Positions 1-64,000 of a DNA stretch of 64,000 nt are shown piece by piece. The first letter of the stretch is position 1. Every line of letters begins with the position of its first letter. Both the position numbers and the translations under genes were made by a program. A model generated the notes under the pieces. That model ran no database searches. It was given only the letters and a program-made list of their open reading frames with translations, and was not told where the DNA came from. Origin of the DNA: Acidobacterium sp. (GTDB taxonomy: Bacteria; Acidobacteriota; Terriglobia; Terriglobales; Acidobacteriaceae); assembly GCA_003131625.1 (NCBI GenBank), contig PKVY01000148.1, positions 62,001 to 126,000 of the forward strand, in the 5' to 3' direction.

Positions 1-1368
1 CGATTCAAGCGCGGCCAGGGCTGAATAAAGAATCGTGTCCAGCGACTCAATCAGGAGTCCGGCCAGCTCTTCGCCGGCAAGCCCGGTCAGAGTCTCCGCG
101 AAGAGGTAGACATTCTCCTCCAGGGCGCGCAACGTGCTCTCCTTGCGCTGGAACGAGATGGCGCGCGCCGCGAGGTCGGTAGCGATGGGCATCTTCAGCA
201 GCGCCTCAAGAAATTCTGCGATGTGACGGCCCAGCTGGTTGACTGCCGCATGCAGTGGTTTCAGGTTGGAGGCGTCTCCCTGGCGCGCCGCGTCGATATA
301 CCGCCCCAGCACGCTAACCGTGCGCATCTGCTCGAGTGCCACCAGATCCAAAGCGGTTTCCGGCGAGTTGAGCGAGTTGTGCTGGATGTAGATCGGACAA
401 GAGAAGTCCTGCTCGGGTGTGGGTGGCCATAATTTCGCCAGTCCCCTGGGCGCCCAGCGGAGGCCGGCCATCGCCGTCGCAGCCGCGGTCATGTTCAGCG
501 CCAGGTACGTGTAGGCCATCCGTTGCGAAATGGACGCGCCGGATGCATGTAAGGCGGCCATGAAAAGCGGCACATGCGTCAGGCGCTCCGCGACCAACAG
601 TATGCCAATCACCAGCCCTCCAACGCAGTTCGTCATGGCCTGGTACATCGCGATCTGTCGCGGCACGCCGACCATGTTGCCGGAAAGCATCGAGGTAGCC
701 AGTGCCGAACCCAGTCCAAGTCCCGCAATGACCATCATGGCAGGGAAGTCGCCGAGCTGGCCCCCGCGGTTGATAGTGACCACGATGGCTGCGACCGCCG
801 AAGAAGAATGAATAAAAGTGCGCATCAGCATGCCCAGCAGAAATGCGGCGTAGGGCCACCGTGCGAAGAAATCCGCGACGTGTGCGAACTGCGGAGACGA
901 CGCCAGCGGCTGGAAAGCCTGCTTCATCATTTCCAGGCCCAGAAAGAGCAACCCGACCGACATTCCGCTGGCGACTGCGGGTTTCCACGTCTTCGCCAGT
1001 TTGAAGGCGAGAATCAATCCCGTGATCCCAATCAGAAAGAGAATTGAAAGATGCAGGTCCGACGCCGCGATGAAGACCAGAAGCGCCGTGCCGATGTTGG
1101 CGCAGGCCAGCACAATCAGCGCCCGCGAAATTGGAAGCAGGCCCGTCGATACCATGCCGGAGAGAATGAACGCGACGACGGACGCGCTCTGCGTGATTGC
1201 GCCCAGTACCGCGCCCACCAGTCCCGCCATCGCTGGCCGATGCGTGAGCTGCCCCAGCGCCTGACGGAAGCGCTGGCCGCTCATTTGGCGCAAATTGTCC
1301 GATACTCCGCTCATGCCGGAAAAGAAGAAGGCGAGTCCGGCAAGATAGAGCGCAAGCAGTTCAAGCAT
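1..1368 (-). CDS. Na/Pi-cotransporter family protein with PhoU-like C-domain (partial)
   Basis: Partial gene; its 3' end lies beyond the window start, and the frame is open through base 1. The product is a polytopic inner-membrane protein of the Na/Pi cotransporter II (PF02690) type. The two inverted-repeat signatures are visible as QSASVVAFILSG near residue 60 and IHSSSAVAAIVV near residue 165, each flanked by hydrophobic segments. After about residue 310 the sequence becomes soluble and helical, resembling a PhoU-like domain. An in-frame ATG lies at 1380, but it overlaps a TATTAT box, so ATG 1368 (MLELLALYL) is preferred. The likely role is sodium-coupled phosphate or other anion movement. 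The family also includes proteins with non-phosphate roles, so the substrate is uncertain. Confidence 0.8.
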   Translation of the reverse strand, partial: MLELLALYLAGLAFFFSGMSGVSDNLRQMSGQRFRQALGQLTHRPAMAGLVGAVLGAITQSASVVAFILSGMVSTGLLPISRALIVLACANIGTALLVFIAASDLHLSILFLIGITGLILAFKLAKTWKPAVASGMSVGLLFLGLEMMKQAFQPLASSPQFAHVADFFARWPYAAFLLGMLMRTFIHSSSAVAAIVVTINRGGQLGDFPAMMVIAGLGLGSALATSMLSGNMVGVPRQIAMYQAMTNCVGGLVIGILLVAERLTHVPLFMAALHASGASISQRMAYTYLALNMTAAATAMAGLRWAPRGLAKLWPPTPEQDFSCPIYIQHNSLNSPETALDLVALEQMRTVSVLGRYIDAARQGDASNLKPLHAAVNQLGRHIAEFLEALLKMPIATDLAARAISFQRKESTLRALEENVYLFAETLTGLAGEELAGLLIESLDTILYSALAALES

Positions 1369-1378
1369 GGGCGCATGC

Positions 1379-1384
1379 ATAATA
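1379..1384 (-). promoter_or_regulatory. -10 box of near-leaderless promoter, Na/Pi gene
   Basis: TATTAT preceded by TGG (extended -10 style) ends 10 bases before ATG 1368. No Shine-Dalgarno is visible in between. This arrangement decides the start at 1368, because the ATG at 1380 sits inside the box. Confidence 0.5.
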
Positions 1385-1497
1385 CCAGCGGGCCTGGCGG
1401 TTCCTAATGAAAGCGCCGAAGTTGCGGCGCCCATGACCGGCAGTGGTAAGTTGACTCGGCATGGCCGAGATGGAAGAGGCTGGCCGGCAGGGAATCG

Positions 1498-3102
1498 ATG
1501 AACCGACGGCAGTTTGTCACGAAAGGATCGCTGGCTGCTGCAACGGCGCTGTCGCACTCTCCGCTCCTGGAGAAACTGGTTTCAGATGCGGAGCACGACG
1601 ACTCTTCGTGCAACTTTACGACCCACGACGCGGGCCTGACGCGGGTTTACGACGCCGCGCTGGCGACGTTGCGTGCCAACGTTGCGGGGCTGCCTGCATA
1701 TCCCGGTCCTGTGTTGATCGAAGGCAGCGTCTACGTCGGCGTCTGGTTGGAGTGCGCGCCGCAGGAAGGCGCGGTCTACTGCGCATTGGGTTCGCAAATC
1801 GCCCGTGAGGTCGCACGGAACAATCACCTGATCTTCTTCGCCCTGCAAAAGGAAGATGGGCAACTACCGTGCAGCGTCAAGGCCAACGGTCCGGAATTTG
1901 GCCAGATCCAGATGGTCGTCCCGACCGCCGCTACGGCATGGGAACTGGCCCGCGCGGCGAACGACTCTGAGCTCCTGGAGAAGGCCTACGCCGCCTGCGG
2001 GCGCTGGGATGCGTGGCTGCGGCGCTACCGGAATACGCGCGGGACAGGGCTATGCGAGGGCTTCTGTACTTACGACACCGGCCAGGACAACAGCCCGCGC
2101 TGGAAGGGCGTTCCTAACCGCTGCCCCGACGGCGATGCGCGCCAATGCCCTCAGGCCGAGGGCCTGCCGCGGCTTTGCCCGGATCTTTCGGCCACCGTGT
2201 ATGGCGGACGCGTGGCCCTGGCCGCGATGGCCAAGGCTCTGGGCAAAACCAGCGAGGCCGACCGGTGGGCAGAGGATGCGGAATCGATCCGGCGCCTTAT
2301 CGTCGACAAGCTCTACGATCCGCAGGACGGCGCCTTCTATGATCTGGACGCGCAGAATCGATTCGTTCGAGTCCGAAGTACCGCGATCCTGGGCGTGCTC
2401 GGCGAGCACGTCGTTGATGTGGAACTCTTCGAGACAATCTGGCGCAGGCAGGTTCACAATCCCACGGCCTTCTGGGCGCCCTACCCGTTTCCGTCCGTCG
2501 CGCTCGACGATCCGGCCTTCGTGCGGCCCATCCCGCGCAACTCATGGGGCGGCGCGGCTCAGGCACTCACGGCTCTCCGCGCGCCTCGCTGGATGGAGCA
2601 CTACGGCAAGCCAGGCGAGCAGGCTTGGCTGATGCAGCGTTGGCTGGAGGCGCTGCAGCGCGCCGGGGAATTTCGTCAGCAGATGGACCCCCTGACTGGC
2701 GAATTCACCCTGGCTGACCCCGGCGGATATTCGCCTGCAGCGCTGGTCTTTCTCGATTTTGTGTGGAGGCTGTCCGGCGTTCGCCGGCAGGACGATCAGT
2801 TCGAGTGGAATGTCCGCCCGCCCGCATCCCAGGGCCGCTCGAAGTTTGCAGCAACGATCGGCGCGGTGACGGGCGAGCTGATTTATGACGGACCCCATGC
2901 TGAACTGCGGTTGGCGGGCAAGCCGATCGCGGACGTCTCCGGGATAGTGCGACTGCTGACCACGACCAGCGGAGAACTGCACGCGGCAGTCGGGACGGCG
3001 GAGAACGAATCCGTCGTGACGATGCAACTTCCTGGGCGGCGCAGACGAACCCTGCGCATCGCGCCGAATCAGCGCCTCGATTTGCGTGCGGCGAGCGCAT
3101 AG
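1498..3102 (+). CDS. Tat-exported GH63/MGH1-like glycoside hydrolase
   Basis: 534 residues. The N-terminus [18 protein letters not shown] is a twin-arginine signal (RRQF followed by a hydrophobic stretch), so the protein is probably exported folded. The body is an alpha/alpha toroid glycosidase of the GH63/mannosylglycerate-hydrolase-like type. Recognisable segments are [36 protein letters not shown] near residues 183-199, and [16 protein letters not shown] with a downstream RNSWGG. These match the family's substrate-binding loops. A beta-rich tail of about 90 residues follows the catalytic domain. AGGGA sits 5 bases before the ATG. The exact sugar substrate cannot be read from sequence. It is divergent from the Na/Pi-type gene. 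Confidence 0.7.
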
Positions 3103-3132
3103 TCCATCCGGAACCCCCGCAGCCCAAAACCT

Positions 3133-3138
3133 TATACT
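3133..3138 (+). promoter_or_regulatory. -10 box of near-leaderless tyrS promoter
   Basis: TATACT ends 10 bases before ATG 3149, leaving at most a few bases of 5' leader. No Shine-Dalgarno is visible. The box lies about 30 bases after the upstream glycosidase stop. Confidence 0.5.
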
Positions 3139-3148
3139 GGCTTCAGCA

Positions 3149-4402
3149 ATGGCTTCCTTCCTTCCTGTCGACGAGCAGCTGGACCTGCTGCAAAAGGGCG
3201 CGGCCGAAATCATCCGCGTCTCCGATCTCCGCGAGCGGCTGGAAAAATCGCGCCAAACCGGCGTTCCGCTCCGCGTCAAAGCCGGGTTCGATCCCACCGC
3301 GCCCGATCTGCACCTCGGTCACACCGTGCTGATGCGCAAGCTGAAACACTTCCAGGATCTCGGCCACACCGTCATCTTCCTCGTGGGAGACTTCACCTCG
3401 CTCATTGGCGATCCGTCGGGGCGCTCGGTCACGCGCAAGCAGATGACGAGGGAACAGATCCAGGAAAACGCGAAGACGTACACGGAACAGGTATTCCGCA
3501 TCCTCGACCGCGACAAAACCGAAGTTCGCTTCAACTCCGAGTGGCTCGACAATCTTGGCTTCGAGGGCATGATCCGCCTCGCCTCGCACTTCACCGTCTC
3601 GCAGATGCTCGAGCGCGACGAGTTCCACAAGCGTTTCCAGGAAGAAAAGCCCATCGCCCTGCACGAGCTGCTCTACCCGCTGTCGCAGGGCTACGACTCG
3701 GTCGCCCTCAAAGCCGACGTTGAGCTGGGCGGCACCGACCAGAAATTCAACCTCATTGCCGGACGCGAGCTGCAGCGCAGCTACGGCCAGGAGCCCCAGA
3801 TCGTCCTGATGACGCCGATCATCGAAGGCCTCGACGGTGTGCAGAAGATGTCGAAGTCTTACGGCAACGCCATCGGCATCCACGAGCCGCCGCAGGAAAT
3901 GTATGGCAAGCTCATGTCGATCAGCGACGAAATGATGTGGCGCTACTGGACGCAGCTAACCGACCTGCGGCAATCAGAAATTGACCAGATGCGCGCCGAC
4001 GTGGTTTCCGGTGTGCTGCACCCCATGGAAGCCAAGAAGCGCCTGGCCCGCACCATCGTTGCGGGGTTTCATTCGCGGGATGCCGCGCAGGCCGCGGACG
4101 AGAACTGGGCGCGCCAGTTCCAGCAGAAGAGCGACGACGTCGAGGGTTTGGAAGAAGTGCGCATCCCATATGCCGACATCGCAGGATTGTCATCGAACGG
4201 GAACCTCCAGATTCGTGTTCCGAAGCTTCTCCTCCGCGCAGGCCTCGCCCAATCGGGCGCCGAAGCGACGCGCAAACTGGCAGAGAACGCGGTCCGCATC
4301 GACGGCGAAACCATCTCCTCTCCCACGATTGAAGTCGCCGCGCTCCCCGCCCGCTTCACCCTTCGCGTGGGCAAACGCGCCAAAATCGCCGCCATCGAGT
4401 AG
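3149..4402 (+). CDS. tyrS: Tyrosyl-tRNA synthetase
   Basis: 417 residues; charges tRNA-Tyr with tyrosine in the cytoplasm. The class I signatures are present: a HIGH-type motif in DLHLGHT and the KMSKS motif in [26 protein letters not shown] contributes to the tyrosine-binding region. A C-terminal S4 RNA-binding domain ([18 protein letters not shown] onwards) is intact. The length is usual for the TyrZ-like branch. The reading frame is open further upstream, but [14 protein letters not shown] at 3149 aligns with known N-termini and is preceded by a -10-like TATACT. It ends 2 bases before the convergent ruvA stop. Confidence 0.95.
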
Positions 4403-4404
4403 TT

Positions 4405-4995
4405 CTACCGAATCACCTTCAGCGCGGCCCGGAATAACTCATCGAAATCCTCGCCTGCCGCCTTGTTCTTCTCGACTGCTGTCTCAATCGCCTTCTGTGC
4501 GGCTGGCCGCTGGTAACCGAGATTCACCAGCGCGGACAGCACATCCTCCGCCGCTGGAGCCAACGGCCGCGCCGCCGGAGCAGCTGCAGCCAGATCCTCC
4601 AGTTTCTCCTTCAGCTCCACCACCAGCCGCTCCGCCAGCTTCTTGCCCACGCCCGGAATCCGCGTCAGCGTCGCATGATCCTGCGCACGAATCGCCTCGA
4701 CCGTTCGTTCGGGATTCAGTCCACTCAAGATCGTGATCGCCAGCTTCGGCCCTACGCCCGACACCGTGATCAGCCGCTCAAACAACCGTTTCTCGTTGCG
4801 ATCGAGAAATCCATACAGCGCCAGCGTGTCTTCCCGCACGTGGGTGTAGACATACAGCGCGACCTCGCCGCCTTCCTTCGGCAGCGCAGTGAACGTCGGC
4901 ACGCTGATGGTCACGTCGTAGCCCACGCCACCGGCTTCGACGATGGCCTGCCCCGGTTGCTTCGAGAACAGCCGCCCGCGTAAGTGCGCAATCAT
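4405..4995 (-). CDS. ruvA: Holliday junction branch migration protein RuvA
   Basis: 196 residues, normal for RuvA. It binds four-way DNA junctions as a tetramer and targets the RuvB motor. Domain I is an OB fold starting MIAHLRGRL. Domain II carries helix-hairpin-helix motifs: LITVSGVGPKLAITILSGL and LTRIPGVGKKLAERLVVEL. A flexible Ala/Pro linker leads to the C-terminal domain III (ALVNLGYQRPAAQKAI) that contacts RuvB. No ruvB or ruvC is next to it here. A TAGATT hexamer about 25 bases upstream could be its -10 box. Confidence 0.95.
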   Translation of the reverse strand: MIAHLRGRLFSKQPGQAIVEAGGVGYDVTISVPTFTALPKEGGEVALYVYTHVREDTLALYGFLDRNEKRLFERLITVSGVGPKLAITILSGLNPERTVEAIRAQDHATLTRIPGVGKKLAERLVVELKEKLEDLAAAAPAARPLAPAAEDVLSALVNLGYQRPAAQKAIETAVEKNKAAGEDFDELFRAALKVIR

Positions 4996-5051
4996 TTGGG
5001 ATTCACGCTCTTTCCACCAATCTATCCCCCCGCACTCCTGTTGCCTGTTGC

Positions 5052-6332
5052 CTACTGCCGGTTGCCTGCGTTTGGATAAACAGCAATCCGGTGGGTGCGC
5101 ATCTCAGCCTGCAGCAACCCACCGCCCATAGCCGAGGTGATGACCTGCGATTTTCCAACCGGCATGTGGCACTCGATGCACTTGCCCCGGATGCTTTCCC
5201 CCATCTGCTTAAACCGCCCACAGGCGCGCACAGCGTGGCACGTCAGGCAGCGTCCTGAAAACGAGTCCGCGCTCTCCTGGATTCGGTGCACGTTGTGGCA
5301 GGTCGAACAGGTCAGCTTCCCGCTCTGGTAACACTTGCTCGCCTTCAGCGCACCCACCTGATTGCCATGGACGTCCACCGGCGTATTGGCCGGCGGCGCC
5401 GTGATTTTCAGATTGCCGGCGATATCATCGCCCGCCTGAAACGATAGCGCCGGCGCAGTCGGCTCCCCCGGACCTGCATGGCACAGCGCGCACAGGTCCA
5501 GTTGCCGGTCGCGGGCCAGCCGCGCCGGGTTCACAATTGCGATTTCCCTGGATCCAGCGGCCGGAGGGTTCGCCCCCTGCTCGCGCTCCACATGCTCGCG
5601 GCCCGGTCCATGACACCGCTCGCAGCCGATCCCCAGCACGAGGCTGTCCCGCCGATAGCGATTGCGCGGCGGCGCTGGGGTCCCCGACACGCCTGTTGTT
5701 GGGGCGGGCCAGGGAGCCATCGAATCGAACCGCGTCATGTGGCATTCGATGCACCGCGGCTCGACCAGACGATCGAAATTCACCTCTCCATCCACGTATC
5801 CAGGGCTGTTGATCCACTCATGCGAATAGGTCCAGTACGAGACCGGCAACTCGAACAGCTCATCGCCCTTCCAGTAGAGGTAGCTCTGCCCATGCCGGCC
5901 CGATCCCACCACGACGTCGAATTTCTCCGCTCGCCCGGACAGGTTCTGGGGATCCCGAATATCAACCGCGCTCTGAAAAAATCCATCATCCGCGGCAATC
6001 ATCGCGAAAATCAGATTGGGATTCTGCGTGCGCAGCACGTTCTTCCCGGGCGTAAAGTTGCCAAGGATGGTCTTTGCGCTCGGCAGGCTCGAGTCGAGAT
6101 AGTGCGGCGTGGCGAAATAGGTCTGCGCTTCCTTTTCATGGCACGACGCGCATGCCGCGTCACCGGCATAGGCACTATCCGGCGGCGGCGCTTTGACTCC
6201 CGTTGTCGCTGCCTGCTCTGCTGCGGGCGCCTGCGGTGCTGACTGCGTCGTAGTCACGGCAACCAGAGCTGCCAGAAGCAGCCCCGAGAGCAACCTCCGC
6301 ACCTGAATCGGGACCGTTACTTCCTGGTCCAC
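5052..6332 (-). CDS. Secreted heptahaem c-type cytochrome
   Basis: 426 residues with an N-terminal hydrophobic export signal (LLSGLLLAALVAVTTTQS), so it is periplasmic. Seven CXXCH haem-binding motifs are visible: CASCH, CIECH, CERCH, CALCH, CSTCH, CLTCH and CIECH. This layout resembles multihaem electron-transfer cytochromes of the cytochrome c554/nitrite-reductase-like group, but no known catalytic subfamily is recognised. The GTG at 6332 overlaps the end of the upstream S9 peptidase gene by 16 bases, suggesting translational coupling. A second GTG at 6302 is an alternative start. The electron partner is unknown. Confidence 0.8.
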   Translation of the reverse strand: MDQEVTVPIQVRRLLSGLLLAALVAVTTTQSAPQAPAAEQAATTGVKAPPPDSAYAGDAACASCHEKEAQTYFATPHYLDSSLPSAKTILGNFTPGKNVLRTQNPNLIFAMIAADDGFFQSAVDIRDPQNLSGRAEKFDVVVGSGRHGQSYLYWKGDELFELPVSYWTYSHEWINSPGYVDGEVNFDRLVEPRCIECHMTRFDSMAPWPAPTTGVSGTPAPPRNRYRRDSLVLGIGCERCHGPGREHVEREQGANPPAAGSREIAIVNPARLARDRQLDLCALCHAGPGEPTAPALSFQAGDDIAGNLKITAPPANTPVDVHGNQVGALKASKCYQSGKLTCSTCHNVHRIQESADSFSGRCLTCHAVRACGRFKQMGESIRGKCIECHMPVGKSQVITSAMGGGLLQAEMRTHRIAVYPNAGNRQ

Positions 6333-8599
6333 TGGTCCACCCAGTCATTCACCGTCTTGTACCAGAGCTGTGAGTTCTGCGGCTTCAGCACCCAGTGGCC
6401 TTCATCGGGGAAGTACAGCATTTTCGACGGCACCTTCATCCGCTGCAGCGTGTCGAACAACTGGTACCCCTCCGACACATCCAGCCGGTAATCGAGCTGG
6501 CTGTGTACGACCAGGGTCGGCGTCTTAAAGTGTGTCTCCGCCAGCATCGGCGACCACTCCCGATAGAGCGCCCGGTTCGTCCACGGCGTTCCCTTGAACT
6601 CCCACTCGTTGAACCACAGCTCTTCCGTGGTTCCATACGCCGACTCGCTGTTAAACATTCCGTCGTGGCTCACGATGCACTTGAAGCGGTCGGTGTGCCC
6701 CAGCACCCAGTTCGCCATGTAGCCGCCGTAGCTCGCGCCCAGCGCGCACTCCCGCGTTTTGTCGATAAACGAAAAGTGTTGCTCGGCGTAATCGAGGCCA
6801 CGCATCAGGTCGATATACGGCTTGCCCCCCCAGTCGCCGTTCACGCGATCGACAAACGCCTGGCCGTATCCGGTTGAACCGCCGGGATTGATCATCACGA
6901 CGACGTACCCGTTCGCCGCCAACAGTTCAGCATTCCAGCGATAGCTCCAACTGTCGCCCCAGGCGCCCTGCGGCCCGCCATGAATGAGGAACTTCACCGG
7001 ATATTTCTTGCTCGCGTCAAAGTCCGGTGGGCGGATGATGAATCCCTGAACCTTGACACCGTCGATGGAGGGGAACCAGAAGGACTCCATCTTCGGAAGG
7101 TCGAGCCGGGCGAGGATCGCGCCGTTGAGGTGTGTGAGCGGAGCAAAGGCATGCTCGTCGGAGCCCTCCCAAACGGCTTGCTCGGTTGGCTGCGTGGAAG
7201 GCCGATGGACAGGCGCGGAGTGTTGCGCCGAGACGACGGGGTCCACATTGGTAACGCAAGTGGTTGTCGACCCCAAATTGATTCGATGTATCTCCCCTGG
7301 TTCTGAGACAGTCATGCGGCTGGCGACGAGAATCGAACCATCTGTCGTTAGGTGTAGATCGCTGTACTCACCTACGGAAGGATTGCAACTTTCGTGAACC
7401 AGGGAGACATATTCGCGCCCGAAGACGCTCGTCTTGAAGACCGGTTCCTCGCCCTTGTCCCCGGCCGTGAAGTAAATGAAACGCGAATTCGGTCCCCACG
7501 CTTCTTCGTCCACCCAGCGATCGAAATTCGGCAGCACCTCCCGCATCGTTTTCGTCCCGCGGTCATACACGACCAGCCGGAACCGATCGCTCTCATACCC
7601 GGGCCGCTTCTGCATCCGCCACGCGATCCACTTTCCATCCGGCGAATACCGCGGCGTGAAATCCCCGCCGGGACTGGTCGAAATCTTCACCGGCTGGGCT
7701 TGCGTGTTCGGGTTTCCCAGGTCGTCGAAGAGCCGCAGCGTGAAAATGTCCACATTCGTGCTCAGTGCCGGGTCATCGACTTTCTTCTCTTCGAAGGCAA
7801 TTTCTTTCCCATCCGGAGAAAAATCCCATCCGTCCGGCTCGCCCAGCGAGAACGGCGGCACATCGTGCGTATCCCCTGGATTCAAGTCGCGAAACGACCC
7901 ATCCTCCGTCGACGCCAGAAACAAATGGCTCCGCTTGTCGTCCGTAAAGGCGTTCCAGTGCCGGTAGAGCAGCGCGGTAAAGATCTTCGCCTTCACCTTC
8001 GACTGCTTCTGCTCGTCGTCCTTCAGTTTGTTGCAAGCATTCTCATCCGCTGCCGGAACAGCGGCCCCGCCCGTTGCGCTGCACTCCGGATACACCGATG
8101 ACGTAAACAAAATGTGCTTCCCATCCGGCGACCAGGTTACGTTATCCGCCTCGGTGCTGATGTGCGTGAGCTGCCGCGGCTCGCCCATGGTCCCTGTGGC
8201 TGTATCAAACGAAGCCAGCCAGATTTGCTGGTTCCCGTCGCGTGCCGTCAGAAAGGCAATCTGTTTCCCGTCCGGCGAAAATCGCCCCCGGCTCTCGCCC
8301 GCCGACGATGCTGTCAGCGGCGTCTCTTCGCCACCCGCTACCGGCACAATCCACAGATGTGACGTCTTCGTGTTCTTCTCAAGATCCACATCCGTCGCCG
8401 AGAACAGCACCCACTTCCCATCCGGCGAAACGGCAATATCCATGAGCCGCCGCATCTTCATCATGTCTTCGAAGGTCATCGGGCGCTTGCCGGCCGACGG
8501 TGGCTCCTGGCCAGCTCCGTTCGGTGCCGAAGCCGATGTCTGTGCTCCTATGGCCAGCGACGCCAGCAGCGCAGCCGCAATCCACAATGGTCCCCTCAT
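6317..8599 (-). CDS. Secreted S9-family prolyl-oligopeptidase-like peptidase
   Basis: 760 residues. A signal peptide (MRGPLWIAAALLASLAIGAQ) is followed by a WD40/TolB-like beta-propeller with repeated SPDG motifs (residues about 50-470). A C-terminal alpha/beta-hydrolase domain of the S9 family follows. The nucleophile motif GASYGGY places the catalytic serine at residue 623, with a later LVVHSQLDYR (Asp region) and DEGHWV (His). It is expected to cleave short peptides or acylpeptides in the periplasm. ATG 8599 is preferred over the upstream in-frame ATG at 8620 because GAGAGG lies just ahead and the signal peptide begins there. The downstream cytochrome gene overlaps its 3' end. Confidence 0.9.
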   Translation of the reverse strand: MRGPLWIAAALLASLAIGAQTSASAPNGAGQEPPSAGKRPMTFEDMMKMRRLMDIAVSPDGKWVLFSATDVDLEKNTKTSHLWIVPVAGGEETPLTASSAGESRGRFSPDGKQIAFLTARDGNQQIWLASFDTATGTMGEPRQLTHISTEADNVTWSPDGKHILFTSSVYPECSATGGAAVPAADENACNKLKDDEQKQSKVKAKIFTALLYRHWNAFTDDKRSHLFLASTEDGSFRDLNPGDTHDVPPFSLGEPDGWDFSPDGKEIAFEEKKVDDPALSTNVDIFTLRLFDDLGNPNTQAQPVKISTSPGGDFTPRYSPDGKWIAWRMQKRPGYESDRFRLVVYDRGTKTMREVLPNFDRWVDEEAWGPNSRFIYFTAGDKGEEPVFKTSVFGREYVSLVHESCNPSVGEYSDLHLTTDGSILVASRMTVSEPGEIHRINLGSTTTCVTNVDPVVSAQHSAPVHRPSTQPTEQAVWEGSDEHAFAPLTHLNGAILARLDLPKMESFWFPSIDGVKVQGFIIRPPDFDASKKYPVKFLIHGGPQGAWGDSWSYRWNAELLAANGYVVVMINPGGSTGYGQAFVDRVNGDWGGKPYIDLMRGLDYAEQHFSFIDKTRECALGASYGGYMANWVLGHTDRFKCIVSHDGMFNSESAYGTTEELWFNEWEFKGTPWTNRALYREWSPMLAETHFKTPTLVVHSQLDYRLDVSEGYQLFDTLQRMKVPSKMLYFPDEGHWVLKPQNSQLWYKTVNDWVDQWTRK

Positions 8600-8645
8600 C
8601 TCTTGGCCTCTCGATCGCAACGGACTATCCTAAACCGCGCAGTAC

Positions 8646-10754
8646 CTACACCGCCCGGGTGGGCGCGTTCATCGCAGCCGAACTGTGCGGCAGGGCTTCC
8701 CGATCCATCGCCGGTTCTGAATGGTCTTCGGGCTCGGCGGCGGGCAGCTCGATCACCACCGCAGCCCCGCGCGGATGCACATTGAGTGCGGAAATCTCCC
8801 CGCCATGTTCGCGGATAATCGAGTAGCAGACGCTCAGTCCCAGCCCCATACCCTCGCCCTGGTCACGCGTCGTATAAAACGGATCGAAGACGCGCCCCGG
8901 CTGTGCAAATCCTGGCCCGCTATCCGTGAACGTCACCTGGACGTTGTGGCCGACGGACGCGGCTTCGACCGTCAGCCGACGCTCGACTCCATCGGGTGAA
9001 TCATTCATCGACCCAATCGCGTTCTTCACCACCTGCAGAAAGACCTGGCGGATCTGATCCCCGTCCGCCTTCACCCGCGCCAGATCCTCGGGAATTCGCA
9101 GCAGCAGATCGATGTGCGCGCCTTCCAGATCGTGGCGCGCCAGCCTGTCGATATCGCGCAGTAGCAGTTCAACGGAAACGGGCTCGCGATTGCCCGGAGA
9201 TGCCTTCCGGAACCGGATCAGGCTCTCGATGATTTGCTTCATCCGCCGCGCCTCGTTCAGAATCACCAGCGCCTGATCGTGGATTGCCCCCTCGTTGTCC
9301 GTCATTAATTCTGCATAGCCGGTGATCACGGTCAGAGGATTATTCAGTTCGTGGGCCACCCCACCGGCCAGCTGCCCCAGGCCCGCCAGCCGCTCCGCCT
9401 GCAGCAGCCGGCGCAGCAGGATCTGATGTTCCCGTGCCGTCCCAATGCGTGCAATCAGCAGCTCCAGCGGCAACACATCCTCGGTCAGCAGCGGCTGGTC
9501 TGGCTCGCGCAGGCCGGTCAGCAGCAGCGCGCCGAGCAGCTCCTGATCGCGTCCCCGGATGGGAATCGCATGCACCCGGCAAAAGTTCATCTGCAGCAGT
9601 TCGTCGCCTGGCTCCATCAGCGGCGTCAGATCCAGCAGCACCAGGTGCCCGATCTGCTGTGTATACAGCCTCTTCTCGCCGATCTCCCTCACCTTCTCGT
9701 CAGGGGTCCGCCGCGCCATTGCGTCCAGTGCCTCAGCCAGCGCGCCCTCGATGCCGGCACGACCTGCCAGATGGAAACGGCCCCCAGGGCTGCGCACGAT
9801 GATCGACGCCTGACTGAACCGGCTGGCCCCTGTGATCGCCTCGCAGATCGGATCGTACTGGCTGCCGTCCTCCTCAAACGGCATCGCCTCCAGGAAAATC
9901 TCCGTGTACTTCTCCATCTCCACTCGCGCGCGCCGGTCCCGCAGCTGTCCTGCTTTGTTTGACGCGATCTCGTCCTCCAGCACCAGGACGATCATTCCGA
10001 CCGCCGCGATCACCTTCATCAGGTTCAGCGCCCGTACCAGCAGGATGGGCGCTCCGGTCGCTCCCATCAGCGGTACGAGCATCACCGGCAGCGACCACGC
10101 CACCAGTCCACCAACCGTGAACACCACACCCGCGCTTACGCGCTGGAAAGCGATGGCAAACAGAAGGGCTGTGACCAGCAGGATGCCGCTCTGAGCCAGC
10201 GCCAGCACCCCGGCGTACCTTCCCTGGAGCGTTAGCCAGACACCGACTCCGCCCACAACCGCCACCAGCAGCAGGCCCAGCCATACCGGCAAGAGATGCT
10301 TTTTGAGGCTCCAGCCTGCTCCAATCAGAAGCGTCACGAACACACAGGCCAGCAGAAGCGCTCGCGTCCGTGGCCCGGGGGCGGAATCGATCGACACCAG
10401 AATCGTAAACAGGATCAACGGCGCGGCAAACGCCGCAACGCACGGAATACGGAATCTCCGGCCGAAATGCTGCGGCGCCATCGATCCCAGAAACATGATC
10501 GCCGCCATGAGCATGGTTACGCGGGAAACCGCCAGCCACATCCCCGCCTGCTCGCGTCCGAAAACCTCCATCTCCAGCTGGATCGCCGCGAACATCCAGC
10601 CCACCAGCCAGAGCAGCTGCCGCCGCCGCGCCGTGGGAGCGTCGCCAGCCCGCACCCGCAGTGGCGGTAACGACCGCCTTTGCAGCCACAGCGCGCCGAA
10701 CACCGCCACCAACACGAACAGCAGAATCAGCGTCGGCGCCCTGTAGAGATCCAT
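8646..10754 (-). CDS. Membrane sensor histidine kinase (orphan)
   Basis: 702 residues. About eight hydrophobic segments occupy residues 1-265. A cytoplasmic linker and a GAF-like region follow (about 290-440). The dimerisation/phosphoacceptor domain has GQLAGGVAHELNNPL with His468. A HATPase_c domain follows with the N box (QVVKNAI), G1 (DSGPGF), the F box region and G2 (GEGMGLGLS). The kinase is NtrB/AtoS-like. No response regulator lies on either side, so its partner is elsewhere. GGAG lies 11 bases before ATG 10754. It is divergent from the next gene. The signal sensed is not evident. Confidence 0.88.
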   Translation of the reverse strand: MDLYRAPTLILLFVLVAVFGALWLQRRSLPPLRVRAGDAPTARRRQLLWLVGWMFAAIQLEMEVFGREQAGMWLAVSRVTMLMAAIMFLGSMAPQHFGRRFRIPCVAAFAAPLILFTILVSIDSAPGPRTRALLLACVFVTLLIGAGWSLKKHLLPVWLGLLLVAVVGGVGVWLTLQGRYAGVLALAQSGILLVTALLFAIAFQRVSAGVVFTVGGLVAWSLPVMLVPLMGATGAPILLVRALNLMKVIAAVGMIVLVLEDEIASNKAGQLRDRRARVEMEKYTEIFLEAMPFEEDGSQYDPICEAITGASRFSQASIIVRSPGGRFHLAGRAGIEGALAEALDAMARRTPDEKVREIGEKRLYTQQIGHLVLLDLTPLMEPGDELLQMNFCRVHAIPIRGRDQELLGALLLTGLREPDQPLLTEDVLPLELLIARIGTAREHQILLRRLLQAERLAGLGQLAGGVAHELNNPLTVITGYAELMTDNEGAIHDQALVILNEARRMKQIIESLIRFRKASPGNREPVSVELLLRDIDRLARHDLEGAHIDLLLRIPEDLARVKADGDQIRQVFLQVVKNAIGSMNDSPDGVERRLTVEAASVGHNVQVTFTDSGPGFAQPGRVFDPFYTTRDQGEGMGLGLSVCYSIIREHGGEISALNVHPRGAAVVIELPAAEPEDHSEPAMDREALPHSSAAMNAPTRAV

Positions 10755-10919
10755 GGTGATCGGTAGGTCTCCGTGGAGGATGTCCCGAGTTTAGTCGTTC
10801 GCCAGTCCCCTGAAAATGCACAAGTTGGTGCGCCCTCCTGCATTTCGAACCTGTTTCGCCGCACCCGGATTTTCTCTTCCTGTGCCCGCAACCTTAACCC
10901 GCGTCGCTTCCGCTGCGTC

Positions 10920-10938
10920 TATCCTGATGAAACAGGAG
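10920..10938 (+). promoter_or_regulatory. -10 box and Shine-Dalgarno of the LolA-like gene
   Basis: TATCCT at 10920-10925 is a plausible -10 box. AGGAG at 10934-10938 lies 7 bases before GTG 10946 and supports that start. This contrasts with the leaderless genes elsewhere in the window. Confidence 0.4.
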
Positions 10939-10945
10939 CCGCATC

Positions 10946-11881
10946 GTGCCTCTCGCCGTATTCCGCCGTTTGATCCCAGCCCTTCTCGCCGCACCCATGA
11001 TGCTGCTCTCTTCCTTCGCGCTTCACGCCCAGGCTTCCTATACCTCCATGCCCCTCGATCAGGGATTCGGCCCGCTTGACCAGTCACAGCCCGAGATGCC
11101 GGTGCAGCAGATCATCACCGAGTTCACTGCGAAGGAAGCCGTTTTTCGCCAGGCCCTCAACAACTACACGTGGCAGCGCAGCGTCCGCGTCGAGACGATT
11201 GACGACGACGGCAAGCCCGACGGCCAGTATTACCAGGTGGTGGACATAGCCTTCGACGACGAGGGCCGCCGTACCGAGCGCGTCCTCGATGCACCGGCCA
11301 ACTCCCTCACCCGCGTCATGATGTCCCCGGCTGACTTCTCCGACATCGAAGAACGGCTGCCCTTCGTCCTCACCACTGAGGACGCCCCGCAATACGACGT
11401 CACCTACGTCGGCAAGCAGAAAATCGACGAGATCGATACCTGGGTCTTCGACGTCAGGCCCAAAATCATCGAAAAGAAAAAGCGCTATTTCCAGGGCCGC
11501 ATCTGGGTCGACCAGAAAGAGCATCAGATCGTCGTCACCAACGGCAAAACCGTCCCCGACGACGTGCGCCCTGGCCATGAAGACCTGTCCATGCCCTTCG
11601 TCACCTATCGCCAGCTCGTCGATGGAAAATACTGGTTCCCTGTCTACACCCACGGCGATGGCGTTCTGCACTTCGCCGCCGGACACGGCTATCTCAGCCA
11701 GGACGTCCACATGCGCGAGACGCTGAAATACACCAACTACCACGAATTCCACACCAGCATCCGCGTCATCTACCAGGGTCAGGACATCACCGGCAATCCG
11801 CAAAAGACGCCGCCTGCCGGACAGACGCCCTCGTCGCAAACACAGCCGCCTACGCCGCAAACACCGGCAAAACCCCAGTAG
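10946..11881 (+). CDS. Secreted LolA-like protein of unknown function
   Basis: 311 residues from a GTG start. A signal peptide (FRRLIPALLAAPMMLLSSF) ends near the Ala-Gln at residues 30-31. The mature part is rich in beta strands (for example WVFDVRPKIIEKKKRYFQG and GRIWVDQKEHQIVVTNGK). This is typical of outer-membrane-lipoprotein-sorting (LolA/LolB-like) folds. A Pro/Gln/Thr-rich tail of about 30 residues follows. Proteins of this type are frequent in Acidobacteriota, but no function is established that I can name. It is probably periplasmic. It is divergent from the sensor kinase. Confidence 0.65.
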   Translation: MPLAVFRRLIPALLAAPMMLLSSFALHAQASYTSMPLDQGFGPLDQSQPEMPVQQIITEFTAKEAVFRQALNNYTWQRSVRVETIDDDGKPDGQYYQVVDIAFDDEGRRTERVLDAPANSLTRVMMSPADFSDIEERLPFVLTTEDAPQYDVTYVGKQKIDEIDTWVFDVRPKIIEKKKRYFQGRIWVDQKEHQIVVTNGKTVPDDVRPGHEDLSMPFVTYRQLVDGKYWFPVYTHGDGVLHFAAGHGYLSQDVHMRETLKYTNYHEFHTSIRVIYQGQDITGNPQKTPPAGQTPSSQTQPPTPQTPAKPQ

Positions 11882-11939
11882 ACGATCTTTCACCGACCTC
11901 AATCGCAGGTGCGCTCGCCGTGCAGCGGGACGGACGGCG

Positions 11940-12374
11940 TCACACCCGCCACGTGTCGGCACGCCAGTTCCGGATCCGCTCCTTGATCTGCTTGCGGTTC
12001 AGGTTCTCGGCGTGGGCTTGCCTGGCCAGGGCTACGACTTCATCGTCCCCCGCAAACCGTAACCCAATCAACTGATCCTCGCTCAGCTGCTGCATCTGCT
12101 TCTGCCATTCCGGCGGCGCCATCGCCTGCAGCCGCAACCGCTCCTCCAGCCGGATCACCCGATCCTGCACCTTCAGCGGATACTGCCGCACGCGCAGCCA
12201 CAGAACAATCAGCGCCAGCGACAAAATCAGCACCCAGACATGATGGAAGTTGCGCACATGAAGCAGGCTGACAATTGCGACGATCAGGTTGATCAGCACA
12301 ATCAGCCCAAGGACCATAAACCACGCGTCAGTCCGCGCATGGTTCTTCAGATTCTGCGGAGTTTTTTCGCTCAT
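11940..12374 (-). CDS. DUF6526-like small membrane protein
   Basis: 144 residues from ATG 12374 (MSEKTPQNLKNHAR). Two hydrophobic helices (about residues 17-40 and 48-65) are followed by a charged helical C-terminal half (QDRVIRLEERLRLQAM onwards). The opening QNLKNHAR and the two-helix layout fit the uncharacterised DUF6526 family. An earlier ATG at 12386 is in frame. A TAGAAT hexamer 16 bases before 12374 implies a very short leader and favours the later start. Function unknown. Confidence 0.6.
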   Translation of the reverse strand: MSEKTPQNLKNHARTDAWFMVLGLIVLINLIVAIVSLLHVRNFHHVWVLILSLALIVLWLRVRQYPLKVQDRVIRLEERLRLQAMAPPEWQKQMQQLSEDQLIGLRFAGDDEVVALARQAHAENLNRKQIKERIRNWRADTWRV

Positions 12375-12520
12375 AAGGATTCGCAACCGGATTCTACGCC
12401 GTGCGGCGTCGAGTCCCGGCTCGCCAGCGTCACCCCGGCAGATCCTGCCGCCGTCGCTGTCCGTTCCAACCCTCGCATTTCACTGTTTGGCTGCCCTGGT
12501 TCCCCCTCCGCTGGAACCCT

Positions 12521-12549
12521 TTGCCCTGGCCTTCCGCCCCTGGTACCAT
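12521..12549 (+). promoter_or_regulatory. Probable metK promoter
   Basis: TTGCCC (12521-12526) and TACCAT (12544-12549) are separated by 17 bases, a good sigma-70-type arrangement. Transcription would start near 12556 and give a leader of about 65 bases. I see no SAM-riboswitch architecture in the leader. Confidence 0.5.
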
Positions 12550-12620
12550 AGAGCCAGTAATCCCACCGGATTCTGCCGCCCCATCGCGCGTGGCAGTCCG
12601 CATCCCTCGGAGGAAATTCC

Positions 12621-13802
12621 TTGCCCGCACCCGAAAAGTTTCTTTTTACCTCGGAATCTGTAACCGAAGGCCATCCCGACAAAATCGCCGACCAGGTTTC
12701 CGACGCCATCCTCGATGCCTGCCTTGAACAGGACCCCTACAGCCGCGTGGCCTGCGAGACCCTCACTGCGACGGGCCTCGTCGTCATTGCCGGCGAGATT
12801 ACTACGCGCGCGTATGTCGACTTCCAGGCGCTGGTCCGTGGTGTCGTCTCGGCCATCGGCTACGACAACGCTGTCTACGGATTCGACTCCAATACCTGTG
12901 CCGTGATCTCCACGATCAACAAACAGTCCGGCGACATCGCCATGGGAGTGGACACCGGCGGAGCAGGCGACCAGGGCATGATGTTCGGCTATGCGACGAA
13001 CGAGACGCCCGAGCTGATGCCCACGCCAATCTCGCTGGCCCACAAACTGACTCGTCGTTTGTCCGAAGTCCGCAAGTCCGGCAAGCTTCCCTACCTTCGC
13101 CCCGACGGCAAGAGTCAGGTCACCGTCGAGTACGACGCCAATCACAAGCCTGTCCGCATCGACGCCGTTGTCATCTCTACCCAGCACGCCGAAACGGTCG
13201 CCAACGAGGAACTCCGCGCCGACATCCTCAAGCACGTCATCCAGGCTGTGCTCCCGGCCGAACTTCTCGACGAGAACACCAAGTACCACATCAATCCCAC
13301 CGGCCGCTTCGTCATCGGCGGACCCATGGGCGACACCGGACTCACCGGCCGCAAGATCATCGTCGACAGCTACGGCGGCATGGGCCGGCACGGCGGCGGC
13401 GCCTTCTCCGGCAAGGACCCGACGAAGGTCGATCGCTCTGCCGCGTATGTGGCCCGCTACATTGCTAAGAACATCGTCGCGGCAGGCCTCGCCGAGCGCT
13501 GCGAAGTCCAGCTCGCCTATGCCATCGGCGTCGCCGAACCGGTCAGCGTCCGCGTCGACACCTTCGGCACCGGCACCATCTCTGAACCGGAGCTCGTCGC
13601 GCTCGTCCGCAAGAACTTCTCGCTGACCCCAAAGGGCATCATCGAAAGCCTGAATCTCCGCCGTCCCATCTATCGGAAGACAGCAGCCTACGGCCACTTC
13701 GGACGCGTCAACGAACCCGACTTCACCTGGGAAGCGACCGACAAAGCTGCCACCCTGCGCGAGCAAGCCGCCGCGAAAAAGGAAGTCGCGGTCGCGAAGT
13801 AA
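12621..13802 (+). CDS. metK: S-adenosylmethionine synthetase
   Basis: 393 residues; makes SAM from methionine and ATP. Signatures include [17 protein letters not shown], the ATP-binding [12 protein letters not shown] and the glycine loop [19 protein letters not shown]. The start is a TTG at 12621 with GGAGGAAA 5-6 bases ahead, which fixes the unusual start codon. The length is normal. The gene stands alone, followed by a strong hairpin terminator. SAM supply connects with the cytosine methyltransferase and membrane methyltransferase genes elsewhere in the window, but there is no operon link. Confidence 0.96.
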
Positions 13803-13825
13803 ATTTCATTCGCAGAAAATGAAAG

Positions 13826-13850
13826 GCAGGTCCTCGGACCTGCCCTTTGC
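13826..13850. terminator. Intrinsic terminator between metK and tnaA
   Basis: A 9-bp perfect stem, GGCAGGTCC paired with GGACCTGCC, is nearly closed and followed by a CTTTG tract. It lies between the convergent metK and tryptophanase genes and could serve either strand. Confidence 0.7.
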
Positions 13851-13881
13851 ACCGCGCCCCTTTGCTCGTTCGCGCTTCCTC

Positions 13882-15237
13882 TCACGCCACCGGTTCCATC
13901 CGCGCGGTGAAATGCCTTAGAAACGGCGCCTCAAATGTCAGCCGCATGCCGCGAATCTTGTCGCGGTTCTTCCAAACCTCCAGGATCACCTCCACCAGGT
14001 AATCGATGTGGCTCTGCGTGTACACGCGCCGCGGAATCGCCAGCCGCACCAGGTCCATCTGGGCCGCGCCCGCGAACATTAACGTGCCAATCTCCACCGA
14101 CCGCACCCCACCCTCCAGGTACAACTCGCAGGCCAGCGCCACACCCGGAAACTGCTCCGCCGGAATATGCGGCAAAAATGCCCGAGCATCGAGGTAAATT
14201 GCATGTCCACCTGGCGGCTGCACGATCGGCACGCCCGCCGCGGCAATATGATTCCCCAGGTATGCCGTCGATGCGATCCGATACCGCAGATAGTCCTCCT
14301 CCAGCGCCTCCTGCACGCCCACCGCGATCGCCTCAAGATCCCGCCCTGCCAGGCCGCCGTAGGTCGGGTAACCCTCCGTCAGGATCAACAGGTCCTTCTC
14401 CTGCTGCGCCAGCTTGTCGTCGTTGGTACACAAGAAACCGCCGATATTCGCCATGCCGTCCTTCTTCGCGGACATGGTGCACCCGTCTCCGTAGCTGAAC
14501 ATTTCCTGCGCAATCTCTTTCGGCGTTTTGTGCTCGTATCCCTTCTCGCGCAGCTTGATGAACCAGGCATTCTCAGCGAACCGGCACGCGTCGAAATAAA
14601 GCGGAATGCCTGCCCGCCGGCAAACCGCGCTCACCGCGCGCACGTTTTCCATCGAAACCGGCTGACCGCCGCCTGAATTATTGGTAACTGTGAGCATCAC
14701 CACGGGAATCCGCTCGCGCCCCACTCGCGCGATCAACGCTTCCAGCGCCGCCACATCCATGTTTCCCTTGAAAGGGTGCGCCAGGGCAGGTTGACGTCCC
14801 TCCGCCGTTAACAGATCGACAGCCTCCGCCCCGGTAAATTCCACATTGGCTCGCGTCGTGTCGAAATGCGTATTGTTCGGCACCACCGAGTCTTTCCTGC
14901 ACAACACGCCGAACAGAATCCGCTCTGCAGCGCGGCCCTGGTGCGTCGGGATCACATGCTTGTACCCAAAAATCTCCTGAACCGAATCGCGGAACCGAAC
15001 GAAGCTGCGGCTTCCCGCATAGCTCTCGTCGCCCTCCATGATCGCCGCCCACTGATGCGTGGACATTGCCCCCGTCCCCGAATCCGTCAGCAGATCGATC
15101 AGCACATCGTCGGCCGGCAGAAGAAACATGTTGTAGTACGCGGCCTTCAGCAGCTTCTCGCGCTGCGCGCGCGTGGTCCAGCGAATCGGTTCCACGCTCT
15201 TAATGCGAAACGGCTCGATAATCGTCTTGATGGGCAC
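13882..15237 (-). CDS. tnaA: Tryptophanase (beta-eliminating lyase)
   Basis: 451 residues, PLP-dependent fold type I beta-eliminating lyase. The product would split L-tryptophan to indole, pyruvate and ammonia. The PLP-lysine motif is MSAKKDGMANIGG. Substrate-region motifs include IPTHQGRAAERI, NTHFDTTRANVEFTGA and TVTNNSGGGQPVSM. Tyrosine phenol-lyase is the close alternative and shares these motifs; the overall sequence reads more like tryptophanase. The start is GTG 15237 with GGAG about 8 bases upstream. No tnaC-like leader peptide or tnaB permease is next to it. Confidence 0.85.
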   Translation of the reverse strand: MPIKTIIEPFRIKSVEPIRWTTRAQREKLLKAAYYNMFLLPADDVLIDLLTDSGTGAMSTHQWAAIMEGDESYAGSRSFVRFRDSVQEIFGYKHVIPTHQGRAAERILFGVLCRKDSVVPNNTHFDTTRANVEFTGAEAVDLLTAEGRQPALAHPFKGNMDVAALEALIARVGRERIPVVMLTVTNNSGGGQPVSMENVRAVSAVCRRAGIPLYFDACRFAENAWFIKLREKGYEHKTPKEIAQEMFSYGDGCTMSAKKDGMANIGGFLCTNDDKLAQQEKDLLILTEGYPTYGGLAGRDLEAIAVGVQEALEEDYLRYRIASTAYLGNHIAAAGVPIVQPPGGHAIYLDARAFLPHIPAEQFPGVALACELYLEGGVRSVEIGTLMFAGAAQMDLVRLAIPRRVYTQSHIDYLVEVILEVWKNRDKIRGMRLTFEAPFLRHFTARMEPVA

Positions 15238-15344
15238 GCCACAACTCCGATGGCTCGTGGAACAGATTCGTCGTCACGAAGTGTACAGGGATCGCTCGGC
15301 AAATCGGGGAACAGCGCTCTCGGAAGGCTCGTTTTGCGCCGGGT

Positions 15345-15350
15345 TATGAT
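15345..15350 (+). promoter_or_regulatory. -10 box of the serine hydrolase gene
   Basis: TATGAT lies 46 bases before ATG 15397. It overlaps two earlier in-frame ATGs (15346 and 15349), which makes those unlikely as starts. Confidence 0.4.
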
Positions 15351-15396
15351 GAACCGTCGTAACCGGCCCGAAATTTGGCCCCAACCCTGGAAAGAC

Positions 15397-16602
15397 ATGA
15401 CCCTAAAGTGCCTTGTCGCGTTCCTCGCCTTATCTTTGGTCCCTTTCGCCGCGATCGCTCAGGCTCCCTCGTCGATCACCCCAGAGCAGGCTATCGCGCG
15501 CGTTCTTGGCCCAGGTCCCATCCAGTCCGTGTGGTTCGACCCGGCTTTCCTGGCCCAGGTTCCCATCGCGCAAGTCCAGCAGGTCGTCGACCAGTACACC
15601 AGCCAGTCCGGAAAGTTCCAGCGCATCGATAAGTCCGACGATGGCTACACAGTCTTCCTCGAGCGCGCCAGCTTCCCCGCCAAGGCCGCTCTCAATCCGC
15701 GGGGCCAGTTCACCATGCTCTGGTTCGGCAACGCGCAGCCGCTCCACGCCGTGCCGCTTGAGGACAGCATCAAGCCCTTCAGCCAGCTTCCCGGCAAAGT
15801 CGCCCTCGTCGTGGAAGCCGACGGAACAGTCCGCGCCTCCCTCAATCCCGATCAGGCCCTCGCCGTTGGCTCTGCCTTCAAGCTCGCCATCATCAACGCG
15901 CTCAAAGCGGAGATCGCCGCGAAGAAGCACCATTGGGACCAGGTTGTGTTTCTTAATCCCGCATGGAAGTCCCTGCCCAGCGGCGTCATTCGTACCTGGC
16001 CCGATCAAACTCCGCTCACCCTCGCTACACTCGCCAACGAGATGATCTCCATCAGCGACAACACTGCAGCCGACGCTCTGCTTTCCATCGCCGGCCGCGA
16101 CAACGTCGAGGCGGTTTCCCCGCGTAACCGGCCCTTCCTCTCCACGCGTGAAGCCTTCACCCTCAAAGATCCCGCCAATGCTGGACTTTTGGCGCGCTAT
16201 CGCGCTGCCGATCCAGCAGGCCGTCGCGCTCTGTTGCCCGCAATCGACAAGCTGCCCCTTCCCGACGTCGCCATTTTCGCTTCGGGCAAGCCTGTCGCTA
16301 CCGACATCGAGTGGTTCTTCACCCCTCTGGAGCTTTGCACCCTGATCGATGGCGTCCGCGACCTGGGAGCCATGCAGATCAATCCCGGCGTTGCCACAAA
16401 AAAGGACTGGCAGCAGATCGCCTATAAAGGCGGATCGGAACCAGGCGTCCTGAACCTGACCACTGCCCTTACCGCGAAGAACGGCCGCCATTACTGCGCG
16501 AGCGCTACCTGGAACAACGACGCTTCCCTTGAGGACAGCAAGTTCTTCACGCTCTATGGAGGTGTACTCAGTTCACTGGCTGCCGAAGTGGCGAACGAGT
16601 GA
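15397..16602 (+). CDS. Secreted class A beta-lactamase-like serine hydrolase
   Basis: 401 residues. The signal peptide is MTLKCLVAFLALSLVPFAAIAQ. The SxxK nucleophile motif is SAFK (Ser159, Lys162), the SDN motif is Ser220-Asp222 and the third-strand motif is KGGS (344-347). These fit the beta-lactamase/transpeptidase-like fold (PF13354 type). An N-terminal domain of about 110 residues precedes the catalytic part and resembles a Cpa-repeat-like or NTF2-like module (QVQQVVDQYTSQSGKFQRID). KGG in place of KTG is common in non-lactamase members. Whether it cleaves beta-lactams or is a peptidoglycan or other hydrolase is open. Confidence 0.75.
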   Translation: MTLKCLVAFLALSLVPFAAIAQAPSSITPEQAIARVLGPGPIQSVWFDPAFLAQVPIAQVQQVVDQYTSQSGKFQRIDKSDDGYTVFLERASFPAKAALNPRGQFTMLWFGNAQPLHAVPLEDSIKPFSQLPGKVALVVEADGTVRASLNPDQALAVGSAFKLAIINALKAEIAAKKHHWDQVVFLNPAWKSLPSGVIRTWPDQTPLTLATLANEMISISDNTAADALLSIAGRDNVEAVSPRNRPFLSTREAFTLKDPANAGLLARYRAADPAGRRALLPAIDKLPLPDVAIFASGKPVATDIEWFFTPLELCTLIDGVRDLGAMQINPGVATKKDWQQIAYKGGSEPGVLNLTTALTAKNGRHYCASATWNNDASLEDSKFFTLYGGVLSSLAAEVANE

Positions 16603-16636
16603 TGCACGTAGATGCGGAAGTCGGATCTGCCCCTCC

Positions 16637-17242
16637 CTACGGAGTTTTAAACGTCCGAAACAGCAGCATGCACCCCGTAAGCGCCAACAGGAGATACGAA
16701 AGTCGATTCGCCACCAAGATGGCAGGTTTGATGTCGCCATCGTAGCGCAGCAAATCATACCAGTCGAACACCCACGACTTGAGAATCCGCGTCAGCAGAT
16801 ACGAGGGAATCAGAAGCGTCACGAACATCGCCATAATCAACCAGACCTGACCGTGGGTTCCCGCCCAGTCTGGAAACAGCTTCTGGCACACCCACAGCGG
16901 CACGAACTGCATATCGCTGAATACGCCGGACTGGCCGCCAGGAAAGCCAGCCCACGAGTCCAGAATCTTGTAGGTAACCCAGGCCAGCGGAAATCCCAGT
17001 CCCGTTGTTGCGGCATTCACCGTAGTCACAGCAATCAGCGTGCGCATGATGGGCGGCTTCAGTCGCGCCTGCAGGTAGATCATTTCAATAATGATCACCA
17101 GCAACAGAAAAAAGAGCATGGTCTGGTACGTGACAGGCAGCATGGGGATGCCGGCGTCCGCGCGAGCCGTCGCCGGACAGCAAGCCACAACCGCCGCTGT
17201 CAGCAGTACCCCGGCGACGCTGCCCCTGGTTTTCGGTAACAT
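16637..17242 (-). CDS. Conserved membrane protein of unknown function
   Basis: 201 residues from ATG 17242. An N-terminal signal-like segment (VAGVLLTAAVVACCPATARA) is followed by about four further membrane helices (FFLLLVIIIEMIYL, TTVNAATTGLGF, MAMFVTLLIPSYLL and SYLLLALTGCMLLF). No family is recognised. An ATG at 17254 is in frame, but it lies inside a TATGAT box that ends 7 bases before 17242, so the later start is preferred and the transcript is probably leaderless. It is divergent from the PQQ dehydrogenase gene. Confidence 0.65.
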   Translation of the reverse strand: MLPKTRGSVAGVLLTAAVVACCPATARADAGIPMLPVTYQTMLFFLLLVIIIEMIYLQARLKPPIMRTLIAVTTVNAATTGLGFPLAWVTYKILDSWAGFPGGQSGVFSDMQFVPLWVCQKLFPDWAGTHGQVWLIMAMFVTLLIPSYLLTRILKSWVFDWYDLLRYDGDIKPAILVANRLSYLLLALTGCMLLFRTFKTP

Positions 17243-17249
17243 GGCCGGA

Positions 17250-17255
17250 ATCATA
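17250..17255 (-). promoter_or_regulatory. -10 box of leaderless promoter, membrane protein
   Basis: TATGAT ends 7 bases before ATG 17242, so transcription would begin on or next to the start codon. Confidence 0.55.
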
Positions 17256-17283
17256 CCATCGGCTCGCAGGAGGAGAATTGCAC

Positions 17284-19443
17284 TTGAGTGTCAGTCATCG
17301 TGTCGTTGCGGTTTCCTGCTCCGCACTACTTTACGCAGGGATTGGTGTTGCCCACGCGTCCGGTCCCATACCGAAACGGCCGTCTCAGTCAGCCCCGTCC
17401 TCGTCCGTCCAGGTTCATGCGCAGCCCGACATCGACTGGGCCGCTTACAACGGTAACGTCGACGGCCAGCACTACTCTGCGCTCGCGCTCATCAACCGCA
17501 CGAATGTGGCCCAGCTCAAGGTTGCCTGGCAGTTCGACACGGGAGAAAAAGGCAATCTCGAAACCAACCCCCTCGTCGTCGGACGTGTCCTCTTCGGCTA
17601 TACGTTCACCGGGAAAGTCATCGCGCTCAACGCCGCTAACGGCTCCCTGCTCTGGACTTTTGACTCGGGAGTCAAAAACAGCCAGCCTTCACGAGGCTTT
17701 GCGTACTGGACGGATGGCAAGAACCCCCGGCTTTTTGCGGGCGTGCTGAACTTCCTCTACGCACTCGACCCGGCCACTGGAAAATCCATCCCCGACTTTG
17801 GCGAAGACGGCCGCATCGATCTCCGCAAAGGTCTGCGCGGCGATTACGAACAGCAATCCGTCGCCCTCACCACCCCCGGCATTGTCTACAAGGACCTCAT
17901 CATCGTCGGCGGCCGCAACCCCGAAACCCATCCCGCTCCTCCCGGCGACATCCGTGCTTTCGATGTCCGCACCGGCGCCCTGCGCTGGAGCTTCCACACC
18001 ATTCCGCGTCCCGGCGAAATCGGCTACGACACCTGGCCGCCCGACGCCTGGAAAGATGCGGGCGCAGCCAACAACTGGGCTGGCATGACGCTCGACGCCG
18101 CGCGCGGCATCCTCTATGTCCCCACTGGCAGCGCGGTTTTTGATTTTTACGGCGGCGATCGCATTGGCAACGACCTCTTCGCGGACACGCTGCTCGCCCT
18201 CGATGCCGCCACCGGCAAGCGTCTCTGGCATTTCCAGGGCGTGCATCACGACATCTGGGATCGTGACTTTCCCGCGCCGCCTGCGCTCGTCACCGTCGAC
18301 CGCGGCGGCCAACTCATCGACGCTGTCGCGCAGACCACCAAGCAGGGTGTCGTCTACCTGTTCGATCGCGTTACCGGATCGCCGCTCTTCCCCATCGAGG
18401 AACACGCTTACCCGCCGAGCGACGTCCCGGGCGAAAAGACCTCGCCCACCCAACCCATGCCCGTTGCGCCCGCCCCCTACGCGCGCCAGCGCCTCACCGA
18501 AGACATGCTCACCAACCGCACGCCCGCCGCCCACGACTGGGCTCTACAGACCTTCCGCACTTTTCGCAGCGACGGCCAGTTCATCCCCTTCGGTGTCGAT
18601 CGCCAGACCATCGTCTTTCCCGGCTTTGATGGCGGCGCTGAATGGGGTGGTCCCGCCGTCGATCCTGCTGCCGGCGTTCTTTACGTCAACGCCAACGAAA
18701 TGGCCTGGACCGGTGGCCTGACCCCCTATAACCCGAACGCCGGCGCAGGCGCGAAAACCTATCAGGCCCAGTGCTCGATCTGTCATGGAGTCAACCGCAC
18801 CGGCTCGCCCCCCGCTTTCCCATCGCTTGTCGGCGTCACCACGCGACTCACCGACGCACAGATCACCGACGTGATCACTCACGGTCGTGGCCGGATGATG
18901 GCGCTGCCCAGCGTCGACGCCGCCAAAATTGCCGAGCTTCTCGAATACCTCAAATCCGCTGGCTCCGCTCCCTCGGAACATGCGCAGGACACCATGCCTG
19001 GTGGCCCCAATATGCAGTACGGCTTCACCGGCTACCGCAAATTCCTCGACCCCGATGGCTATCCCGCCATCGCGCCGCCCTGGGGTACGCTCAGCGCCAT
19101 CGACCTCAACACAGGCGAATATCTCTGGAAGATTCCTCTGGGCGAATATCCGGCGCTCGCCGCGCAAGGCATCGCCAACACCGGCTCGGAAAACTACGGC
19201 GGCCCTATTCTCACGGCTGGCGGCCTCCTCTTCATTGGCGCAACCTCCTACGACCGCAAATTTCGCGCCTTTGACAGCAGCTCGGGCAAGCTCCTCTGGG
19301 AAACGCAACTTCCCTTCGCCGGCATCGCCACGCCCGCTACCTATTCCATTGAGGGCAAACAGTATGTCGTGATCGCTGCCAGCGGCGGACGCGATCCTCA
19401 ATCTCCCGTTGGCGGCATGTACATCGCGTTCTCGCTGCCATGA
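17284..19443 (+). CDS. PQQ-dependent dehydrogenase with inserted cytochrome c domain
   Basis: 719 residues, exported (signal peptide ending near AHASG). The body is a quinoprotein beta-propeller starting DWAAYNGNVDGQHYSAL, with repeated W-motif blades (KVAWQFDTGEKG, GSLLWTFDSG, GALRWSFHTIPRPGE). A cytochrome c domain with CSICH (Cys497, Cys500, His501) is inserted before the last propeller strands, which resume near FTGYRKFLDPDGYP. It should oxidise an alcohol or sugar in the periplasm and pass electrons through the internal haem; the substrate is unknown. AGGAGGAG fits TTG 17284 better than TTG 17278. No PQQ synthesis genes are in view. Confidence 0.85.
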   Translation: MSVSHRVVAVSCSALLYAGIGVAHASGPIPKRPSQSAPSSSVQVHAQPDIDWAAYNGNVDGQHYSALALINRTNVAQLKVAWQFDTGEKGNLETNPLVVGRVLFGYTFTGKVIALNAANGSLLWTFDSGVKNSQPSRGFAYWTDGKNPRLFAGVLNFLYALDPATGKSIPDFGEDGRIDLRKGLRGDYEQQSVALTTPGIVYKDLIIVGGRNPETHPAPPGDIRAFDVRTGALRWSFHTIPRPGEIGYDTWPPDAWKDAGAANNWAGMTLDAARGILYVPTGSAVFDFYGGDRIGNDLFADTLLALDAATGKRLWHFQGVHHDIWDRDFPAPPALVTVDRGGQLIDAVAQTTKQGVVYLFDRVTGSPLFPIEEHAYPPSDVPGEKTSPTQPMPVAPAPYARQRLTEDMLTNRTPAAHDWALQTFRTFRSDGQFIPFGVDRQTIVFPGFDGGAEWGGPAVDPAAGVLYVNANEMAWTGGLTPYNPNAGAGAKTYQAQCSICHGVNRTGSPPAFPSLVGVTTRLTDAQITDVITHGRGRMMALPSVDAAKIAELLEYLKSAGSAPSEHAQDTMPGGPNMQYGFTGYRKFLDPDGYPAIAPPWGTLSAIDLNTGEYLWKIPLGEYPALAAQGIANTGSENYGGPILTAGGLLFIGATSYDRKFRAFDSSSGKLLWETQLPFAGIATPATYSIEGKQYVVIAASGGRDPQSPVGGMYIAFSLP

Positions 19444-19482
19444 CCTACACCGCGTGGCACATTCTTCGGCTTCAAGTCCCGC

Positions 19483-19947
19483 TCAGCGTTCCGCCTCAAC
19501 CCACCCGAAAGCGCCGGGAAAATGTTCGAAATCCGGCAGTTTTTCCCGTTCCAGGTAGATCGACAGGATGTCGAAGCGCGTCTCCACTTCACGGTTCGGA
19601 AGCTGTCGCAAGTAATGTCGTGCCAGCCGGCGCAGCACCCGCCGCTTGCGACGATCGACGGCCATTTGCGCAGGAGCGACCGCGCGCGTGGTGCGGGTCT
19701 TCACCTCGACAAAACACAACGTATCGCCGTGCCACGCGATCAGGTCGAGATCGCCCGGCGCTCGCGAGGAATGCCAGCCGCGAGCCACCACGACGTAGCC
19801 TCGGCGCATCAGCCAGAAAAACGCTGCCCGCTCGCCCTCGACACCAGTGGTCAGGTGAGCGGCGCGTTCTGGACGCCGTCGCGCGGCCGCCCGCTCGATC
19901 GCATTCACCGCCGACTCCATCAGATTGACACGGACCTGGAGAAGCAT
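19483..19947 (-). CDS. YraN/UPF0102 family putative endonuclease
   Basis: 154 residues from ATG 19947. It has the UPF0102 signature: GVEGERAAFFWLMRRGYVVVARGW, then APGDLDLIAWHGDTLCFVEVKTR. This holds the E-(x)n-D-(x)n-ExK restriction-like nuclease core. The family is widespread and resembles Holliday junction resolvases, but its biological role is not settled. ATG 19947 is preferred because a CACAAT hexamer ends 7 bases ahead; ATG 19920 and ATG 19983 are alternatives. The final residues run into the intergenic gap after the PQQ dehydrogenase gene (convergent). Confidence 0.8.
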   Translation of the reverse strand: MLLQVRVNLMESAVNAIERAAARRRPERAAHLTTGVEGERAAFFWLMRRGYVVVARGWHSSRAPGDLDLIAWHGDTLCFVEVKTRTTRAVAPAQMAVDRRKRRVLRRLARHYLRQLPNREVETRFDILSIYLEREKLPDFEHFPGAFGWVEAER

Positions 19948-19954
19948 TGGCGCT

Positions 19955-19960
19955 ATTGTG
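19955..19960 (-). promoter_or_regulatory. -10-like box, probable leaderless YraN promoter
   Basis: CACAAT (4 of 6 matches to TATAAT) ends 7 bases before ATG 19947, the same geometry as other leaderless candidates here. Confidence 0.35.
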
Positions 19961-20050
19961 AGGTGCGTAGCCCCGCCTCGCAATGAACCTTCGTCACCGC
20001 CACATCACCAAAGTCCTCATGACAACTAAACAAGGGAACAACCCCGGCGT

Positions 20051-20425
20051 TCAGCGCAACAGGAGCAAATAGATTCCCACCGCAACCCCGAACAAAGCCA
20101 GCGTCAGCGCCAGGAAAACGGCGTTGCGCGAGATCCGCCCAGGAATCCACGCGCCCGAGCGCAGTTCCCGGACCGTGCGGAAATGCTCGATCACCGCCGA
20201 AACGTTGACGATGACACCCAGCGCGACCAGCCCGACTCCCGAATAGACCGAAAGCCCGGTCGGATGCGGGGCCGCGGCCTGATTTCCCTGCATTTCGCGC
20301 AGAAACAGCCCAAATCGCGCCAGCGCGAAGCCGACGCCCATCAGCCCCAGCCCGGTGCGAATCCAGGCAAGAAACGTGCGTTCGGCGGCGAAGTAAGTTC
20401 TGGGGTCTTCGAGTTCGTTCGGCAT
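20051..20425 (-). CDS. DUF202 (YidH-like) inner-membrane protein
   Basis: 124 residues. The opening RTYFAAERTFLAWIRTGLGLM is the DUF202/YidH signature, followed by three membrane helices (GLGLMGVGFALARFGLF, YSGVGLVALGVIVNVSAVI and AVFLALTLALFGVAVGIYLLL). The length is normal. Function is unknown; related domains occur at the C-terminus of VTC-type polyphosphate polymerases in fungi. A TACAAT box 6 bases ahead of the ATG suggests a leaderless transcript. Confidence 0.85.
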   Translation of the reverse strand: MPNELEDPRTYFAAERTFLAWIRTGLGLMGVGFALARFGLFLREMQGNQAAAPHPTGLSVYSGVGLVALGVIVNVSAVIEHFRTVRELRSGAWIPGRISRNAVFLALTLALFGVAVGIYLLLLR

Positions 20426-20431
20426 TTAGCG

Positions 20432-20437
20432 ATTGTA
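20432..20437 (-). promoter_or_regulatory. -10 box of leaderless DUF202 promoter
   Basis: TACAAT ends exactly 6 bases before ATG 20425, so transcription would start at the A of the ATG. No Shine-Dalgarno is present. Confidence 0.55.
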
Positions 20438-20589
20438 GAGGCGCGCGTCCAGGCTTGACTTTCCTTGTCAGCTGCGAAGGACCTCCATGCGAAGCACATC
20501 GAAGGGGCACCGCCCGAATAAGCCGGTGTCGGCCGATGCGATCCACAATTCTCTCGCTTCACACGAAACGCGGCGGCTGCCCGAAAAAG

Positions 20590-20616
20590 GACAAAAGGCG
20601 AGCCGAAGCTCGCCCT
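20590..20616 (-). terminator. Intrinsic terminator of the cold-shock gene
   Basis: On the minus strand a 7-bp stem (GGCGAGC / GCTCGCC) closes a stable TTCG tetraloop and runs into TTTTGTCC. It lies about 35 bases after the csp stop codon. A T-rich tract also follows on the plus strand. Confidence 0.75.
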
Positions 20617-20650
20617 TTGTCTTTGTTGACCTACTGAAATTGTTTGCGTC

Positions 20651-20851
20651 TTACAGAGGCTGAACGTCAGCTGCCTGCCAGCCTTTAGGCCCCTTGACGA
20701 CGTTGAATTGCACGGCCTGACCTTCCTGCAGACTCTTGAAGCCATTCGCTGAAATGGCAGAGTAGTGCACGAAGACATCCTCGCCGTTCTGGCGCGAGAT
20801 AAAGCCGTAGCCCTTCGCGTCGTTAAACCACTTCACAGTACCTTGTTCCAT
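20651..20851 (-). CDS. CspA-family cold-shock protein
   Basis: 66 residues, a single cold-shock domain. RNP1 is KGYGFISRQ and RNP2 is DVFVHYSAI, both intact. It binds single-stranded RNA or DNA and melts RNA structure in the cytoplasm. The start [18 protein letters not shown] is standard. AGGAC lies about 11 bases ahead. The gene is monocistronic with its own terminator and a long gene-free upstream region. Confidence 0.95.
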
Positions 20852-21090
20852 TTGTTGCTTTGTCCTGAATTGAATTGCGCTGGAGTGAATCGGAGCGAAC
20901 TGGCAGAGCCTTGTTTCCTGCTTTGTTGGGCGAGGCGAAAGACTGCGCTTGCCCGGTTCGGTTCTAACGCTAAGGCATTGTACCAGATTCCCCCTGGCAG
21001 CCTGGTTCGGCAGCGGACGGCTGGAGCAAGCGTTCAGCGTTCAGCCATCGGCGTTCAGGAAATGCCCACGCTGCACCCTGAACAGCCCGG

Positions 21091-21108
21091 CCTGAGCCTG
21101 TCGAAGGG
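21091..21108. repeat. Short dispersed repeat core
   Basis: CCTGAGCCTGTCGAAGGG, flanked by AGCCC and GGGCT that can pair. I recognise this core as common in intergenic DNA of many environmental bacteria, but only one copy is seen here. Confidence 0.4.
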
Positions 21109-21230
21109 CTGCGCGCGGTCTTTTGGCCAAATGTGGAAAACTTGTCAAGCTTTTCCAGCACGGTACCAAAGTGTTATCTCTGATTCCACACGACTTCCAC
21201 CACAATACCCTCAAAGATATTTGGCCGGTT

Positions 21231-21258
21231 TTAGTGCTGGATTTGGTATCCTGATAAT
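21231..21258 (+). promoter_or_regulatory. Candidate promoter for a small RNA
   Basis: TTAGTG (21231-21236) and GATAAT (21253-21258) are 16 bases apart. An overlapping TATCCT at 21247-21252 is an alternative -10. The only feature downstream is the terminator at 21311. Confidence 0.35.
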
Positions 21259-21264
21259 AGGGGG

Positions 21265-21338
21265 CAAAGAAAAAATTCTCCCCAACAGATCAAACGAAAT
21301 CAAACCAAACAAGGCCGCCCAGCGCGGCCTTTTCCTTT
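21265..21338 (+). ncRNA. Candidate small RNA of about 75 bases
   Basis: A putative promoter just upstream and a strong intrinsic terminator at the end bound this stretch. The body is A-rich and poor in structure, with two ATCAAAC repeats near 21289-21306. There is no credible coding frame. The family is unknown; it is called only from promoter-terminator spacing and base composition. Confidence 0.35.
21311..21338 (+). terminator. Intrinsic terminator
   Basis: An 8-bp perfect stem, AAGGCCGC / GCGGCCTT, closes a 5-base loop and is followed by TTCCTTTT. No annotated plus-strand gene lies directly upstream, which is why a small RNA is proposed. Confidence 0.7.
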
Positions 21339-21400
21339 TCCGGAGGTGAGGGATGGCAAGCTTCTCTACCGCGATCGACGCCCGCCCTCCCATCCCCAGG

Positions 21401-21520
21401 TGCCAAAAGGCCTCTGCAAGGGCCCCATTTTCAGCCACTTGCCACAGTCCACAACGACCCCTCCAGAACCCCTTTCACCTCAACAACATGCCACAGTCCC
21501 CCCAGGGGGGAGGGGGGCCC
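21401..21520 (+). repeat. Dispersed intergenic repeat, copy A
   Basis: Collinear with copy B at 41837. Shared blocks at identical spacing are GCCAAA, GGCCT-TGCAAG (21409), TTTTCAG (21428), GCCACAG (21441) and GCCACAG (21490). The two GCCACAG boxes are 49 bases apart in both copies. The copy ends in C6-A-G6-A-G6 (21498-21517). Confidence 0.65.
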
Positions 21521-21550
21521 ACCGAAACGCTGGGTGCCCCATAACCTGGC

Positions 21551-21581
21551 CGAGCTGCGGAACCCACCCTTCCGCAGCTCG
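21551..21581. other. Perfect 11-bp hairpin
   Basis: CGAGCTGCGGA (21551-21561) pairs with TCCGCAGCTCG (21571-21581) around a 9-base loop. No T-run follows on either strand. It lies just downstream of the small minus-strand ORF that ends at 21590. Confidence 0.6.
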
Positions 21582-21589
21582 ACCTGCGC

Positions 21590-21742
21590 TTAGTTCTGGG
21601 GGATCTTTGACTGCAGCTGGGTGATCTTGCCCTGCACGGCGCCGAGGACGCCCTGCGCATCGCCGAGGCCGGTCTGCTCCGCCTGACCCACGACCTGCGT
21701 GCCCGCCGTCTGCCGCAAAGCAGGTATGCTGGTGGGTTCCAT
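21590..21742 (-). CDS. Possible 50-residue protein
   Basis: ATG 21742 to TAA 21590 encodes 50 residues, beginning MEPTSIPALRQTAGTQVVGQ and ending QGKITQLQSKIPQN. Nearly all codons after the eighth end in G or C, as in real genes here, and the residues (Gln, Gly, Ala, Val) look natural. The family is unknown. The start codon overlaps the start of the divergent decarboxylase gene, and an in-frame stop lies two codons upstream. It could be a small gene, the remnant of a larger one, or chance. Confidence 0.3.
   Translation of the reverse strand: MEPTSIPALRQTAGTQVVGQAEQTGLGDAQGVLGAVQGKITQLQSKIPQN
21725..21730 (+). promoter_or_regulatory. -10 box, near-leaderless decarboxylase promoter
   Basis: TATGCT ends 10 bases before ATG 21741. 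The only purine-rich tract between them, GGTGGG, is a weak and poorly spaced ribosome site. Confidence 0.4.
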
Positions 21743-23168
21743 GACTCAGGACCTGATGCGCGACACGGAACTGCTGGCCGAGGCCCTGGACCTCCTCGAG
21801 CGTGAGTTCTCCGGCCTGCCTCGATACGCGCCCGAGGTCCCGGGTGAATCGCGCATGGCCTCGGTGCTCGCGGAAGCAGCGCACCGGATGGGCGACAACT
21901 TTCCCTATTTTCATCCGCTTTATGCCGGCCAGATGCTCAAGCCGCCCCATCCGGTGGCGCGGGCTGCGTATGCGATGGCCATGTGGCTGAACCCTAATAA
22001 CCATGCCTTGGATGGAGGGCGGGCCAGCTCGCGCATGGAATGGGAAGCGGTGCGCGAGATTGCCGCGATGTTTGGCTGGAGCGAGTTTATCGGCCACCTG
22101 ACCGGCGGCGGCACGCTTGCCAACCTGGAAGCGCTGTGGGTGGCTGGGCAGATGATGCCGGGGAAGAAGATTGTGGCATCGGAGCAGGCCCACTACACCC
22201 ACGAGAGAATCACCGCGGTGCTGCGGCTGCCCTTCGCGTCGATTGCGTGCGATGAGAACGGGCGGATGGACCTGACGCATCTGGAGGCGGCGCTCAAGTC
22301 GGGCGAAGTGGGAACGGTGGTCGCAACCCTGGGAACGACAGGGGCGGGTGCGGTCGATCCGCTGCCGGCAATTCTGGATTTGCGGAAGAAGTATCGCTTC
22401 CGGCTGCATGTGGACGCCGCTTACGGCGGTTATTTTCGGCTGGCTTCGAACCTGGATGGTGATGCGGCGCGCGCCTTCGAACGCATCTCGGAGGCGGACT
22501 CGATTGTGATCGATCCGCACAAGCATGGGCTGCAACCCTACGGCTGCGGGTGCGTGCTCTTTCGCGATCCGGCGATGGGGCGGTGGTACAAGCATGATTC
22601 GCCGTGCACGTATTTCACCTCCCAGGAACTGCACATTCATGGTGGAGCGCAGCAGTCGGGAGGCAGTTGTGCAGTCGGGTCGTTCGCGGCCGAGCTTTTT
22701 GCGGAGGGCTCGCTGCACCTGGGGGAAATCAGCCTTGAATGCTCGCGCGCAGGGGCGTCGGCGGTTGCGTTGTGGACGACGCAACGGCTGTTGCCTCTGG
22801 TGCGGGGCGGCGAGTTCGCGCGGGGTCTGGAGAGATGCCGCGAAGCGGCTCTGCAATTCCGGAGCATGATCGCGGCAGAAGACTCGTTTGTGCCGGGGCC
22901 GGCGCCCGACCTCGACATTGTGGTTTGGGCGGTGCGTGCGGCGACTCCCGCCGAGTCGTCTCGGCGAGCGCAGGAGGTGTTCGACCGGGCGGCGAAGCAT
23001 GATCTGCACCTGGCGCTGGCGCAGATGCCGCCACGCATCTTTCGGGAAGCGGGCTGGACGAGCGAACATCAACCGAGCGCCGTCACTTGTCTGCGCTCGG
23101 TTCTGATGAAGCCCGAGCATCTCGCGTGGGTCGACGAAATCGGCCGGCGTTTGCGGAATGCCCTATGA
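21741..23168 (+). CDS. PLP-dependent group II amino acid decarboxylase
   Basis: 475 residues. The PLP-lysine motif SIVIDPHKHGLQPYGCG places Lys261 as the Schiff-base residue. GHLTGGGTLANLEALWVAG and HVDAAYGGYFRLA are the other cofactor-site motifs. It belongs to the glutamate/tyrosine/aromatic decarboxylase superfamily. The substrate cannot be assigned from sequence alone. An earlier ATG at 21726 overlaps the -10 box, so ATG 21741 (MTQDLMRDTELL) is chosen. It stands alone between the repeat region and galK. Confidence 0.85.
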   Translation: MTQDLMRDTELLAEALDLLEREFSGLPRYAPEVPGESRMASVLAEAAHRMGDNFPYFHPLYAGQMLKPPHPVARAAYAMAMWLNPNNHALDGGRASSRMEWEAVREIAAMFGWSEFIGHLTGGGTLANLEALWVAGQMMPGKKIVASEQAHYTHERITAVLRLPFASIACDENGRMDLTHLEAALKSGEVGTVVATLGTTGAGAVDPLPAILDLRKKYRFRLHVDAAYGGYFRLASNLDGDAARAFERISEADSIVIDPHKHGLQPYGCGCVLFRDPAMGRWYKHDSPCTYFTSQELHIHGGAQQSGGSCAVGSFAAELFAEGSLHLGEISLECSRAGASAVALWTTQRLLPLVRGGEFARGLERCREAALQFRSMIAAEDSFVPGPAPDLDIVVWAVRAATPAESSRRAQEVFDRAAKHDLHLALAQMPPRIFREAGWTSEHQPSAVTCLRSVLMKPEHLAWVDEIGRRLRNAL

Positions 23169-23237
23169 CGGCAAACATCTCTGCCGAATCCAACCCTGGG
23201 CCATTGCGAATGCGCGCGGCGCGTCTATCTTTACCCT

Positions 23238-23270
23238 AAAGACAAATATCGGGTTTTCCGGTCTTTTTTA
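23238..23270 (+). terminator. Attenuator-like hairpin in the galK leader
   Basis: AAAGAC (23238) pairs with GTCTTT (23261), with an inner CGG / CCG stem, and runs into TTTTA. It lies just before the galK Shine-Dalgarno (GGAGGGA). It may be a terminator of upstream transcription or a leader attenuator. Confidence 0.4.
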
Positions 23271-23290
23271 CGGAGGGAGATGGGTCCTGC

Positions 23291-24469
23291 ATGCTCGATG
23301 TAAGCGGTATTAAAGAAAAGCACGCGGAGCGATTTGGGGCCGAGCCCGCGATCTTTGTTGCTCCTGGGCGCGTCAACCTCATCGGCGAACACACTGACTA
23401 CGCCGGCGGATTTGTCATGCCGGCGGCGATCGACTTCGGTACCCTCGCAGCCATTTCGCCCCGCGACGACGGCCGTGTCGTGATCTGGTCAGAGAATTTC
23501 CGCGAGCAGGTCAGCCACCAGATCGACGGCCTGCCTAAAAATGGCGGCGGCCACTGGTCCGGCTATCCTCTGGGGGTCGTAAAGATCCTGCGCGAGGCCG
23601 GCTTCCGCGTCCCATCCTTCAGCCTGACCGTCCAGGGCGACGTGCCACTGGGCGCCGGGCTCAGCTCGTCGGCCTCCATTGAAGTTGCGACTGCGCTGGC
23701 CGCGCTCAGTCTGGCGAAGGCGGACCCCGCGCGCGAGGAGATCGCGAAGCTCTGCCAGCGAGCGGAGAACGTTTACGTCGGCGCATCCTGCGGCATCATG
23801 GATCAGTTCATCGCCTGCCGCGGCGCGGCCAATCATGCGCTTCTCCTCGACTGCCGCTCTCTGGAATACCGCCTCGCGCCTATTCCCGAGACGATCAGCC
23901 TGGTCATCGCGAACACGATGGTGAAGCACGCCATTGCCGGTGGTGAGTACGGCATCCGCCGTGCCGAGGTCGAGGAGGGAACTGCGATCCTCCGCGGGCA
24001 TCGCCCTGAGATTCAGCTTCTTCGCGATGCGACGACGAAGGATCTGGAGCTGTGGGGCGCCGAGATGCCCGGCAATGTCCTGCGCCGCTGCCGGCACGTC
24101 ATCACCGAGAATCTCCGCACTGTGGCTGCGGCCGATGCCCTCGCCGCGGGAAACCTGAAGAAGCTGGGCGACCTGATGGCTGCAGCGCATGCCAGCTATC
24201 GCGACGACTTTGAAGCCAGCTGCGAGGAAGCCGACACCATGGTGGAAGCGGCGCAGCGTCTGCCCGGACTCGTCGGGGCACGACTCACCGGAGGCGGATT
24301 CGGGGGATGCACGGTCAACCTCGTGCATGCGGAGCTGGCCCAGGATTTTGCCGCGCGCCTTTATGATGAATATCGCGCCCGGACCGGCATCGACGCGGAA
24401 ATCTACCGCTGTCATGCCTCGGCCGCTGCGCATGCTCTCGGGGTCGCTGTCGTCGACGGTCCCGCTTAG
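23291..24469 (+). CDS. galK: Galactokinase
   Basis: 392 residues, GHMP kinase family; phosphorylates galactose to galactose-1-phosphate in the Leloir pathway. The substrate motif is APGRVNLIGEHTDYAGGFVMP and the ATP-binding loop is VPLGAGLSSSASIEVA. The C-terminal GHMP motif is GARLTGGGFGGCTVNLV. GGAGGGA lies about 8 bases before ATG 23291; another ATG at 23280 is out of frame. No galT or galE is adjacent, though galU is in the window at 42.9 kb. Confidence 0.93.
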   Translation: MLDVSGIKEKHAERFGAEPAIFVAPGRVNLIGEHTDYAGGFVMPAAIDFGTLAAISPRDDGRVVIWSENFREQVSHQIDGLPKNGGGHWSGYPLGVVKILREAGFRVPSFSLTVQGDVPLGAGLSSSASIEVATALAALSLAKADPAREEIAKLCQRAENVYVGASCGIMDQFIACRGAANHALLLDCRSLEYRLAPIPETISLVIANTMVKHAIAGGEYGIRRAEVEEGTAILRGHRPEIQLLRDATTKDLELWGAEMPGNVLRRCRHVITENLRTVAAADALAAGNLKKLGDLMAAAHASYRDDFEASCEEADTMVEAAQRLPGLVGARLTGGGFGGCTVNLVHAELAQDFAARLYDEYRARTGIDAEIYRCHASAAAHALGVAVVDGPA

Positions 24470-24588
24470 CGGAATCAGGCTTTTCGACAGGGCGCAAGTA
24501 TTCCACAGAAGGGTCATACCGGCACCTTTGACGCGGATGTAACAATCACAACGGGCTGACGCCGGACTTCGTGCCTGACGGAAGATGT

Positions 24589-24594
24589 CATATC
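24589..24594 (+). promoter_or_regulatory. -10 box of the glgP promoter
   Basis: TATCCT at 24589-24594 with a weak TTCGTG 17 bases upstream. It would give a leader of about 40 bases to ATG 24642, supporting that start over ATG 24585. Confidence 0.35.
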
Positions 24595-24641
24595 CTGAAA
24601 GGACAGTTGCACCTGGGCAGGCCGGAGAAAACGTTTTAGCG

Positions 24642-26423
24642 ATGCGTTTTATCAATCGTTCCCAGTACCTATCCCCGGAGGAACCAGGCGAAGGCGGCAT
24701 GGTCGCCTATTTCTCCATGGAAATCGCGGTGATGCCGGAGTTCCCCACGTACAGCGGGGGTCTCGGCGTGCTGGCCGGGGATACGCTCCGCGCGGCCGCC
24801 GATATGGGCTTGCCGCTGGCTGCGGTGACCCTGGCTCATCGCAAGGGCTACTTCCGCCAGCGTCTGGATCCAACCGGCGTTCAAACCGAGGAGCCCCAGC
24901 CGTGGAGTCCAGAAACCATTCTCGTGGCGGAAGAGCCGGTCGTCAGCGTCACCATCGAAGGCCGTCCTGTCGCGGTCCGCGCGTGGCGCTACGACATGGA
25001 GGGGGTCACCGGGCACCGCATCCCCGTCTATTTTCTCGATACCAACCTGGAACAGAACGACCCGACCGATCGCACGCTGACCGATCACCTGTATGGCGGC
25101 GAGGCGGACTACCGCCTGCGCCAGGAGGCAATCCTCGGCATCGGCGGCGCGCGCCTGCTGCGCGCTCTCGAATACGAGCCCTCCGTTTACCACATGAACG
25201 AGGGTCACGCCGCGCTGCTCACGATTCCTGTACTGGAGCAGGAACTGCACGGCGCCGGTCTGCAGACGGCCACCGAGCGCAACATTGAAGCTGTGCGCCG
25301 CCGCTGCGTCTTCACGACGCACACGCCCGTGCCGGCGGGGCACGATCGCTTCTCCGGCGAGCAGGCTTATCGCATCCTTGGCACGGAACGCGCGGGCATG
25401 CTGGAGCATTTCGGCTGTTTCCACGACGGACTGCTCAACATGACCTACGTTGCCCTGCGCTTCTCGCGCTTCGTCAACGGCGTGGCCATGCAGCATGGCA
25501 AAGTCTCACGGCAGATGTTTCCCGAGTACACCATTGACGCCATCACCAACGGTGTCCACGCCGGCACCTGGACTGCGCCCTCCGTCCAGGCGATCTTCGA
25601 TCGCCATCTTCCGCGCTGGCGCCAGGACAATGTCACGCTGCGCTACGCCATCGACATCCCGGAAAATGAAATTGTCGAAGCCCATGCCGCGTCCAAGCAG
25701 GCCCTCATCGAGGCCGTGAAGGCAGCCACCGGCGTGGAGATGCGGCCCGAAGTTTTCACCATTGGCTTCGCTCGCCGCGCCGCTACTTATAAGCGTGCCG
25801 ACCTCCTCTTTACCGATCCTGAGCGGCTGGTGCGGATGGCGGAGAAATTCGGCGGCATACAGGTTGTTTACGCGGGCAAGGCCCATCCTGCCGACGACCC
25901 GGGCAAGGCGAAAATTCGCCGCGTCATCGAGCTGGCGAAGGAACTGCGCGAAACTCCGCTCAGCATCGTCTACCTCGAAAATTACGAGTGGAAACTCGGT
26001 GCGCTGCTCACCGGCGGCGTCGATCTGTGGCTCAATACCCCACGGCGTCCTTATGAGGCCTCCGGAACCAGCGGGATGAAAGCCGCGCTCAACGGGGTAC
26101 CCAGCCTCAGCATTCTCGATGGTTGGTGGATTGAAGGCTGGATCGAAGGTGTCACCGGCTGGGCCATTGACGACCACGACGACGAGCCGGGGGAGACCAA
26201 ATCTCTCTACGAGCACCTGGAGAAGTTGATCCTGCCGCTTTTCTGCAAAGACACGGGACAGTGGCGGCGCATCATGCGCTCCACGATTGCCCTCAACGGA
26301 TCCTTCTTCAACACCCAGCGCATGCTGGAGCAGTACGTCATCAATGCTTACTTCCCGGAGCGGCGCGTGGAGAAGATCTCCGAATCGCCTCAGCCCGATC
26401 TGGAGAAGACCGTCGCCGGATAG
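24642..26423 (+). CDS. glgP: Alpha-glucan (glycogen/maltodextrin) phosphorylase
   Basis: 593 residues, the short GT35-type alpha-glucan phosphorylase. It releases glucose-1-phosphate from alpha-1,4-glucans. The N-terminus has VAYFSMEIAVMPEFPTYSGG. The PLP site EASGTSGMKAALNGVPSLS carries Lys480. Other landmarks are CVFTTHTPVPAGHDRF and ITNGVHAGTWTAPSVQ. The start at ATG 24642 (MRFINRSQYL) is chosen from family alignment and promoter position; ATG 24585 is also in frame. It follows galK on the same strand with a 172-base gap, so it is probably separately transcribed. Confidence 0.9.
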   Translation: MRFINRSQYLSPEEPGEGGMVAYFSMEIAVMPEFPTYSGGLGVLAGDTLRAAADMGLPLAAVTLAHRKGYFRQRLDPTGVQTEEPQPWSPETILVAEEPVVSVTIEGRPVAVRAWRYDMEGVTGHRIPVYFLDTNLEQNDPTDRTLTDHLYGGEADYRLRQEAILGIGGARLLRALEYEPSVYHMNEGHAALLTIPVLEQELHGAGLQTATERNIEAVRRRCVFTTHTPVPAGHDRFSGEQAYRILGTERAGMLEHFGCFHDGLLNMTYVALRFSRFVNGVAMQHGKVSRQMFPEYTIDAITNGVHAGTWTAPSVQAIFDRHLPRWRQDNVTLRYAIDIPENEIVEAHAASKQALIEAVKAATGVEMRPEVFTIGFARRAATYKRADLLFTDPERLVRMAEKFGGIQVVYAGKAHPADDPGKAKIRRVIELAKELRETPLSIVYLENYEWKLGALLTGGVDLWLNTPRRPYEASGTSGMKAALNGVPSLSILDGWWIEGWIEGVTGWAIDDHDDEPGETKSLYEHLEKLILPLFCKDTGQWRRIMRSTIALNGSFFNTQRMLEQYVINAYFPERRVEKISESPQPDLEKTVAG

Positions 26424-26513
26424 TGAATCTGCCAGCCCAGTCGACGAGGTTCAACGCGCCTGCGGTAACGTGTGTCGACGCTGATTCCTGCGTCCAGGCA
26501 TGCAAATCTGCGA

Positions 26514-26522
26514 TGCTATACT
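26514..26522 (+). promoter_or_regulatory. Extended -10 promoter of the arabinose-lipid cassette
   Basis: TGC followed by TATACT is an extended -10 element. Transcription would begin near 26529, giving a leader of roughly 90 bases for the HAD-UbiA gene. No other promoter-like site is evident inside the three-gene cassette. Confidence 0.45.
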
Positions 26523-26616
26523 TGCGCTGAAATTCTGCAATCTCGTCCACAACAAGTGTTACGGGCCGTAAACCGCGCCTTTGCGGCTCTGTTCACTCGG
26601 TTTTGCATCCGGAACC

Positions 26617-28092
26617 ATGGGAGAGATTCCTTTGAACCAGTCATCCGTGCAGCAGCTGGCGCCGGAAGTCTCGCGGCGGCCGCTCTGCGTCGATCTGGAT
26701 GGCACCCTGGTCAAAAGTGACACGCTGATGGACTCTCTGCTGCTTCTGGTGCGCAGCCGGCCCCTGGCGGCGCTGCAGCTTCCGTTCTGGGTCCTCCGCG
26801 GCAAAGCCGCCTTCAAAGCCGAAGTCGGTGCTCGCGTCTCCCTCGACGTACGCCATCTGCCTTACAACCGCTCCGTCGTCGAATACCTCGAAATCGAGCG
26901 TGGGGAGGGTCGCAAGCTGTATCTGGCGACCGGCGCGGATCAGCAGCTGGCTGCCCGCATTGCCGACCACCTGGGCTTGTTCGACGGCGTGCTCGCCAGC
27001 GACGGAAAAACGAATCTGACCGCCGGCAACAAGCTCGACGGCCTCCGCAAGACTTTCGGCGATGCGGGCTACGACTACATCGGCAACGCCGGGCCCGACC
27101 TTCCCCTTCTGCAGCATGCGGGAACAGCGATGATCGCGAATCCGGCCCCCGCGCTGCGCGCTCGTCTGCGCTCGCGCGGCGTGGCCGTCGGCCGGGAATT
27201 CCGGGATCGCATCGCGCCCGCAAAGGCTGCCCTGAAAGCGATTCGGCTGCATCAGTGGGCGAAGAATGTGCTGATCTTTCTGCCCATGCTGCTCGCGCAC
27301 GTTCTCCGCGCCAGCGTGTTCGGCGATGCGGCCATCGCCTTTGTCAGTTTTAGTCTCTGCGCCTCGTCCACCTACATCGCCAACGATCTGCTCGACATTG
27401 AATCCGATCGCCGTCACCCCACCAAGCGCGCCCGGCCTTTTGCCTCCGGCGATTTGTCGGTGATGACCGGCGTGCTCATCAGCGTCGCTTTCCTGGCTGG
27501 AGGCGTCGCGATCGCCGCCGCATTCCTTCCCCGCGGCTTTCTGCTGTGGCTGTTTATCTATCTGGTGGCGACGCTCTCCTATTCGCTGGTTCTCAAGCGG
27601 GTCGTGCTGGTCGATGTCATTCTGCTCTCCGGCTTATATACCGTGCGCCTGCTGGCGGGTGCCTCCGCCACCAGGGTCGGCATCTCTCCGTGGCTGGCGG
27701 CTTTTTCTGTGTTCCTGTTCCTCAGTCTCGCCATGGTCAAGCGATTCAGCGAGCTGCAGAATGCGCGCGCGCGGGGGCAGGCCCTCGCCAACGGCCGCGG
27801 CTACCTGCTCGGCGACATCGAGCAACTCCGGAGTTTCGGAACTTCCAGCGCCTACGCCGCCGTTGTGGTCTTTTCGTTCTATATCGGCGCTCACGACGTC
27901 ACCAGCCTTTACATCCACTCCAACCGGTTGTGGCTCATCACGCCGCTAATGATCTTCTGGCTGAGCCGTGTCTGGCTGCTGGCCTCGCGCGGCCAACTCG
28001 ACGAAGACCCGGTCATTTTTGCCGTTACCGATCCCCTGAGCCTGCTGACCGGCCTCGCGGTTGCGGTGATTGCAGCCCTTGCAGCTCTGTAG
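26617..28092 (+). CDS. HAD phosphatase-UbiA fusion (polyprenyl-phosphate phosphoribosyltransferase)
   Basis: 491 residues. The N-terminal HAD-IB-like phosphatase has the nucleophile motif DLDGT (Asp26, Asp28), LYLATGADQ as motif II and YIGNAGPDLPLL as motif IV, so it looks active. From about residue 210 a UbiA domain follows, with RLHQWAKNVLIFLPMLLAH and the Asp motif ANDLLDIESDRRHPTKRARP (Asn256-Asp264), then seven or eight helices. The UbiA part matches Rv3806c-type enzymes that join PRPP to polyprenyl phosphate. The HAD part would then remove the 5-phosphate. The start may be ATG 26617 or TTG 26632, the latter with GGGAGAG well placed. Confidence 0.8.
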   Translation: MGEIPLNQSSVQQLAPEVSRRPLCVDLDGTLVKSDTLMDSLLLLVRSRPLAALQLPFWVLRGKAAFKAEVGARVSLDVRHLPYNRSVVEYLEIERGEGRKLYLATGADQQLAARIADHLGLFDGVLASDGKTNLTAGNKLDGLRKTFGDAGYDYIGNAGPDLPLLQHAGTAMIANPAPALRARLRSRGVAVGREFRDRIAPAKAALKAIRLHQWAKNVLIFLPMLLAHVLRASVFGDAAIAFVSFSLCASSTYIANDLLDIESDRRHPTKRARPFASGDLSVMTGVLISVAFLAGGVAIAAAFLPRGFLLWLFIYLVATLSYSLVLKRVVLVDVILLSGLYTVRLLAGASATRVGISPWLAAFSVFLFLSLAMVKRFSELQNARARGQALANGRGYLLGDIEQLRSFGTSSAYAAVVVFSFYIGAHDVTSLYIHSNRLWLITPLMIFWLSRVWLLASRGQLDEDPVIFAVTDPLSLLTGLAVAVIAALAAL

Positions 28093-28112
28093 CGTTGAGA
28101 AAGCGACGATCC

Positions 28113-29459
28113 ATGGGTAAGTCAGACAGCAAGACGGAACAAACCCCACAATTCGAATCCTGGGGTCGCTATCCGCAGTTCCATGCCGATGTTGTTCCGC
28201 TTCACTGGGCCACCGACTTTCCGCTCAAGCCGCCCCCGGGCACCCCGCAATTGCCCGTCGGGCTGGGCCGCAGCTACGGCGACGTCTGTCTGCTGGAGAA
28301 TGGCCTCCTGCTCCAAACCGCGGGAATGGACCGGCTCCTTCATTTCGACCCGGCGACCGGTATGCTGCGCTGCGAGGCGGGCGTTTCGCTCCAGCAGATT
28401 CTCGACTTTGCTGTCCCCCGCGGCTTCTTTCTGCCCGTTACGCCCGGAACGAAATATGTAACGGTGGGCGGCGCCATTGCCAACGACATTCACGGCAAGA
28501 ACCATCACGTTGCCGGTACCTTTGGCCGGCATGTCCTGCGCTTCGAACTGGTGCGCTCCGACGGTACCCGCTTTGTTTGCAGCCCCATTGAAAACCCCGA
28601 ATGGTTTGCCGCCACCATCGGCGGCATGGGGCTCACCGGACTGATGACCTGGGCCGAAATTCACCTTCGCCCCATCGTTTCCCGCAGGATTGACTATCGC
28701 GGCGACAAGTTTCACGGCATCGACGAGTTCTTCGCGCTCTCCCACGCCGCGTCCAGCGAATACTCGGTGGCCTGGATCGACTGCGTTTCCACCGGCCGCA
28801 ACTTCGCGCGCGGCATCTTCATGCAGGGCGATCACTCCGAGACGCCAGGACCCCTCACCAGGAGCAAAGAGCCTAAGCTCACGTTTCCCTTCGACCTGCC
28901 CGCGTTCGCTCTCAACCGCTTTTCGATGGCAGCCTTCAACTCCCTCTACTTCCACAAGCAGCTGGGTCAGCAAAAGGTCGGCCCTGTCGATTACGAGCCG
29001 TTCTTCTATCCCCTCGATGCGGTCCAGCACTGGAATCGCATGTATGGGAAGCATGGCCTGGTCCAGTTCCAGAACGTCCTCCCGCTCGAAAGCGGCCGCG
29101 AGGGCATGCTGGAAATCCTCAGGGCCATCACCAAATCCGGACTCGCCTCCTTCCTGGCTGTCATTAAGTTCTTCGGAGACGTTCCTTCCGTCGGCACGAT
29201 GTCCTTCCCGGTGCCTGGCGTGATGCTGGCTCTCGATTTCCCGATTCGCCGCCATGTCACCTTCGAGCTTGTCGATCGGCTCGCGCGCATCACCCTCGAG
29301 CATGGCGGCCGCATGTATTCCGCTAAAGACGCCCGCATGACCGCCGCTCAGTTCCAGGCCTTTTATCCGCAGTGGCGGGACTTCGCCCGCTACGTCGATC
29401 CCGGCTTCGACTCCGCTTTCTGGCAACGCGTCACCGGACGGAGGCCTCTCGATGGCTGA
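28113..29459 (+). CDS. dprE1: DprE1-like polyprenylphosphoryl-ribose 2'-oxidase
   Basis: 448 residues, FAD-linked oxidase of the VAO fold. The FAD-binding loop is LPVGLGRSYGDVCLLENG, followed by TPGTKYVTVGGAIANDIHGK. The C-terminal part aligns closely with mycobacterial DprE1: LAVIKFFGDVPSVGTMSFP and HGGRMYSAKDAR, which keeps the lysine equivalent to Lys418. It should oxidise the 2'-OH of polyprenyl-phospho-ribose. The benzothiazinone-target cysteine (Cys387 in M. tuberculosis) is replaced by Ala373. It starts 21 bases after the HAD-UbiA stop, and its end overlaps dprE2 by 8 bases. Confidence 0.85.
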   Translation: MGKSDSKTEQTPQFESWGRYPQFHADVVPLHWATDFPLKPPPGTPQLPVGLGRSYGDVCLLENGLLLQTAGMDRLLHFDPATGMLRCEAGVSLQQILDFAVPRGFFLPVTPGTKYVTVGGAIANDIHGKNHHVAGTFGRHVLRFELVRSDGTRFVCSPIENPEWFAATIGGMGLTGLMTWAEIHLRPIVSRRIDYRGDKFHGIDEFFALSHAASSEYSVAWIDCVSTGRNFARGIFMQGDHSETPGPLTRSKEPKLTFPFDLPAFALNRFSMAAFNSLYFHKQLGQQKVGPVDYEPFFYPLDAVQHWNRMYGKHGLVQFQNVLPLESGREGMLEILRAITKSGLASFLAVIKFFGDVPSVGTMSFPVPGVMLALDFPIRRHVTFELVDRLARITLEHGGRMYSAKDARMTAAQFQAFYPQWRDFARYVDPGFDSAFWQRVTGRRPLDG

Positions 29460-30216
29460 TCAACCCGCGGTCGCGGCCCCAAGACGCGTCCTCGCGCTCG
29501 GCGCTACCTCCGCCATCGCCGAGGCCACTCTCCGCCTGCTCGCCGAACAGCACGCGGCCTTCTTTCTTGTGGGGCGCAATACCCAAAGGCTGGCTGCTGT
29601 GCGCAACGATCTGCTCACCCGAGGTGCAACTGCGGCCACGACCTTTACCGCCGATCTCGACAACACCGCCGCCCACCCCGCCATGCTGGCGCACGCGGCT
29701 ACAGCTCTGGGAGGAATTGATCTGGCCTTCCTTGCCCACGGTGTCCTCGGCGATCAGTCGGAGGCGGAAAAAAACTATGCCGCTGCCGAAGCCATTCTGC
29801 GCACCAACTTTCTGTCGGCCGTTTCGCTGGTGACCTGGCTCGCCAGCTACTTTGAGTCTGAGCGCCGCGGCGCCATCGCCGTCATCTCCTCGGTCGCCGG
29901 TGATCGCGGCCGTAAGAGCAACTACGTCTACGGCGCCTCCAAGGGCGGCCTCGACATCTTTCTCGACGGCGTGCGCAACCGCATCGACCGCGCCGGCGTG
30001 CACGTTCTCACCATCAAGCCGGGATTTGTCGCCACGCCGATGACCGCGCACCTCCCCAAAAATGCACTTTTCGCCGAACCGGCCCGAGTCGCAAAACACA
30101 TCGTCCGGGCCATCGAGAAACGCAAAGACGTGGCCTACGTCCCGCCCTTTTGGGCCCTGATCATGCTGGTGGTTCGCAACATTCCCAGGCGCATTTTCAA
30201 GAAAATGAATATGTAG
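29452..30216 (+). CDS. dprE2: DprE2-like keto-reductase (SDR)
   Basis: 254 residues, short-chain dehydrogenase. The cofactor loop is LALGATSAIAEATLRLLA, the catalytic serine lies in AVISSVAGDRG, and the YxxxK pair is Tyr160 and Lys164 in YGASKGG. The C-terminal PPFWALIMLVVRNIPRRIF resembles the membrane-contacting tail of DprE2. It would reduce the 2'-keto intermediate to polyprenyl-phospho-arabinose with NAD(P)H. The ATGGCTGA overlap with dprE1 implies coupled translation and joint function, as the two are partners in mycobacteria. Confidence 0.82.
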   Translation: MADQPAVAAPRRVLALGATSAIAEATLRLLAEQHAAFFLVGRNTQRLAAVRNDLLTRGATAATTFTADLDNTAAHPAMLAHAATALGGIDLAFLAHGVLGDQSEAEKNYAAAEAILRTNFLSAVSLVTWLASYFESERRGAIAVISSVAGDRGRKSNYVYGASKGGLDIFLDGVRNRIDRAGVHVLTIKPGFVATPMTAHLPKNALFAEPARVAKHIVRAIEKRKDVAYVPPFWALIMLVVRNIPRRIFKKMNM

Positions 30217-30222
30217 GCGGGG

Positions 30223-30239
30223 GCGCGCTAATAGCGCGC
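30223..30239. other. GC hairpin after dprE2
   Basis: GCGCGC, TAATA, GCGCGC: a 6-bp stem with a 5-base loop a few bases after the dprE2 stop. No T-run follows, so it is a weak terminator candidate. The remaining gap to 30512 shows no gene. Confidence 0.35.
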
Positions 30240-30512
30240 GAAATCTGCATCGGGTACTCCTTCGACAACATCTACTCAGTAAGCTGAATAGGCCGCCACC
30301 GTCGTCTTTTTCGCAGGTCTGGCCGTCTTCACAAACGTACAGCGGTTGTCACGCTTCAAATTCCTTCCCAACAGGCAGAGGATGGATACTGTTATCAGCG
30401 AGATTTGTGTCCCCCAACCGTCAGAACTGACGATTCTCCGGCATTTCGCATTTTTCACCGCAGTATTCTGGCCGCCGCGAAAGCCGCTTACCGCAGGAGA
30501 CGCTGAACCGAT

Positions 30513-33500
30513 ATGTGGATAGTCCGCCTCGCGCTGCGACGGCCCTACACCTTTGCCGTGGTCGCGCTCCTGTTGATGGTTCTCGGGCCGCTGGCCATCG
30601 TCAATATGCCGGTGGACATTTTCCCCAACATCAACATTCCCGTCGTTACCATGCTCTGGAGTTACACGGGCTTCTCGCCGGAACAGATGGCGAGCCGTAT
30701 CGTCACGCTCAGCGAGCGCTCCCTCACCACCACCGTCAACGACATCGAGCACACCGAGTCGAATTCGCTGAACGGCATCGCCGTCGTCAAGATCTTTTTC
30801 CAGCCGGGCGTCAACATCGGTAATGCGGTGGCTCAGGTTACGGCCATCGCGCAGGCCCAGGTCCGCCAGCTGCCTCCCGGAACCACGCCGCCGCTGGTCA
30901 TCCAGTACAACGCCTCCAGCGTCCCCATCATCCAGCTTGGACTTTCCGGGCAAGGCCTCTCGGAAATGCAGCTCAACGATATCGGTCTGAACTTCATTCG
31001 CACCCAGCTCGTCACCGTGCCCGGCGCAGGTATTCCCTATCCCTATGGCGGCAAGCAGCGCCAGGTCCAGGTCGACCTGAACCTCCCCGCGCTGCAGTCC
31101 AAAGGCCTCTCGCCTGCCGACGTGGTCAACACCATCGGCGCGCAGAACCTCATCCTGCCTTCCGGAACCATGAAGATTGGCCCCTTCGAATATCAGCTTG
31201 AGACCAACAGCGCCCCAACCACCATTCAGGGACTGAACGATCTGCCCATCCGTCAGGTGAACGGCGCAATGGTGTACATCCACGACGTTGCTCACGTCCG
31301 CAACGGCTTCCCCCCACAGACCAACATCGTTCGCGTGGATGGTCAGCGCGCTGCGCTGCTCTCCGTCATCAAGACCGGCAATGCCTCCACGCTCAACATC
31401 GTAAAAGGCATCGTCGCCAAGGCCGACAGTCTCAAATCCCAGCTCCCGCCGCAGCTCAAAATTACGCCTCTCGCGGATCAGTCCATCTTCGTGCGTGCCT
31501 CTATCGACGGCGTCGTACACGAAGGCATCATCGCCGCCTGCCTCACGGCGGTCATGATCCTCATCTTTCTCGGCAGCTGGCGCAGCACGCTCATCGTCGC
31601 CGTTTCCATTCCGCTCTCGATCCTCACCTCGCTGCTCACACTGAGCGCGTTGGGCGAGACCATCAACATCATGACCCTCGGCGGCCTGGCCCTGGCGGTC
31701 GGCATTCTCGTCGATGACGCCACCGTCGAAATCGAGAACATCAACCGCAACCTCGAGCAGGGCAAAGCCATCGAGCAGGCCATTCTCGACGGCGCCGCGC
31801 AGATCGCGGTTCCCGCCCTTGTCGCCACCATCTCGATCTGCATCGTCTTTGTGCCCATGTTCTTCCTGGGGGGCGTGGCCAAATATCTGTTCGTGCCCCT
31901 GGCCGAGGCCGTGGTCTTTGCCATGCTTGCCTCCTACCTGCTTTCGCGCACCGTGGTCCCCACCATGGCGAAATATCTCCTCTGCGAGCACGACCCCCAG
32001 GAAGGCGAACGGAAGCGGCAGAGCCCCAACCCCTTCACGCGTTTTCAGCTCGTTTTCGAAAGCCGCTTCGAGAAATTTCGCCATGGCTACCGGCGCATCC
32101 TCGAGCTCTGCATTGAGCACGCTGGCGTCTTCATCATCCTGTTCTTCGTCCTCAGCATGGGCTCTGCGGCCCTGCTCTACCCGTTTCTTGGCGAAGATTT
32201 TTTCCCCACCGTTGACAGCGGCCAGTTCAAGCTGCACATCCGGACGCGCACCGGAACGCGCATTGAGGACACCGCTGCTCTGTGCGACCGCATCGACAAC
32301 ACCATCCGCCAGATCATTCCGAAGAACGAACTGGTCACCATCATCGATAACATCGGTCTGCCCTACTCCAGCATCAACCTGTCTTATTCGAACTCCGCCC
32401 CCGTCGGCCCCGGCGACGCCGATATCCAGGTCTCTCTCGCCGAGCATCACCATCCGACCGAAGGTTACGTGGGCCGACTGCGCGAAGAACTGCCGCGACG
32501 TTTTCCCGGCACCGAGTTTTACACGCTGCCCGTCGACATGGTGACGCAGATCCTCAACTTCGGCCTTCCCGCGCCCATCGACATTCAGATTGTCGGGCCG
32601 AACCAGCGGGGCAATCTTGAGTTCGCACAAAACCTGCTCAACCGGATCAAATACGTTCCCGGCACGGCCGACATGCGCATTCAGCAGCCCTTTGACAACC
32701 CGCGGCTGCAGATCAATGTGAACCGCACCATGGCGCAAAGCACCGGCCTGGCGCAGCGCGACATCGCGCAGAGTCTCCTCGTGGCCACCAGCGGCAGCTT
32801 CCAAACCTCGCCGACCTTCTACCTCGACCCGCAAAACGGCGTCGAATACAGCATCGCCGTCCAGGCGCCGCAGTATGGGCTGGATACCATGCAGGATCTG
32901 CGCAATATCGCCGTCACGCCGGGCAGCGGCGCATCTGCCAGCGGCGGGGCGGGTCCCACGCTCCCCAACAGCGGCTCCTGGGGCGCGGGCGCACCGCCTT
33001 CCTCGGGCCCGGTCGGCGGCCAGCCTATTCAGATCCTCGGCAACGTCGCCGCCGTCGAGCCCGGACAGGAACCAGCCACGGTTACGCATTACAACATCAC
33101 GCCGGTCATCGACATTTACGGCAACGTCGTCGGTACCGATCTGGCCAGTGTCAGCAAAGGTATCCAGCAAATCGTCGACCAACAGCGGTCCAATCTCCCG
33201 CGCGGCTCTCACATCGAGGTGCGCGGGCAGGTGCGGACCATGCGCACTTCGTTTGCCGGCCTGTTCGGTGGCCTCATCTTCTCGATTCTTCTCGTCTATT
33301 TGCTCATTGTTGTGAACTTCCAGTCGTGGCTCGATCCCTTCATCATTGTCTGCGCGCTTCCTGCCGCCATCTCCGGCATCGTCTGGTTCCTGTTCCTCAC
33401 CCACACGCGCCTTAGCGTGCCCGCGCTCACCGGCGCCATCATGTGCATGGGAGTTGCGACTTCGAACTCGATCCTGGTGATCAGTTTCGCCCGGGAGCAG

Positions 33501-33812
33501 CTCGAAATGACCGTCGGTGACGCCTCGCTGTCCGCGCTCAACGCCGGCTTTGTCCGCTTCCGCCCCGTCCTCATGACCGCGCTCGCCATGATCCTCGGCA
33601 TGATTCCCATGTCCCTCGGCCTTGGCTCCGGCGGCGAACAAAACGCGCCCCTCGGACGCGCCGTCATCGGCGGCCTGCTCTTTGCCACCGTATCGACCCT
33701 GTTCTTCGTCCCAACCATTTTCAGCGTGCTGCACGGACGTCTCGAGCGCCGCCACAGTGAGCGGGAAGCACGTAAACACGCCCACAAACACCAGTTTGTG
33801 ACCGGGAGCTAA
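30513..33812 (+). CDS. RND efflux transporter, inner-membrane pump
   Basis: 1099 residues, AcrB-like hydrophobe/amphiphile RND pump with twelve membrane helices. Helix 1 starts at residue 1 (MWIVRLALRRPYTFAVVALL). The helix-4 aspartate pair is Asp401-Asp402 in GILVDDATVEIEN. In helix 10 the AcrB lysine (Lys940) position is Ser984, in TSNSILVISFA. A Gly/Ser/Pro-rich insertion occupies about residues 805-838 in the second periplasmic loop. AGGAG lies 13 bases before the ATG. It is the first gene of a pump-adaptor-outer membrane factor operon; substrates are unknown. Confidence 0.9.
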   Translation: MWIVRLALRRPYTFAVVALLLMVLGPLAIVNMPVDIFPNINIPVVTMLWSYTGFSPEQMASRIVTLSERSLTTTVNDIEHTESNSLNGIAVVKIFFQPGVNIGNAVAQVTAIAQAQVRQLPPGTTPPLVIQYNASSVPIIQLGLSGQGLSEMQLNDIGLNFIRTQLVTVPGAGIPYPYGGKQRQVQVDLNLPALQSKGLSPADVVNTIGAQNLILPSGTMKIGPFEYQLETNSAPTTIQGLNDLPIRQVNGAMVYIHDVAHVRNGFPPQTNIVRVDGQRAALLSVIKTGNASTLNIVKGIVAKADSLKSQLPPQLKITPLADQSIFVRASIDGVVHEGIIAACLTAVMILIFLGSWRSTLIVAVSIPLSILTSLLTLSALGETINIMTLGGLALAVGILVDDATVEIENINRNLEQGKAIEQAILDGAAQIAVPALVATISICIVFVPMFFLGGVAKYLFVPLAEAVVFAMLASYLLSRTVVPTMAKYLLCEHDPQEGERKRQSPNPFTRFQLVFESRFEKFRHGYRRILELCIEHAGVFIILFFVLSMGSAALLYPFLGEDFFPTVDSGQFKLHIRTRTGTRIEDTAALCDRIDNTIRQIIPKNELVTIIDNIGLPYSSINLSYSNSAPVGPGDADIQVSLAEHHHPTEGYVGRLREELPRRFPGTEFYTLPVDMVTQILNFGLPAPIDIQIVGPNQRGNLEFAQNLLNRIKYVPGTADMRIQQPFDNPRLQINVNRTMAQSTGLAQRDIAQSLLVATSGSFQTSPTFYLDPQNGVEYSIAVQAPQYGLDTMQDLRNIAVTPGSGASASGGAGPTLPNSGSWGAGAPPSSGPVGGQPIQILGNVAAVEPGQEPATVTHYNITPVIDIYGNVVGTDLASVSKGIQQIVDQQRSNLPRGSHIEVRGQVRTMRTSFAGLFGGLIFSILLVYLLIVVNFQSWLDPFIIVCALPAAISGIVWFLFLTHTRLSVPALTGAIMCMGVATSNSILVISFAREQLEMTVGDASLSALNAGFVRFRPVLMTALAMILGMIPMSLGLGSGGEQNAPLGRAVIGGLLFATVSTLFFVPTIFSVLHGRLERRHSEREARKHAHKHQFVTGS

Positions 33813-33815
33813 CGT

Positions 33816-35114
33816 ATGACCCAACCAAAACAGCCGCACCCAAACCCGACCCCGAACCAGCACGGCCCCGAAACCCAAGGTTATGAAGACGACCGTCCGC
33901 CGATTTCAGGACGCAAGGCGATTCTGGTGCTCACCGTCGTGTTCGTTGTGGCTGCGGTCGTGGCCGTTGCGGAGCTCATCCCGCGCCTGCGTGCGGAGAA
34001 GGGCCTGAAGACACGCACCGGCGAGCTGGCTGTGGCGAACGTCACCGTCGAAGAGCCCAAAGTCGGTGCACCCAGCCAGGAAATCGTTTTGCCCGGCAAC
34101 ATGTTTGCCTATGTCGACTCGCCCATCTACGCCCGCACCGATGGCTATCTCGAGAAGTGGTACTTCGACATCGGCGCGCAGGTGCGCAAGGGGCAGTTGC
34201 TCGCCACCATCGCCAGCCCCGAAGTCGATCAGCAGCTCGCCCAGGCCAAAGCCGACCTGGCCACCGCTGAAGCCAATGCTGGTTACGCAAAGCAGCAGGC
34301 CAGCCGTTACACCGATCTGCTCGCGAGCAACGCAGTCGCCAAGCAGGACACGGAGAACTTCGTTACTCAGGCAGCGTCGACGAACATGCAGGTGAAGTCG
34401 GCCCAGGCCAACGTCCAGCGGATCGAGCAGCTCACCGGCTTCGAAAGCGTTTACGCACCCTTTGACGGCGTCGTCACCGCACGCGACGTCGATATCGGCA
34501 CGCTGATCAATGCCGGCGCGGGCACATCCGGCGGACGCGAGATGTTCCACATGGATGACGAGCACATCATGCGCGTTTATGTGAACGTGCCCCAGGTCGA
34601 TTCCCCCTCCTGCACGCCGGGAACGCCCGCCGACCTGACCCTGGAGCAATATCCAGGCCGCCGCTTCCACGGCAGAGTTGTGCGCACCGCGCGCGCCATC
34701 GATCCCGCCTCCCGCACGCTGCTCGTCGAAGTCGACGTGCCGAATCGCGACGGCTCGCTGGTCCCCGGCGCCTACACCGAAGTCCACTTCCAGCTCAACG
34801 TCGTCCGCCAGACCCTGATTTTGCCCGTTTCGACCTTGCTTTTCCGTCAAGAGGGCCTGCGTGTTGTCACCGTAATTCACGGCAAGGACGGCGACACTGC
34901 AAGACTCGTGGCGATCACGATCGGGCAGGACGACGGCCGGGTCGTGCAGGTAATTGAGGGCCTGCAGCCGAACGACGAAGTCGTCCGGAATCCTCCTGAC
35001 TCGATCGTGGACGGAGAAAAAGTCCGTGTCGTTGCGCCCAACAACGGCGGTGTTCCAGGAGCTCCGCCGCCGGAGGAAAACCAGGGTAGTCAGGGTCCGG
35101 AGGGCAGTGAATGA
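33816..35114 (+). CDS. RND periplasmic adaptor (membrane fusion protein)
   Basis: 432 residues. A cytoplasmic Pro/Asn-rich N-terminus precedes one membrane anchor (AILVLTVVFVVAAVVAVAELI). The lipoyl half-motifs are DGYLEKWYFDIGAQVRKGQLL and FDGVVTARDVDIGTLI, flanking a helical hairpin (QLAQAKADLATAEANAGYAK). Beta-barrel and membrane-proximal domains follow. The Pro/Glu-rich tail is disordered. It should link the pump to the outer-membrane channel. It begins 3 bases after the pump stop and overlaps the next gene by 4 bases, so all three are one operon. Confidence 0.9.
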   Translation: MTQPKQPHPNPTPNQHGPETQGYEDDRPPISGRKAILVLTVVFVVAAVVAVAELIPRLRAEKGLKTRTGELAVANVTVEEPKVGAPSQEIVLPGNMFAYVDSPIYARTDGYLEKWYFDIGAQVRKGQLLATIASPEVDQQLAQAKADLATAEANAGYAKQQASRYTDLLASNAVAKQDTENFVTQAASTNMQVKSAQANVQRIEQLTGFESVYAPFDGVVTARDVDIGTLINAGAGTSGGREMFHMDDEHIMRVYVNVPQVDSPSCTPGTPADLTLEQYPGRRFHGRVVRTARAIDPASRTLLVEVDVPNRDGSLVPGAYTEVHFQLNVVRQTLILPVSTLLFRQEGLRVVTVIHGKDGDTARLVAITIGQDDGRVVQVIEGLQPNDEVVRNPPDSIVDGEKVRVVAPNNGGVPGAPPPEENQGSQGPEGSE

Positions 35115-36571
35115 TCCGCACCCGCCTATGGGCGCTTGCGTCCTCCGCAACAACGCTGCTGCTCGTCGGCTGCACGGTGGGCCCCAACTACCATCGTCCG
35201 GATGCGGCCACGGCTCCCGCCTGGAAAGAGAACTCCATACCGCCGCCCAACCCACCCAACGGCACATGGAAACAGGCCGAGCCCAGCGACGGAACGTTGC
35301 GCGGTCAGTGGTGGGATCTCTATGGCGATCCACAGCTAAGCGCGCTGGAGGCCAAAGTCGCTGTCTCCAACCAGACGCTGCGCGCGGCGATGGAGCAGTA
35401 TTTTCAGGCGCGCGAGCAGGTGCGTGTCGCGCGTTCGCAGTATTACCCCACCCTCGCTGCCGGGCCGTCGATCGGTCGCACCCGCGAGTCCAATAACCAG
35501 CCCAACACGGTAAAGGGGATCTCCGACTACCAGTTCAACACCTTCAGCATTGCCGGCCAGGCACAGTGGGAGCCGGACCTTTGGGGCCAGGTCCGTCGCA
35601 CGGTCGAACAGACGCGCGCGAACGCGCAGGCTTCTGCCGCCCTGCTTGCCAGCGTGGAACTCAGCGTGCGCGCCGAGCTCGCTGTCGACTATTTCCAGTT
35701 GCGCGGCCTCGATTCCCAAAAGGAGTTGCTCGATAACACCGTCAAGTCCTACGAGGACTATCTGCAACTGACACAGATCCGTTTTAAGGGCGGCGTCGCT
35801 ACTGAATCCGACGTGGCCCAGGCCCAGACCCAGCTCGAAACCACCCGCGCCCAGGACATCGATGTCGGCGTTGCTCGTGCCCAATATGAACACGCCATCG
35901 CCACGCTGGTTGGGACTCCAGCGTCGGTCTTTAGCCTTCCCGCAATGTCCCTCGGCCAGCAGATTCCTCCTATCCCCGTCGGCGTCCCCTCACAACTACT
36001 CGAGCGCCGGCCTGACATCGCCGCCGCCGAGCGCCAGGCCGACGCGGCCAACGCCCAGATTGGCGTCGCCATCGCCGCGTATTACCCCAACATTTCGCTC
36101 ACTGGTACCGGCGGCTTTGAGAGCGGCAACCCCGGCACATGGATTCAGGGCCCGAGCGAGATGTGGTCGCTCGGCGCTTCCGCCGTCGAGCTTCTCTTCG
36201 ATGCGGGCCGCCGCCACGCCATTACCCAAGAGGCGCGCGACGCGTACGAGCAGCAGGTGGCCAATTACCGCCAGACCGTGCTCGCCGCGTTCCAGGATGT
36301 GGAAGACAATCTCGCGGCCATTCGCATCCTCGATCAGGAATCTGCGCAGGAAAATCTGGCTGTCGCGGCCGCCGAGCGTTCGCTGGCCATCAGCACCAAC
36401 CGCTACAAAGGCGGCGTCACCACCTACCTCGAAGTGCTGACCGCGCAGACCGCGCAGCTCTCCGATCAGCGAACCCAGGCCGACATCGCCACGCGCCAGT
36501 TCGTCGCCAGCGTCCAGCTCATCCGTGCCCTGGGGGGCGGCTGGGACACGACCCAGATCCCTAAACTGTAA
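35111..36571 (+). CDS. Outer-membrane efflux lipoprotein (NodT/TolC family)
   Basis: 486 residues. The lipobox is LLVGC with the lipidated Cys near residue 18, followed by TVGPNYHRPDAATAPAWKE, the usual NodT-family opening. Two outer-membrane efflux repeats carry the long helices (SNQTLRAAMEQYFQAREQV and IGVAIAAYYPNISLTGTGG). It forms the trimeric channel of the tripartite pump. The ATG overlaps the adaptor stop (ATGA), indicating coupled translation. The length is normal. Confidence 0.92.
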   Translation: MIRTRLWALASSATTLLLVGCTVGPNYHRPDAATAPAWKENSIPPPNPPNGTWKQAEPSDGTLRGQWWDLYGDPQLSALEAKVAVSNQTLRAAMEQYFQAREQVRVARSQYYPTLAAGPSIGRTRESNNQPNTVKGISDYQFNTFSIAGQAQWEPDLWGQVRRTVEQTRANAQASAALLASVELSVRAELAVDYFQLRGLDSQKELLDNTVKSYEDYLQLTQIRFKGGVATESDVAQAQTQLETTRAQDIDVGVARAQYEHAIATLVGTPASVFSLPAMSLGQQIPPIPVGVPSQLLERRPDIAAAERQADAANAQIGVAIAAYYPNISLTGTGGFESGNPGTWIQGPSEMWSLGASAVELLFDAGRRHAITQEARDAYEQQVANYRQTVLAAFQDVEDNLAAIRILDQESAQENLAVAAAERSLAISTNRYKGGVTTYLEVLTAQTAQLSDQRTQADIATRQFVASVQLIRALGGGWDTTQIPKL

Positions 36572-36582
36572 CCGTTCCTTTG

Positions 36583-37971
36583 CTAATTGGCCGTCGGCTG
36601 CGTCTGAAAAACCTGGGTCGCCGTGCCACCGGCAATGCGGTAGATGGCGAACTGCCGGTAGGTCTGCCCTCGCAGCTCGAAGATCAGGTCCGCGCGCCCG
36701 TTGCCTTCCGTATCCACGGCATCCACCAGGCGATATCGCGGCGCAACATCCAGTGCGTTGTCGCTGGTCACTTCCTTCAACAGCACCTTGGGCTGCCCAT
36801 AGAAATCGGGCTGCGCGACAATCGTTACGTACTTCACCGGCGTTCCCGTCGAGTGCGCGGTGAGGACCATGGTCGCCCCGCCGCCGAAACTCAGGCTGTA
36901 ACACCGGAAATCCTCGTCCGCCAGTGCTGGCGGAGCAGGTGCGGCGGCCGCGTGCGCCCTGCGATGCGCCGCGCTGGCGGTGGTGGCCGCCGCGGGTGCC
37001 GGCGGAGCAATTGCCTGCTGCGCGATCGTTTCCAGCGCCGCCTTCATCTTGTTCTCATCGTCCGGATTCGACCACGAGAACCCCCACGACTCCGTGTCGG
37101 CGGGGCGCTCGTCCGAGATGCCCGCCATCTGGTTCATGTCGGGTGGCAGTCCGAACAACGCGGTCGGCTTATCCAGCTTCGACTGGTCCACCGGCGCTGT
37201 GTATCCCAGATGCGGGCGATTCGGATCGATCGCCGGTTGCGCGCTGGCCACCTCTCCCGATGCATTGGACCGCCGGTGAAACGTTGGCCGATCCGCGTCG
37301 GGGTCCGGTTGGCTCGTCGTTGAAGAGCTGGAGCCTGCACTGCTCGAACCCGAATCGCCGCCGCTCGGCCGCGGGTGCAGCGTCGGCCGGTCCGGATCGA
37401 CCGGCGGCGCATTCTGCGCACTGGTTCCTGTGCCGGATCCCGTGCCGCCGCCGCTGGCGCCGGTCCCGTCCTGGTTCTGCTCGTCCGCCGGCCGGTGGGC
37501 GAAGTGCGGCTTGTCGGGATCGACGTCCCTCACCTCGTAGGTGTGTCCGCTCTTAGCCGGTGAAGCTTTCGGCTTCGGTGCCGGCGGCGCTTCAAAGCTG
37601 CCCACGCCGATCCACAGCCCTGCAAGGTCCTCGGAGTCTTTTATGTTGAAGAAGCCCGTCGGCTTGCCAGCCGCTTCCAGTTCGTATTGCGTGCCCGAAA
37701 GCACAGCCAGCGGCGCGGGTTGTGCGAGATAGAGCCCACCTGGCTGATACTGCATGCCATCCCACACCACAATGGGAACCAGCCGGCTCTCCTTAATTTT
37801 CCCGAGATCTCCGGTGTACTCCAGAACCGCCGTGGCGCGGAGATGCGTCCCGTTCTGCTGCTTCTCCTCGTCTACATGCCCCGGATACTGTGCATGCGCA
37901 GGAGGAGCGCAGGCCGCGGCCGCCGCTGCGATTAAGGCCAATTCAAAGCATCCTGTGCGAACCCGTGACAT
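36583..37971 (-). CDS. Secreted protein with DPDxP repeats, function unknown
   Basis: 462 residues. A signal peptide (FELALIAAAAAACAPPAHAQ) leads to a beta-rich N-domain (to about residue 145). A low-complexity middle holds four degenerate repeats: DPDKPHF (151), DPDRPTL (192), DPDADRPTF (223) and DPNRPHL (249), separated by Gly/Ser-rich linkers. After an Ala/Pro stretch the C-terminal 120 residues form another beta-rich domain (GNGRADLIFELRGQTYRQF). No known family is recognised. GAGG lies 4 bases before ATG 37971. It is convergent with the efflux operon and divergent from bcp. Confidence 0.6.
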   Translation of the reverse strand: MSRVRTGCFELALIAAAAAACAPPAHAQYPGHVDEEKQQNGTHLRATAVLEYTGDLGKIKESRLVPIVVWDGMQYQPGGLYLAQPAPLAVLSGTQYELEAAGKPTGFFNIKDSEDLAGLWIGVGSFEAPPAPKPKASPAKSGHTYEVRDVDPDKPHFAHRPADEQNQDGTGASGGGTGSGTGTSAQNAPPVDPDRPTLHPRPSGGDSGSSSAGSSSSTTSQPDPDADRPTFHRRSNASGEVASAQPAIDPNRPHLGYTAPVDQSKLDKPTALFGLPPDMNQMAGISDERPADTESWGFSWSNPDDENKMKAALETIAQQAIAPPAPAAATTASAAHRRAHAAAAPAPPALADEDFRCYSLSFGGGATMVLTAHSTGTPVKYVTIVAQPDFYGQPKVLLKEVTSDNALDVAPRYRLVDAVDTEGNGRADLIFELRGQTYRQFAIYRIAGGTATQVFQTQPTAN

Positions 37972-38042
37972 AATCCTCGCTGCTAAGAAACAATCTTAAT
38001 CGTGCGCGGCTGCGTGCGCCTCATCTGTTGCGGAAGGGAAAA

Positions 38043-38510
38043 ATGGAAATCGACGACAAAGTTGCCGACTTTACGCTCCAGGACGACTCGGAGAAGACCA
38101 TCCATCTGAAAGATTTCGCCGGCAAGCCGGTGGTTCTCTTCTTCTACCCGAAAGCCGATACGCCCGGCTGCACCATCGAGGCCTGTGGCTTCCGCGATCA
38201 GTTCAAGAAGATCCAGAACACCGGCGCCATCGTCCTCGGCATCTCCCGCGACACACCGAAAGCGCAGAAGAAATTTCGGGAAAAGTACGATCTCCCGTAC
38301 CCCCTCCTTGCTGATGTAGACGAAACCGTTTGCAAACAGTTTGATGTGCTGAAGGAAAAGAATATGTACGGCAAGACGGTCCTCGGCATCGAGCGCACTA
38401 CCTTCCTTATCGGCCCTGACCAGCGCCTGCTCAAAATCTTCCCCAAAGTGAAGCCCGAAGGCCACGCTGAGGAGGTCCTCGCGACGCTGAAGGGGCTGCC
38501 GTCCAGGTAG
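38043..38510 (+). CDS. bcp: Thioredoxin-dependent peroxiredoxin (BCP/PrxQ)
   Basis: 155 residues. The active-site motif is YPKADTPGCTIEACGFRD, with the peroxidatic Cys43 and the resolving Cys48 five residues later, the classic atypical PrxQ layout. It reduces H2O2 and organic hydroperoxides in the cytoplasm using thioredoxin. ATG 38043 follows GGAAGGGA; the TTG at 38028 is in frame but overlaps that site. The next gene starts at the base after its stop, so they are co-transcribed. Confidence 0.93.
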   Translation: MEIDDKVADFTLQDDSEKTIHLKDFAGKPVVLFFYPKADTPGCTIEACGFRDQFKKIQNTGAIVLGISRDTPKAQKKFREKYDLPYPLLADVDETVCKQFDVLKEKNMYGKTVLGIERTTFLIGPDQRLLKIFPKVKPEGHAEEVLATLKGLPSR

Positions 38511-39110
38511 ATGGCGAAGTTTCCCGTCCTGCCGCGCGAGTTCTACCTCGACCCTCCCGATATCGTCGCGCAGCGCCTTCTCGGTAAGGTCCTGGTGCGG
38601 CGATACGAGGGCAAGCGTCTCACCGGCCGCATCGTCGAGGTGGAGGCCTATTTCGGCCTCGAAGATCCTGCAGCCCACACCTTTGCCGGCAAAACGGAAC
38701 GCAACCAGGTCCTCTTCGGCCCTCCCGGTTTCGCCTACGTCTACTTCATCTACGGCATGCATTTCTGCCTGAATATCTCCTGCGAGCCCGAGGGCCAGGC
38801 AGGAGGTGTGCTGCTGCGCGCTCTCGAGCCGCTTGTGGAACTCAGGACCATGGCTCGCCTGCGAGGGCTCGCTTCCACTGCAAATCCCCGCCTTCTGACT
38901 TCCGGCCCGGGACGCCTCTGTCAGGCTCTCGACATCGAGCGGGAGACGCACAACGGCATCGACGTCACCAGCCGGCGCTCCGGCTTGCATGTCGAAGATG
39001 ACGGCTTTGCGCCGCTCGCGATCGTCGCCTCGCCGCGAATCGGCATCCGCAAAGCCGCGGAGCGCCCGCTCCGTTTTGCCATCGCCGGTAATCGATTCGT
39101 CTCAAAATGA
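38511..39110 (+). CDS. DNA-3-methyladenine glycosylase (AAG/MPG family)
   Basis: 199 residues. Family motifs are LLGKVLVRRYEGKRLTGRIVEVEAY, with the catalytic glutamate region, then GFAYVYFIYGMHFCLNISC and the Arg/Gly motif GGVLLRALEPL. It excises alkylated purines to start base-excision repair. The ATG directly abuts the bcp stop, and no separate promoter is visible. Pairing with a peroxiredoxin suggests a small oxidative/alkylation-damage operon. The length is typical. Confidence 0.93.
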   Translation: MAKFPVLPREFYLDPPDIVAQRLLGKVLVRRYEGKRLTGRIVEVEAYFGLEDPAAHTFAGKTERNQVLFGPPGFAYVYFIYGMHFCLNISCEPEGQAGGVLLRALEPLVELRTMARLRGLASTANPRLLTSGPGRLCQALDIERETHNGIDVTSRRSGLHVEDDGFAPLAIVASPRIGIRKAAERPLRFAIAGNRFVSK

Positions 39111-39222
39111 ATGCTTCGTCACCTGAGATTCGGCGGAAAGGCTTGTGAATCCACCTTGTGTACCATGAGTCACGAGCGAAGATTCTCCGCAGTCCATTCC
39201 AATTTTTCAGGAAACGCCCCCC

Positions 39223-39726
39223 ATGCAGAGTCCGTTGTTCCTCGCTGCAGCCTTGACCCTCGCCGTCGCCGCCCAGCCGCTCCTCGGTCAGAATGCCCCG
39301 GCCGCCGCGGGTCAAACCATACCCCAGGCCCAAACGGGCGGTCGACCCCGGCGCCCGCAGCCGAAGCCGGTGAACCTGAAAGTGCTGCCGAAGAACATTG
39401 CGCGTGAGGATCTGATCAAGATCATGCGCGGCTATGCCGGCTCGCTCGGCGTTGAATGCAGCTTCTGCCACGCCAGGAACCCTCAGACCCACAAGCTCGA
39501 CTTTCCCTCCGACGCGAAGGACGACAAGACGATTGCCCGCACCATGATCCAGATGACCCAGACGATCAATGAGCAATACATGACGCAGGTCCATGATCCG
39601 GACGCCATGCCCGAGGACAAGCACGTCACCTGCGGCACCTGCCATCGCGGCAACTCCATGCCGGAACACTTCGTTCCACTGGCCGAGCCGCGCCGTCGCC
39701 CGTCCGACGACGAAGCGCCTCAATAA
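39223..39726 (+). CDS. Diheme c cytochrome, reaction-centre-subunit-like
   Basis: 167 residues. The signal peptide is MQSPLFLAAALTLAVAAQPLLG. Two haem motifs are CSFCH (near residue 82) and CGTCH (near residue 143). The intervening FPSDAKDDKTIARTMIQMTQTIN with Met ligands matches the small photosynthetic-reaction-centre cytochrome-like family (PF02276-related) frequent in non-phototrophic Acidobacteriota. It is periplasmic, and its electron partners are unknown. AGGAAA lies about 9 bases before the ATG. It is convergent with panC. Confidence 0.85.
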   Translation: MQSPLFLAAALTLAVAAQPLLGQNAPAAAGQTIPQAQTGGRPRRPQPKPVNLKVLPKNIAREDLIKIMRGYAGSLGVECSFCHARNPQTHKLDFPSDAKDDKTIARTMIQMTQTINEQYMTQVHDPDAMPEDKHVTCGTCHRGNSMPEHFVPLAEPRRRPSDDEAPQ

Positions 39727-39733
39727 ATCCGCC

Positions 39734-40582
39734 TCAGCGCGGCGGGACCAGCACGTTATCGATCAGCCTTGCGGGACCAACCACCGCCGCTACCGTTACC
39801 AGCGTGCCCGCGCTGACATCCGCGACGTCTTCGAGCGTCTCCGGATCGACGATGCGCAAATAGTCGAGCCGGATCTCCGGCTCCTCGGCCAGAACGGCCA
39901 GGCCCGCATCAATCAGCCGCGCAGAGTCGACCACTCCGGCGGCGATGCGCGCTTCGATGTGGCGTAGCGCCCGGCTCAGCACCAGCGCTCTTTGTCGCTC
40001 TTCTGCGGAGAGGTAGTGATTGCGCGAGCTCATCGCCAGTCCATCTGGCTCGCGCACGGTCGGACAGACGACCAGCTCCAGATTGAAATTCAGGTCGCGC
40101 ACCATACGGCGCAGCACGGCGACCTGCGCAGCGTCCTTCTGCCCGAAGAACGCGTGGTTCGGCTGGATGATGTTGAACAGTTTCGCCACCACGGTCGCCA
40201 CACCGCGAAAATGGCCCGGCCGCGACTGGCCGTCCAGGCGATCCGAGATATTCTCGACTTCAACAACCGTGCTGGCTCCCGCTGGATACATTTCGGCAGC
40301 ATCCGGCGCGAAGAGGACATCCACGCCTTCGGCTTCGAGCAGAGCGCAATCCGTCTCGAACCGCCGCGGATACTTCGCGAAGTCCTCTCCAGGCGCAAAC
40401 TGTGTGGGATTGACGAAGATGGTGGCTACCACCGCATCGCAGGCCGTTTTGGCCGCACGCACCAGAGAGAGATGACCCTCATGCAACGCGCCCATGGTCG
40501 GCACGAGTCCGATACAGCGCCGCTCCACGCGCAGCTGCGCAACCGCGGCTCGCGCCTCGGCAATGGTTTTTGCAATCAGCAT
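39734..40582 (-). CDS. panC: Pantothenate synthetase
   Basis: 282 residues; joins pantoate and beta-alanine with ATP. The nucleotide-binding motifs are VPTMGALHEGHLSLVRAA (HxGH) and the later KMSKS-like SSRNHYLSAEERQRA. The pantoate-site segment FVNPTQFAPGEDFAKYPR and the FFGQKDAAQVAVLRRMV block are standard. It starts 9 bases after the panB stop, so panB-panC form an operon for vitamin B5 synthesis. panD is not in view. Confidence 0.95.
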   Translation of the reverse strand: MLIAKTIAEARAAVAQLRVERRCIGLVPTMGALHEGHLSLVRAAKTACDAVVATIFVNPTQFAPGEDFAKYPRRFETDCALLEAEGVDVLFAPDAAEMYPAGASTVVEVENISDRLDGQSRPGHFRGVATVVAKLFNIIQPNHAFFGQKDAAQVAVLRRMVRDLNFNLELVVCPTVREPDGLAMSSRNHYLSAEERQRALVLSRALRHIEARIAAGVVDSARLIDAGLAVLAEEPEIRLDYLRIVDPETLEDVADVSAGTLVTVAAVVGPARLIDNVLVPPR

Positions 40583-40591
40583 CGCGCCGGA

Positions 40592-41491
40592 TCAGGCCTT
40601 CTGGCGAAGGACCGGCGTTTCCAGTGCCGCCGCCACGTCCTTGGGCAAATGATAGCTCTCGCTGTCGGCCGGAAACGCCCGCTCTTCCACATCGCGCCGA
40701 TAGCCTTCCACCGCATTCCGGAACAGAGCCGCCGCATCGCCATATTGGCGCACAAACTTCGCCGGCTGCGAAAAGGTGAGATTCACCAGGTCATGGAAAA
40801 CCAGAATCTGCCCATCGCAATCCGGCCCTGCGCCAATCCCGATTGTCGGAATCCCCACTTCCGCCGTGATCCGCGCCGCCACTTCCCGCGGCATCCCCTC
40901 CAGCACCAGCATCACAGCACCCGCGGACTCCAGCGCGTGCGCATCATGCAGCAGTTCGTTGATCGCCGCGGCGGATTTTCCCTGCACCTTGTAGCCGCCC
41001 ATCCGATGCACCGACTGCGGCGTCAGCCCCAGATGCCCGATCACCGGAATTTCCGCCGACGTGAGCCGCTCCACCAGCTCGGCCCGGCTCGCGCCGCCTT
41101 CAATCTTGACTGCCTGCGCGCCGGCTTCCTTCACAAAGCGCACCGCGTTGGCGACCGCGTTGTCCAGGCTCAGGTGATATGAGCCCCAGGGCATATCCGC
41201 GGCCACGATCGCCCGACGCACCGCCCGGCGTACCGCGCGCGTATGGTGCAGCATCTCGTCCACCGTCACCGGCAGCGTGTTGTCGTAGCCCATCACCACC
41301 ATGGCCAGCGAGTCGCCGACGAGGATCAGGTCGATCCCAGCCTCGTCCACCAGCCGCGCCGTGGCGTAGTCGTAGGCAGTCAGCGCGGTAATCGGCCTGC
41401 CCGTCTGCTTCTTTTCCTGGATTGTCTGGAAGGTCACCGGAACCGGCGCGGATGCCGGCTCATCGCTCGTGCGGAACTGCGAAATGCTCAT
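40592..41491 (-). CDS. panB: 3-methyl-2-oxobutanoate hydroxymethyltransferase
   Basis: 299 residues; makes ketopantoate from 2-oxoisovalerate and methylene-THF. Motifs are ALTAYDYATARLVDEAGID, LVGDSLAMVVMGYDNTLPV and GIGAGPDCDGQILVFHDL, covering metal and substrate sites. ATG 41491 (MSISQFRTSDEP) has GGAGA 5 bases ahead and is preferred to the upstream in-frame start at 41548. It is the first gene of panBC. About 590 gene-free bases lie upstream. Confidence 0.95.
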   Translation of the reverse strand: MSISQFRTSDEPASAPVPVTFQTIQEKKQTGRPITALTAYDYATARLVDEAGIDLILVGDSLAMVVMGYDNTLPVTVDEMLHHTRAVRRAVRRAIVAADMPWGSYHLSLDNAVANAVRFVKEAGAQAVKIEGGASRAELVERLTSAEIPVIGHLGLTPQSVHRMGGYKVQGKSAAAINELLHDAHALESAGAVMLVLEGMPREVAARITAEVGIPTIGIGAGPDCDGQILVFHDLVNLTFSQPAKFVRQYGDAAALFRNAVEGYRRDVEERAFPADSESYHLPKDVAAALETPVLRQKA

Positions 41492-41648
41492 GTTGTCTCC
41501 AGTGCGGCTTCTCCCTCGTGCAGAGAATGCCGCCCGATGTCCTGACAATACGCTTCCAGGTGCATGGAAGACAAACGGTACCTCGGTACTGCGCGGGCAC
41601 CCGATTTCGCTTGCTCTCTCCCCACGAAAACTTCACACTAGAGAACAT

Positions 41649-41698
41649 GGGAAAGCTCTGTCCTTCGCCGTATTCAGGCGAATACACAGAGCTTTCCC
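41649..41698. other. 50-base compound hairpin
   Basis: GGGAAAGCTCTGT (41649-41661) pairs perfectly with ACAGAGCTTTCCC (41686-41698). Inside, TTCGCC pairs with GGCGAA around a 7-base loop. TTTTGC follows on the plus strand. It could be a terminator for either flank, a structured leader element upstream of panB, or a non-coding element. Confidence 0.6.
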
Positions 41699-41836
41699 TT
41701 TTGCAGAACGCCGCCCTTGAGCGAGTTCGCCCAGGCGAACCAATCGAACGGGGCTCAGACCGGAATCGGCCGACTCAATGCTCTTTGAAAACCTGCTGCA
41801 TAAACCGATCCCGTTGGGTAACCCCTCGGGTAACCC

Positions 41837-41964
41837 GGCCAAACGGCCTTTGCAAGCCGCCTGTTTTCAGAGGTTTGCCACAGTCCTAAACATGCCTCGT
41901 GCAAGCTCTTTCCCATCAGGTACTTGCCACAGCCCCATGGGGAGGGGGGTACCCCCCTCCCCCC
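41837..41964 (+). repeat. Dispersed intergenic repeat, copy B
   Basis: Same block order and spacing as copy A at 21401: GGCC-AAAC-GGCCTTTGCAAG (41845), TTTTCAG (41864), GCCACAG (41877) and GCCACAG (41926). The end differs: positions 41939-41962 form a perfect 24-bp palindrome of G and C runs centred on GTAC. Confidence 0.65.
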
Positions 41965-42078
41965 ACTGTCTTCGGCCTCCGCAATCTCGGTCAGCGCTTC
42001 CTTGCGACCTCGTTTCCATTGAACCTGCCGAAACACGGAAGGTGTGCCAGGAGGAATAAGCGGTCCCTGAATGCAGGC

Positions 42079-42960
42079 CTACAGCTTCAGCGTCTTCAGG
42101 TAATCCCGGAAGGCGGGCCCCAGGTCTTCGCGCTTCAGGGCGAACTCCACCGTCGCCCTGAGCATGCCGAATTTGTCACCGGCATCGTGACGAACTCCCT
42201 CGAAGCTGTATCCGTAGACTTTCTCCGTCTCCAGCAATCCTTTGATGCCATCGGTCAGCTGCAACTCGCCGCCCGCGCCCAGTGGCGTGTGCTCCAGCAG
42301 ATCGAAAATCTTCGGGGTGAGAATGTAACGGCCGATGATGGCATTCTTCGAGGGCGCTTCCGCCGGCTTCGGCTTCTCCACGAGTCCGGAAACGTCGAAC
42401 AGGCGCGGATTGTCCGGCACCGGCTTTCCGTCCAGCACGCCGTATGCGGAGATCGCATCGCCTTCGATGACCTGGGTGGCCACGATCGACGACTGGACTT
42501 TCTCGAAGACGTCCATCATTTGCTTCAGGCAGGGAGTCTCGGAATCGATCACGTCGTCCGGCAGAATGACAGCGAAGGGCTCATCGCCCACCAGATCCCG
42601 CGCCATCAGCACGGCGTGCCCCAGGCCCATCGCTTCCTTCTGCCGGACGTAGGAAAGCCGCACCATGTGCGAAACCTGCCGGCTCAGCGCCAGCAGATCG
42701 GTCTTACCGCGCTTTTCCAGCGTGCATTCCAGCTCGTAGCTCACGTCGAAGTGGTCTTCGATCGCCGACTTGCCGCGCCCGGTCACGATCACGATCTGAT
42801 CGCAGCCCGCGGCCAGCGCTTCCTCGACGCCGTACTGGATGATCGGCTTGTCGACCAGGGCCAGCATTTCCTTGGGGATCGATTTCGTCGCCGGCAAAAA
42901 ACGCGTGCCGAATCCCGCGGCCGGGAAAATTGCCTTGCGCACCTTTGCGTGTGTTGACAT
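42079..42960 (-). CDS. galU: UTP-glucose-1-phosphate uridylyltransferase
   Basis: 293 residues; makes UDP-glucose from UTP and glucose-1-phosphate. The nucleotidyl-transferase signature is AIFPAAGFGTRFLPATKSIPKEMLALVDKP (given in part). VRQKEAMGLGHAVL and LPDDVID follow, with the metal-site aspartate. The length is normal. It supplies UDP-sugars for envelope glycans and can serve the galK-dependent pathway. TAAAGT ends 6 bases before ATG 42960, and a GGAAGGA tract lies further up, so either a leaderless or a leadered start is possible. Confidence 0.93.
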   Translation of the reverse strand: MSTHAKVRKAIFPAAGFGTRFLPATKSIPKEMLALVDKPIIQYGVEEALAAGCDQIVIVTGRGKSAIEDHFDVSYELECTLEKRGKTDLLALSRQVSHMVRLSYVRQKEAMGLGHAVLMARDLVGDEPFAVILPDDVIDSETPCLKQMMDVFEKVQSSIVATQVIEGDAISAYGVLDGKPVPDNPRLFDVSGLVEKPKPAEAPSKNAIIGRYILTPKIFDLLEHTPLGAGGELQLTDGIKGLLETEKVYGYSFEGVRHDAGDKFGMLRATVEFALKREDLGPAFRDYLKTLKL

Positions 42961-43047
42961 TTCTTTACTTTAGATTCCTTCCTCGTGCAGGCCTCTACCA
43001 CGAACCGGGCATTCTACAGCGAGACCGGAACAGGATGCGACCATTTC

Positions 43048-44811
43048 CTACAACGTTGGCGAGTCGTCCCCCAGCAGCGCCTTGCGCACAATCCTGATAG
43101 GCGCGCCGCCCTGGCGCATGAAGTCGTCGTGAAATTTCTCCAGCGAGAAGCTCGCTCCCTCTTTCCTCTGGAGGTCTGACCGCAGCTTCATGATCTCCAG
43201 CTTGCCCAGCGTGTAGTAGAGGTAGGTCGGGTCCGAGGTTCCGCGCTTGGTTTCGACCTCCGCGATCGCCCGCGACTGGTAGCCCTCGTTGACGAAGAAA
43301 TCCTGCGCCTGTTCCAGGGTCAGGTCCTGGGTGTGCATGCGGATCCCCACCACAAAGCGTGCGTCTCGCAACAGCGCATCCTGCAACTGCCCCAGCCGGA
43401 TCAGCCGCGACTCTCGCTCGTCCTTCGCACCCACGCCCGGCCGGTTGTAACCCTCGTCGAGCATCATCTGCTCGCAGTAATGCGCCCACCCCTCGATGTT
43501 CGTCGACGATCCGGTCAGCTTCCGCACCGCGCTCATCGGCGTGTGATTCACCCACAGGAACTGAACGTAGTGGCCGGGATAGGCCTCGTGCACGGAGGTG
43601 CTGATCACGGTGCCCACATTGAACGCCGCCATGTAGTCGGCTACCTTCGCCGCCGGCCAGTCCTTCTCCGGCAGCGTCACGTTGAAGTACGCCGTCGAGG
43701 AATGCCGCTCGTACGGCCCCGGTGTATCCATCGATGCCTGCGTCGTCGCGCGCATGAACGGCGGGGTCTCTTCCAGCGTCGGCTCCACGGTCGAGGGGAT
43801 CGTGATGATCTTCTTCGCCTGAATAAACGCGATCAGGCTGTTAAACGTGTTGTGAAAGGTCTGGAGCAGCTGATCCGGCGGTGGATGAAGGCCGGCCAGT
43901 TCCGCAAGAACTTCCTTCGGCGTTTTTCCCGGATCCACATCCTTCGCGAGGCGGTTGAACTCCGCCTGGTTCTTGTGCAGGTCGTCGTAGCCAATCTGCA
44001 GCAGCCGGTCCAGCGGCGTGTCCACCATTTCGTCGTAGAGCAGCTTCTTGCCGAAGGTCTCCGCGCCGATGCGAAATTCCCCATTGGATTTCGGCAGCAG
44101 ATCGTTCTTCAGCCACCCCTGATAGCTCTCGAGAGCCGCAATCACTGCCGCGTTGGTCTTGTGGAATTCAGCAATCGCTGCGGGAACCTTCGCGCCTTTG
44201 AATGCATCCGGCACATCATGCTGGAAAAAGCCGATGATATCCGGCAATTGCTCCAGCGCAATTTCCGTATAGATCCGAGGAGGATTCTTCAGGTTCTGCC
44301 GCGCCGCCGTCAAAACCGCCGGCATCTGCTTCTCGCGCGCAATCAACGACCGCAGCCGCTCGTCCACAGGCGCAAAATCGCGCTCCATCAGCACGAACGC
44401 GCTGTTCGTGATCCCCCCCGAATAGGTGTCGGGATTCTTCTCCCAACCCCGAATAGTCTCCAGCTCGAGCAGGTTCCCCCGAATGTTGTCGCGGATAATG
44501 GCAAGGTCGCCCTGGGTGCTCTCGTCCAGGCCGTCCGAGGGAAATGCGTCGAATTTCCCCTCGTATCCCCGCAAAGCGGCGATCTCCGCCTCAACGCCCG
44601 CGCGGCTGTAGTCCTCCAGCTTCGTGTCGTACTGGTGGAAGCCCAGTTGGGTAGCGCCGGTCGGCCCGAAGTGAAATACCACGTCGGAAAAGTAATGATC
44701 GGCCAGCGCGCGGAATCTCGCGCCAGCATCGGCAGCTTCGGGATTGATGGCTGGGGTTGTCGTCATCAGGCCAAAACAGGTCAGGAGAACTGCGGCGAAT
44801 TTCCTTTTCAT
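43048..44811 (-). CDS. Secreted DUF885 protein, metallopeptidase-like
   Basis: 587 residues with an N-terminal signal (MKRKFAAVLLTCFGLMTTTPA). The DUF885 hallmark HEAYPGH spans His408-His414 and, with a downstream Glu in NIEGWAHYCEQMM, resembles the zinc site of thermolysin-clan or M32-like peptidases. The family is common in Acidobacteriota and others, usually annotated only as DUF885. The product is probably a periplasmic zinc peptidase; this is inferred from the motif. It is divergent from hemL with only 63 bases between, each with its own -10 box. Confidence 0.8.
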   Translation of the reverse strand: MKRKFAAVLLTCFGLMTTTPAINPEAADAGARFRALADHYFSDVVFHFGPTGATQLGFHQYDTKLEDYSRAGVEAEIAALRGYEGKFDAFPSDGLDESTQGDLAIIRDNIRGNLLELETIRGWEKNPDTYSGGITNSAFVLMERDFAPVDERLRSLIAREKQMPAVLTAARQNLKNPPRIYTEIALEQLPDIIGFFQHDVPDAFKGAKVPAAIAEFHKTNAAVIAALESYQGWLKNDLLPKSNGEFRIGAETFGKKLLYDEMVDTPLDRLLQIGYDDLHKNQAEFNRLAKDVDPGKTPKEVLAELAGLHPPPDQLLQTFHNTFNSLIAFIQAKKIITIPSTVEPTLEETPPFMRATTQASMDTPGPYERHSSTAYFNVTLPEKDWPAAKVADYMAAFNVGTVISTSVHEAYPGHYVQFLWVNHTPMSAVRKLTGSSTNIEGWAHYCEQMMLDEGYNRPGVGAKDERESRLIRLGQLQDALLRDARFVVGIRMHTQDLTLEQAQDFFVNEGYQSRAIAEVETKRGTSDPTYLYYTLGKLEIMKLRSDLQRKEGASFSLEKFHDDFMRQGGAPIRIVRKALLGDDSPTL

Positions 44812-44819
44812 TGAAATTC

Positions 44820-44825
44820 AGTATC
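44820..44825 (-). promoter_or_regulatory. -10 box of leaderless DUF885 promoter
   Basis: GATACT ends 8 bases before ATG 44811, with no Shine-Dalgarno between. It mirrors the hemL box on the other strand. Confidence 0.45.
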
Positions 44826-44861
44826 CGCTATTCGTTCGGAATCCGTCATCCTGCCGCCCCC

Positions 44862-44867
44862 TATACT
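44862..44867 (+). promoter_or_regulatory. -10 box of leaderless hemL promoter
   Basis: TATACT ends 7 bases before ATG 44875. The intervening GAAAACC is not a ribosome-binding site. Confidence 0.6.
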
Positions 44868-44874
44868 GAAAACC

Positions 44875-46179
44875 ATGTCCCTCGTTCTTACCCGGTCCGA
44901 TGCGCTTCGCAAACGCGCGGAAAAGCTCTTTCCCGGCGGAGTCAACTCGCCCGTCCGAGCTTTTCGCGCCGTCGGTGGGGAGCCTCCCTTTGTCGAGCGC
45001 GGCGAAGGCGCGTACCTCTGGGACGCGGATGGCAACCGCTTCATCGACTATTTCGGCTCCTGGGGTCCCATCATCCTCGGCCACGCTTTCCCGCCCGTGG
45101 TAGAAGCCATCCAGGAGGCCGCCGCGCGCAGCGCCAGCTTCGGCGCATCCACCGAAGTCGAAGGCGACCTGGCCGAGCTGGTCCGTGCCGCGTATCCCTC
45201 CATCGAAAAAATGCGCTTCGTCAGCTCGGGCACCGAGGCCACCATGTCCGCCATCCGTCTGGCCCGCGCCTTCACCAGCCGCAAATACATCGTCAAATTT
45301 GAAGGCTGCTACCACGGCCACGCCGACGGCCTCCTCGTCAAAGCCGGCTCCGGCGTCGCCACCTTCGGCATCCCTGGCTCCGCCGGCGTCCCCGAAGAAG
45401 TCGCCCACTTCACTCTCGCGCTGCCCTTCAACGACGTTGCCGCGGTCGAAGCCGCCTTCGCCGCGCATCCCGGCGAAATTGCCGCCGTCATCGTCGAGCC
45501 CATCGTCGGCAACGCCGGCTGCATCCCGCCCGCACCCGGGTACCTCGAAGCCCTCCGCACGCTGACCGCAACGCACGGCGCGCTCCTCATCTTCGATGAA
45601 GTCATGACCGGTTTCCGCGTGGCCTTTGGCGGTGCTCAGGAACTCTACGGCATCCGCCCCGACCTCACCACACTCGGCAAGATTCTTGGCGGCGGTCTGC
45701 CCGTCGGCGCCTTTGGTGGGCCCGCCGGCATTATGGATCAGCTCGCGCCCATGGGCCCCGTCTATCAGGCTGGTACGCTCAGCGGCAATCCGCTCGCCAT
45801 GGCCGCTGGCATTGCGACGGTCGGCTATCTGCACGCCCACCGCAAAAACGTCTATCCAAAATTGGAAAAACTCAGCGCCGCTGTCGTCGACGGCATTGCT
45901 TCTGCCGCCAACGAGCGGGGCATTCCCCTCACCACCAACCGCGTCGGCGCCATGTTCACCTGGTTTTTCAATTCAGCCCCCGTCACGGAGTTCGCCTCGG
46001 CTGCCCGGTCCGATACCAGCCGCTTCGCTGCCTTCCATCGCGCCATGCTCGAGGCAGGTGTCTGGCTCCCGCCTTCCCAGTTCGAGGCGGCCTTCCTCAG
46101 CACCGCGCACACCGACGCCGACATCCGCCACACCGTCGACGCGGCCCGACAGGCCTTCGCCGCTATCGCCAGGAATTAA
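44875..46179 (+). CDS. hemL: Glutamate-1-semialdehyde 2,1-aminomutase
   Basis: 434 residues, PLP aminotransferase fold; converts glutamate-1-semialdehyde to 5-aminolevulinate in haem synthesis. It opens with [19 protein letters not shown]. Other motifs are [30 protein letters not shown] and the PLP-lysine block [19 protein letters not shown]. The length is normal. With several multihaem cytochromes in the window, haem demand is high, but no operon joins them. Confidence 0.96.
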
Positions 46180-46206
46180 CAGGAAAAACAGAGAAGGGAA
46201 GCGTCG

Positions 46207-46737
46207 CTACCAAAGGTGCAGCGTTAGCCCTGTGCTCGCGATGACCGGCGAGAGGCCCTGCCCCGCGTAGATGTGCCCGTACCCCAACTCAAGAATGCGC
46301 CAGTCCAGACGAGGCGCGATGCCATGCGACACCCCCGCGTCTACCTGCCACGCCGCTCCCCACGAGGAGCCGAAAACGCCCACGGAATTGTAGGCGTCGC
46401 TACGGCCCAACCCACCTCCGGCCTCCACGAAGACCCTCACGATGGGCAGGCTGACGGCCAGCCGCGGCCCAATCAAAGCGTCGTAGGCGCGGAGGTTGGC
46501 GTTGCCCGGCAGCGCCGTGGCGCGCGCGACAAATCCCAGAATATGCCCCTGGATGTACCCGCCGCCGCTTCCGCCCCACAGCACCCCTGCCCCTTGTCCC
46601 GCCCGGGCGGCCGAGAATTCAGCGAAAACGCTGGTTCCTTTGGGACCCAACCCGAGTCCATCATCCTGCGCAAGCGTCGGAGCTGAGGTGAAGGCAGACA
46701 ACAAGCCCAGGGCGAGCCAAACGGAAGGGGTCTTCAT
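46207..46737 (-). CDS. Probable outer-membrane beta-barrel protein
   Basis: 176 residues. The signal peptide is MKTPSVWLALGLLSAFTSAPTLAQ. The mature protein is glycine-rich with alternating hydrophobic residues (VFAEFSAARAGQGAGVLWGG, WQVDAGVSHGIAPRLDWRIL) and ends in LTLHLW, a terminal aromatic as in porin-like barrels (OmpA/OmpW-like size). Function unknown. GGGAGAG lies 6 bases before the ATG. It is convergent with hemL. Confidence 0.6.
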   Translation of the reverse strand: MKTPSVWLALGLLSAFTSAPTLAQDDGLGLGPKGTSVFAEFSAARAGQGAGVLWGGSGGGYIQGHILGFVARATALPGNANLRAYDALIGPRLAVSLPIVRVFVEAGGGLGRSDAYNSVGVFGSSWGAAWQVDAGVSHGIAPRLDWRILELGYGHIYAGQGLSPVIASTGLTLHLW

Positions 46738-46868
46738 CGGGGTTCTCTCCCATCCATGCGTGCGTTATTGCCCACCTGAGACGCGGCTCTCGGACAAAAG
46801 GTTTCCTCAACCGCATCCAGACAACGCAATCCGGCATTCCGCCCGTCTCTGCTTACTGGAGTCACAAG

Positions 46869-47012
46869 ATGTCTGGTGCCCCGAACACCATCGGCGTCAT
46901 GCTGCTGTTTTTTTCGTTTTTCTCGGCTGCCTTCTTTTGGGCGACCCACGGTCACACCGCAACTGCCGATCCCGAAGAAGAGGATGTCGGTACGCCGGGC
47001 AAAGACTCCTGA
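46869..47012 (+). CDS. Small single-pass membrane protein, 47 residues
   Basis: ATG 46869 to TGA 47012, with TGGAG 8 bases ahead. The sequence begins MSGAPNTIGVMLLFFSFFSA, forming one strongly hydrophobic helix with five Phe, and ends in an acidic tail (DPEEEDVGTPGKDS). The length is below common annotation cut-offs. The family is not recognised. It is convergent with the membrane methyltransferase gene 21 bases away. Its composition and ribosome site make it a credible real gene. Confidence 0.5.
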   Translation: MSGAPNTIGVMLLFFSFFSAAFFWATHGHTATADPEEEDVGTPGKDS

Positions 47013-47033
47013 GCAGGGGGCGCTGACCGGGTA

Positions 47034-47774
47034 TTACGCCGCTGCGGCTTGCTTCTTCGGAAGAAACGCTCGCAGGACCAGTGACAGTCCGAAGCAGATT
47101 ACCAGGCACCGGATCAGCAGTAGCGGCTCGTATCGCCACGCCAGCACCGCCAGGCAGAGTGGATAGCTCACCGGAAAAAACTCCGCCAGCAGGCTCATCG
47201 GCCATTGGGGCCGCGCAGCCGACCCAACGATCCTCGGGCGCAGGCTCGGCACCAGACGCGGCACTTGCCTCCGGTACTCAACATACGCCTCGCCGATCTG
47301 CCCCGCCAGAAAGCCCTCTTCGCCCAGGATGAGCCTGAAGTAGAACAACGCCAGCAACACAGCAAAAACGAGCGCGCCCGAGGGAGGCATCAGGATCGCA
47401 ATGCTCAGCCCCAGAAACCACGACCCCAGATAGAGCGGATTCCGCACATACCGGTACGGTCCCGCCGCCATCACGTTGCCCGCGAGCATCGGCCCCGCGT
47501 GCACGATCGACGCTCCGAGAAACGCCGTGCCCCACACTCGCAGAACCGCCCCCGCAAAGCCAAACAGAATCGCCAGCCCCGTCACTACCAGCGTCGCCTG
47601 ATCCAGACGCAGCCAGCCCCACCGCGCCAGCGTCGTCGAAAGCGCCAGCCATGCGGTCGTAGCCGGTGGCGCATACCGGCCCTGCGTCCACGTCCACGGC
47701 GCCCAAAAGCCCAGCGTATAGATCAGGAGGATGATGAGGAGCCGGAAGCGAAATTCAAACTGAGTGGCTTTCAT
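47034..47774 (-). CDS. ICMT/PEMT-like membrane methyltransferase
   Basis: 246 residues with about six membrane helices. The motif GPYRYVRNPLYLGSWFLGL is the hallmark of the isoprenylcysteine carboxyl methyltransferase/phospholipid methyltransferase-like family, where the R-x-P-x-Y and later E (LILGEEGFL) bind SAM. The substrate is unknown; bacterial members act on lipids or small molecules. It lies 28 bases after murQ on the same strand and is probably co-transcribed. Confidence 0.78.
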   Translation of the reverse strand: MKATQFEFRFRLLIILLIYTLGFWAPWTWTQGRYAPPATTAWLALSTTLARWGWLRLDQATLVVTGLAILFGFAGAVLRVWGTAFLGASIVHAGPMLAGNVMAAGPYRYVRNPLYLGSWFLGLSIAILMPPSGALVFAVLLALFYFRLILGEEGFLAGQIGEAYVEYRRQVPRLVPSLRPRIVGSAARPQWPMSLLAEFFPVSYPLCLAVLAWRYEPLLLIRCLVICFGLSLVLRAFLPKKQAAAA

Positions 47775-47802
47775 GCAGGCTCTTTCTGGCGCGACGTCCT
47801 CG

Positions 47803-48693
47803 TCATCGCAGCGCTTCCTTCAGCCGTCCATGGGCCGCGGTCAGGCGCGCTTCCGCATCGCCCCGGCTCAGTCCCAGCTTGTTCATCACTACTGCTGTCT
47901 TCACTGACTCCGCTCTGGCCAGCAACGTTGCAGCCGCGTCGTATTCCAGTCCCGTGATCGTCGCAATAATCCTCGCGGCGCGATCCGCCAGCTTGGTGTT
48001 CGTTGGCTGCAGGTTCACCATCAGGTTCCCGTAGACATACCCCAGCCGCACCAGCGCTCCGGTCGACAGCATGTTCAGCACCAGCTTCGTCGCTGTCCCT
48101 GCCTTCATCCGCGTCGAACCCGTCACGACCTCAGGCCCCGTCGAGGGCACAATCGCCATCTCTGCCGCGGTCGCAACCTCCGACCCCGGGACGCACGTCA
48201 GCCCAATCGTCAGCGCGCCCAGTTTCCGCGCGTGCTCCAGTCCGCCCAGCACATACGGAGTCCGCCCGCTCGCTGCAATCCCCACCAGCACGTCACCCGC
48301 GCCGAAATCGTGCTCTTCGAGGTCCCGCGCTCCGAGTGACGGATTATCCTCCGCCTGCTCGATCGACCGCCGCAGCGCCGCGTCCCCGCCCGCGATGATC
48401 CCCTGCACCAGTTCCGGCGGCGTGTTGTAGCTCGGCGGGCACTCCGACGCATCCAGCACCCCCAGCCGTCCCGACGTCCCCGCACCCAGGTAGAACAGCC
48501 GCCCCCCCGCCTCGATCCGCGCCGTAATCGCATCCACCGCCGCCGCGATCCGAGGCAGCTCCCGCTCGACTGCCTCCACTGCTTCCTGATCCGCCACGTG
48601 GATGATCCGCAGCATCTCGAGGGTCGACACTTCATCGATCCGCTCCGATGCGGGGTTGCGCGCCTCCGTGGGAAGATTCGCCAGCTCACTCAT
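47803..48693 (-). CDS. murQ: N-acetylmuramic acid 6-phosphate etherase
   Basis: 296 residues; cleaves the lactyl ether of MurNAc-6-P during cell-wall recycling. The SIS-domain signature is GGRLFYLGAGTSGRLGVLDASECPPS. VGIAASGRTPYVLGGLEHA and TGSTRMKAGTATKLVLNML complete the active site. The start overlaps the vsr stop by 8 bases, so it is translated from the dcm-vsr transcript or an internal promoter. No anmK or nagZ is adjacent. Confidence 0.94.
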   Translation of the reverse strand: MSELANLPTEARNPASERIDEVSTLEMLRIIHVADQEAVEAVERELPRIAAAVDAITARIEAGGRLFYLGAGTSGRLGVLDASECPPSYNTPPELVQGIIAGGDAALRRSIEQAEDNPSLGARDLEEHDFGAGDVLVGIAASGRTPYVLGGLEHARKLGALTIGLTCVPGSEVATAAEMAIVPSTGPEVVTGSTRMKAGTATKLVLNMLSTGALVRLGYVYGNLMVNLQPTNTKLADRAARIIATITGLEYDAAATLLARAESVKTAVVMNKLGLSRGDAEARLTAAHGRLKEALR

Positions 48694-49123
48694 TCGAGAT
48701 GATGCTACCTCCGCGGCCTACGCGCAGCTTCCGGACAGCCGCCCGCGCTGCCTCCTCCGTTCGCACCTCACACTCCCATACAACGAAGACGCGCCAGCCC
48801 ATCCTGCGCAGCGCCGCCGCGTGTCTGCGATCGCGAGCCACGTTGCCGCCGCGCTTTGCGGCCCAGAATTCTGCCCGCGTTGCCGGAACTACCGACCCAT
48901 ATTTGCAACGGTGACAGTGCCAGAAACATCCGTGCACGAAAATCGCCGTCTGGTACTTCGGCAGCACGATATCCGGCCGCCCCGGCAGGTCCTTGCGATG
49001 CAGACGGAAGCGGAGCCCCATCGCATGCAGCACGCGCCGCACCCGCACTTCCGGCTTCGTATTTCGCGACCGGATCGCCGCCATGTTGCGGCTCCGCTGC
49101 TCGCGCGTGTGAACGTCGGTCAT
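48686..49123 (-). CDS. vsr: Very short patch repair endonuclease
   Basis: 145 residues. The Vsr signatures are [34 protein letters not shown] with the catalytic Asp, and [15 protein letters not shown] with the active-site His and zinc ligands. It nicks T:G mismatches that arise when 5-methylcytosine deaminates. Its ATG overlaps the dcm stop (ATGA), and its 3' end overlaps murQ. The tight coupling to dcm is the usual vsr context. Confidence 0.95.
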
Positions 49124-50214
49124 GACTGCAACGAAACCGGTTCAAAAGGAAGCACTCGCTGAACCGGCGCCGTCCTCGAGACAGATCGCTGCGCATTCGT
49201 TGGGCGCGCAAGATAAGGCCGCATCGCCCGCGCCACAGCCGCCACCACCGGAACGACCACGCTGTTTCCGAACTGCTTGTATGCCTGCGTGTCCGAGACC
49301 GGAATGAGAAAGCTGCCTGGAAACCCCATCAGTCGCGCGCACTCCCGCGGCGTCAATCGCCGCGGATTCTCCCGTGCTCCCCGACTGACGAGGATCTCCG
49401 ACCCATCCTTGTAGTACCGCGCGGACAATGTCCGCGCAATATCGTCGCGGCCCACCAGTCCAAACCCAAATCCATTTCCCGCCGCGCGATGCTTCGCCGC
49501 ATACGCCTGCAAATACTCCCAGAGCTTCTTTGTCAGCGTGTATTTCGGATTCACCGCGCTCCGCAGCCCCAGCGTGTACGGCTCCTCCGCCGCTTCGCTC
49601 CCGTCCTCCGGATGCAGCACCGCCCGCAGCTTCGGACCTGCGCCCGGCAAGGCCACATCATCCAGCGAAAACTCCGTGTCCTCGCGAAATCCCGCGATCA
49701 GAATTCGCTTGCGATGTTGCGGCACAAAATGCGCAGCGTCGATCACCCGCCACGAAATCCGGTAGCCCAGTTCCTCCTCCAGCGTCTGCCGGATGACGCG
49801 AAACGTCCGCCCCTGGTCGTGATTCACCAGGTTCTTCACATTCTCCAACAGGAACGCCCGCGGCCGCTTCGCCGCCAGAATCCGCGCCACATCGAAAAAC
49901 AGAGTCCCCTGCGTAGCGCAGGCGAACCCATGCGGTCGACCCAGCGCATTTTTCTTGCTCACGCCGGCAATCGAAAACGGCTGGCAGGGGAAACCCGCCA
50001 CCAAAACATCATGATCGGGAATCTCTTCCTCATCGAGCGCGCGAATATCCCCGGCAATCGCTTCGCGCTCGCCGAAATTTGCGGCATACGTCGTCTGCGC
50101 AAACGCATTCCACTCGCTCGTGAAGGCGCAGCGCCCGCCTGCCGCCTCGAACCCCATGCGCATCCCGCCGATTCCGGCGAAAAGATCGACAAAGCTGAAC
50201 GCAGCGTTCGGCAC
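49120..50214 (-). CDS. dcm: DNA cytosine-C5 methyltransferase
   Basis: 364 residues. Motif I is [20 protein letters not shown], motif [13 protein letters not shown] carries the catalytic Cys77, motif VI is FLLENVKNL, and motifs IX-X lie at [15 protein letters not shown] and [10 protein letters not shown]. The target-recognition region is between about residues 195 and 285; its specificity cannot be read. No restriction endonuclease gene is adjacent, so it appears solitary apart from Vsr. GTG 50214 has GGAG 9 bases ahead and follows rsfS by 4 bases. Confidence 0.93.
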
Positions 50215-50218
50215 AAAT

Positions 50219-50737
50219 CTATTCTCCGCGTTTTGCGGAGGATTTCTTCGCCTTTTTTCCGGGTTTCTTCGTGGCGGCCTTCTTCGCAGTCGCGTTCTTC
50301 GTCACGACCTTCTTCGCCGACCGCTTCACGGGAGCCTTCTTTCGCGCCGCCAGCGTCTTCTCCTTCAGAGCGGCGGTCAGCTCCTCAACATCCACATGCC
50401 GCGCCGACTTGCGCAGCCGCTCGAGGTCGTAGAACGCCCGCCGATCGCGCAGGAAAATGTGGACCACGAAATCCACGTAGTCCATCAGAATCCACTCGCC
50501 CAGCCGCCGTCCCTCCACCGAGTTCGGATACGTGGCGAAATCGCGTTTCAGGCGCAGCTCGATCTCATCGGCAATCGCCTGCGACTGCCGCTCGTTGGCC
50601 GTGCTGGTGATCAGGAAGAAATCGGTGAAGGCGGAGTCGGCGGGATCCAGCTGCAATACCCGTGTGTCCTCGCCCTTTTTCTCATCGCAGGCCGCAACCG
50701 CGGCCAGCACCATCTTGCGGGTTTCCGTCAATGTCAT
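50219..50737 (-). CDS. rsfS: Ribosomal silencing factor RsfS
   Basis: 172 residues. The RsfS domain (about residues 5-118) has [40 protein letters not shown] and the terminal LERLRKSA. It binds ribosomal protein L14 and blocks subunit joining in starvation. A Lys/Ala-rich tail of about 45 residues ([20 protein letters not shown] onward) extends beyond the usual end and is probably RNA-contacting or disordered. It follows nadD, a common gene order. Confidence 0.93.
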
Positions 50738-50810
50738 GCGTGGGGTTCAGCGCTCTGGTTTCGATGGTACGGCAATTCACTGTGGTTGGGGAGTTGCGCT
50801 CGCGGATGCC

Positions 50811-51494
50811 TCAGAACGCCTGGCCTTCTTTGTACAGCCCGTTCTTGCGGATATACGCGGCCACTGCGGCATCGAGCTCGCCCCGCGACTCAACGCCGTG
50901 GTGCAGCGACTCGCGGATGCCGCTGGCCGAGGCCTGCTCGCTGAGGTCTGGCAGGAGATACAGCCGCGATTCCCGGCGCCCGGGGTTCCGCAGGGACAGG
51001 ACGAGGTTGTCGCCCTCCTGCGCAGCGCTGGACGCCACGGAAATATTTGGCGGCAGCGCAGCGGCTACACGGCTCAGGTCGAATCCAGGCCGCGAGGCGA
51101 CAATGAAATCGCACGCCACCAGGAGGTCGCTCGACCGATACCACTTGCTGATGCTGAGAAAAGAATCGGCGCCCATCAGGCAGAACAGCTCGTCGCCGGG
51201 AGCCAGCCCGGCTTTCAGCGTGCGCACCGTGTCGATGGTGTAATTCGGCCGCCCATCCGCGCGGGGTGCATCGATCAGCGACAACTCCATCCCCTTCTCG
51301 CCGGAAAGCGCGAGCCGCGTCATGGCGACGCGATCGGTGAAGCTCGCCTGGGGTCGATCGCGCTTGAGCGGCTGCACACCCACGGGAGCGAACAGCACCC
51401 TCCCAAGACCCATGCGCTCGGCCGCCAGCCGCGCCAGCGCGACGTGCCCGCGATGCGGCGGATCGAAGCTGCCGCCAAACAAGCCAATCCTCAT
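50811..51494 (-). CDS. nadD: Nicotinate-nucleotide adenylyltransferase
   Basis: 227 residues; converts nicotinate mononucleotide to deamido-NAD. MRIGLFGGSFDPPHRGHVAL contains the nucleotidyl-transferase HxGH site, and the ISGIR-like motif is SASGIRESL near the C-terminus. ATG 51494 is set by this conserved N-terminus; the frame extends upstream to 51653 into folK, which is not real. TATGCT ends 8 bases ahead. It heads the nadD-rsfS-dcm-vsr-murQ run. Confidence 0.94.
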   Translation of the reverse strand: MRIGLFGGSFDPPHRGHVALARLAAERMGLGRVLFAPVGVQPLKRDRPQASFTDRVAMTRLALSGEKGMELSLIDAPRADGRPNYTIDTVRTLKAGLAPGDELFCLMGADSFLSISKWYRSSDLLVACDFIVASRPGFDLSRVAAALPPNISVASSAAQEGDNLVLSLRNPGRRESRLYLLPDLSEQASASGIRESLHHGVESRGELDAAVAAYIRKNGLYKEGQAF

Positions 51495-51502
51495 TGTTTC
51501 TG

Positions 51503-51508
51503 AGCATA
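51503..51508 (-). promoter_or_regulatory. -10 box of leaderless nadD promoter
   Basis: TATGCT ends 8 bases before ATG 51494. The intervening CAGAAACA lacks a Shine-Dalgarno. Confidence 0.5.
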
Positions 51509-51531
51509 GCGCGTCACCGCGGGAATTACGG

Positions 51532-51537
51532 TAGTTT
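51532..51537 (+). promoter_or_regulatory. -10 box of leaderless folK promoter
   Basis: TAGTTT ends 6 bases before GTG 51544, so transcription would begin at the start codon. Only 49 bases separate the folK and nadD start codons. Confidence 0.45.
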
Positions 51538-51543
51538 GGGCTT

Positions 51544-52077
51544 GTGAGTCCCCTTGCCGCCATCGCGCTGGGCGCGAATCTCCCTTCGCCTGCCGGCACG
51601 CCCGAGCAAACCCTGGCGGCCGCCATCGACGACCTCGCCGCTGCGGGGACCATCCTTGCGCGCTCTTCGCTTTACCGGACGGAACCTGTGGGCATCGCAA
51701 ACCAGCCTCCATTTGTAAACGCCGCAGTTACTTTAACGACCGACCTCGATGCCGAAGTTCTCCTCGATTTCCTGCTGGCCGTCGAGCGGCGTTATGGCCG
51801 CGATCGCGCGAGCGGCGCTCCCAACGGCCCGCGCACCCTCGACCTGGATCTGCTGCTGCTGGAGGATCGTGTGGTGAATTCTCCCCGGCTCACCCTTCCT
51901 CATCCCGCGCTGGCCAGCCGTCGATTCGTCCTCGGGCCTCTGTGCGAGATTGCGCCCAACCTCCGCCACCCGATCCTCGGCAAATCGATGGCGGAACTCC
52001 TGGCCGCACTCCCCGATGAAGGCCCGAACCGTGCCGCTGCCGTGCAAAAGCTACCGCCCCTGCCGACTCAACACTAA
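51544..52077 (+). CDS. folK: 2-amino-4-hydroxy-6-hydroxymethyldihydropteridine pyrophosphokinase
   Basis: 177 residues from GTG 51544; transfers pyrophosphate from ATP to the pterin in folate synthesis. It opens AAIALGANLPSPAGTPEQTL. The catalytic loop motifs are RDRASGAPNGPRTLDLDLLL, with the metal-binding aspartates, and LPHPALASRRFVLGPL. The length is normal. Its stop lies 12 bases before the TonB receptor gene, which has its own -10 box. Confidence 0.95.
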   Translation: MSPLAAIALGANLPSPAGTPEQTLAAAIDDLAAAGTILARSSLYRTEPVGIANQPPFVNAAVTLTTDLDAEVLLDFLLAVERRYGRDRASGAPNGPRTLDLDLLLLEDRVVNSPRLTLPHPALASRRFVLGPLCEIAPNLRHPILGKSMAELLAALPDEGPNRAAAVQKLPPLPTQH

Positions 52078-52080
52078 AAT
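52075..52080 (+). promoter_or_regulatory. -10 box of leaderless TonB receptor promoter
   Basis: TAAAAT overlaps the folK stop codon and ends 9 bases before ATG 52090. No ribosome-binding site is evident. Confidence 0.4.
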
Positions 52081-52089
52081 CAAAGGCTC

Positions 52090-54300
52090 ATGCAGCTTTC
52101 CCCCAGCCGGATTTGTCTCCTCGCCGCGCTCGCCCTTGCCGCAGCTGCGACCGTGTGCGGCCAGACGCGAGGCGTCGTCCGCAATGCGCATGGAGACCCT
52201 ATCCCCTCCGCCACCGTCGCCGACGTGGCCGGCAACACGCTCGCGGTTTCAGGCTCCGACGGCATTTTCGCTCTGTCCCATCCTCCGCGCCAGATTGCAG
52301 TCACCGCCCCGCATTACGTAACCGCCGTTGTGACCATCACACCCGATCAATCGCTGAACATCATCCTCCGCCAGCCCCTCGAAACTGTCGTCGTGACAGC
52401 CTACCGATCCGCCCTGGGCAGCTCCGACAGTCCGGCCAGCACCCGCGTCCTTGACACGCAGCAGCTCCAGCAAGCCGCATCCCCGTCGCTTGACGGCAAA
52501 CTGCGCGACATTCCCGGCTTCACCCTCTTTCGCCGTTCCATCTCCCTCGTTGCCAATCCGACCACGGAAGGCGTCTCCCTGCGCGGCCTCGGCTCGACCG
52601 CCGCCAGCCGCTCTCTGGTCGTGCTGGACGACATCCCCCTCAACGATCCCTACGGCGGCTGGATCCACTGGGAAGAACTGCCCGAGCTCTCCATCCATTC
52701 CGTCGAAATCGTTCGCGGCGGCGCATCCGACCTCTACGGCTCCAGCGCCATCGGCGGCGTCATCAGCGTCATTCCCGCACGCCCCCAAACCTCCGGCCTC
52801 CAGATCCTCACCAGCGGCGGCTCCGAAAGCACCCTCGACGACGGCGCGCTCGCAACCGCGAAGCAAGGCCCATGGTCCGCGCTCGCCAGCGGTGGCCTCA
52901 TCGCCACCGACGGTTACACGCTCATCGCGCCTAATCTGCGCGGTCCCATCGATCAGCCCTCTAACGTCCACGCGCAGAACGGGCTCGCCGAAGTCGAGCG
53001 CATGCTGCCCGGCGACGGGCGCGTTTTTGTCCGCAGCAACGTCCTGAACGAAATCCGCCATAACGGCACGCCGGCGCAGTGGAACGCCACCCGCCTGTGG
53101 CGCGGAGCGGCGGGAGCTGACTGGCGCGACTTCGCCCTGCGCCTCTACGGCGACGACGAGCACTACCGCCAGACCTTCTCCAGCATCGCCGCCGACCGCG
53201 CCTCCGAGAAGCTGACGCGCTTTGTCTTCGATCCCGCCGACGAACTGGGCGCTGCCCTTCGCTGGCATCGGCCGATCGGCGCCCACGCGCTCGTTCTCAC
53301 CGGCGCGGACACCCACGATGTTCGCGCCGAAGACAGCGAGCAGCTCTTCACCGGTGCCGGCGGCTTTCTCTCGACCTCCGCGCGCCAGCGCCAAACCGGC
53401 GTCTGGGGCGAAGCGCTCCTCACGCCCGCCAACTGGACCGTCAGCGGCTCCGCCCGCGTCGACCACTTCTCCAACTTCAACGCGCAACAGTTCTCGAGTT
53501 CGGCCGCGGCGGTCCAGCTTCCGGACTTCAGCGAAACCGTCTTCGATCCGCGCCTCGGGCTGGTACGACGGCTCACGCCGTCAGTAGCCTGGAATGCTTC
53601 CGCCTTCCGCGCTTATCGGGCCCCCACCGAAAACGAGCTCTACCGCACCGGGCAGGTCGGGCAGCAGGTCACCGAGCCCAATCCCAACCTCCGCTCCGAA
53701 CGAGCCACGGGCTGGGAGACCGGCTTCCAGGCGGACTTTCGCCGCTACGGCTCCAGTGTGCGCGCCAGCTATTTCTGGACGCAGGTCAATCGCCCGATTA
53801 CCGCGCTGACGCTCAACGTCACGCCGACGTCGGAGCTGCTGCAGCGCGAGAATCTTGGCCAGATCGAAAGCCGCGGCGTCTCCCTCGACTACGCACTGCA
53901 GCCGGTGTCATGGATCGGCATCGAAGGCGGCTATCAATTTGCCAACGCCACTGTGACAAATTTCGCGCCTGAGCCCCAGCTCATCGGCAACTGGATTCCC
54001 CAGGTTGCCCGCAACATGGCCACGTCGCAGGTTCGCCTTACCCGCGCTCGCATTGGTGTTCTCAGCGCCCAGGGCCAGCTCACCGGCCGCCAGTTCGACG
54101 ACGACGCCAACGCCTACCTGCTGCACAGCTATTTCCGCCTCGACGCATCCGCCGAGCACAACTTCGGCCGCCACATCGTCGCCTTTGCCTCGGGCGAGAA
54201 CATTTTCGACCGCTTGATTGAGGTGGGGAAGACGCCGCTGCTTACCTTGGGAACGCCGCGCGTTGCGCGGGTGGGAATAAGGATCGATTTTGGAGAGTGA
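52090..54300 (+). CDS. TonB-dependent outer-membrane receptor
   Basis: 736 residues. The signal peptide (ICLLAALALAAAATVCGQ) is followed by a carboxypeptidase-regulatory-like Ig domain (residues about 25-100). A plug domain (DTQQLQQAASPSLDGKLRDI to about 230, with LYGSSAIGGVISVIPARP) and a 22-strand barrel complete it. The C-terminus GTPRVARVGIRIDFGE ends near-canonically. It imports a scarce ligand such as a siderophore, cobalamin or a carbohydrate; the ligand is not identifiable. It is shorter than the Oar-like receptors typical of Acidobacteriota. Confidence 0.88.
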   Translation: MQLSPSRICLLAALALAAAATVCGQTRGVVRNAHGDPIPSATVADVAGNTLAVSGSDGIFALSHPPRQIAVTAPHYVTAVVTITPDQSLNIILRQPLETVVVTAYRSALGSSDSPASTRVLDTQQLQQAASPSLDGKLRDIPGFTLFRRSISLVANPTTEGVSLRGLGSTAASRSLVVLDDIPLNDPYGGWIHWEELPELSIHSVEIVRGGASDLYGSSAIGGVISVIPARPQTSGLQILTSGGSESTLDDGALATAKQGPWSALASGGLIATDGYTLIAPNLRGPIDQPSNVHAQNGLAEVERMLPGDGRVFVRSNVLNEIRHNGTPAQWNATRLWRGAAGADWRDFALRLYGDDEHYRQTFSSIAADRASEKLTRFVFDPADELGAALRWHRPIGAHALVLTGADTHDVRAEDSEQLFTGAGGFLSTSARQRQTGVWGEALLTPANWTVSGSARVDHFSNFNAQQFSSSAAAVQLPDFSETVFDPRLGLVRRLTPSVAWNASAFRAYRAPTENELYRTGQVGQQVTEPNPNLRSERATGWETGFQADFRRYGSSVRASYFWTQVNRPITALTLNVTPTSELLQRENLGQIESRGVSLDYALQPVSWIGIEGGYQFANATVTNFAPEPQLIGNWIPQVARNMATSQVRLTRARIGVLSAQGQLTGRQFDDDANAYLLHSYFRLDASAEHNFGRHIVAFASGENIFDRLIEVGKTPLLTLGTPRVARVGIRIDFGE

Positions 54301-54303
54301 CCT

Positions 54304-55200
54304 TCAGCACTTGCTCTCCACCAGCGCGGCTACGCCTGCGCCGATCACCGCCAGCGACGGATCCTCGGGCAGCACTTCCACCGTGTAGTTCTGCAGCGGG
54401 CTCATCTTGATGGTCTCCCACAAATACTGCTTCAGCCTCGGCAACTCCAGCCGCTGGATGTCGCGCCCCGTGTAGTAAAAGCGCCCCGCGCCCTCCAGGT
54501 GAATCATCGAAGCTGTCGCCGCCGCCAGCGCGCGATGCCATAGCTCAACGAACTCCGCACAGCGCCGATCACCCTTCTTCGCCGCGGCGAACACCTCGTC
54601 CGGCTCCATATCCAGGAACCGCAGCCGCATCGCCCGGTGCCCCATGATCCCTTCCAGATGCCCGCGCCCGCCGCAGACGCAAAAGGTTTCCTTCGGGTCG
54701 AGCGTCACCACCGTGTGGCCACCCTCCCACGGACCCTCTGTCCAGGGATACCGCCCGAACCCGATGCCGTTGCCGATCGTCCACACCCGCACCTGGCGAT
54801 CCATTTGCCCGCGCGTGGCTGCGATTCCGGCCGCCACCGTGTCCGCATCGTTGAACACTGCCATCTTCACATCGACCCCGCGCCTCTTCAGCCCCGCGTC
54901 GATCGAGCTACAGACCTGCGCGCCCTTCAGCTGCGGCAGATTCGGCGCGTCCAGCATCACCCCCTGGTGCACGTATCCAGGCAACGCCACGCCCGCGGCG
55001 TCAATCGTTGCTCCTTTGGGAACCAGCCCCGCAATCGCATCGCAGATCATGTCGCAGAGGCTTTCGGCCGGGACTTCAATCAGTCCATTCGTGTCGTCGA
55101 TGTTCTCCGGAAACTCCTTCAGTTCGCCTTGGAGCTTGTGGTCTTCGATGAATCCCGCGACCACCCGCGTCGTCAGCACTGCGCCCACCGTCTTCGACAT
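54304..55200 (-). CDS. ROK-family sugar kinase
   Basis: 298 residues. ROK landmarks are the N-terminal strand VGAVLTTRVVAGFI (a degenerate phosphate loop), AVFNDADTVAAGIA with the catalytic Asp, and IGNGIGFGRYPW. The zinc motif reads GH, then CVCGGRGHLEG, so the usual third Cys is His. It probably phosphorylates glucose or another hexose in the cytoplasm. GGAGGG precedes the ATG. It follows sthA by 27 bases on the same strand, likely one operon. Confidence 0.75.
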   Translation of the reverse strand: MSKTVGAVLTTRVVAGFIEDHKLQGELKEFPENIDDTNGLIEVPAESLCDMICDAIAGLVPKGATIDAAGVALPGYVHQGVMLDAPNLPQLKGAQVCSSIDAGLKRRGVDVKMAVFNDADTVAAGIAATRGQMDRQVRVWTIGNGIGFGRYPWTEGPWEGGHTVVTLDPKETFCVCGGRGHLEGIMGHRAMRLRFLDMEPDEVFAAAKKGDRRCAEFVELWHRALAAATASMIHLEGAGRFYYTGRDIQRLELPRLKQYLWETIKMSPLQNYTVEVLPEDPSLAVIGAGVAALVESKC

Positions 55201-55227
55201 AGGACCCTCCGCCGCAGCCCCGGTTAG

Positions 55228-56625
55228 CTATCCCTCAAAGCGGGCCAGCCGGTTGATGCCGTTAAACGCGGCGGCCTTGTAGCATTCGGCGAGCGTGGGG
55301 TAGTTGAACACCGTGTCGATGAAGTAATCGACTGTGCCGTTCAGGATCATCACGGCCTGGCCGATGTGGACCAGCTCCGCCGCGCCCTCGCCGATGATGT
55401 GCACGCCCAGCACCTGCCGCGTTTCGCGATTGAAGATCAGCTTCAGGCGTCCCGTCGTGTCGCCACGGATCTGGCCGCGCGCAATTTCCCGATAGTACGC
55501 CACGCCGACTTCGTACGGCACGTCCTCTTCCGTCAGCTGCTCCTCGGTCTTGCCGATAAACGAAATCTCCGGAATCGTATAGATGCCGTACGGATAAAAG
55601 CTCGGGTTCGAAATGATGTGCTCGTCGCCAAAGGCGCGCGCTGCGGCGATCCGCCCCTGCTCCATAGAAACCGAGGCCAGCGCCGGGAAGCCGATGACGT
55701 CTCCGACCGCGAAAATGTGCGGCGCTTTGGTCCGGAAATCCTTGTCCACCGGAATGCGCCCGCGATTGTCCGGCTCGATGCCGGCCGCCGCCAGATTCAG
55801 ATCGTCGATGTTGCCCTGCCGTCCCACCGCGTAGAGCAGCGCGTCCCCTGACATCTTCTTCTTGCTTTCCAGATTGGCGACCACCGCCCCGTCAGGCAGC
55901 TGCTCCACGCTCTCGACTTCTTCGCCTAGCCGCATCGTCACGCGGCTGTCGCGCAGGTGATAGCTCAGCGCCTCGATGATTTCCTGATCCGCGAACTCCA
56001 GCAGCCGCGGCCGCTTCTCGATCAGCGTCACGCGAACTCCCAGCGCCGCAAACATGCACGTGTACTCGACCCCGATCACCCCGCCGCCCACCACAATCAG
56101 GTTCTTGGGCAGATCGATCATCTCGAGAACCTGATCGCTGTTGACGATCGTCTTCCCGTTCACCGGCACCTTCGGCGACGTAGCCGGCCGCGTTCCTACC
56201 GCGATGATGATGTTGTCCGCCTCGTAGGTGTTGGTCCCCCGCGGGCCGTCCACCTTTACGTGATGATCGTCGACAAAACTCGCCACGCCGTTGAAGATTT
56301 CGACCCCGTTGCGCGAAAGCTGGGCTTCCGTGACGTCGATTTCCGTCTTGATGACGTGCTGCACGCGGAAAGCCAGATCGGCCATCGTGATCTTTTCCTT
56401 CACGCGGTAGTTCATCCCGTAAATCGACCGGTAGTTATAACCGGAGAGATGCAGCACCGCCTCGCGCATCGTCTTGCTGGGGATGGTCCCGGTGTTGATG
56501 CACACGCCGCCCACCACGCCCCGCATCTCCACGAGCGCCACGTGCTTGCCCCTCTTCACTGCGGAAACCGCTGCGCGCTGTCCGGAAGGGCCCGAACCGA
56601 TGACCAGCAAATCGTATTTCGCCAT
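55228..56625 (-). CDS. sthA: Soluble pyridine nucleotide transhydrogenase
   Basis: 465 residues, flavoprotein disulfide-reductase fold. FAD binding is at LLVIGSGPSGQRAAVSAVKR. The redox-site segment GGVCINTGTIPSKTMREAV keeps one cysteine (Cys42) and has lost the second, as in SthA enzymes rather than true disulfide reductases. The NAD(P) loop is LIVVGGGVIGVEYTCMFAAL, and the dimer domain ends TLAECYKAAAFNG. It moves reducing equivalents between NADPH and NAD. Operon pairing with a sugar kinase fits NADPH balance in sugar oxidation. Confidence 0.9.
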   Translation of the reverse strand: MAKYDLLVIGSGPSGQRAAVSAVKRGKHVALVEMRGVVGGVCINTGTIPSKTMREAVLHLSGYNYRSIYGMNYRVKEKITMADLAFRVQHVIKTEIDVTEAQLSRNGVEIFNGVASFVDDHHVKVDGPRGTNTYEADNIIIAVGTRPATSPKVPVNGKTIVNSDQVLEMIDLPKNLIVVGGGVIGVEYTCMFAALGVRVTLIEKRPRLLEFADQEIIEALSYHLRDSRVTMRLGEEVESVEQLPDGAVVANLESKKKMSGDALLYAVGRQGNIDDLNLAAAGIEPDNRGRIPVDKDFRTKAPHIFAVGDVIGFPALASVSMEQGRIAAARAFGDEHIISNPSFYPYGIYTIPEISFIGKTEEQLTEEDVPYEVGVAYYREIARGQIRGDTTGRLKLIFNRETRQVLGVHIIGEGAAELVHIGQAVMILNGTVDYFIDTVFNYPTLAECYKAAAFNGINRLARFEG

Positions 56626-56681
56626 GCGTCAGAAGAAAACCCGCGCCGCGTACTCAGCCGGCTCGAGGTCCGTGCCCATCT

Positions 56682-56687
56682 TACAAT
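56682..56687 (+). promoter_or_regulatory. -10 box before a possible leaderless micro-ORF
   Basis: TACAAT ends exactly 6 bases before ATG 56694, which opens a 10-codon frame (MTGRVNTLLH) ending at 56726, just before thiE. Confidence 0.3.
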
Positions 56688-56718
56688 CCAGTGATGACAG
56701 GCCGTGTGAATACGCTTT

Positions 56719-56724
56719 TACACT
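56719..56724 (+). promoter_or_regulatory. -10 box of leaderless thiE promoter
   Basis: TACACT ends 9 bases before ATG 56734. No TPP riboswitch is seen in the short upstream gap. Confidence 0.45.
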
Positions 56725-56733
56725 AACCTTCAG

Positions 56734-57384
56734 ATGCTGCTCTATGCCATCACCAACCGCCGTCTGCTCGACGGCGACGAAGCCGCGAAGCGCGATCGCC
56801 TCGTCTCGCTCGCAAGCACATGGGCCAGCGGCGGCGTCGACACCATTCAGGTCCGCGAAAAGGATCTTCCCCTCGCCGAGCTCCAGCCTCTTGCTGCGCG
56901 CATCGTCGCAGCCGTCCGCGCCACCGGCAAACCCACGCGCGTCCTGGTCAACGGTCCCGCTCAGGTCGCGCTGGATGCCGGCGCCGACGGCGTGCATCTC
57001 CACGCCAATGCGGGACCCGCCGCGGTTCGAGCCGCGCAGCAGGCCTATGCGCGCGTCAGCCGCGAGCCGGTGATCAGCGCCGCCTGCCACTCCCCCGAAG
57101 AAATTCGCCAGGCGGCCGGTGCATCGCTGCTCCTGTTTTCCCCCATCTTCGAGAAAGTGACGGAGCAGGGCACCACACGCGGCCAGGGACTCGCGGCCCT
57201 GCGGGCAGCCGTTGATGTCGCCAAACCGACTCCTGTCCTCGCTCTCGGCGGCATCACCGAGAAGAATGCCGTGGCCTGCCTGCAGGCCGGAGCCGTCGGC
57301 ATTGCCGCTATCCGCCTCTTCCTCGGCGACGCGTGGCGCAGCCTCCTCGAAACCCCGGACCCATTCGTGCGACCATCGTCCTGA
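56734..57384 (+). CDS. thiE: Thiamine phosphate synthase
   Basis: 216 residues, TIM barrel; couples the thiazole and pyrimidine phosphates to thiamine phosphate. Motifs are LLYAITNRRLLDGDEAAKRD, DTIQVREKDLPLAELQPLA, the pyrophosphate site VLVNGPAQVALDAGADGVHL and the C-terminal LALGGITEKNAVACL. No other thi genes lie nearby. The transporter gene starts 19 bases after its stop. Confidence 0.9.
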   Translation: MLLYAITNRRLLDGDEAAKRDRLVSLASTWASGGVDTIQVREKDLPLAELQPLAARIVAAVRATGKPTRVLVNGPAQVALDAGADGVHLHANAGPAAVRAAQQAYARVSREPVISAACHSPEEIRQAAGASLLLFSPIFEKVTEQGTTRGQGLAALRAAVDVAKPTPVLALGGITEKNAVACLQAGAVGIAAIRLFLGDAWRSLLETPDPFVRPSS

Positions 57385-57403
57385 TCCATCATCCAATGAC
57401 GAA

Positions 57404-58369
57404 ATGCCCTCCTCGCTGAAAGAAGAGCGTCCTCAGCTCCCGCCGCATGCGTCTTCCGCCGAGCACGCCCGCGTCATCGGCCGCCGCTTCGGCTACGTCG
57501 CCTGCGCGCTCGCTGGATGCTGCTGGGGAACGGGCTTCTTCTTCGGGAAAATTGCTTTCAGCCGCCTTGGCGTCGGCCACTACGTCCTGTATCGCTTCAT
57601 CTTTGCCTGTATCGGGATGCTCCCGATCGTCGAAGCCCCGCGCTTCTCACGGCGCGAATCGACGCTGCTCCTGATCGGAGCCTTCCTCGGCATCCCTGTT
57701 CAATTCCTCGTCCAGTTCCAGGGACTCAAACTCACCACCGTCAGCCACGCCGCGCTCATGGTCGGCACCATGCCCGTCATCCTCGCCGTCGGAGCCACCC
57801 TCTTCGCCCACGAGCGCCTCGACCTGAAAGGCTGGTTGGCGCTTCTCGGCTCCACGGCGGGCATCGTCCTCATCGTTTTCAGCGCCAGTCACGGCGCCAT
57901 CGGCGGCGGCAACCTCTGGGGCGATCTCCTCGTGGTTGCTTCGCTGGTCATCGCTCTCGGCTGGGTGCTGATCAATCAGCGCCTCATGGCCCAGGGTTGC
58001 TCCCCTTCCGCGGTCAGCTCCTGGACCCTCCTCACCGGCGCAGCGATGCTCTTTCCCTGGGTCCTCTACCGCGACGGACTCCCGCCGGTGCGTGGGCTCG
58101 GCTGGCACGTCTGGTTCGCCGTTGCCGCCAGCGGCCTGCTGTGCACCGCCGCAGCCACGTTGCTCTGGAACTGGGGCATCCATCGCGTCCCCGCCTCGCG
58201 CGCAGGGGTCTTCCTCAACATCGAACCCGCGCTTGGCTCCATCCTCGGCGTCGTGGTACTCGGCGAGCGGCTCGGTCCCGGGACGTGGGTAGGGGGAGCT
58301 CTGATCATCGCCGCTGCCTTCGTGCTTACGACGTCCAGGCACGCCGAACCCGAAGTCATCGTGACCTGA
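57404..58369 (+). CDS. DMT/EamA-family transporter
   Basis: 321 residues with ten predicted membrane helices in two EamA repeats (about residues 25-160 and 175-315). Landmarks are ALAGCCWGTGFFFGKIAF in the first repeat and NIEPALGSILGVVVLGERL in the second, both typical. The substrate is unknown; relatives export amino acids or metabolites. ATG 57404 (MPSSLKEERP) is chosen because the frame further upstream runs through thiE. No clear ribosome site is visible. Confidence 0.8.
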   Translation: MPSSLKEERPQLPPHASSAEHARVIGRRFGYVACALAGCCWGTGFFFGKIAFSRLGVGHYVLYRFIFACIGMLPIVEAPRFSRRESTLLLIGAFLGIPVQFLVQFQGLKLTTVSHAALMVGTMPVILAVGATLFAHERLDLKGWLALLGSTAGIVLIVFSASHGAIGGGNLWGDLLVVASLVIALGWVLINQRLMAQGCSPSAVSSWTLLTGAAMLFPWVLYRDGLPPVRGLGWHVWFAVAASGLLCTAAATLLWNWGIHRVPASRAGVFLNIEPALGSILGVVVLGERLGPGTWVGGALIIAAAFVLTTSRHAEPEVIVT

Positions 58370-58415
58370 AGCCGGCGCCACGCCCTCGCCCCGCACCCCG
58401 CCGCCCCCGCCTTGG

Positions 58416-58421
58416 TACACT
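58416..58421 (+). promoter_or_regulatory. -10 box of leaderless rpe promoter
   Basis: TACACT ends 9 bases before GTG 58431, with no Shine-Dalgarno. This supports the GTG over the TTG at 58422 as the start. Confidence 0.5.
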
Positions 58422-58430
58422 TTGTCCATA

Positions 58431-59108
58431 GTGGTCGAGCTCGTACCATCCATACTTTCCGCCGATTTTGCCCGCCTGGCCGACGAAATCGCCGCGGCCG
58501 AACGTGGGGGCGGCACCGTCATCCACGTCGACGTCATGGACGGCCACTTTGTCCCCAACATCACTGTCGGCCCGCCCATCGTCCAATCGCTGCGCAAGCA
58601 CACCAAACTGCCCCTCGACTGCCACCTGATGATCGAGAATCCCGACGAATTTATCCCCGCCTTCGCCGACGCGGGCGCCAACTGGGTCAGCGTCCACTAC
58701 GAGGTCTGCCGCCATCTGCACCGCACCCTTGAGCACATCGCCCAGAACAAAATGCAGCCCGCCGTGGTCATCAACCCCCACACTGAAGTCGACCTGCTGA
58801 TCCCCATCCTCGGCATGGTGCACCATGTGCTGGTGATGAGCGTCAACCCGGGCTTCGGCGGCCAGCAGTTCATCCCTTACTCCCTCAGCAAGATTCGCCG
58901 TTTGAAAGAACTTCGACGGGAACTGGGCCTCAGTTATAGGATTGAAGTAGACGGCGGTATTGCTCACGACACGGTCGCGAGCGTCGTCGAAGCGGGAGCC
59001 GAGCTGCTGGTCGCCGGCAACGCGGTTTTCGGCCAGGGACACGCGGAACGGGATGCGCGCAGCCTGCTCGAAGCGGCGCAGCGGGCAGCCCGGTCAGCTG
59101 CTGCATAA
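58431..59108 (+). CDS. rpe: Ribulose-phosphate 3-epimerase
   Basis: 225 residues from GTG 58431 (MVELVPSILSADFARL once initiated). The TIM-barrel motifs are VIHVDVMDGHFVPNITVGPP with the metal ligands, MSVNPGFGGQQFIP and YRIEVDGGIAHDTVASVVEAGA. It interconverts ribulose- and xylulose-5-phosphate in the pentose phosphate pathway. The length is normal. It contributes to pentose supply, upstream of PRPP used by the arabinose-lipid enzymes elsewhere in the window. Confidence 0.95.
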   Translation: MVELVPSILSADFARLADEIAAAERGGGTVIHVDVMDGHFVPNITVGPPIVQSLRKHTKLPLDCHLMIENPDEFIPAFADAGANWVSVHYEVCRHLHRTLEHIAQNKMQPAVVINPHTEVDLLIPILGMVHHVLVMSVNPGFGGQQFIPYSLSKIRRLKELRRELGLSYRIEVDGGIAHDTVASVVEAGAELLVAGNAVFGQGHAERDARSLLEAAQRAARSAAA

Positions 59109-59117
59109 AGTTTTCCT

Positions 59118-59156
59118 GCCCGGTGCGGGGTCATCGCAGACCATCCCGCACCGGGC
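59118..59156. other. 12-bp inverted repeat between rpe and bamD
   Basis: GCCCGGTGCGGG (59118-59129) pairs perfectly with CCCGCACCGGGC (59145-59156). No T-run follows, so a Rho-independent terminator is not clear; it may be a processing site or a leader structure for bamD. Confidence 0.5.
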
Positions 59157-59193
59157 GAACGTTCAACGGGGGCGTCTGCGTTCACGAGGTGTT

Positions 59194-60801
59194 ATGAATC
59201 GGTTGGTCCTTCGTATATCGGCGGTTTGTCTGGGTATGGCAATCGCATTTTCATCCCCCAACGCTTTTGCCAAAAAGCACGATAGGAAAAAGAAAGAGGT
59301 CGACCTCACCGCGAACCCCCTGGTGAACGTCAACTCGAAGCAGCCCGATAAGGAGCTCTTCGACAAGGCCTACAACGCCATGAAGCATGGCAAGTACGAT
59401 GTGGCCCGCCTCGACCTTCAGACTCTGCTGAACACCTACCCTGACTCCGAATTCGCCATGCGCTCCAAGCTGCTGGTCGGCGATACCTGGTTTAAGGAGG
59501 GTGGCTCCGCCGCGCTCACCCAGGCCGAATCCGAATATAAGGACTTCATCACCTTCTTCCCCAATACTCCTGAAGCCGCCGAGGCGCAGATGAAGGTCGG
59601 CGACATCTATTTCCAGCAGATGGAAAAGCCGGACCGCGATCCGCAGAATGCCGTCCATGCCGAGCAGGAATACCGCGCCATGCTGGAGCAGTTCCCCGAC
59701 TCGCCGCTCATCCCGCGCGCTAAACAGCGTCTCCGCGAGGTGCAGGAAGTTCTCGCCCAGCGCCAGTTCGAAATCGGCGAGTTCTATGCCTCGCGCGAAC
59801 AATGGGCCGCTTCCGTGGCCCGCCTTGAGACCATCACCGACAGCTATCCGCTCTTCAGTCACAGCGATCAGGCTCTCATCACCATTGGCGATGCCTACGC
59901 CAACGAAGCCCAGGTCATGTCGCGCGCCAAGATTCCGCCTAAGGCCAAAGCCGAGCTGATGCGCTATTTCGATGACCGTGCCGCAGCGTCCTGGTCTCGC
60001 GTCGTCACCCGTTATCCCCTCGCCCCGCACGTCGAGGATGCCAAAGATCGGCTGATCGCCATGGGCAAGCCGGTTCCCGATCCCAGCCCCCAGGCCCTTG
60101 CCGAAAGCCAGGCCGAGGAAGACAGCCGCGTCAACGTCAAGCTCGGTTCGAGGACCCTCCAGCTGCTGGGTCGTGGTCCCAACACCGTCAAGGCCGCGCG
60201 CGTGGGCGAGCCGTCCCTCAACAGTCCGCCGCCGGTTGTTGCGCCAGACGTGGTGAAAGAGAGCTCAATAACATGGGCCCAGGCCTTGTCCGGTAAGCCC
60301 GTTACCGGAGTGGCAGCGCCCGAAGCTGCGACCGCAGCCAATGCCGCGATTGAGAACGGCACCGCGCCGCCCACCACCGAGCAACCCGCTCCAAAGGCGG
60401 CCTTCCAGGAGGTGCCCGATGCTTCTGGGGCTCCGGGCAGCACCGTCACTGTCGAGGTTCCATCTAACAGCGCCCCAGCTGCAGGCGGATCGCCTGGGGC
60501 CGCGAGCGCTCCGGCGCCGGCTGAAGGCGCTCCTGCCGGTGCGTCCGTTCCCAGCAACGCTGAACCCCTTGTGAAACCCGTGGGTGCACCCGTTGCCCAG
60601 CCGTTACCCGCCATCGACAAGCCTGCCGAGACGCCGCAGCAGATCAACCAGGTGCAGGGCGGCACGCCCGCGCAGGTCCAGACCAGCGCGAATGCCAGCG
60701 GCAAGCCAGGCAAGAAAAAGAAAGCTCCCTACGACAAGAAGGACGAGTCGTCGAGTAAGCACAAGAAGAAGACGGGGCTCGATAAAGTGAATCCGTTCTA
60801 G
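59194..60801 (+). CDS. bamD: BamD-like TPR outer-membrane assembly protein with long tail
   Basis: 535 residues. The signal peptide (LVLRISAVCLGMAIAFSS) has no canonical lipobox, so it is probably not lipidated. Residues about 45-300 form the BamD/YfiO TPR array (DKAYNAMKHGKYDVARLDLQ, LLNTYPDSEFAMRSKLLVGD, TFFPNTPEAAEAQMKVGDIY, TRYPLAPHVEDAKDRL). A Pro/Ala/Glu-rich tail of about 215 residues ends in a very basic KKKK and HKKK segment. BamD helps fold outer-membrane barrels. E. coli BamD is only about 245 residues, so the tail is extra. AGGT lies close to ATG 59194. Confidence 0.72.
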   Translation: MNRLVLRISAVCLGMAIAFSSPNAFAKKHDRKKKEVDLTANPLVNVNSKQPDKELFDKAYNAMKHGKYDVARLDLQTLLNTYPDSEFAMRSKLLVGDTWFKEGGSAALTQAESEYKDFITFFPNTPEAAEAQMKVGDIYFQQMEKPDRDPQNAVHAEQEYRAMLEQFPDSPLIPRAKQRLREVQEVLAQRQFEIGEFYASREQWAASVARLETITDSYPLFSHSDQALITIGDAYANEAQVMSRAKIPPKAKAELMRYFDDRAAASWSRVVTRYPLAPHVEDAKDRLIAMGKPVPDPSPQALAESQAEEDSRVNVKLGSRTLQLLGRGPNTVKAARVGEPSLNSPPPVVAPDVVKESSITWAQALSGKPVTGVAAPEAATAANAAIENGTAPPTTEQPAPKAAFQEVPDASGAPGSTVTVEVPSNSAPAAGGSPGAASAPAPAEGAPAGASVPSNAEPLVKPVGAPVAQPLPAIDKPAETPQQINQVQGGTPAQVQTSANASGKPGKKKKAPYDKKDESSSKHKKKTGLDKVNPF

Positions 60802-60826
60802 AAAACTCCACGTGCAATTTAAGAAT

Positions 60827-60851
60827 GGCCGTCCTGCGGGGCGGCCTTTCT
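60827..60851 (+). terminator. Intrinsic terminator after bamD
   Basis: GGCCGTCC pairs with GGGCGGCC (one G-U wobble) around TGCG and is followed by TTTC. It separates bamD from valS. Confidence 0.65.
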
Positions 60852-60922
60852 GCTTACGGCCGGCGCGGCAGTCGACCTCTGTCCCTGCATCGAAAATTCA
60901 AACGTTATATCGTGAAAAGGGA

Positions 60923-63766
60923 ATGCCCCAGCAAGCCAAAACCACCCTCGAAAGCAACGCCGACATGAGGCCGCGCCGCGAGCTCCCCAAAGCTTACGAT
61001 CCCGCCGCCATCGAAGAGCGTTGGGCCGCGTACTGGGTCGAGCAGCGCCTGTTCGAAGTTAAAACGCCCGTCGGCTCGCACGAGCGCGCCTTCACCGTCC
61101 TGCTGCCCCCGCCCAACGTCACCGGCAATCTCCATATGGGGCACATGTTCGAGCACACAGAGTCGGACATCCTCGTCCGATGGCATCGCATGCTCGGCGA
61201 AACTACCCTCTGGCTCCCCGGCACCGACCACGCCGGCATCGCTACCCAGATGCTCGTCGAGCGCTTGCTCGTCAGCGAAAGCACATCGCGCCAGGCCCTC
61301 GGCCGCGAAGCCTTCGTCGAGCGCGTCCGCCAGTGGCGTCGCTACTACGGCGGCGCCATCCTCGCCTCCATGAAGCGCATCGGTGACACGGTCGACTGGT
61401 CGCGCGAGTACTACACCATGGACGACAACCTCTCCGTCGCCGTGCGCGAAGCCTTCGTCCGCCTCTACGAAGACGGCCTCATCTATCGCGGCGCTTACAT
61501 CGTCAACTGGTGCCCGCGCTGCCAGACCGCCATCAGTGACCTCGAGGTCACGCACGAGGAGCAGCAGGGCAAGCTCTGGGAAATTCGCTACCCCGTCGTC
61601 GGCGCGCCCGGCGAATTCCTCACCGTCGCCACCACCCGCCCCGAAACCATGCTCGGCGACGTCGCTGTCGCCGTGAATCCCCTCGACGAGCGCTACACGC
61701 ATCTCCACGGCAAGACGCTCAAGCTGCCCCTCACCGACCGCGAGATTCCCGTCATCGTCGACGACTGGGTTAAGTCCGACTTCGGTACCGGCGCCGTCAA
61801 AGTCACCCCTGCCCACGACCCCAACGACTTTGCGATCGGCCAGCGCCATAATCTGCCGGCCATTTCGGTGATGGACGAGGCCGCGCACATGACGGCCGAA
61901 GCCGGCCCCGCCTACTCCGGTCTCGACCGCTACGACGCCCGCAAAAAAGTCCTCGAAGACCTCGACTCCCAGGGCCTCCTCGGTGCCGTTCGCGATCACG
62001 TCAACGCCATCGGCAAATGCGCCCGCTGCCAGGCCATCGTCGAGCCGCGCCTCTCCACGCAGTGGTTCGTCGCCGTCAATAAAACCCCGAATAAGGGCGG
62101 CGATTCCATGGCGGAAATGGCCAGGAAAGTCGCCCAACCCGACGCCTCCGGAAAGAAGCCCATCCGCTTCACGCCCGAAAACTACGAAAAAATCTACCTC
62201 GAGTGGATGAACAACATCTACGACTGGTGCATCTCGCGCCAGCTCTGGTGGGGCCATCGCATCCCCGCGTGGCACTGCGCCGACTGCAAACAGATCACCG
62301 TCGCCCGCCAGGATCCGACCCACTGCGCTCACTGCGGCTCGGACCAGATCACTCAGGAAACCGATGTCCTCGATACCTGGTTCTCCTCCGGCCTGCTGCC
62401 CATCACGGTCTTCGGATGGCCCCCGCCGCCGCGACAGTCCACGCCCGACCTCGACGCCTTCTACCCCACCTCGCTCCTCGTCACCGGCTTCGACATCCTT
62501 TTCTTCTGGGTCGCCCGCATGATCATGCTCGGCTGCTATTTCAGCCAGGACATCCTCATGCCCAACGGCTCCAGGCCTCCTTTCAGGGAATCCGTCCCCT
62601 TCCGCGAGGTCTACATCCACGCGCTGGTCCGCGATGCCGACCGCCAGAAGATGTCCAAAACCAAAGGCAACGTCATCGACCCGGTCACCATCGTCGAAAA
62701 GTACGGCACGGATGCTGTGAGGTTCACCCTCGCCTCCATGGCCTCGCCCGGCACCGACATCGCCTTCAGCGAAGCCCGCACCGAAGGCTATCGCGCCTTC
62801 GCCAATAAGATCTGGAACGCCGCTCGCTTCATCTTCATGAACGTCGAGCGCGCCCGCGAAGCCGGCATCGAAGTCAACTCGTCCCTGCTCGGCCAAACGC
62901 CAACCGTCCCAGGCAGCGCCCCCCTCGAAGCCCGCTGGATCGTCGCCCGCCTCAATTCCGTCGCCGCCGCAGTGAACGTCGCGCTCGCCGCTTATCGATT
63001 CGACGAAGCCGCCAATCTCGTCTACCAATTCTTCTGGGGTGACTTTTGCGACTGGTACCTCGAAATCGTCAAGCTCCGCCTCGATTTCGCCGACTCAGCC
63101 AACAAGCCCGCAACGAAGTTCGCGCTCACCACGCTCCTCCAGACCTTCGAATCCGCGCTGCGCCTGCTTTCGCCTTTCATGCCCTTCCTGACCGAGGAAC
63201 TCTGGCACGCGCTCTACGACGACCAGCCTCCCGCGAAATCCATCGCCCTCGCGCGCTACCCCCTGGGAGCCGCTCACAACAACGACAAATTCGAAGCCGA
63301 CTTCGCACTCCTCCAGGAACTCATCGTGTCCGTCCGTGCCCTCCGCAAAGACCTCGGTGTCGAAGAGAAGGCTTTGGTCCCGATCCGCATCCGTGCCCTT
63401 AGCGACGTCCTTGCCTTCGAGGAAAATTCTAAGATCATTCAGCGCCTGGCGCGCGTCTCCGGCGTCGAATCAGTGAGCACCATGCCCGAAGGCGCCGTTA
63501 TTCGCTCCACGCCCCAGTTCGATGTAACGGTCATTTACGAAAAGACTATCGACGTTGCCGCTGAACGTGAGCGTCTCTCCAAAGAACTCGAGAAACAGGA
63601 AAAAGGCCTCGCTTCCGCGGAACGCCAGCTCAGCAATCCCGCGTTTCTAGAAAAGGCGCCGCCCCACGTCGTCGAAGGCCTGAGAAAAATGGAAGCCGAC
63701 ACGCGCCTCCTCATCGAAAAAACCCGCAAAGCTCTCGCCGACCTCACACAGGAGGGCCCCGGATAG
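60923..63766 (+). CDS. valS: Valyl-tRNA synthetase
   Basis: 947 residues, class I. The HIGH-type motif is PPPNVTGNLHMGHMFEHTES. The editing (CP1) domain carries TTRPETMLGDVAVAVNP. A KMSKS variant is QKMSKTKGNVIDP. The anticodon-binding domain and the C-terminal coiled coil (AAERERLSKELEKQEKGLAS) are complete. ATG 60923 has AAAGGGA directly ahead; ATG 60968 is an alternative. A TATATC hexamer near 60906 may be its -10 box. It charges tRNA-Val. Confidence 0.95.
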   Translation: MPQQAKTTLESNADMRPRRELPKAYDPAAIEERWAAYWVEQRLFEVKTPVGSHERAFTVLLPPPNVTGNLHMGHMFEHTESDILVRWHRMLGETTLWLPGTDHAGIATQMLVERLLVSESTSRQALGREAFVERVRQWRRYYGGAILASMKRIGDTVDWSREYYTMDDNLSVAVREAFVRLYEDGLIYRGAYIVNWCPRCQTAISDLEVTHEEQQGKLWEIRYPVVGAPGEFLTVATTRPETMLGDVAVAVNPLDERYTHLHGKTLKLPLTDREIPVIVDDWVKSDFGTGAVKVTPAHDPNDFAIGQRHNLPAISVMDEAAHMTAEAGPAYSGLDRYDARKKVLEDLDSQGLLGAVRDHVNAIGKCARCQAIVEPRLSTQWFVAVNKTPNKGGDSMAEMARKVAQPDASGKKPIRFTPENYEKIYLEWMNNIYDWCISRQLWWGHRIPAWHCADCKQITVARQDPTHCAHCGSDQITQETDVLDTWFSSGLLPITVFGWPPPPRQSTPDLDAFYPTSLLVTGFDILFFWVARMIMLGCYFSQDILMPNGSRPPFRESVPFREVYIHALVRDADRQKMSKTKGNVIDPVTIVEKYGTDAVRFTLASMASPGTDIAFSEARTEGYRAFANKIWNAARFIFMNVERAREAGIEVNSSLLGQTPTVPGSAPLEARWIVARLNSVAAAVNVALAAYRFDEAANLVYQFFWGDFCDWYLEIVKLRLDFADSANKPATKFALTTLLQTFESALRLLSPFMPFLTEELWHALYDDQPPAKSIALARYPLGAAHNNDKFEADFALLQELIVSVRALRKDLGVEEKALVPIRIRALSDVLAFEENSKIIQRLARVSGVESVSTMPEGAVIRSTPQFDVTVIYEKTIDVAAERERLSKELEKQEKGLASAERQLSNPAFLEKAPPHVVEGLRKMEADTRLLIEKTRKALADLTQEGPG

Positions 63767-63769
63767 ATC

Positions 63770-64000
63770 ATGGAATGGAAAAGCCGCCGCATCGAGGCCA
63801 TCCTGGAGCAGGCGCTTGTCGAAGACAAAGCCACCAGCGACATCACTACGTCGCTCACCATCGATCCCGGCCTCCGCGCCGCCGCCACCGTCCTCGCCAA
63901 AGAGGAATGCGTCCTCTCCGGTCTCGGCTGCATTCCCCGCTTCCTCGATATCTTCGCGCGCCTCGACGGCCGTTCCAGCGGCCGCTACGAAGTGGTCAGC
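63770..64000 (+). CDS. nadC: Nicotinate-nucleotide pyrophosphorylase (partial)
   Basis: 77 codons visible; the gene continues past the window end. The N-terminal segment ALVEDKATSDITTSLTIDPG, with ATVLAKEECVLSGLGC after it, is the NadC (quinolinate phosphoribosyltransferase) N-domain. It makes nicotinate mononucleotide from quinolinate and PRPP, one step before NadD, also in this window. It begins 3 bases after the valS stop, so the two are probably co-transcribed. Confidence 0.88.
   Translation, partial: MEWKSRRIEAILEQALVEDKATSDITTSLTIDPGLRAAATVLAKEECVLSGLGCIPRFLDIFARLDGRSSGRYEVVS

Follow-up and report, generated by a model that had tools for sequence, protein, structure and literature searches.

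A three-gene acidobacterial operon predicted to supply a lipid-linked D-arabinofuranose donor

The window analyzed here, a 64,000-nucleotide stretch of a genome placed by its named relatives in the Acidobacteriaceae, carries three tightly packed, co-directional open reading frames (ORFs) that we read, with a probability of roughly 0.87, as an operon for a polyprenyl-phosphate-linked beta-D-arabinofuranose donor that would be used on a surface glycan or glycoprotein. In the predicted route, the UbiA domain of a HAD-UbiA fusion protein would join PRPP to polyprenyl phosphate to give polyprenyl-P-ribose-5-P, and the fused HAD domain would take off the 5'-phosphate to leave polyprenyl-P-ribose. 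A DprE1-like enzyme would then oxidize the lipid-linked ribofuranose at C2, and a DprE2-like enzyme would reduce the ketone to the arabino form, yielding polyprenyl-P-D-arabinofuranose. This donor would be flipped across the membrane and its sugar transferred by a GT-C arabinosyltransferase encoded away from the operon; the carrier lipid, whose length we infer, is probably undecaprenyl. We prefer this reading because of the matches to Rv3806c, DprE1 and DprE2, the catalytic residues (together with the fold for HAD-UbiA) and the co-occurrence of the genes among genomes; against it stand relatives that possess only part of the gene set, the scores of the DprE1-like and DprE2-like proteins under curated cut-offs, the replacement of one ribose-contact residue of Rv3806c and the finding of no flippase or transferase linked to the operon.

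A preliminary description of this DNA had proposed three contiguous, translationally coupled genes, and the ORF listing of the window located them in the order given there (Table 1). Coupling is likely for the DprE1-like and DprE2-like genes given their 8-bp overlap, while 20 bp separate the HAD-UbiA and DprE1-like genes. Translation of HAD-UbiA could start at ATG 26617 or at TTG 26632, the latter preceded by a better ribosome-binding-like sequence (GGAGAG); the choice matters little because the first 16 residues of the predicted model are of low confidence. Consensus searches found no sigma-70-like promoter and no excess of terminator-like sites over shuffled sequences.

Table 1. Positions of the operon genes, their predicted domains and the bordering genes in the window.
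Feature	Position	Strand	Length or residues	Basis or remark
Flanking glycan phosphorylase	24585..26423	+		Left syntenic border of the slot; PF00343 Phosphorylase in a congener copy
Three-gene operon	26617-30216	+		ORF listing
HAD-UbiA fusion, predicted polyprenyl-phosphate phosphoribosyltransferase with its own 5'-phosphatase (PPPRS/PRP type)	26617..28092	+	491 aa	NF006088; Rv3806c 8j8j; AlphaFold fold
HAD phosphatase domain	26674..27210	+	residues 20-198	HAD motif residues
UbiA-fold PRPP-dependent transferase domain, predicted	27217..28089	+	residues 201-491	Pfam UbiA 63.7 bits; fold match
Mg-PRPP motif NDLLDIESDRRHPTKRARP, predicted	27382..27438	+	residues 256-274	Conservation; aligned with Rv3806c motif N73-D81
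DprE1-like FAD oxidase, predicted polyprenyl-P-ribose 2'-oxidase	28113..29459	+	448 aa	PDB DprE1; NF053785
DprE2-like SDR, predicted 2'-keto reductase	29452..30216	+	254 aa	DprE2 21gq_C; NF053786; NF005489
RND efflux transporter, membrane-fusion protein and outer-membrane factor	30513..36571	+		Right syntenic border; ORFs and conserved synteny

With 592 bits against a cut-off of 351, the first protein belongs to the NCBI family NF006088; over its C-terminal half it matched the Mycobacterium tuberculosis Rv3806c structure 8j8j at 3.7e-28. In an AlphaFold model built with 49 homologues (pLDDT 92.2), the UbiA domain superposed on PRPP-bound Rv3806c (8j8j) with a Z score of 29.4 over 283 residues (rmsd 2.5), about 8 Z units ahead of the next-best UbiA protein (Z 21.4). 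The UbiA motif cited in the preliminary description was found at residues 255-274 (ANDLLDIESDRRHPTKRARP); within it the N-D-x-x-D-x3-D Mg/PRPP signature is present, with N256, D257, D260 and D264 invariant in 49 sequences, as are K270 and R273. Alignment to Rv3806c showed that PRPP/Mg residues were kept as K216 (K28 in Rv3806c), N256 (N73), D260 (D77), Y322 (Y138) and K327 (K143), and that Q135, a ribose contact, was replaced by threonine (T319); the roles of these contact residues in Rv3806c have been described (PMC10994848). It is very improbable that the protein is an ordinary quinone- or haem-type UbiA prenyltransferase that happens to lie next to unrelated FAD and SDR enzymes: Pfam gives the operon proteins broad family names only, as such an arrangement would allow, yet by fold the protein comes closest to the PRPP-bound transferase, well ahead of other UbiA folds, the gene is contiguous and co-occurs with DprE1, and the three other UbiA proteins of the genome fell below threshold in the HAD-UbiA search.

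The N-terminal domain of the same protein scored only 23.4 bits against Pfam HAD, under the cut-off of 27, but in the predicted model it superposed on HAD/SerB phosphatases with Z scores of 17.6 (3fvv) and about 15. Its nucleophile region reads D26-L-D28-G-T, and D26, D28, K139 and D161 are invariant, and T105 at least 90% conserved, in 49 homologues. On sequence and model, HAD-UbiA would therefore carry out phosphoribosyl transfer as well as dephosphorylation, and with both in one protein three genes suffice. The count in the preliminary description, which had the donor made "in just three genes", thus holds, although the reason for it, the fused phosphatase, had been missed.

The second protein matched PDB DprE1 structures at about 3e-73 along residues 47-431 and the NCBI equivalog NF053785 at 345 bits, under its cut-off of 500. 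Its predicted catalytic lysine, K405, was kept in 43 of 43 scored orthologues. At A373, which was alanine in all 44 scored, the aligned residue of mycobacterial DprE1 is instead the cysteine attacked by covalent benzothiazinones. For the third protein the best PDB match was DprE2 (21gq_C, 8.1e-37), 20 orders of magnitude ahead of the next (4.1e-16); it scored 201 bits against NF053786, under the cut-off of 250, and 297 bits against NF005489, and its SDR triad S147-Y160-K164 was present in 41/41 scored orthologues. Because both fell under the curated equivalog cut-offs, we call these proteins DprE1-like and DprE2-like. The matches of the three proteins to NF006088, Rv3806c, DprE1 and DprE2, all of which bear out the assignments first proposed, are too strong to be due to chance.

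Among 61 related genomes, DprE1 was found in 17 and HAD-UbiA in 19, with both in 16, DprE1 only in 1, HAD-UbiA only in 3 and neither in 41 (Fisher p 8e-11, uncorrected for relatedness). Across 199 sampled Acidobacteriota, DprE1 occurred in 41, all 41 of which also matched the Rv3806c-type UbiA, a family present in 109 of the 199 (P values again uncorrected for relatedness). Judged by these family matches, the predicted pathway is common within the phylum. When fused and separate forms were assigned by the extent of the family match and a cut-off, the HAD fusion was found in 21 genomes of this sample, DprE1 also being present in 17 of these; almost every other carrier had the UbiA domain alone, so that its phosphatase must be separate. 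When 49 HAD-UbiA proteins were placed on a tree, their linkage to DprE1/E2 changed about 10 times, at least 7 of them on supported branches, a few of the "not linked" labels being contig ends. Edaphobacter/Granulicella-type genomes, for example, carry DprE1-E2 at a different site, next to what reads as the gene for ribosomal protein L20, and some genomes gave no match to DprE1.

Patchy distribution of the operon genes across the family would also be expected if the operon were a non-functional or decaying remnant, and one congener (G003) has lost HAD-UbiA save for a short 5' remnant. We consider such decay extremely unlikely in the source genome, where the three ORFs are intact with their catalytic residues and several congeners hold copies 77-98% identical. 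In G003 itself (L029:9399-11757) DprE1 and DprE2 are retained, the latter with a 24-residue insertion, and the pathway is likely broken. In Acidobacteriaceae ZG23-2 (L096:10013-12317, L153:8983-10359) the usual site holds HAD-UbiA and DprE2 and no DprE1; a distantly related DprE1-like gene (43% identity) is present at another location and is possibly a replacement.

With the mycobacterial decaprenyl-phospho-arabinose pathway (Rv3806c, Rv3807c, DprE1 and DprE2) the predicted donor route shares the transferase fold, most PRPP residues and the oxidase/reductase pair. It differs in its fused HAD phosphatase in place of the Rv3807c type, in its probable undecaprenyl carrier and in having no linked Emb/Aft transferases. 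The fusion itself recurs in the three-component ORF15 system of Citrobacter youngae, in which an N-terminal HAD (PRP) is likewise joined to UbiA (PPPRS); Kelly et al. (2024) found that ORF15 makes polyprenyl-P-ribofuranose from PRPP in vitro and that the HAD aspartate is required for efficient dephosphorylation (PMC11127046). Citrobacter O1 makes ribose and O2 makes xylofuranose through a different SDR, whereas here DprE1 and DprE2, whose homologues mark Araf systems, are linked instead (PMC11127046). Combined with the DprE pair, ORF15 chemistry should give polyprenyl-P-D-arabinofuranose. We regard it as unlikely that the set yields lipid-linked ribofuranose or another pentofuranose such as xylofuranose, with a DprE pair that has shifted to another epimerization or is itself a side activity. 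The Citrobacter O2 route lends that alternative some weight, as do HAD-UbiA genes without any DprE1 in several Acidobacteriaceae (Terracidiphilus gabretensis, Acidicapsa and G028) and those that in Methylococcales and Oxalobacteraceae accompany a GT-C and an EamA-type transporter, again with no DprE. However, DprE1 and DprE2 are both present here and contiguous, their catalytic residues are kept across 41-45 orthologues, and the closest PDB entry to the DprE2-like protein is DprE2 itself.

The arabinofuranose donor route thus remains the best reading, as the preliminary description had proposed, but its novelty outside Actinobacteria does not stand: the pathway is already known from Pseudomonas paraeruginosa pili (PMC12369383), from P. 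syringae and, as a pentofuranose pathway, from Citrobacter (PMC11127046). Pilin D-arabinofuranose in P. paraeruginosa and P. syringae (RGP80 genes, TfpW) likewise involves a Gram-negative lipid-linked D-Araf donor with UbiA and DprE homologues (PMC12369383), although P. aeruginosa PA7 has a separate phosphatase and P. syringae a C-terminal one (PMC11127046), in place of the N-terminal fusion seen here. New here are the repeated changes in linkage of DprE1-E2 to HAD-UbiA and the finding of a different furanose-donor cassette in the same slot. Within the collection of papers searched, none relevant paired DprE1 with Acidobacteria. The predicted operon would extend lipid-linked D-arabinofuranose synthesis to a soil phylum that is abundant but poorly studied, with little-known envelope glycans, and directly predicts D-arabinose in acidobacterial surface polymers; congeners lacking the gene set are natural knock-outs, and fused versus separate phosphatases offer a comparison for pathway evolution.

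No linked flippase or GT-C/arabinosyltransferase was found in the operon flanks of the window or its syntenic relatives, unlike Citrobacter, where a MATE flippase and GT136 are linked (PMC11127046), and Pseudomonas, where TfpW, a dedicated GT-C, is encoded alongside pilin genes (PMC12369383). Beyond the phylum, HAD-UbiA is accompanied by a GT-C and by EamA or LPG_synthase_TM transporters, the company one would expect of a gene for a glycosylation donor. Five such clusters, all without DprE, in Methylococcales and Oxalobacteraceae (L098, L104, L106, L108 and L114), whose transporter is EamA/SMR-like, are probable ribofuranose systems in which a small transporter replaces the MATE flippase. The GT-C genome scan suggested in the preliminary description gave 15 PMT_2 GT-C matches and one LPG_synthase_TM in the source genome, all unlinked to the operon; these candidates come from family searches only and are generic. 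Compared with the GT-Cs that neighbour HAD-UbiA in proteobacteria, those of the source genome showed weak, unspecific similarity, and the single LPG_synthase_TM protein had no evident glycan context, so neither line singled out a candidate. Three GT-Cs (G000 C110:18190, C111:31234 and C142:21198) were common to the DprE-positive G007 and undetected in the DprE-negative G004; because the candidates are many, the contrast is a single one and it depends on PMT_2 detection, none was named as the transferase. The C142:21198 product (L186:8859-10331), a DUF6798-containing multi-TM protein adjoining a GT9 gene, is a candidate arabinosyltransferase; L096, L100 and L117 have homologues of it downstream of the operon, and its structure model is poor (pLDDT 55).

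The phosphorylase gene of the left border (protein cluster glgP) adjoins the operon in most congeners. In two congeners, G001 and G004, all three operon genes are absent and a GT2 and a GT75/RGP NDP-pyranose mutase gene occupy the interval bounded by the phosphorylase and RND genes that border the operon elsewhere (L195:3314-5294 and L194:566-2495, respectively). The GT75 protein belongs to PF03214 and matched MtdL structures at 5.7e-96, and MtdL-type enzymes produce NDP-furanoses (PMC9937993). At this one site, then, one furanose-donor cassette takes the place of another. We tentatively suggest, as a doubtful proposition, that this is a swappable furanose-donor site, occupied mostly by the PRPP-based arabinofuranose set and in these two congeners by the GT2 and MtdL-like GT75 pair (GDP-fuco/galactofuranose type), with the side-chain sugar of one surface glycan being exchanged; that both cassettes feed a single glycan is a guess. 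G051 has the GT75 gene too, at a different location, where the adjoining ORF may be GT2-like. On the right border, dozens of Acidobacteriaceae loci (L057-L101, besides the window) have RND pump genes flanking HAD-UbiA; these genes have no evident role in the arabinose pathway, and their adjacency is probably inherited synteny.
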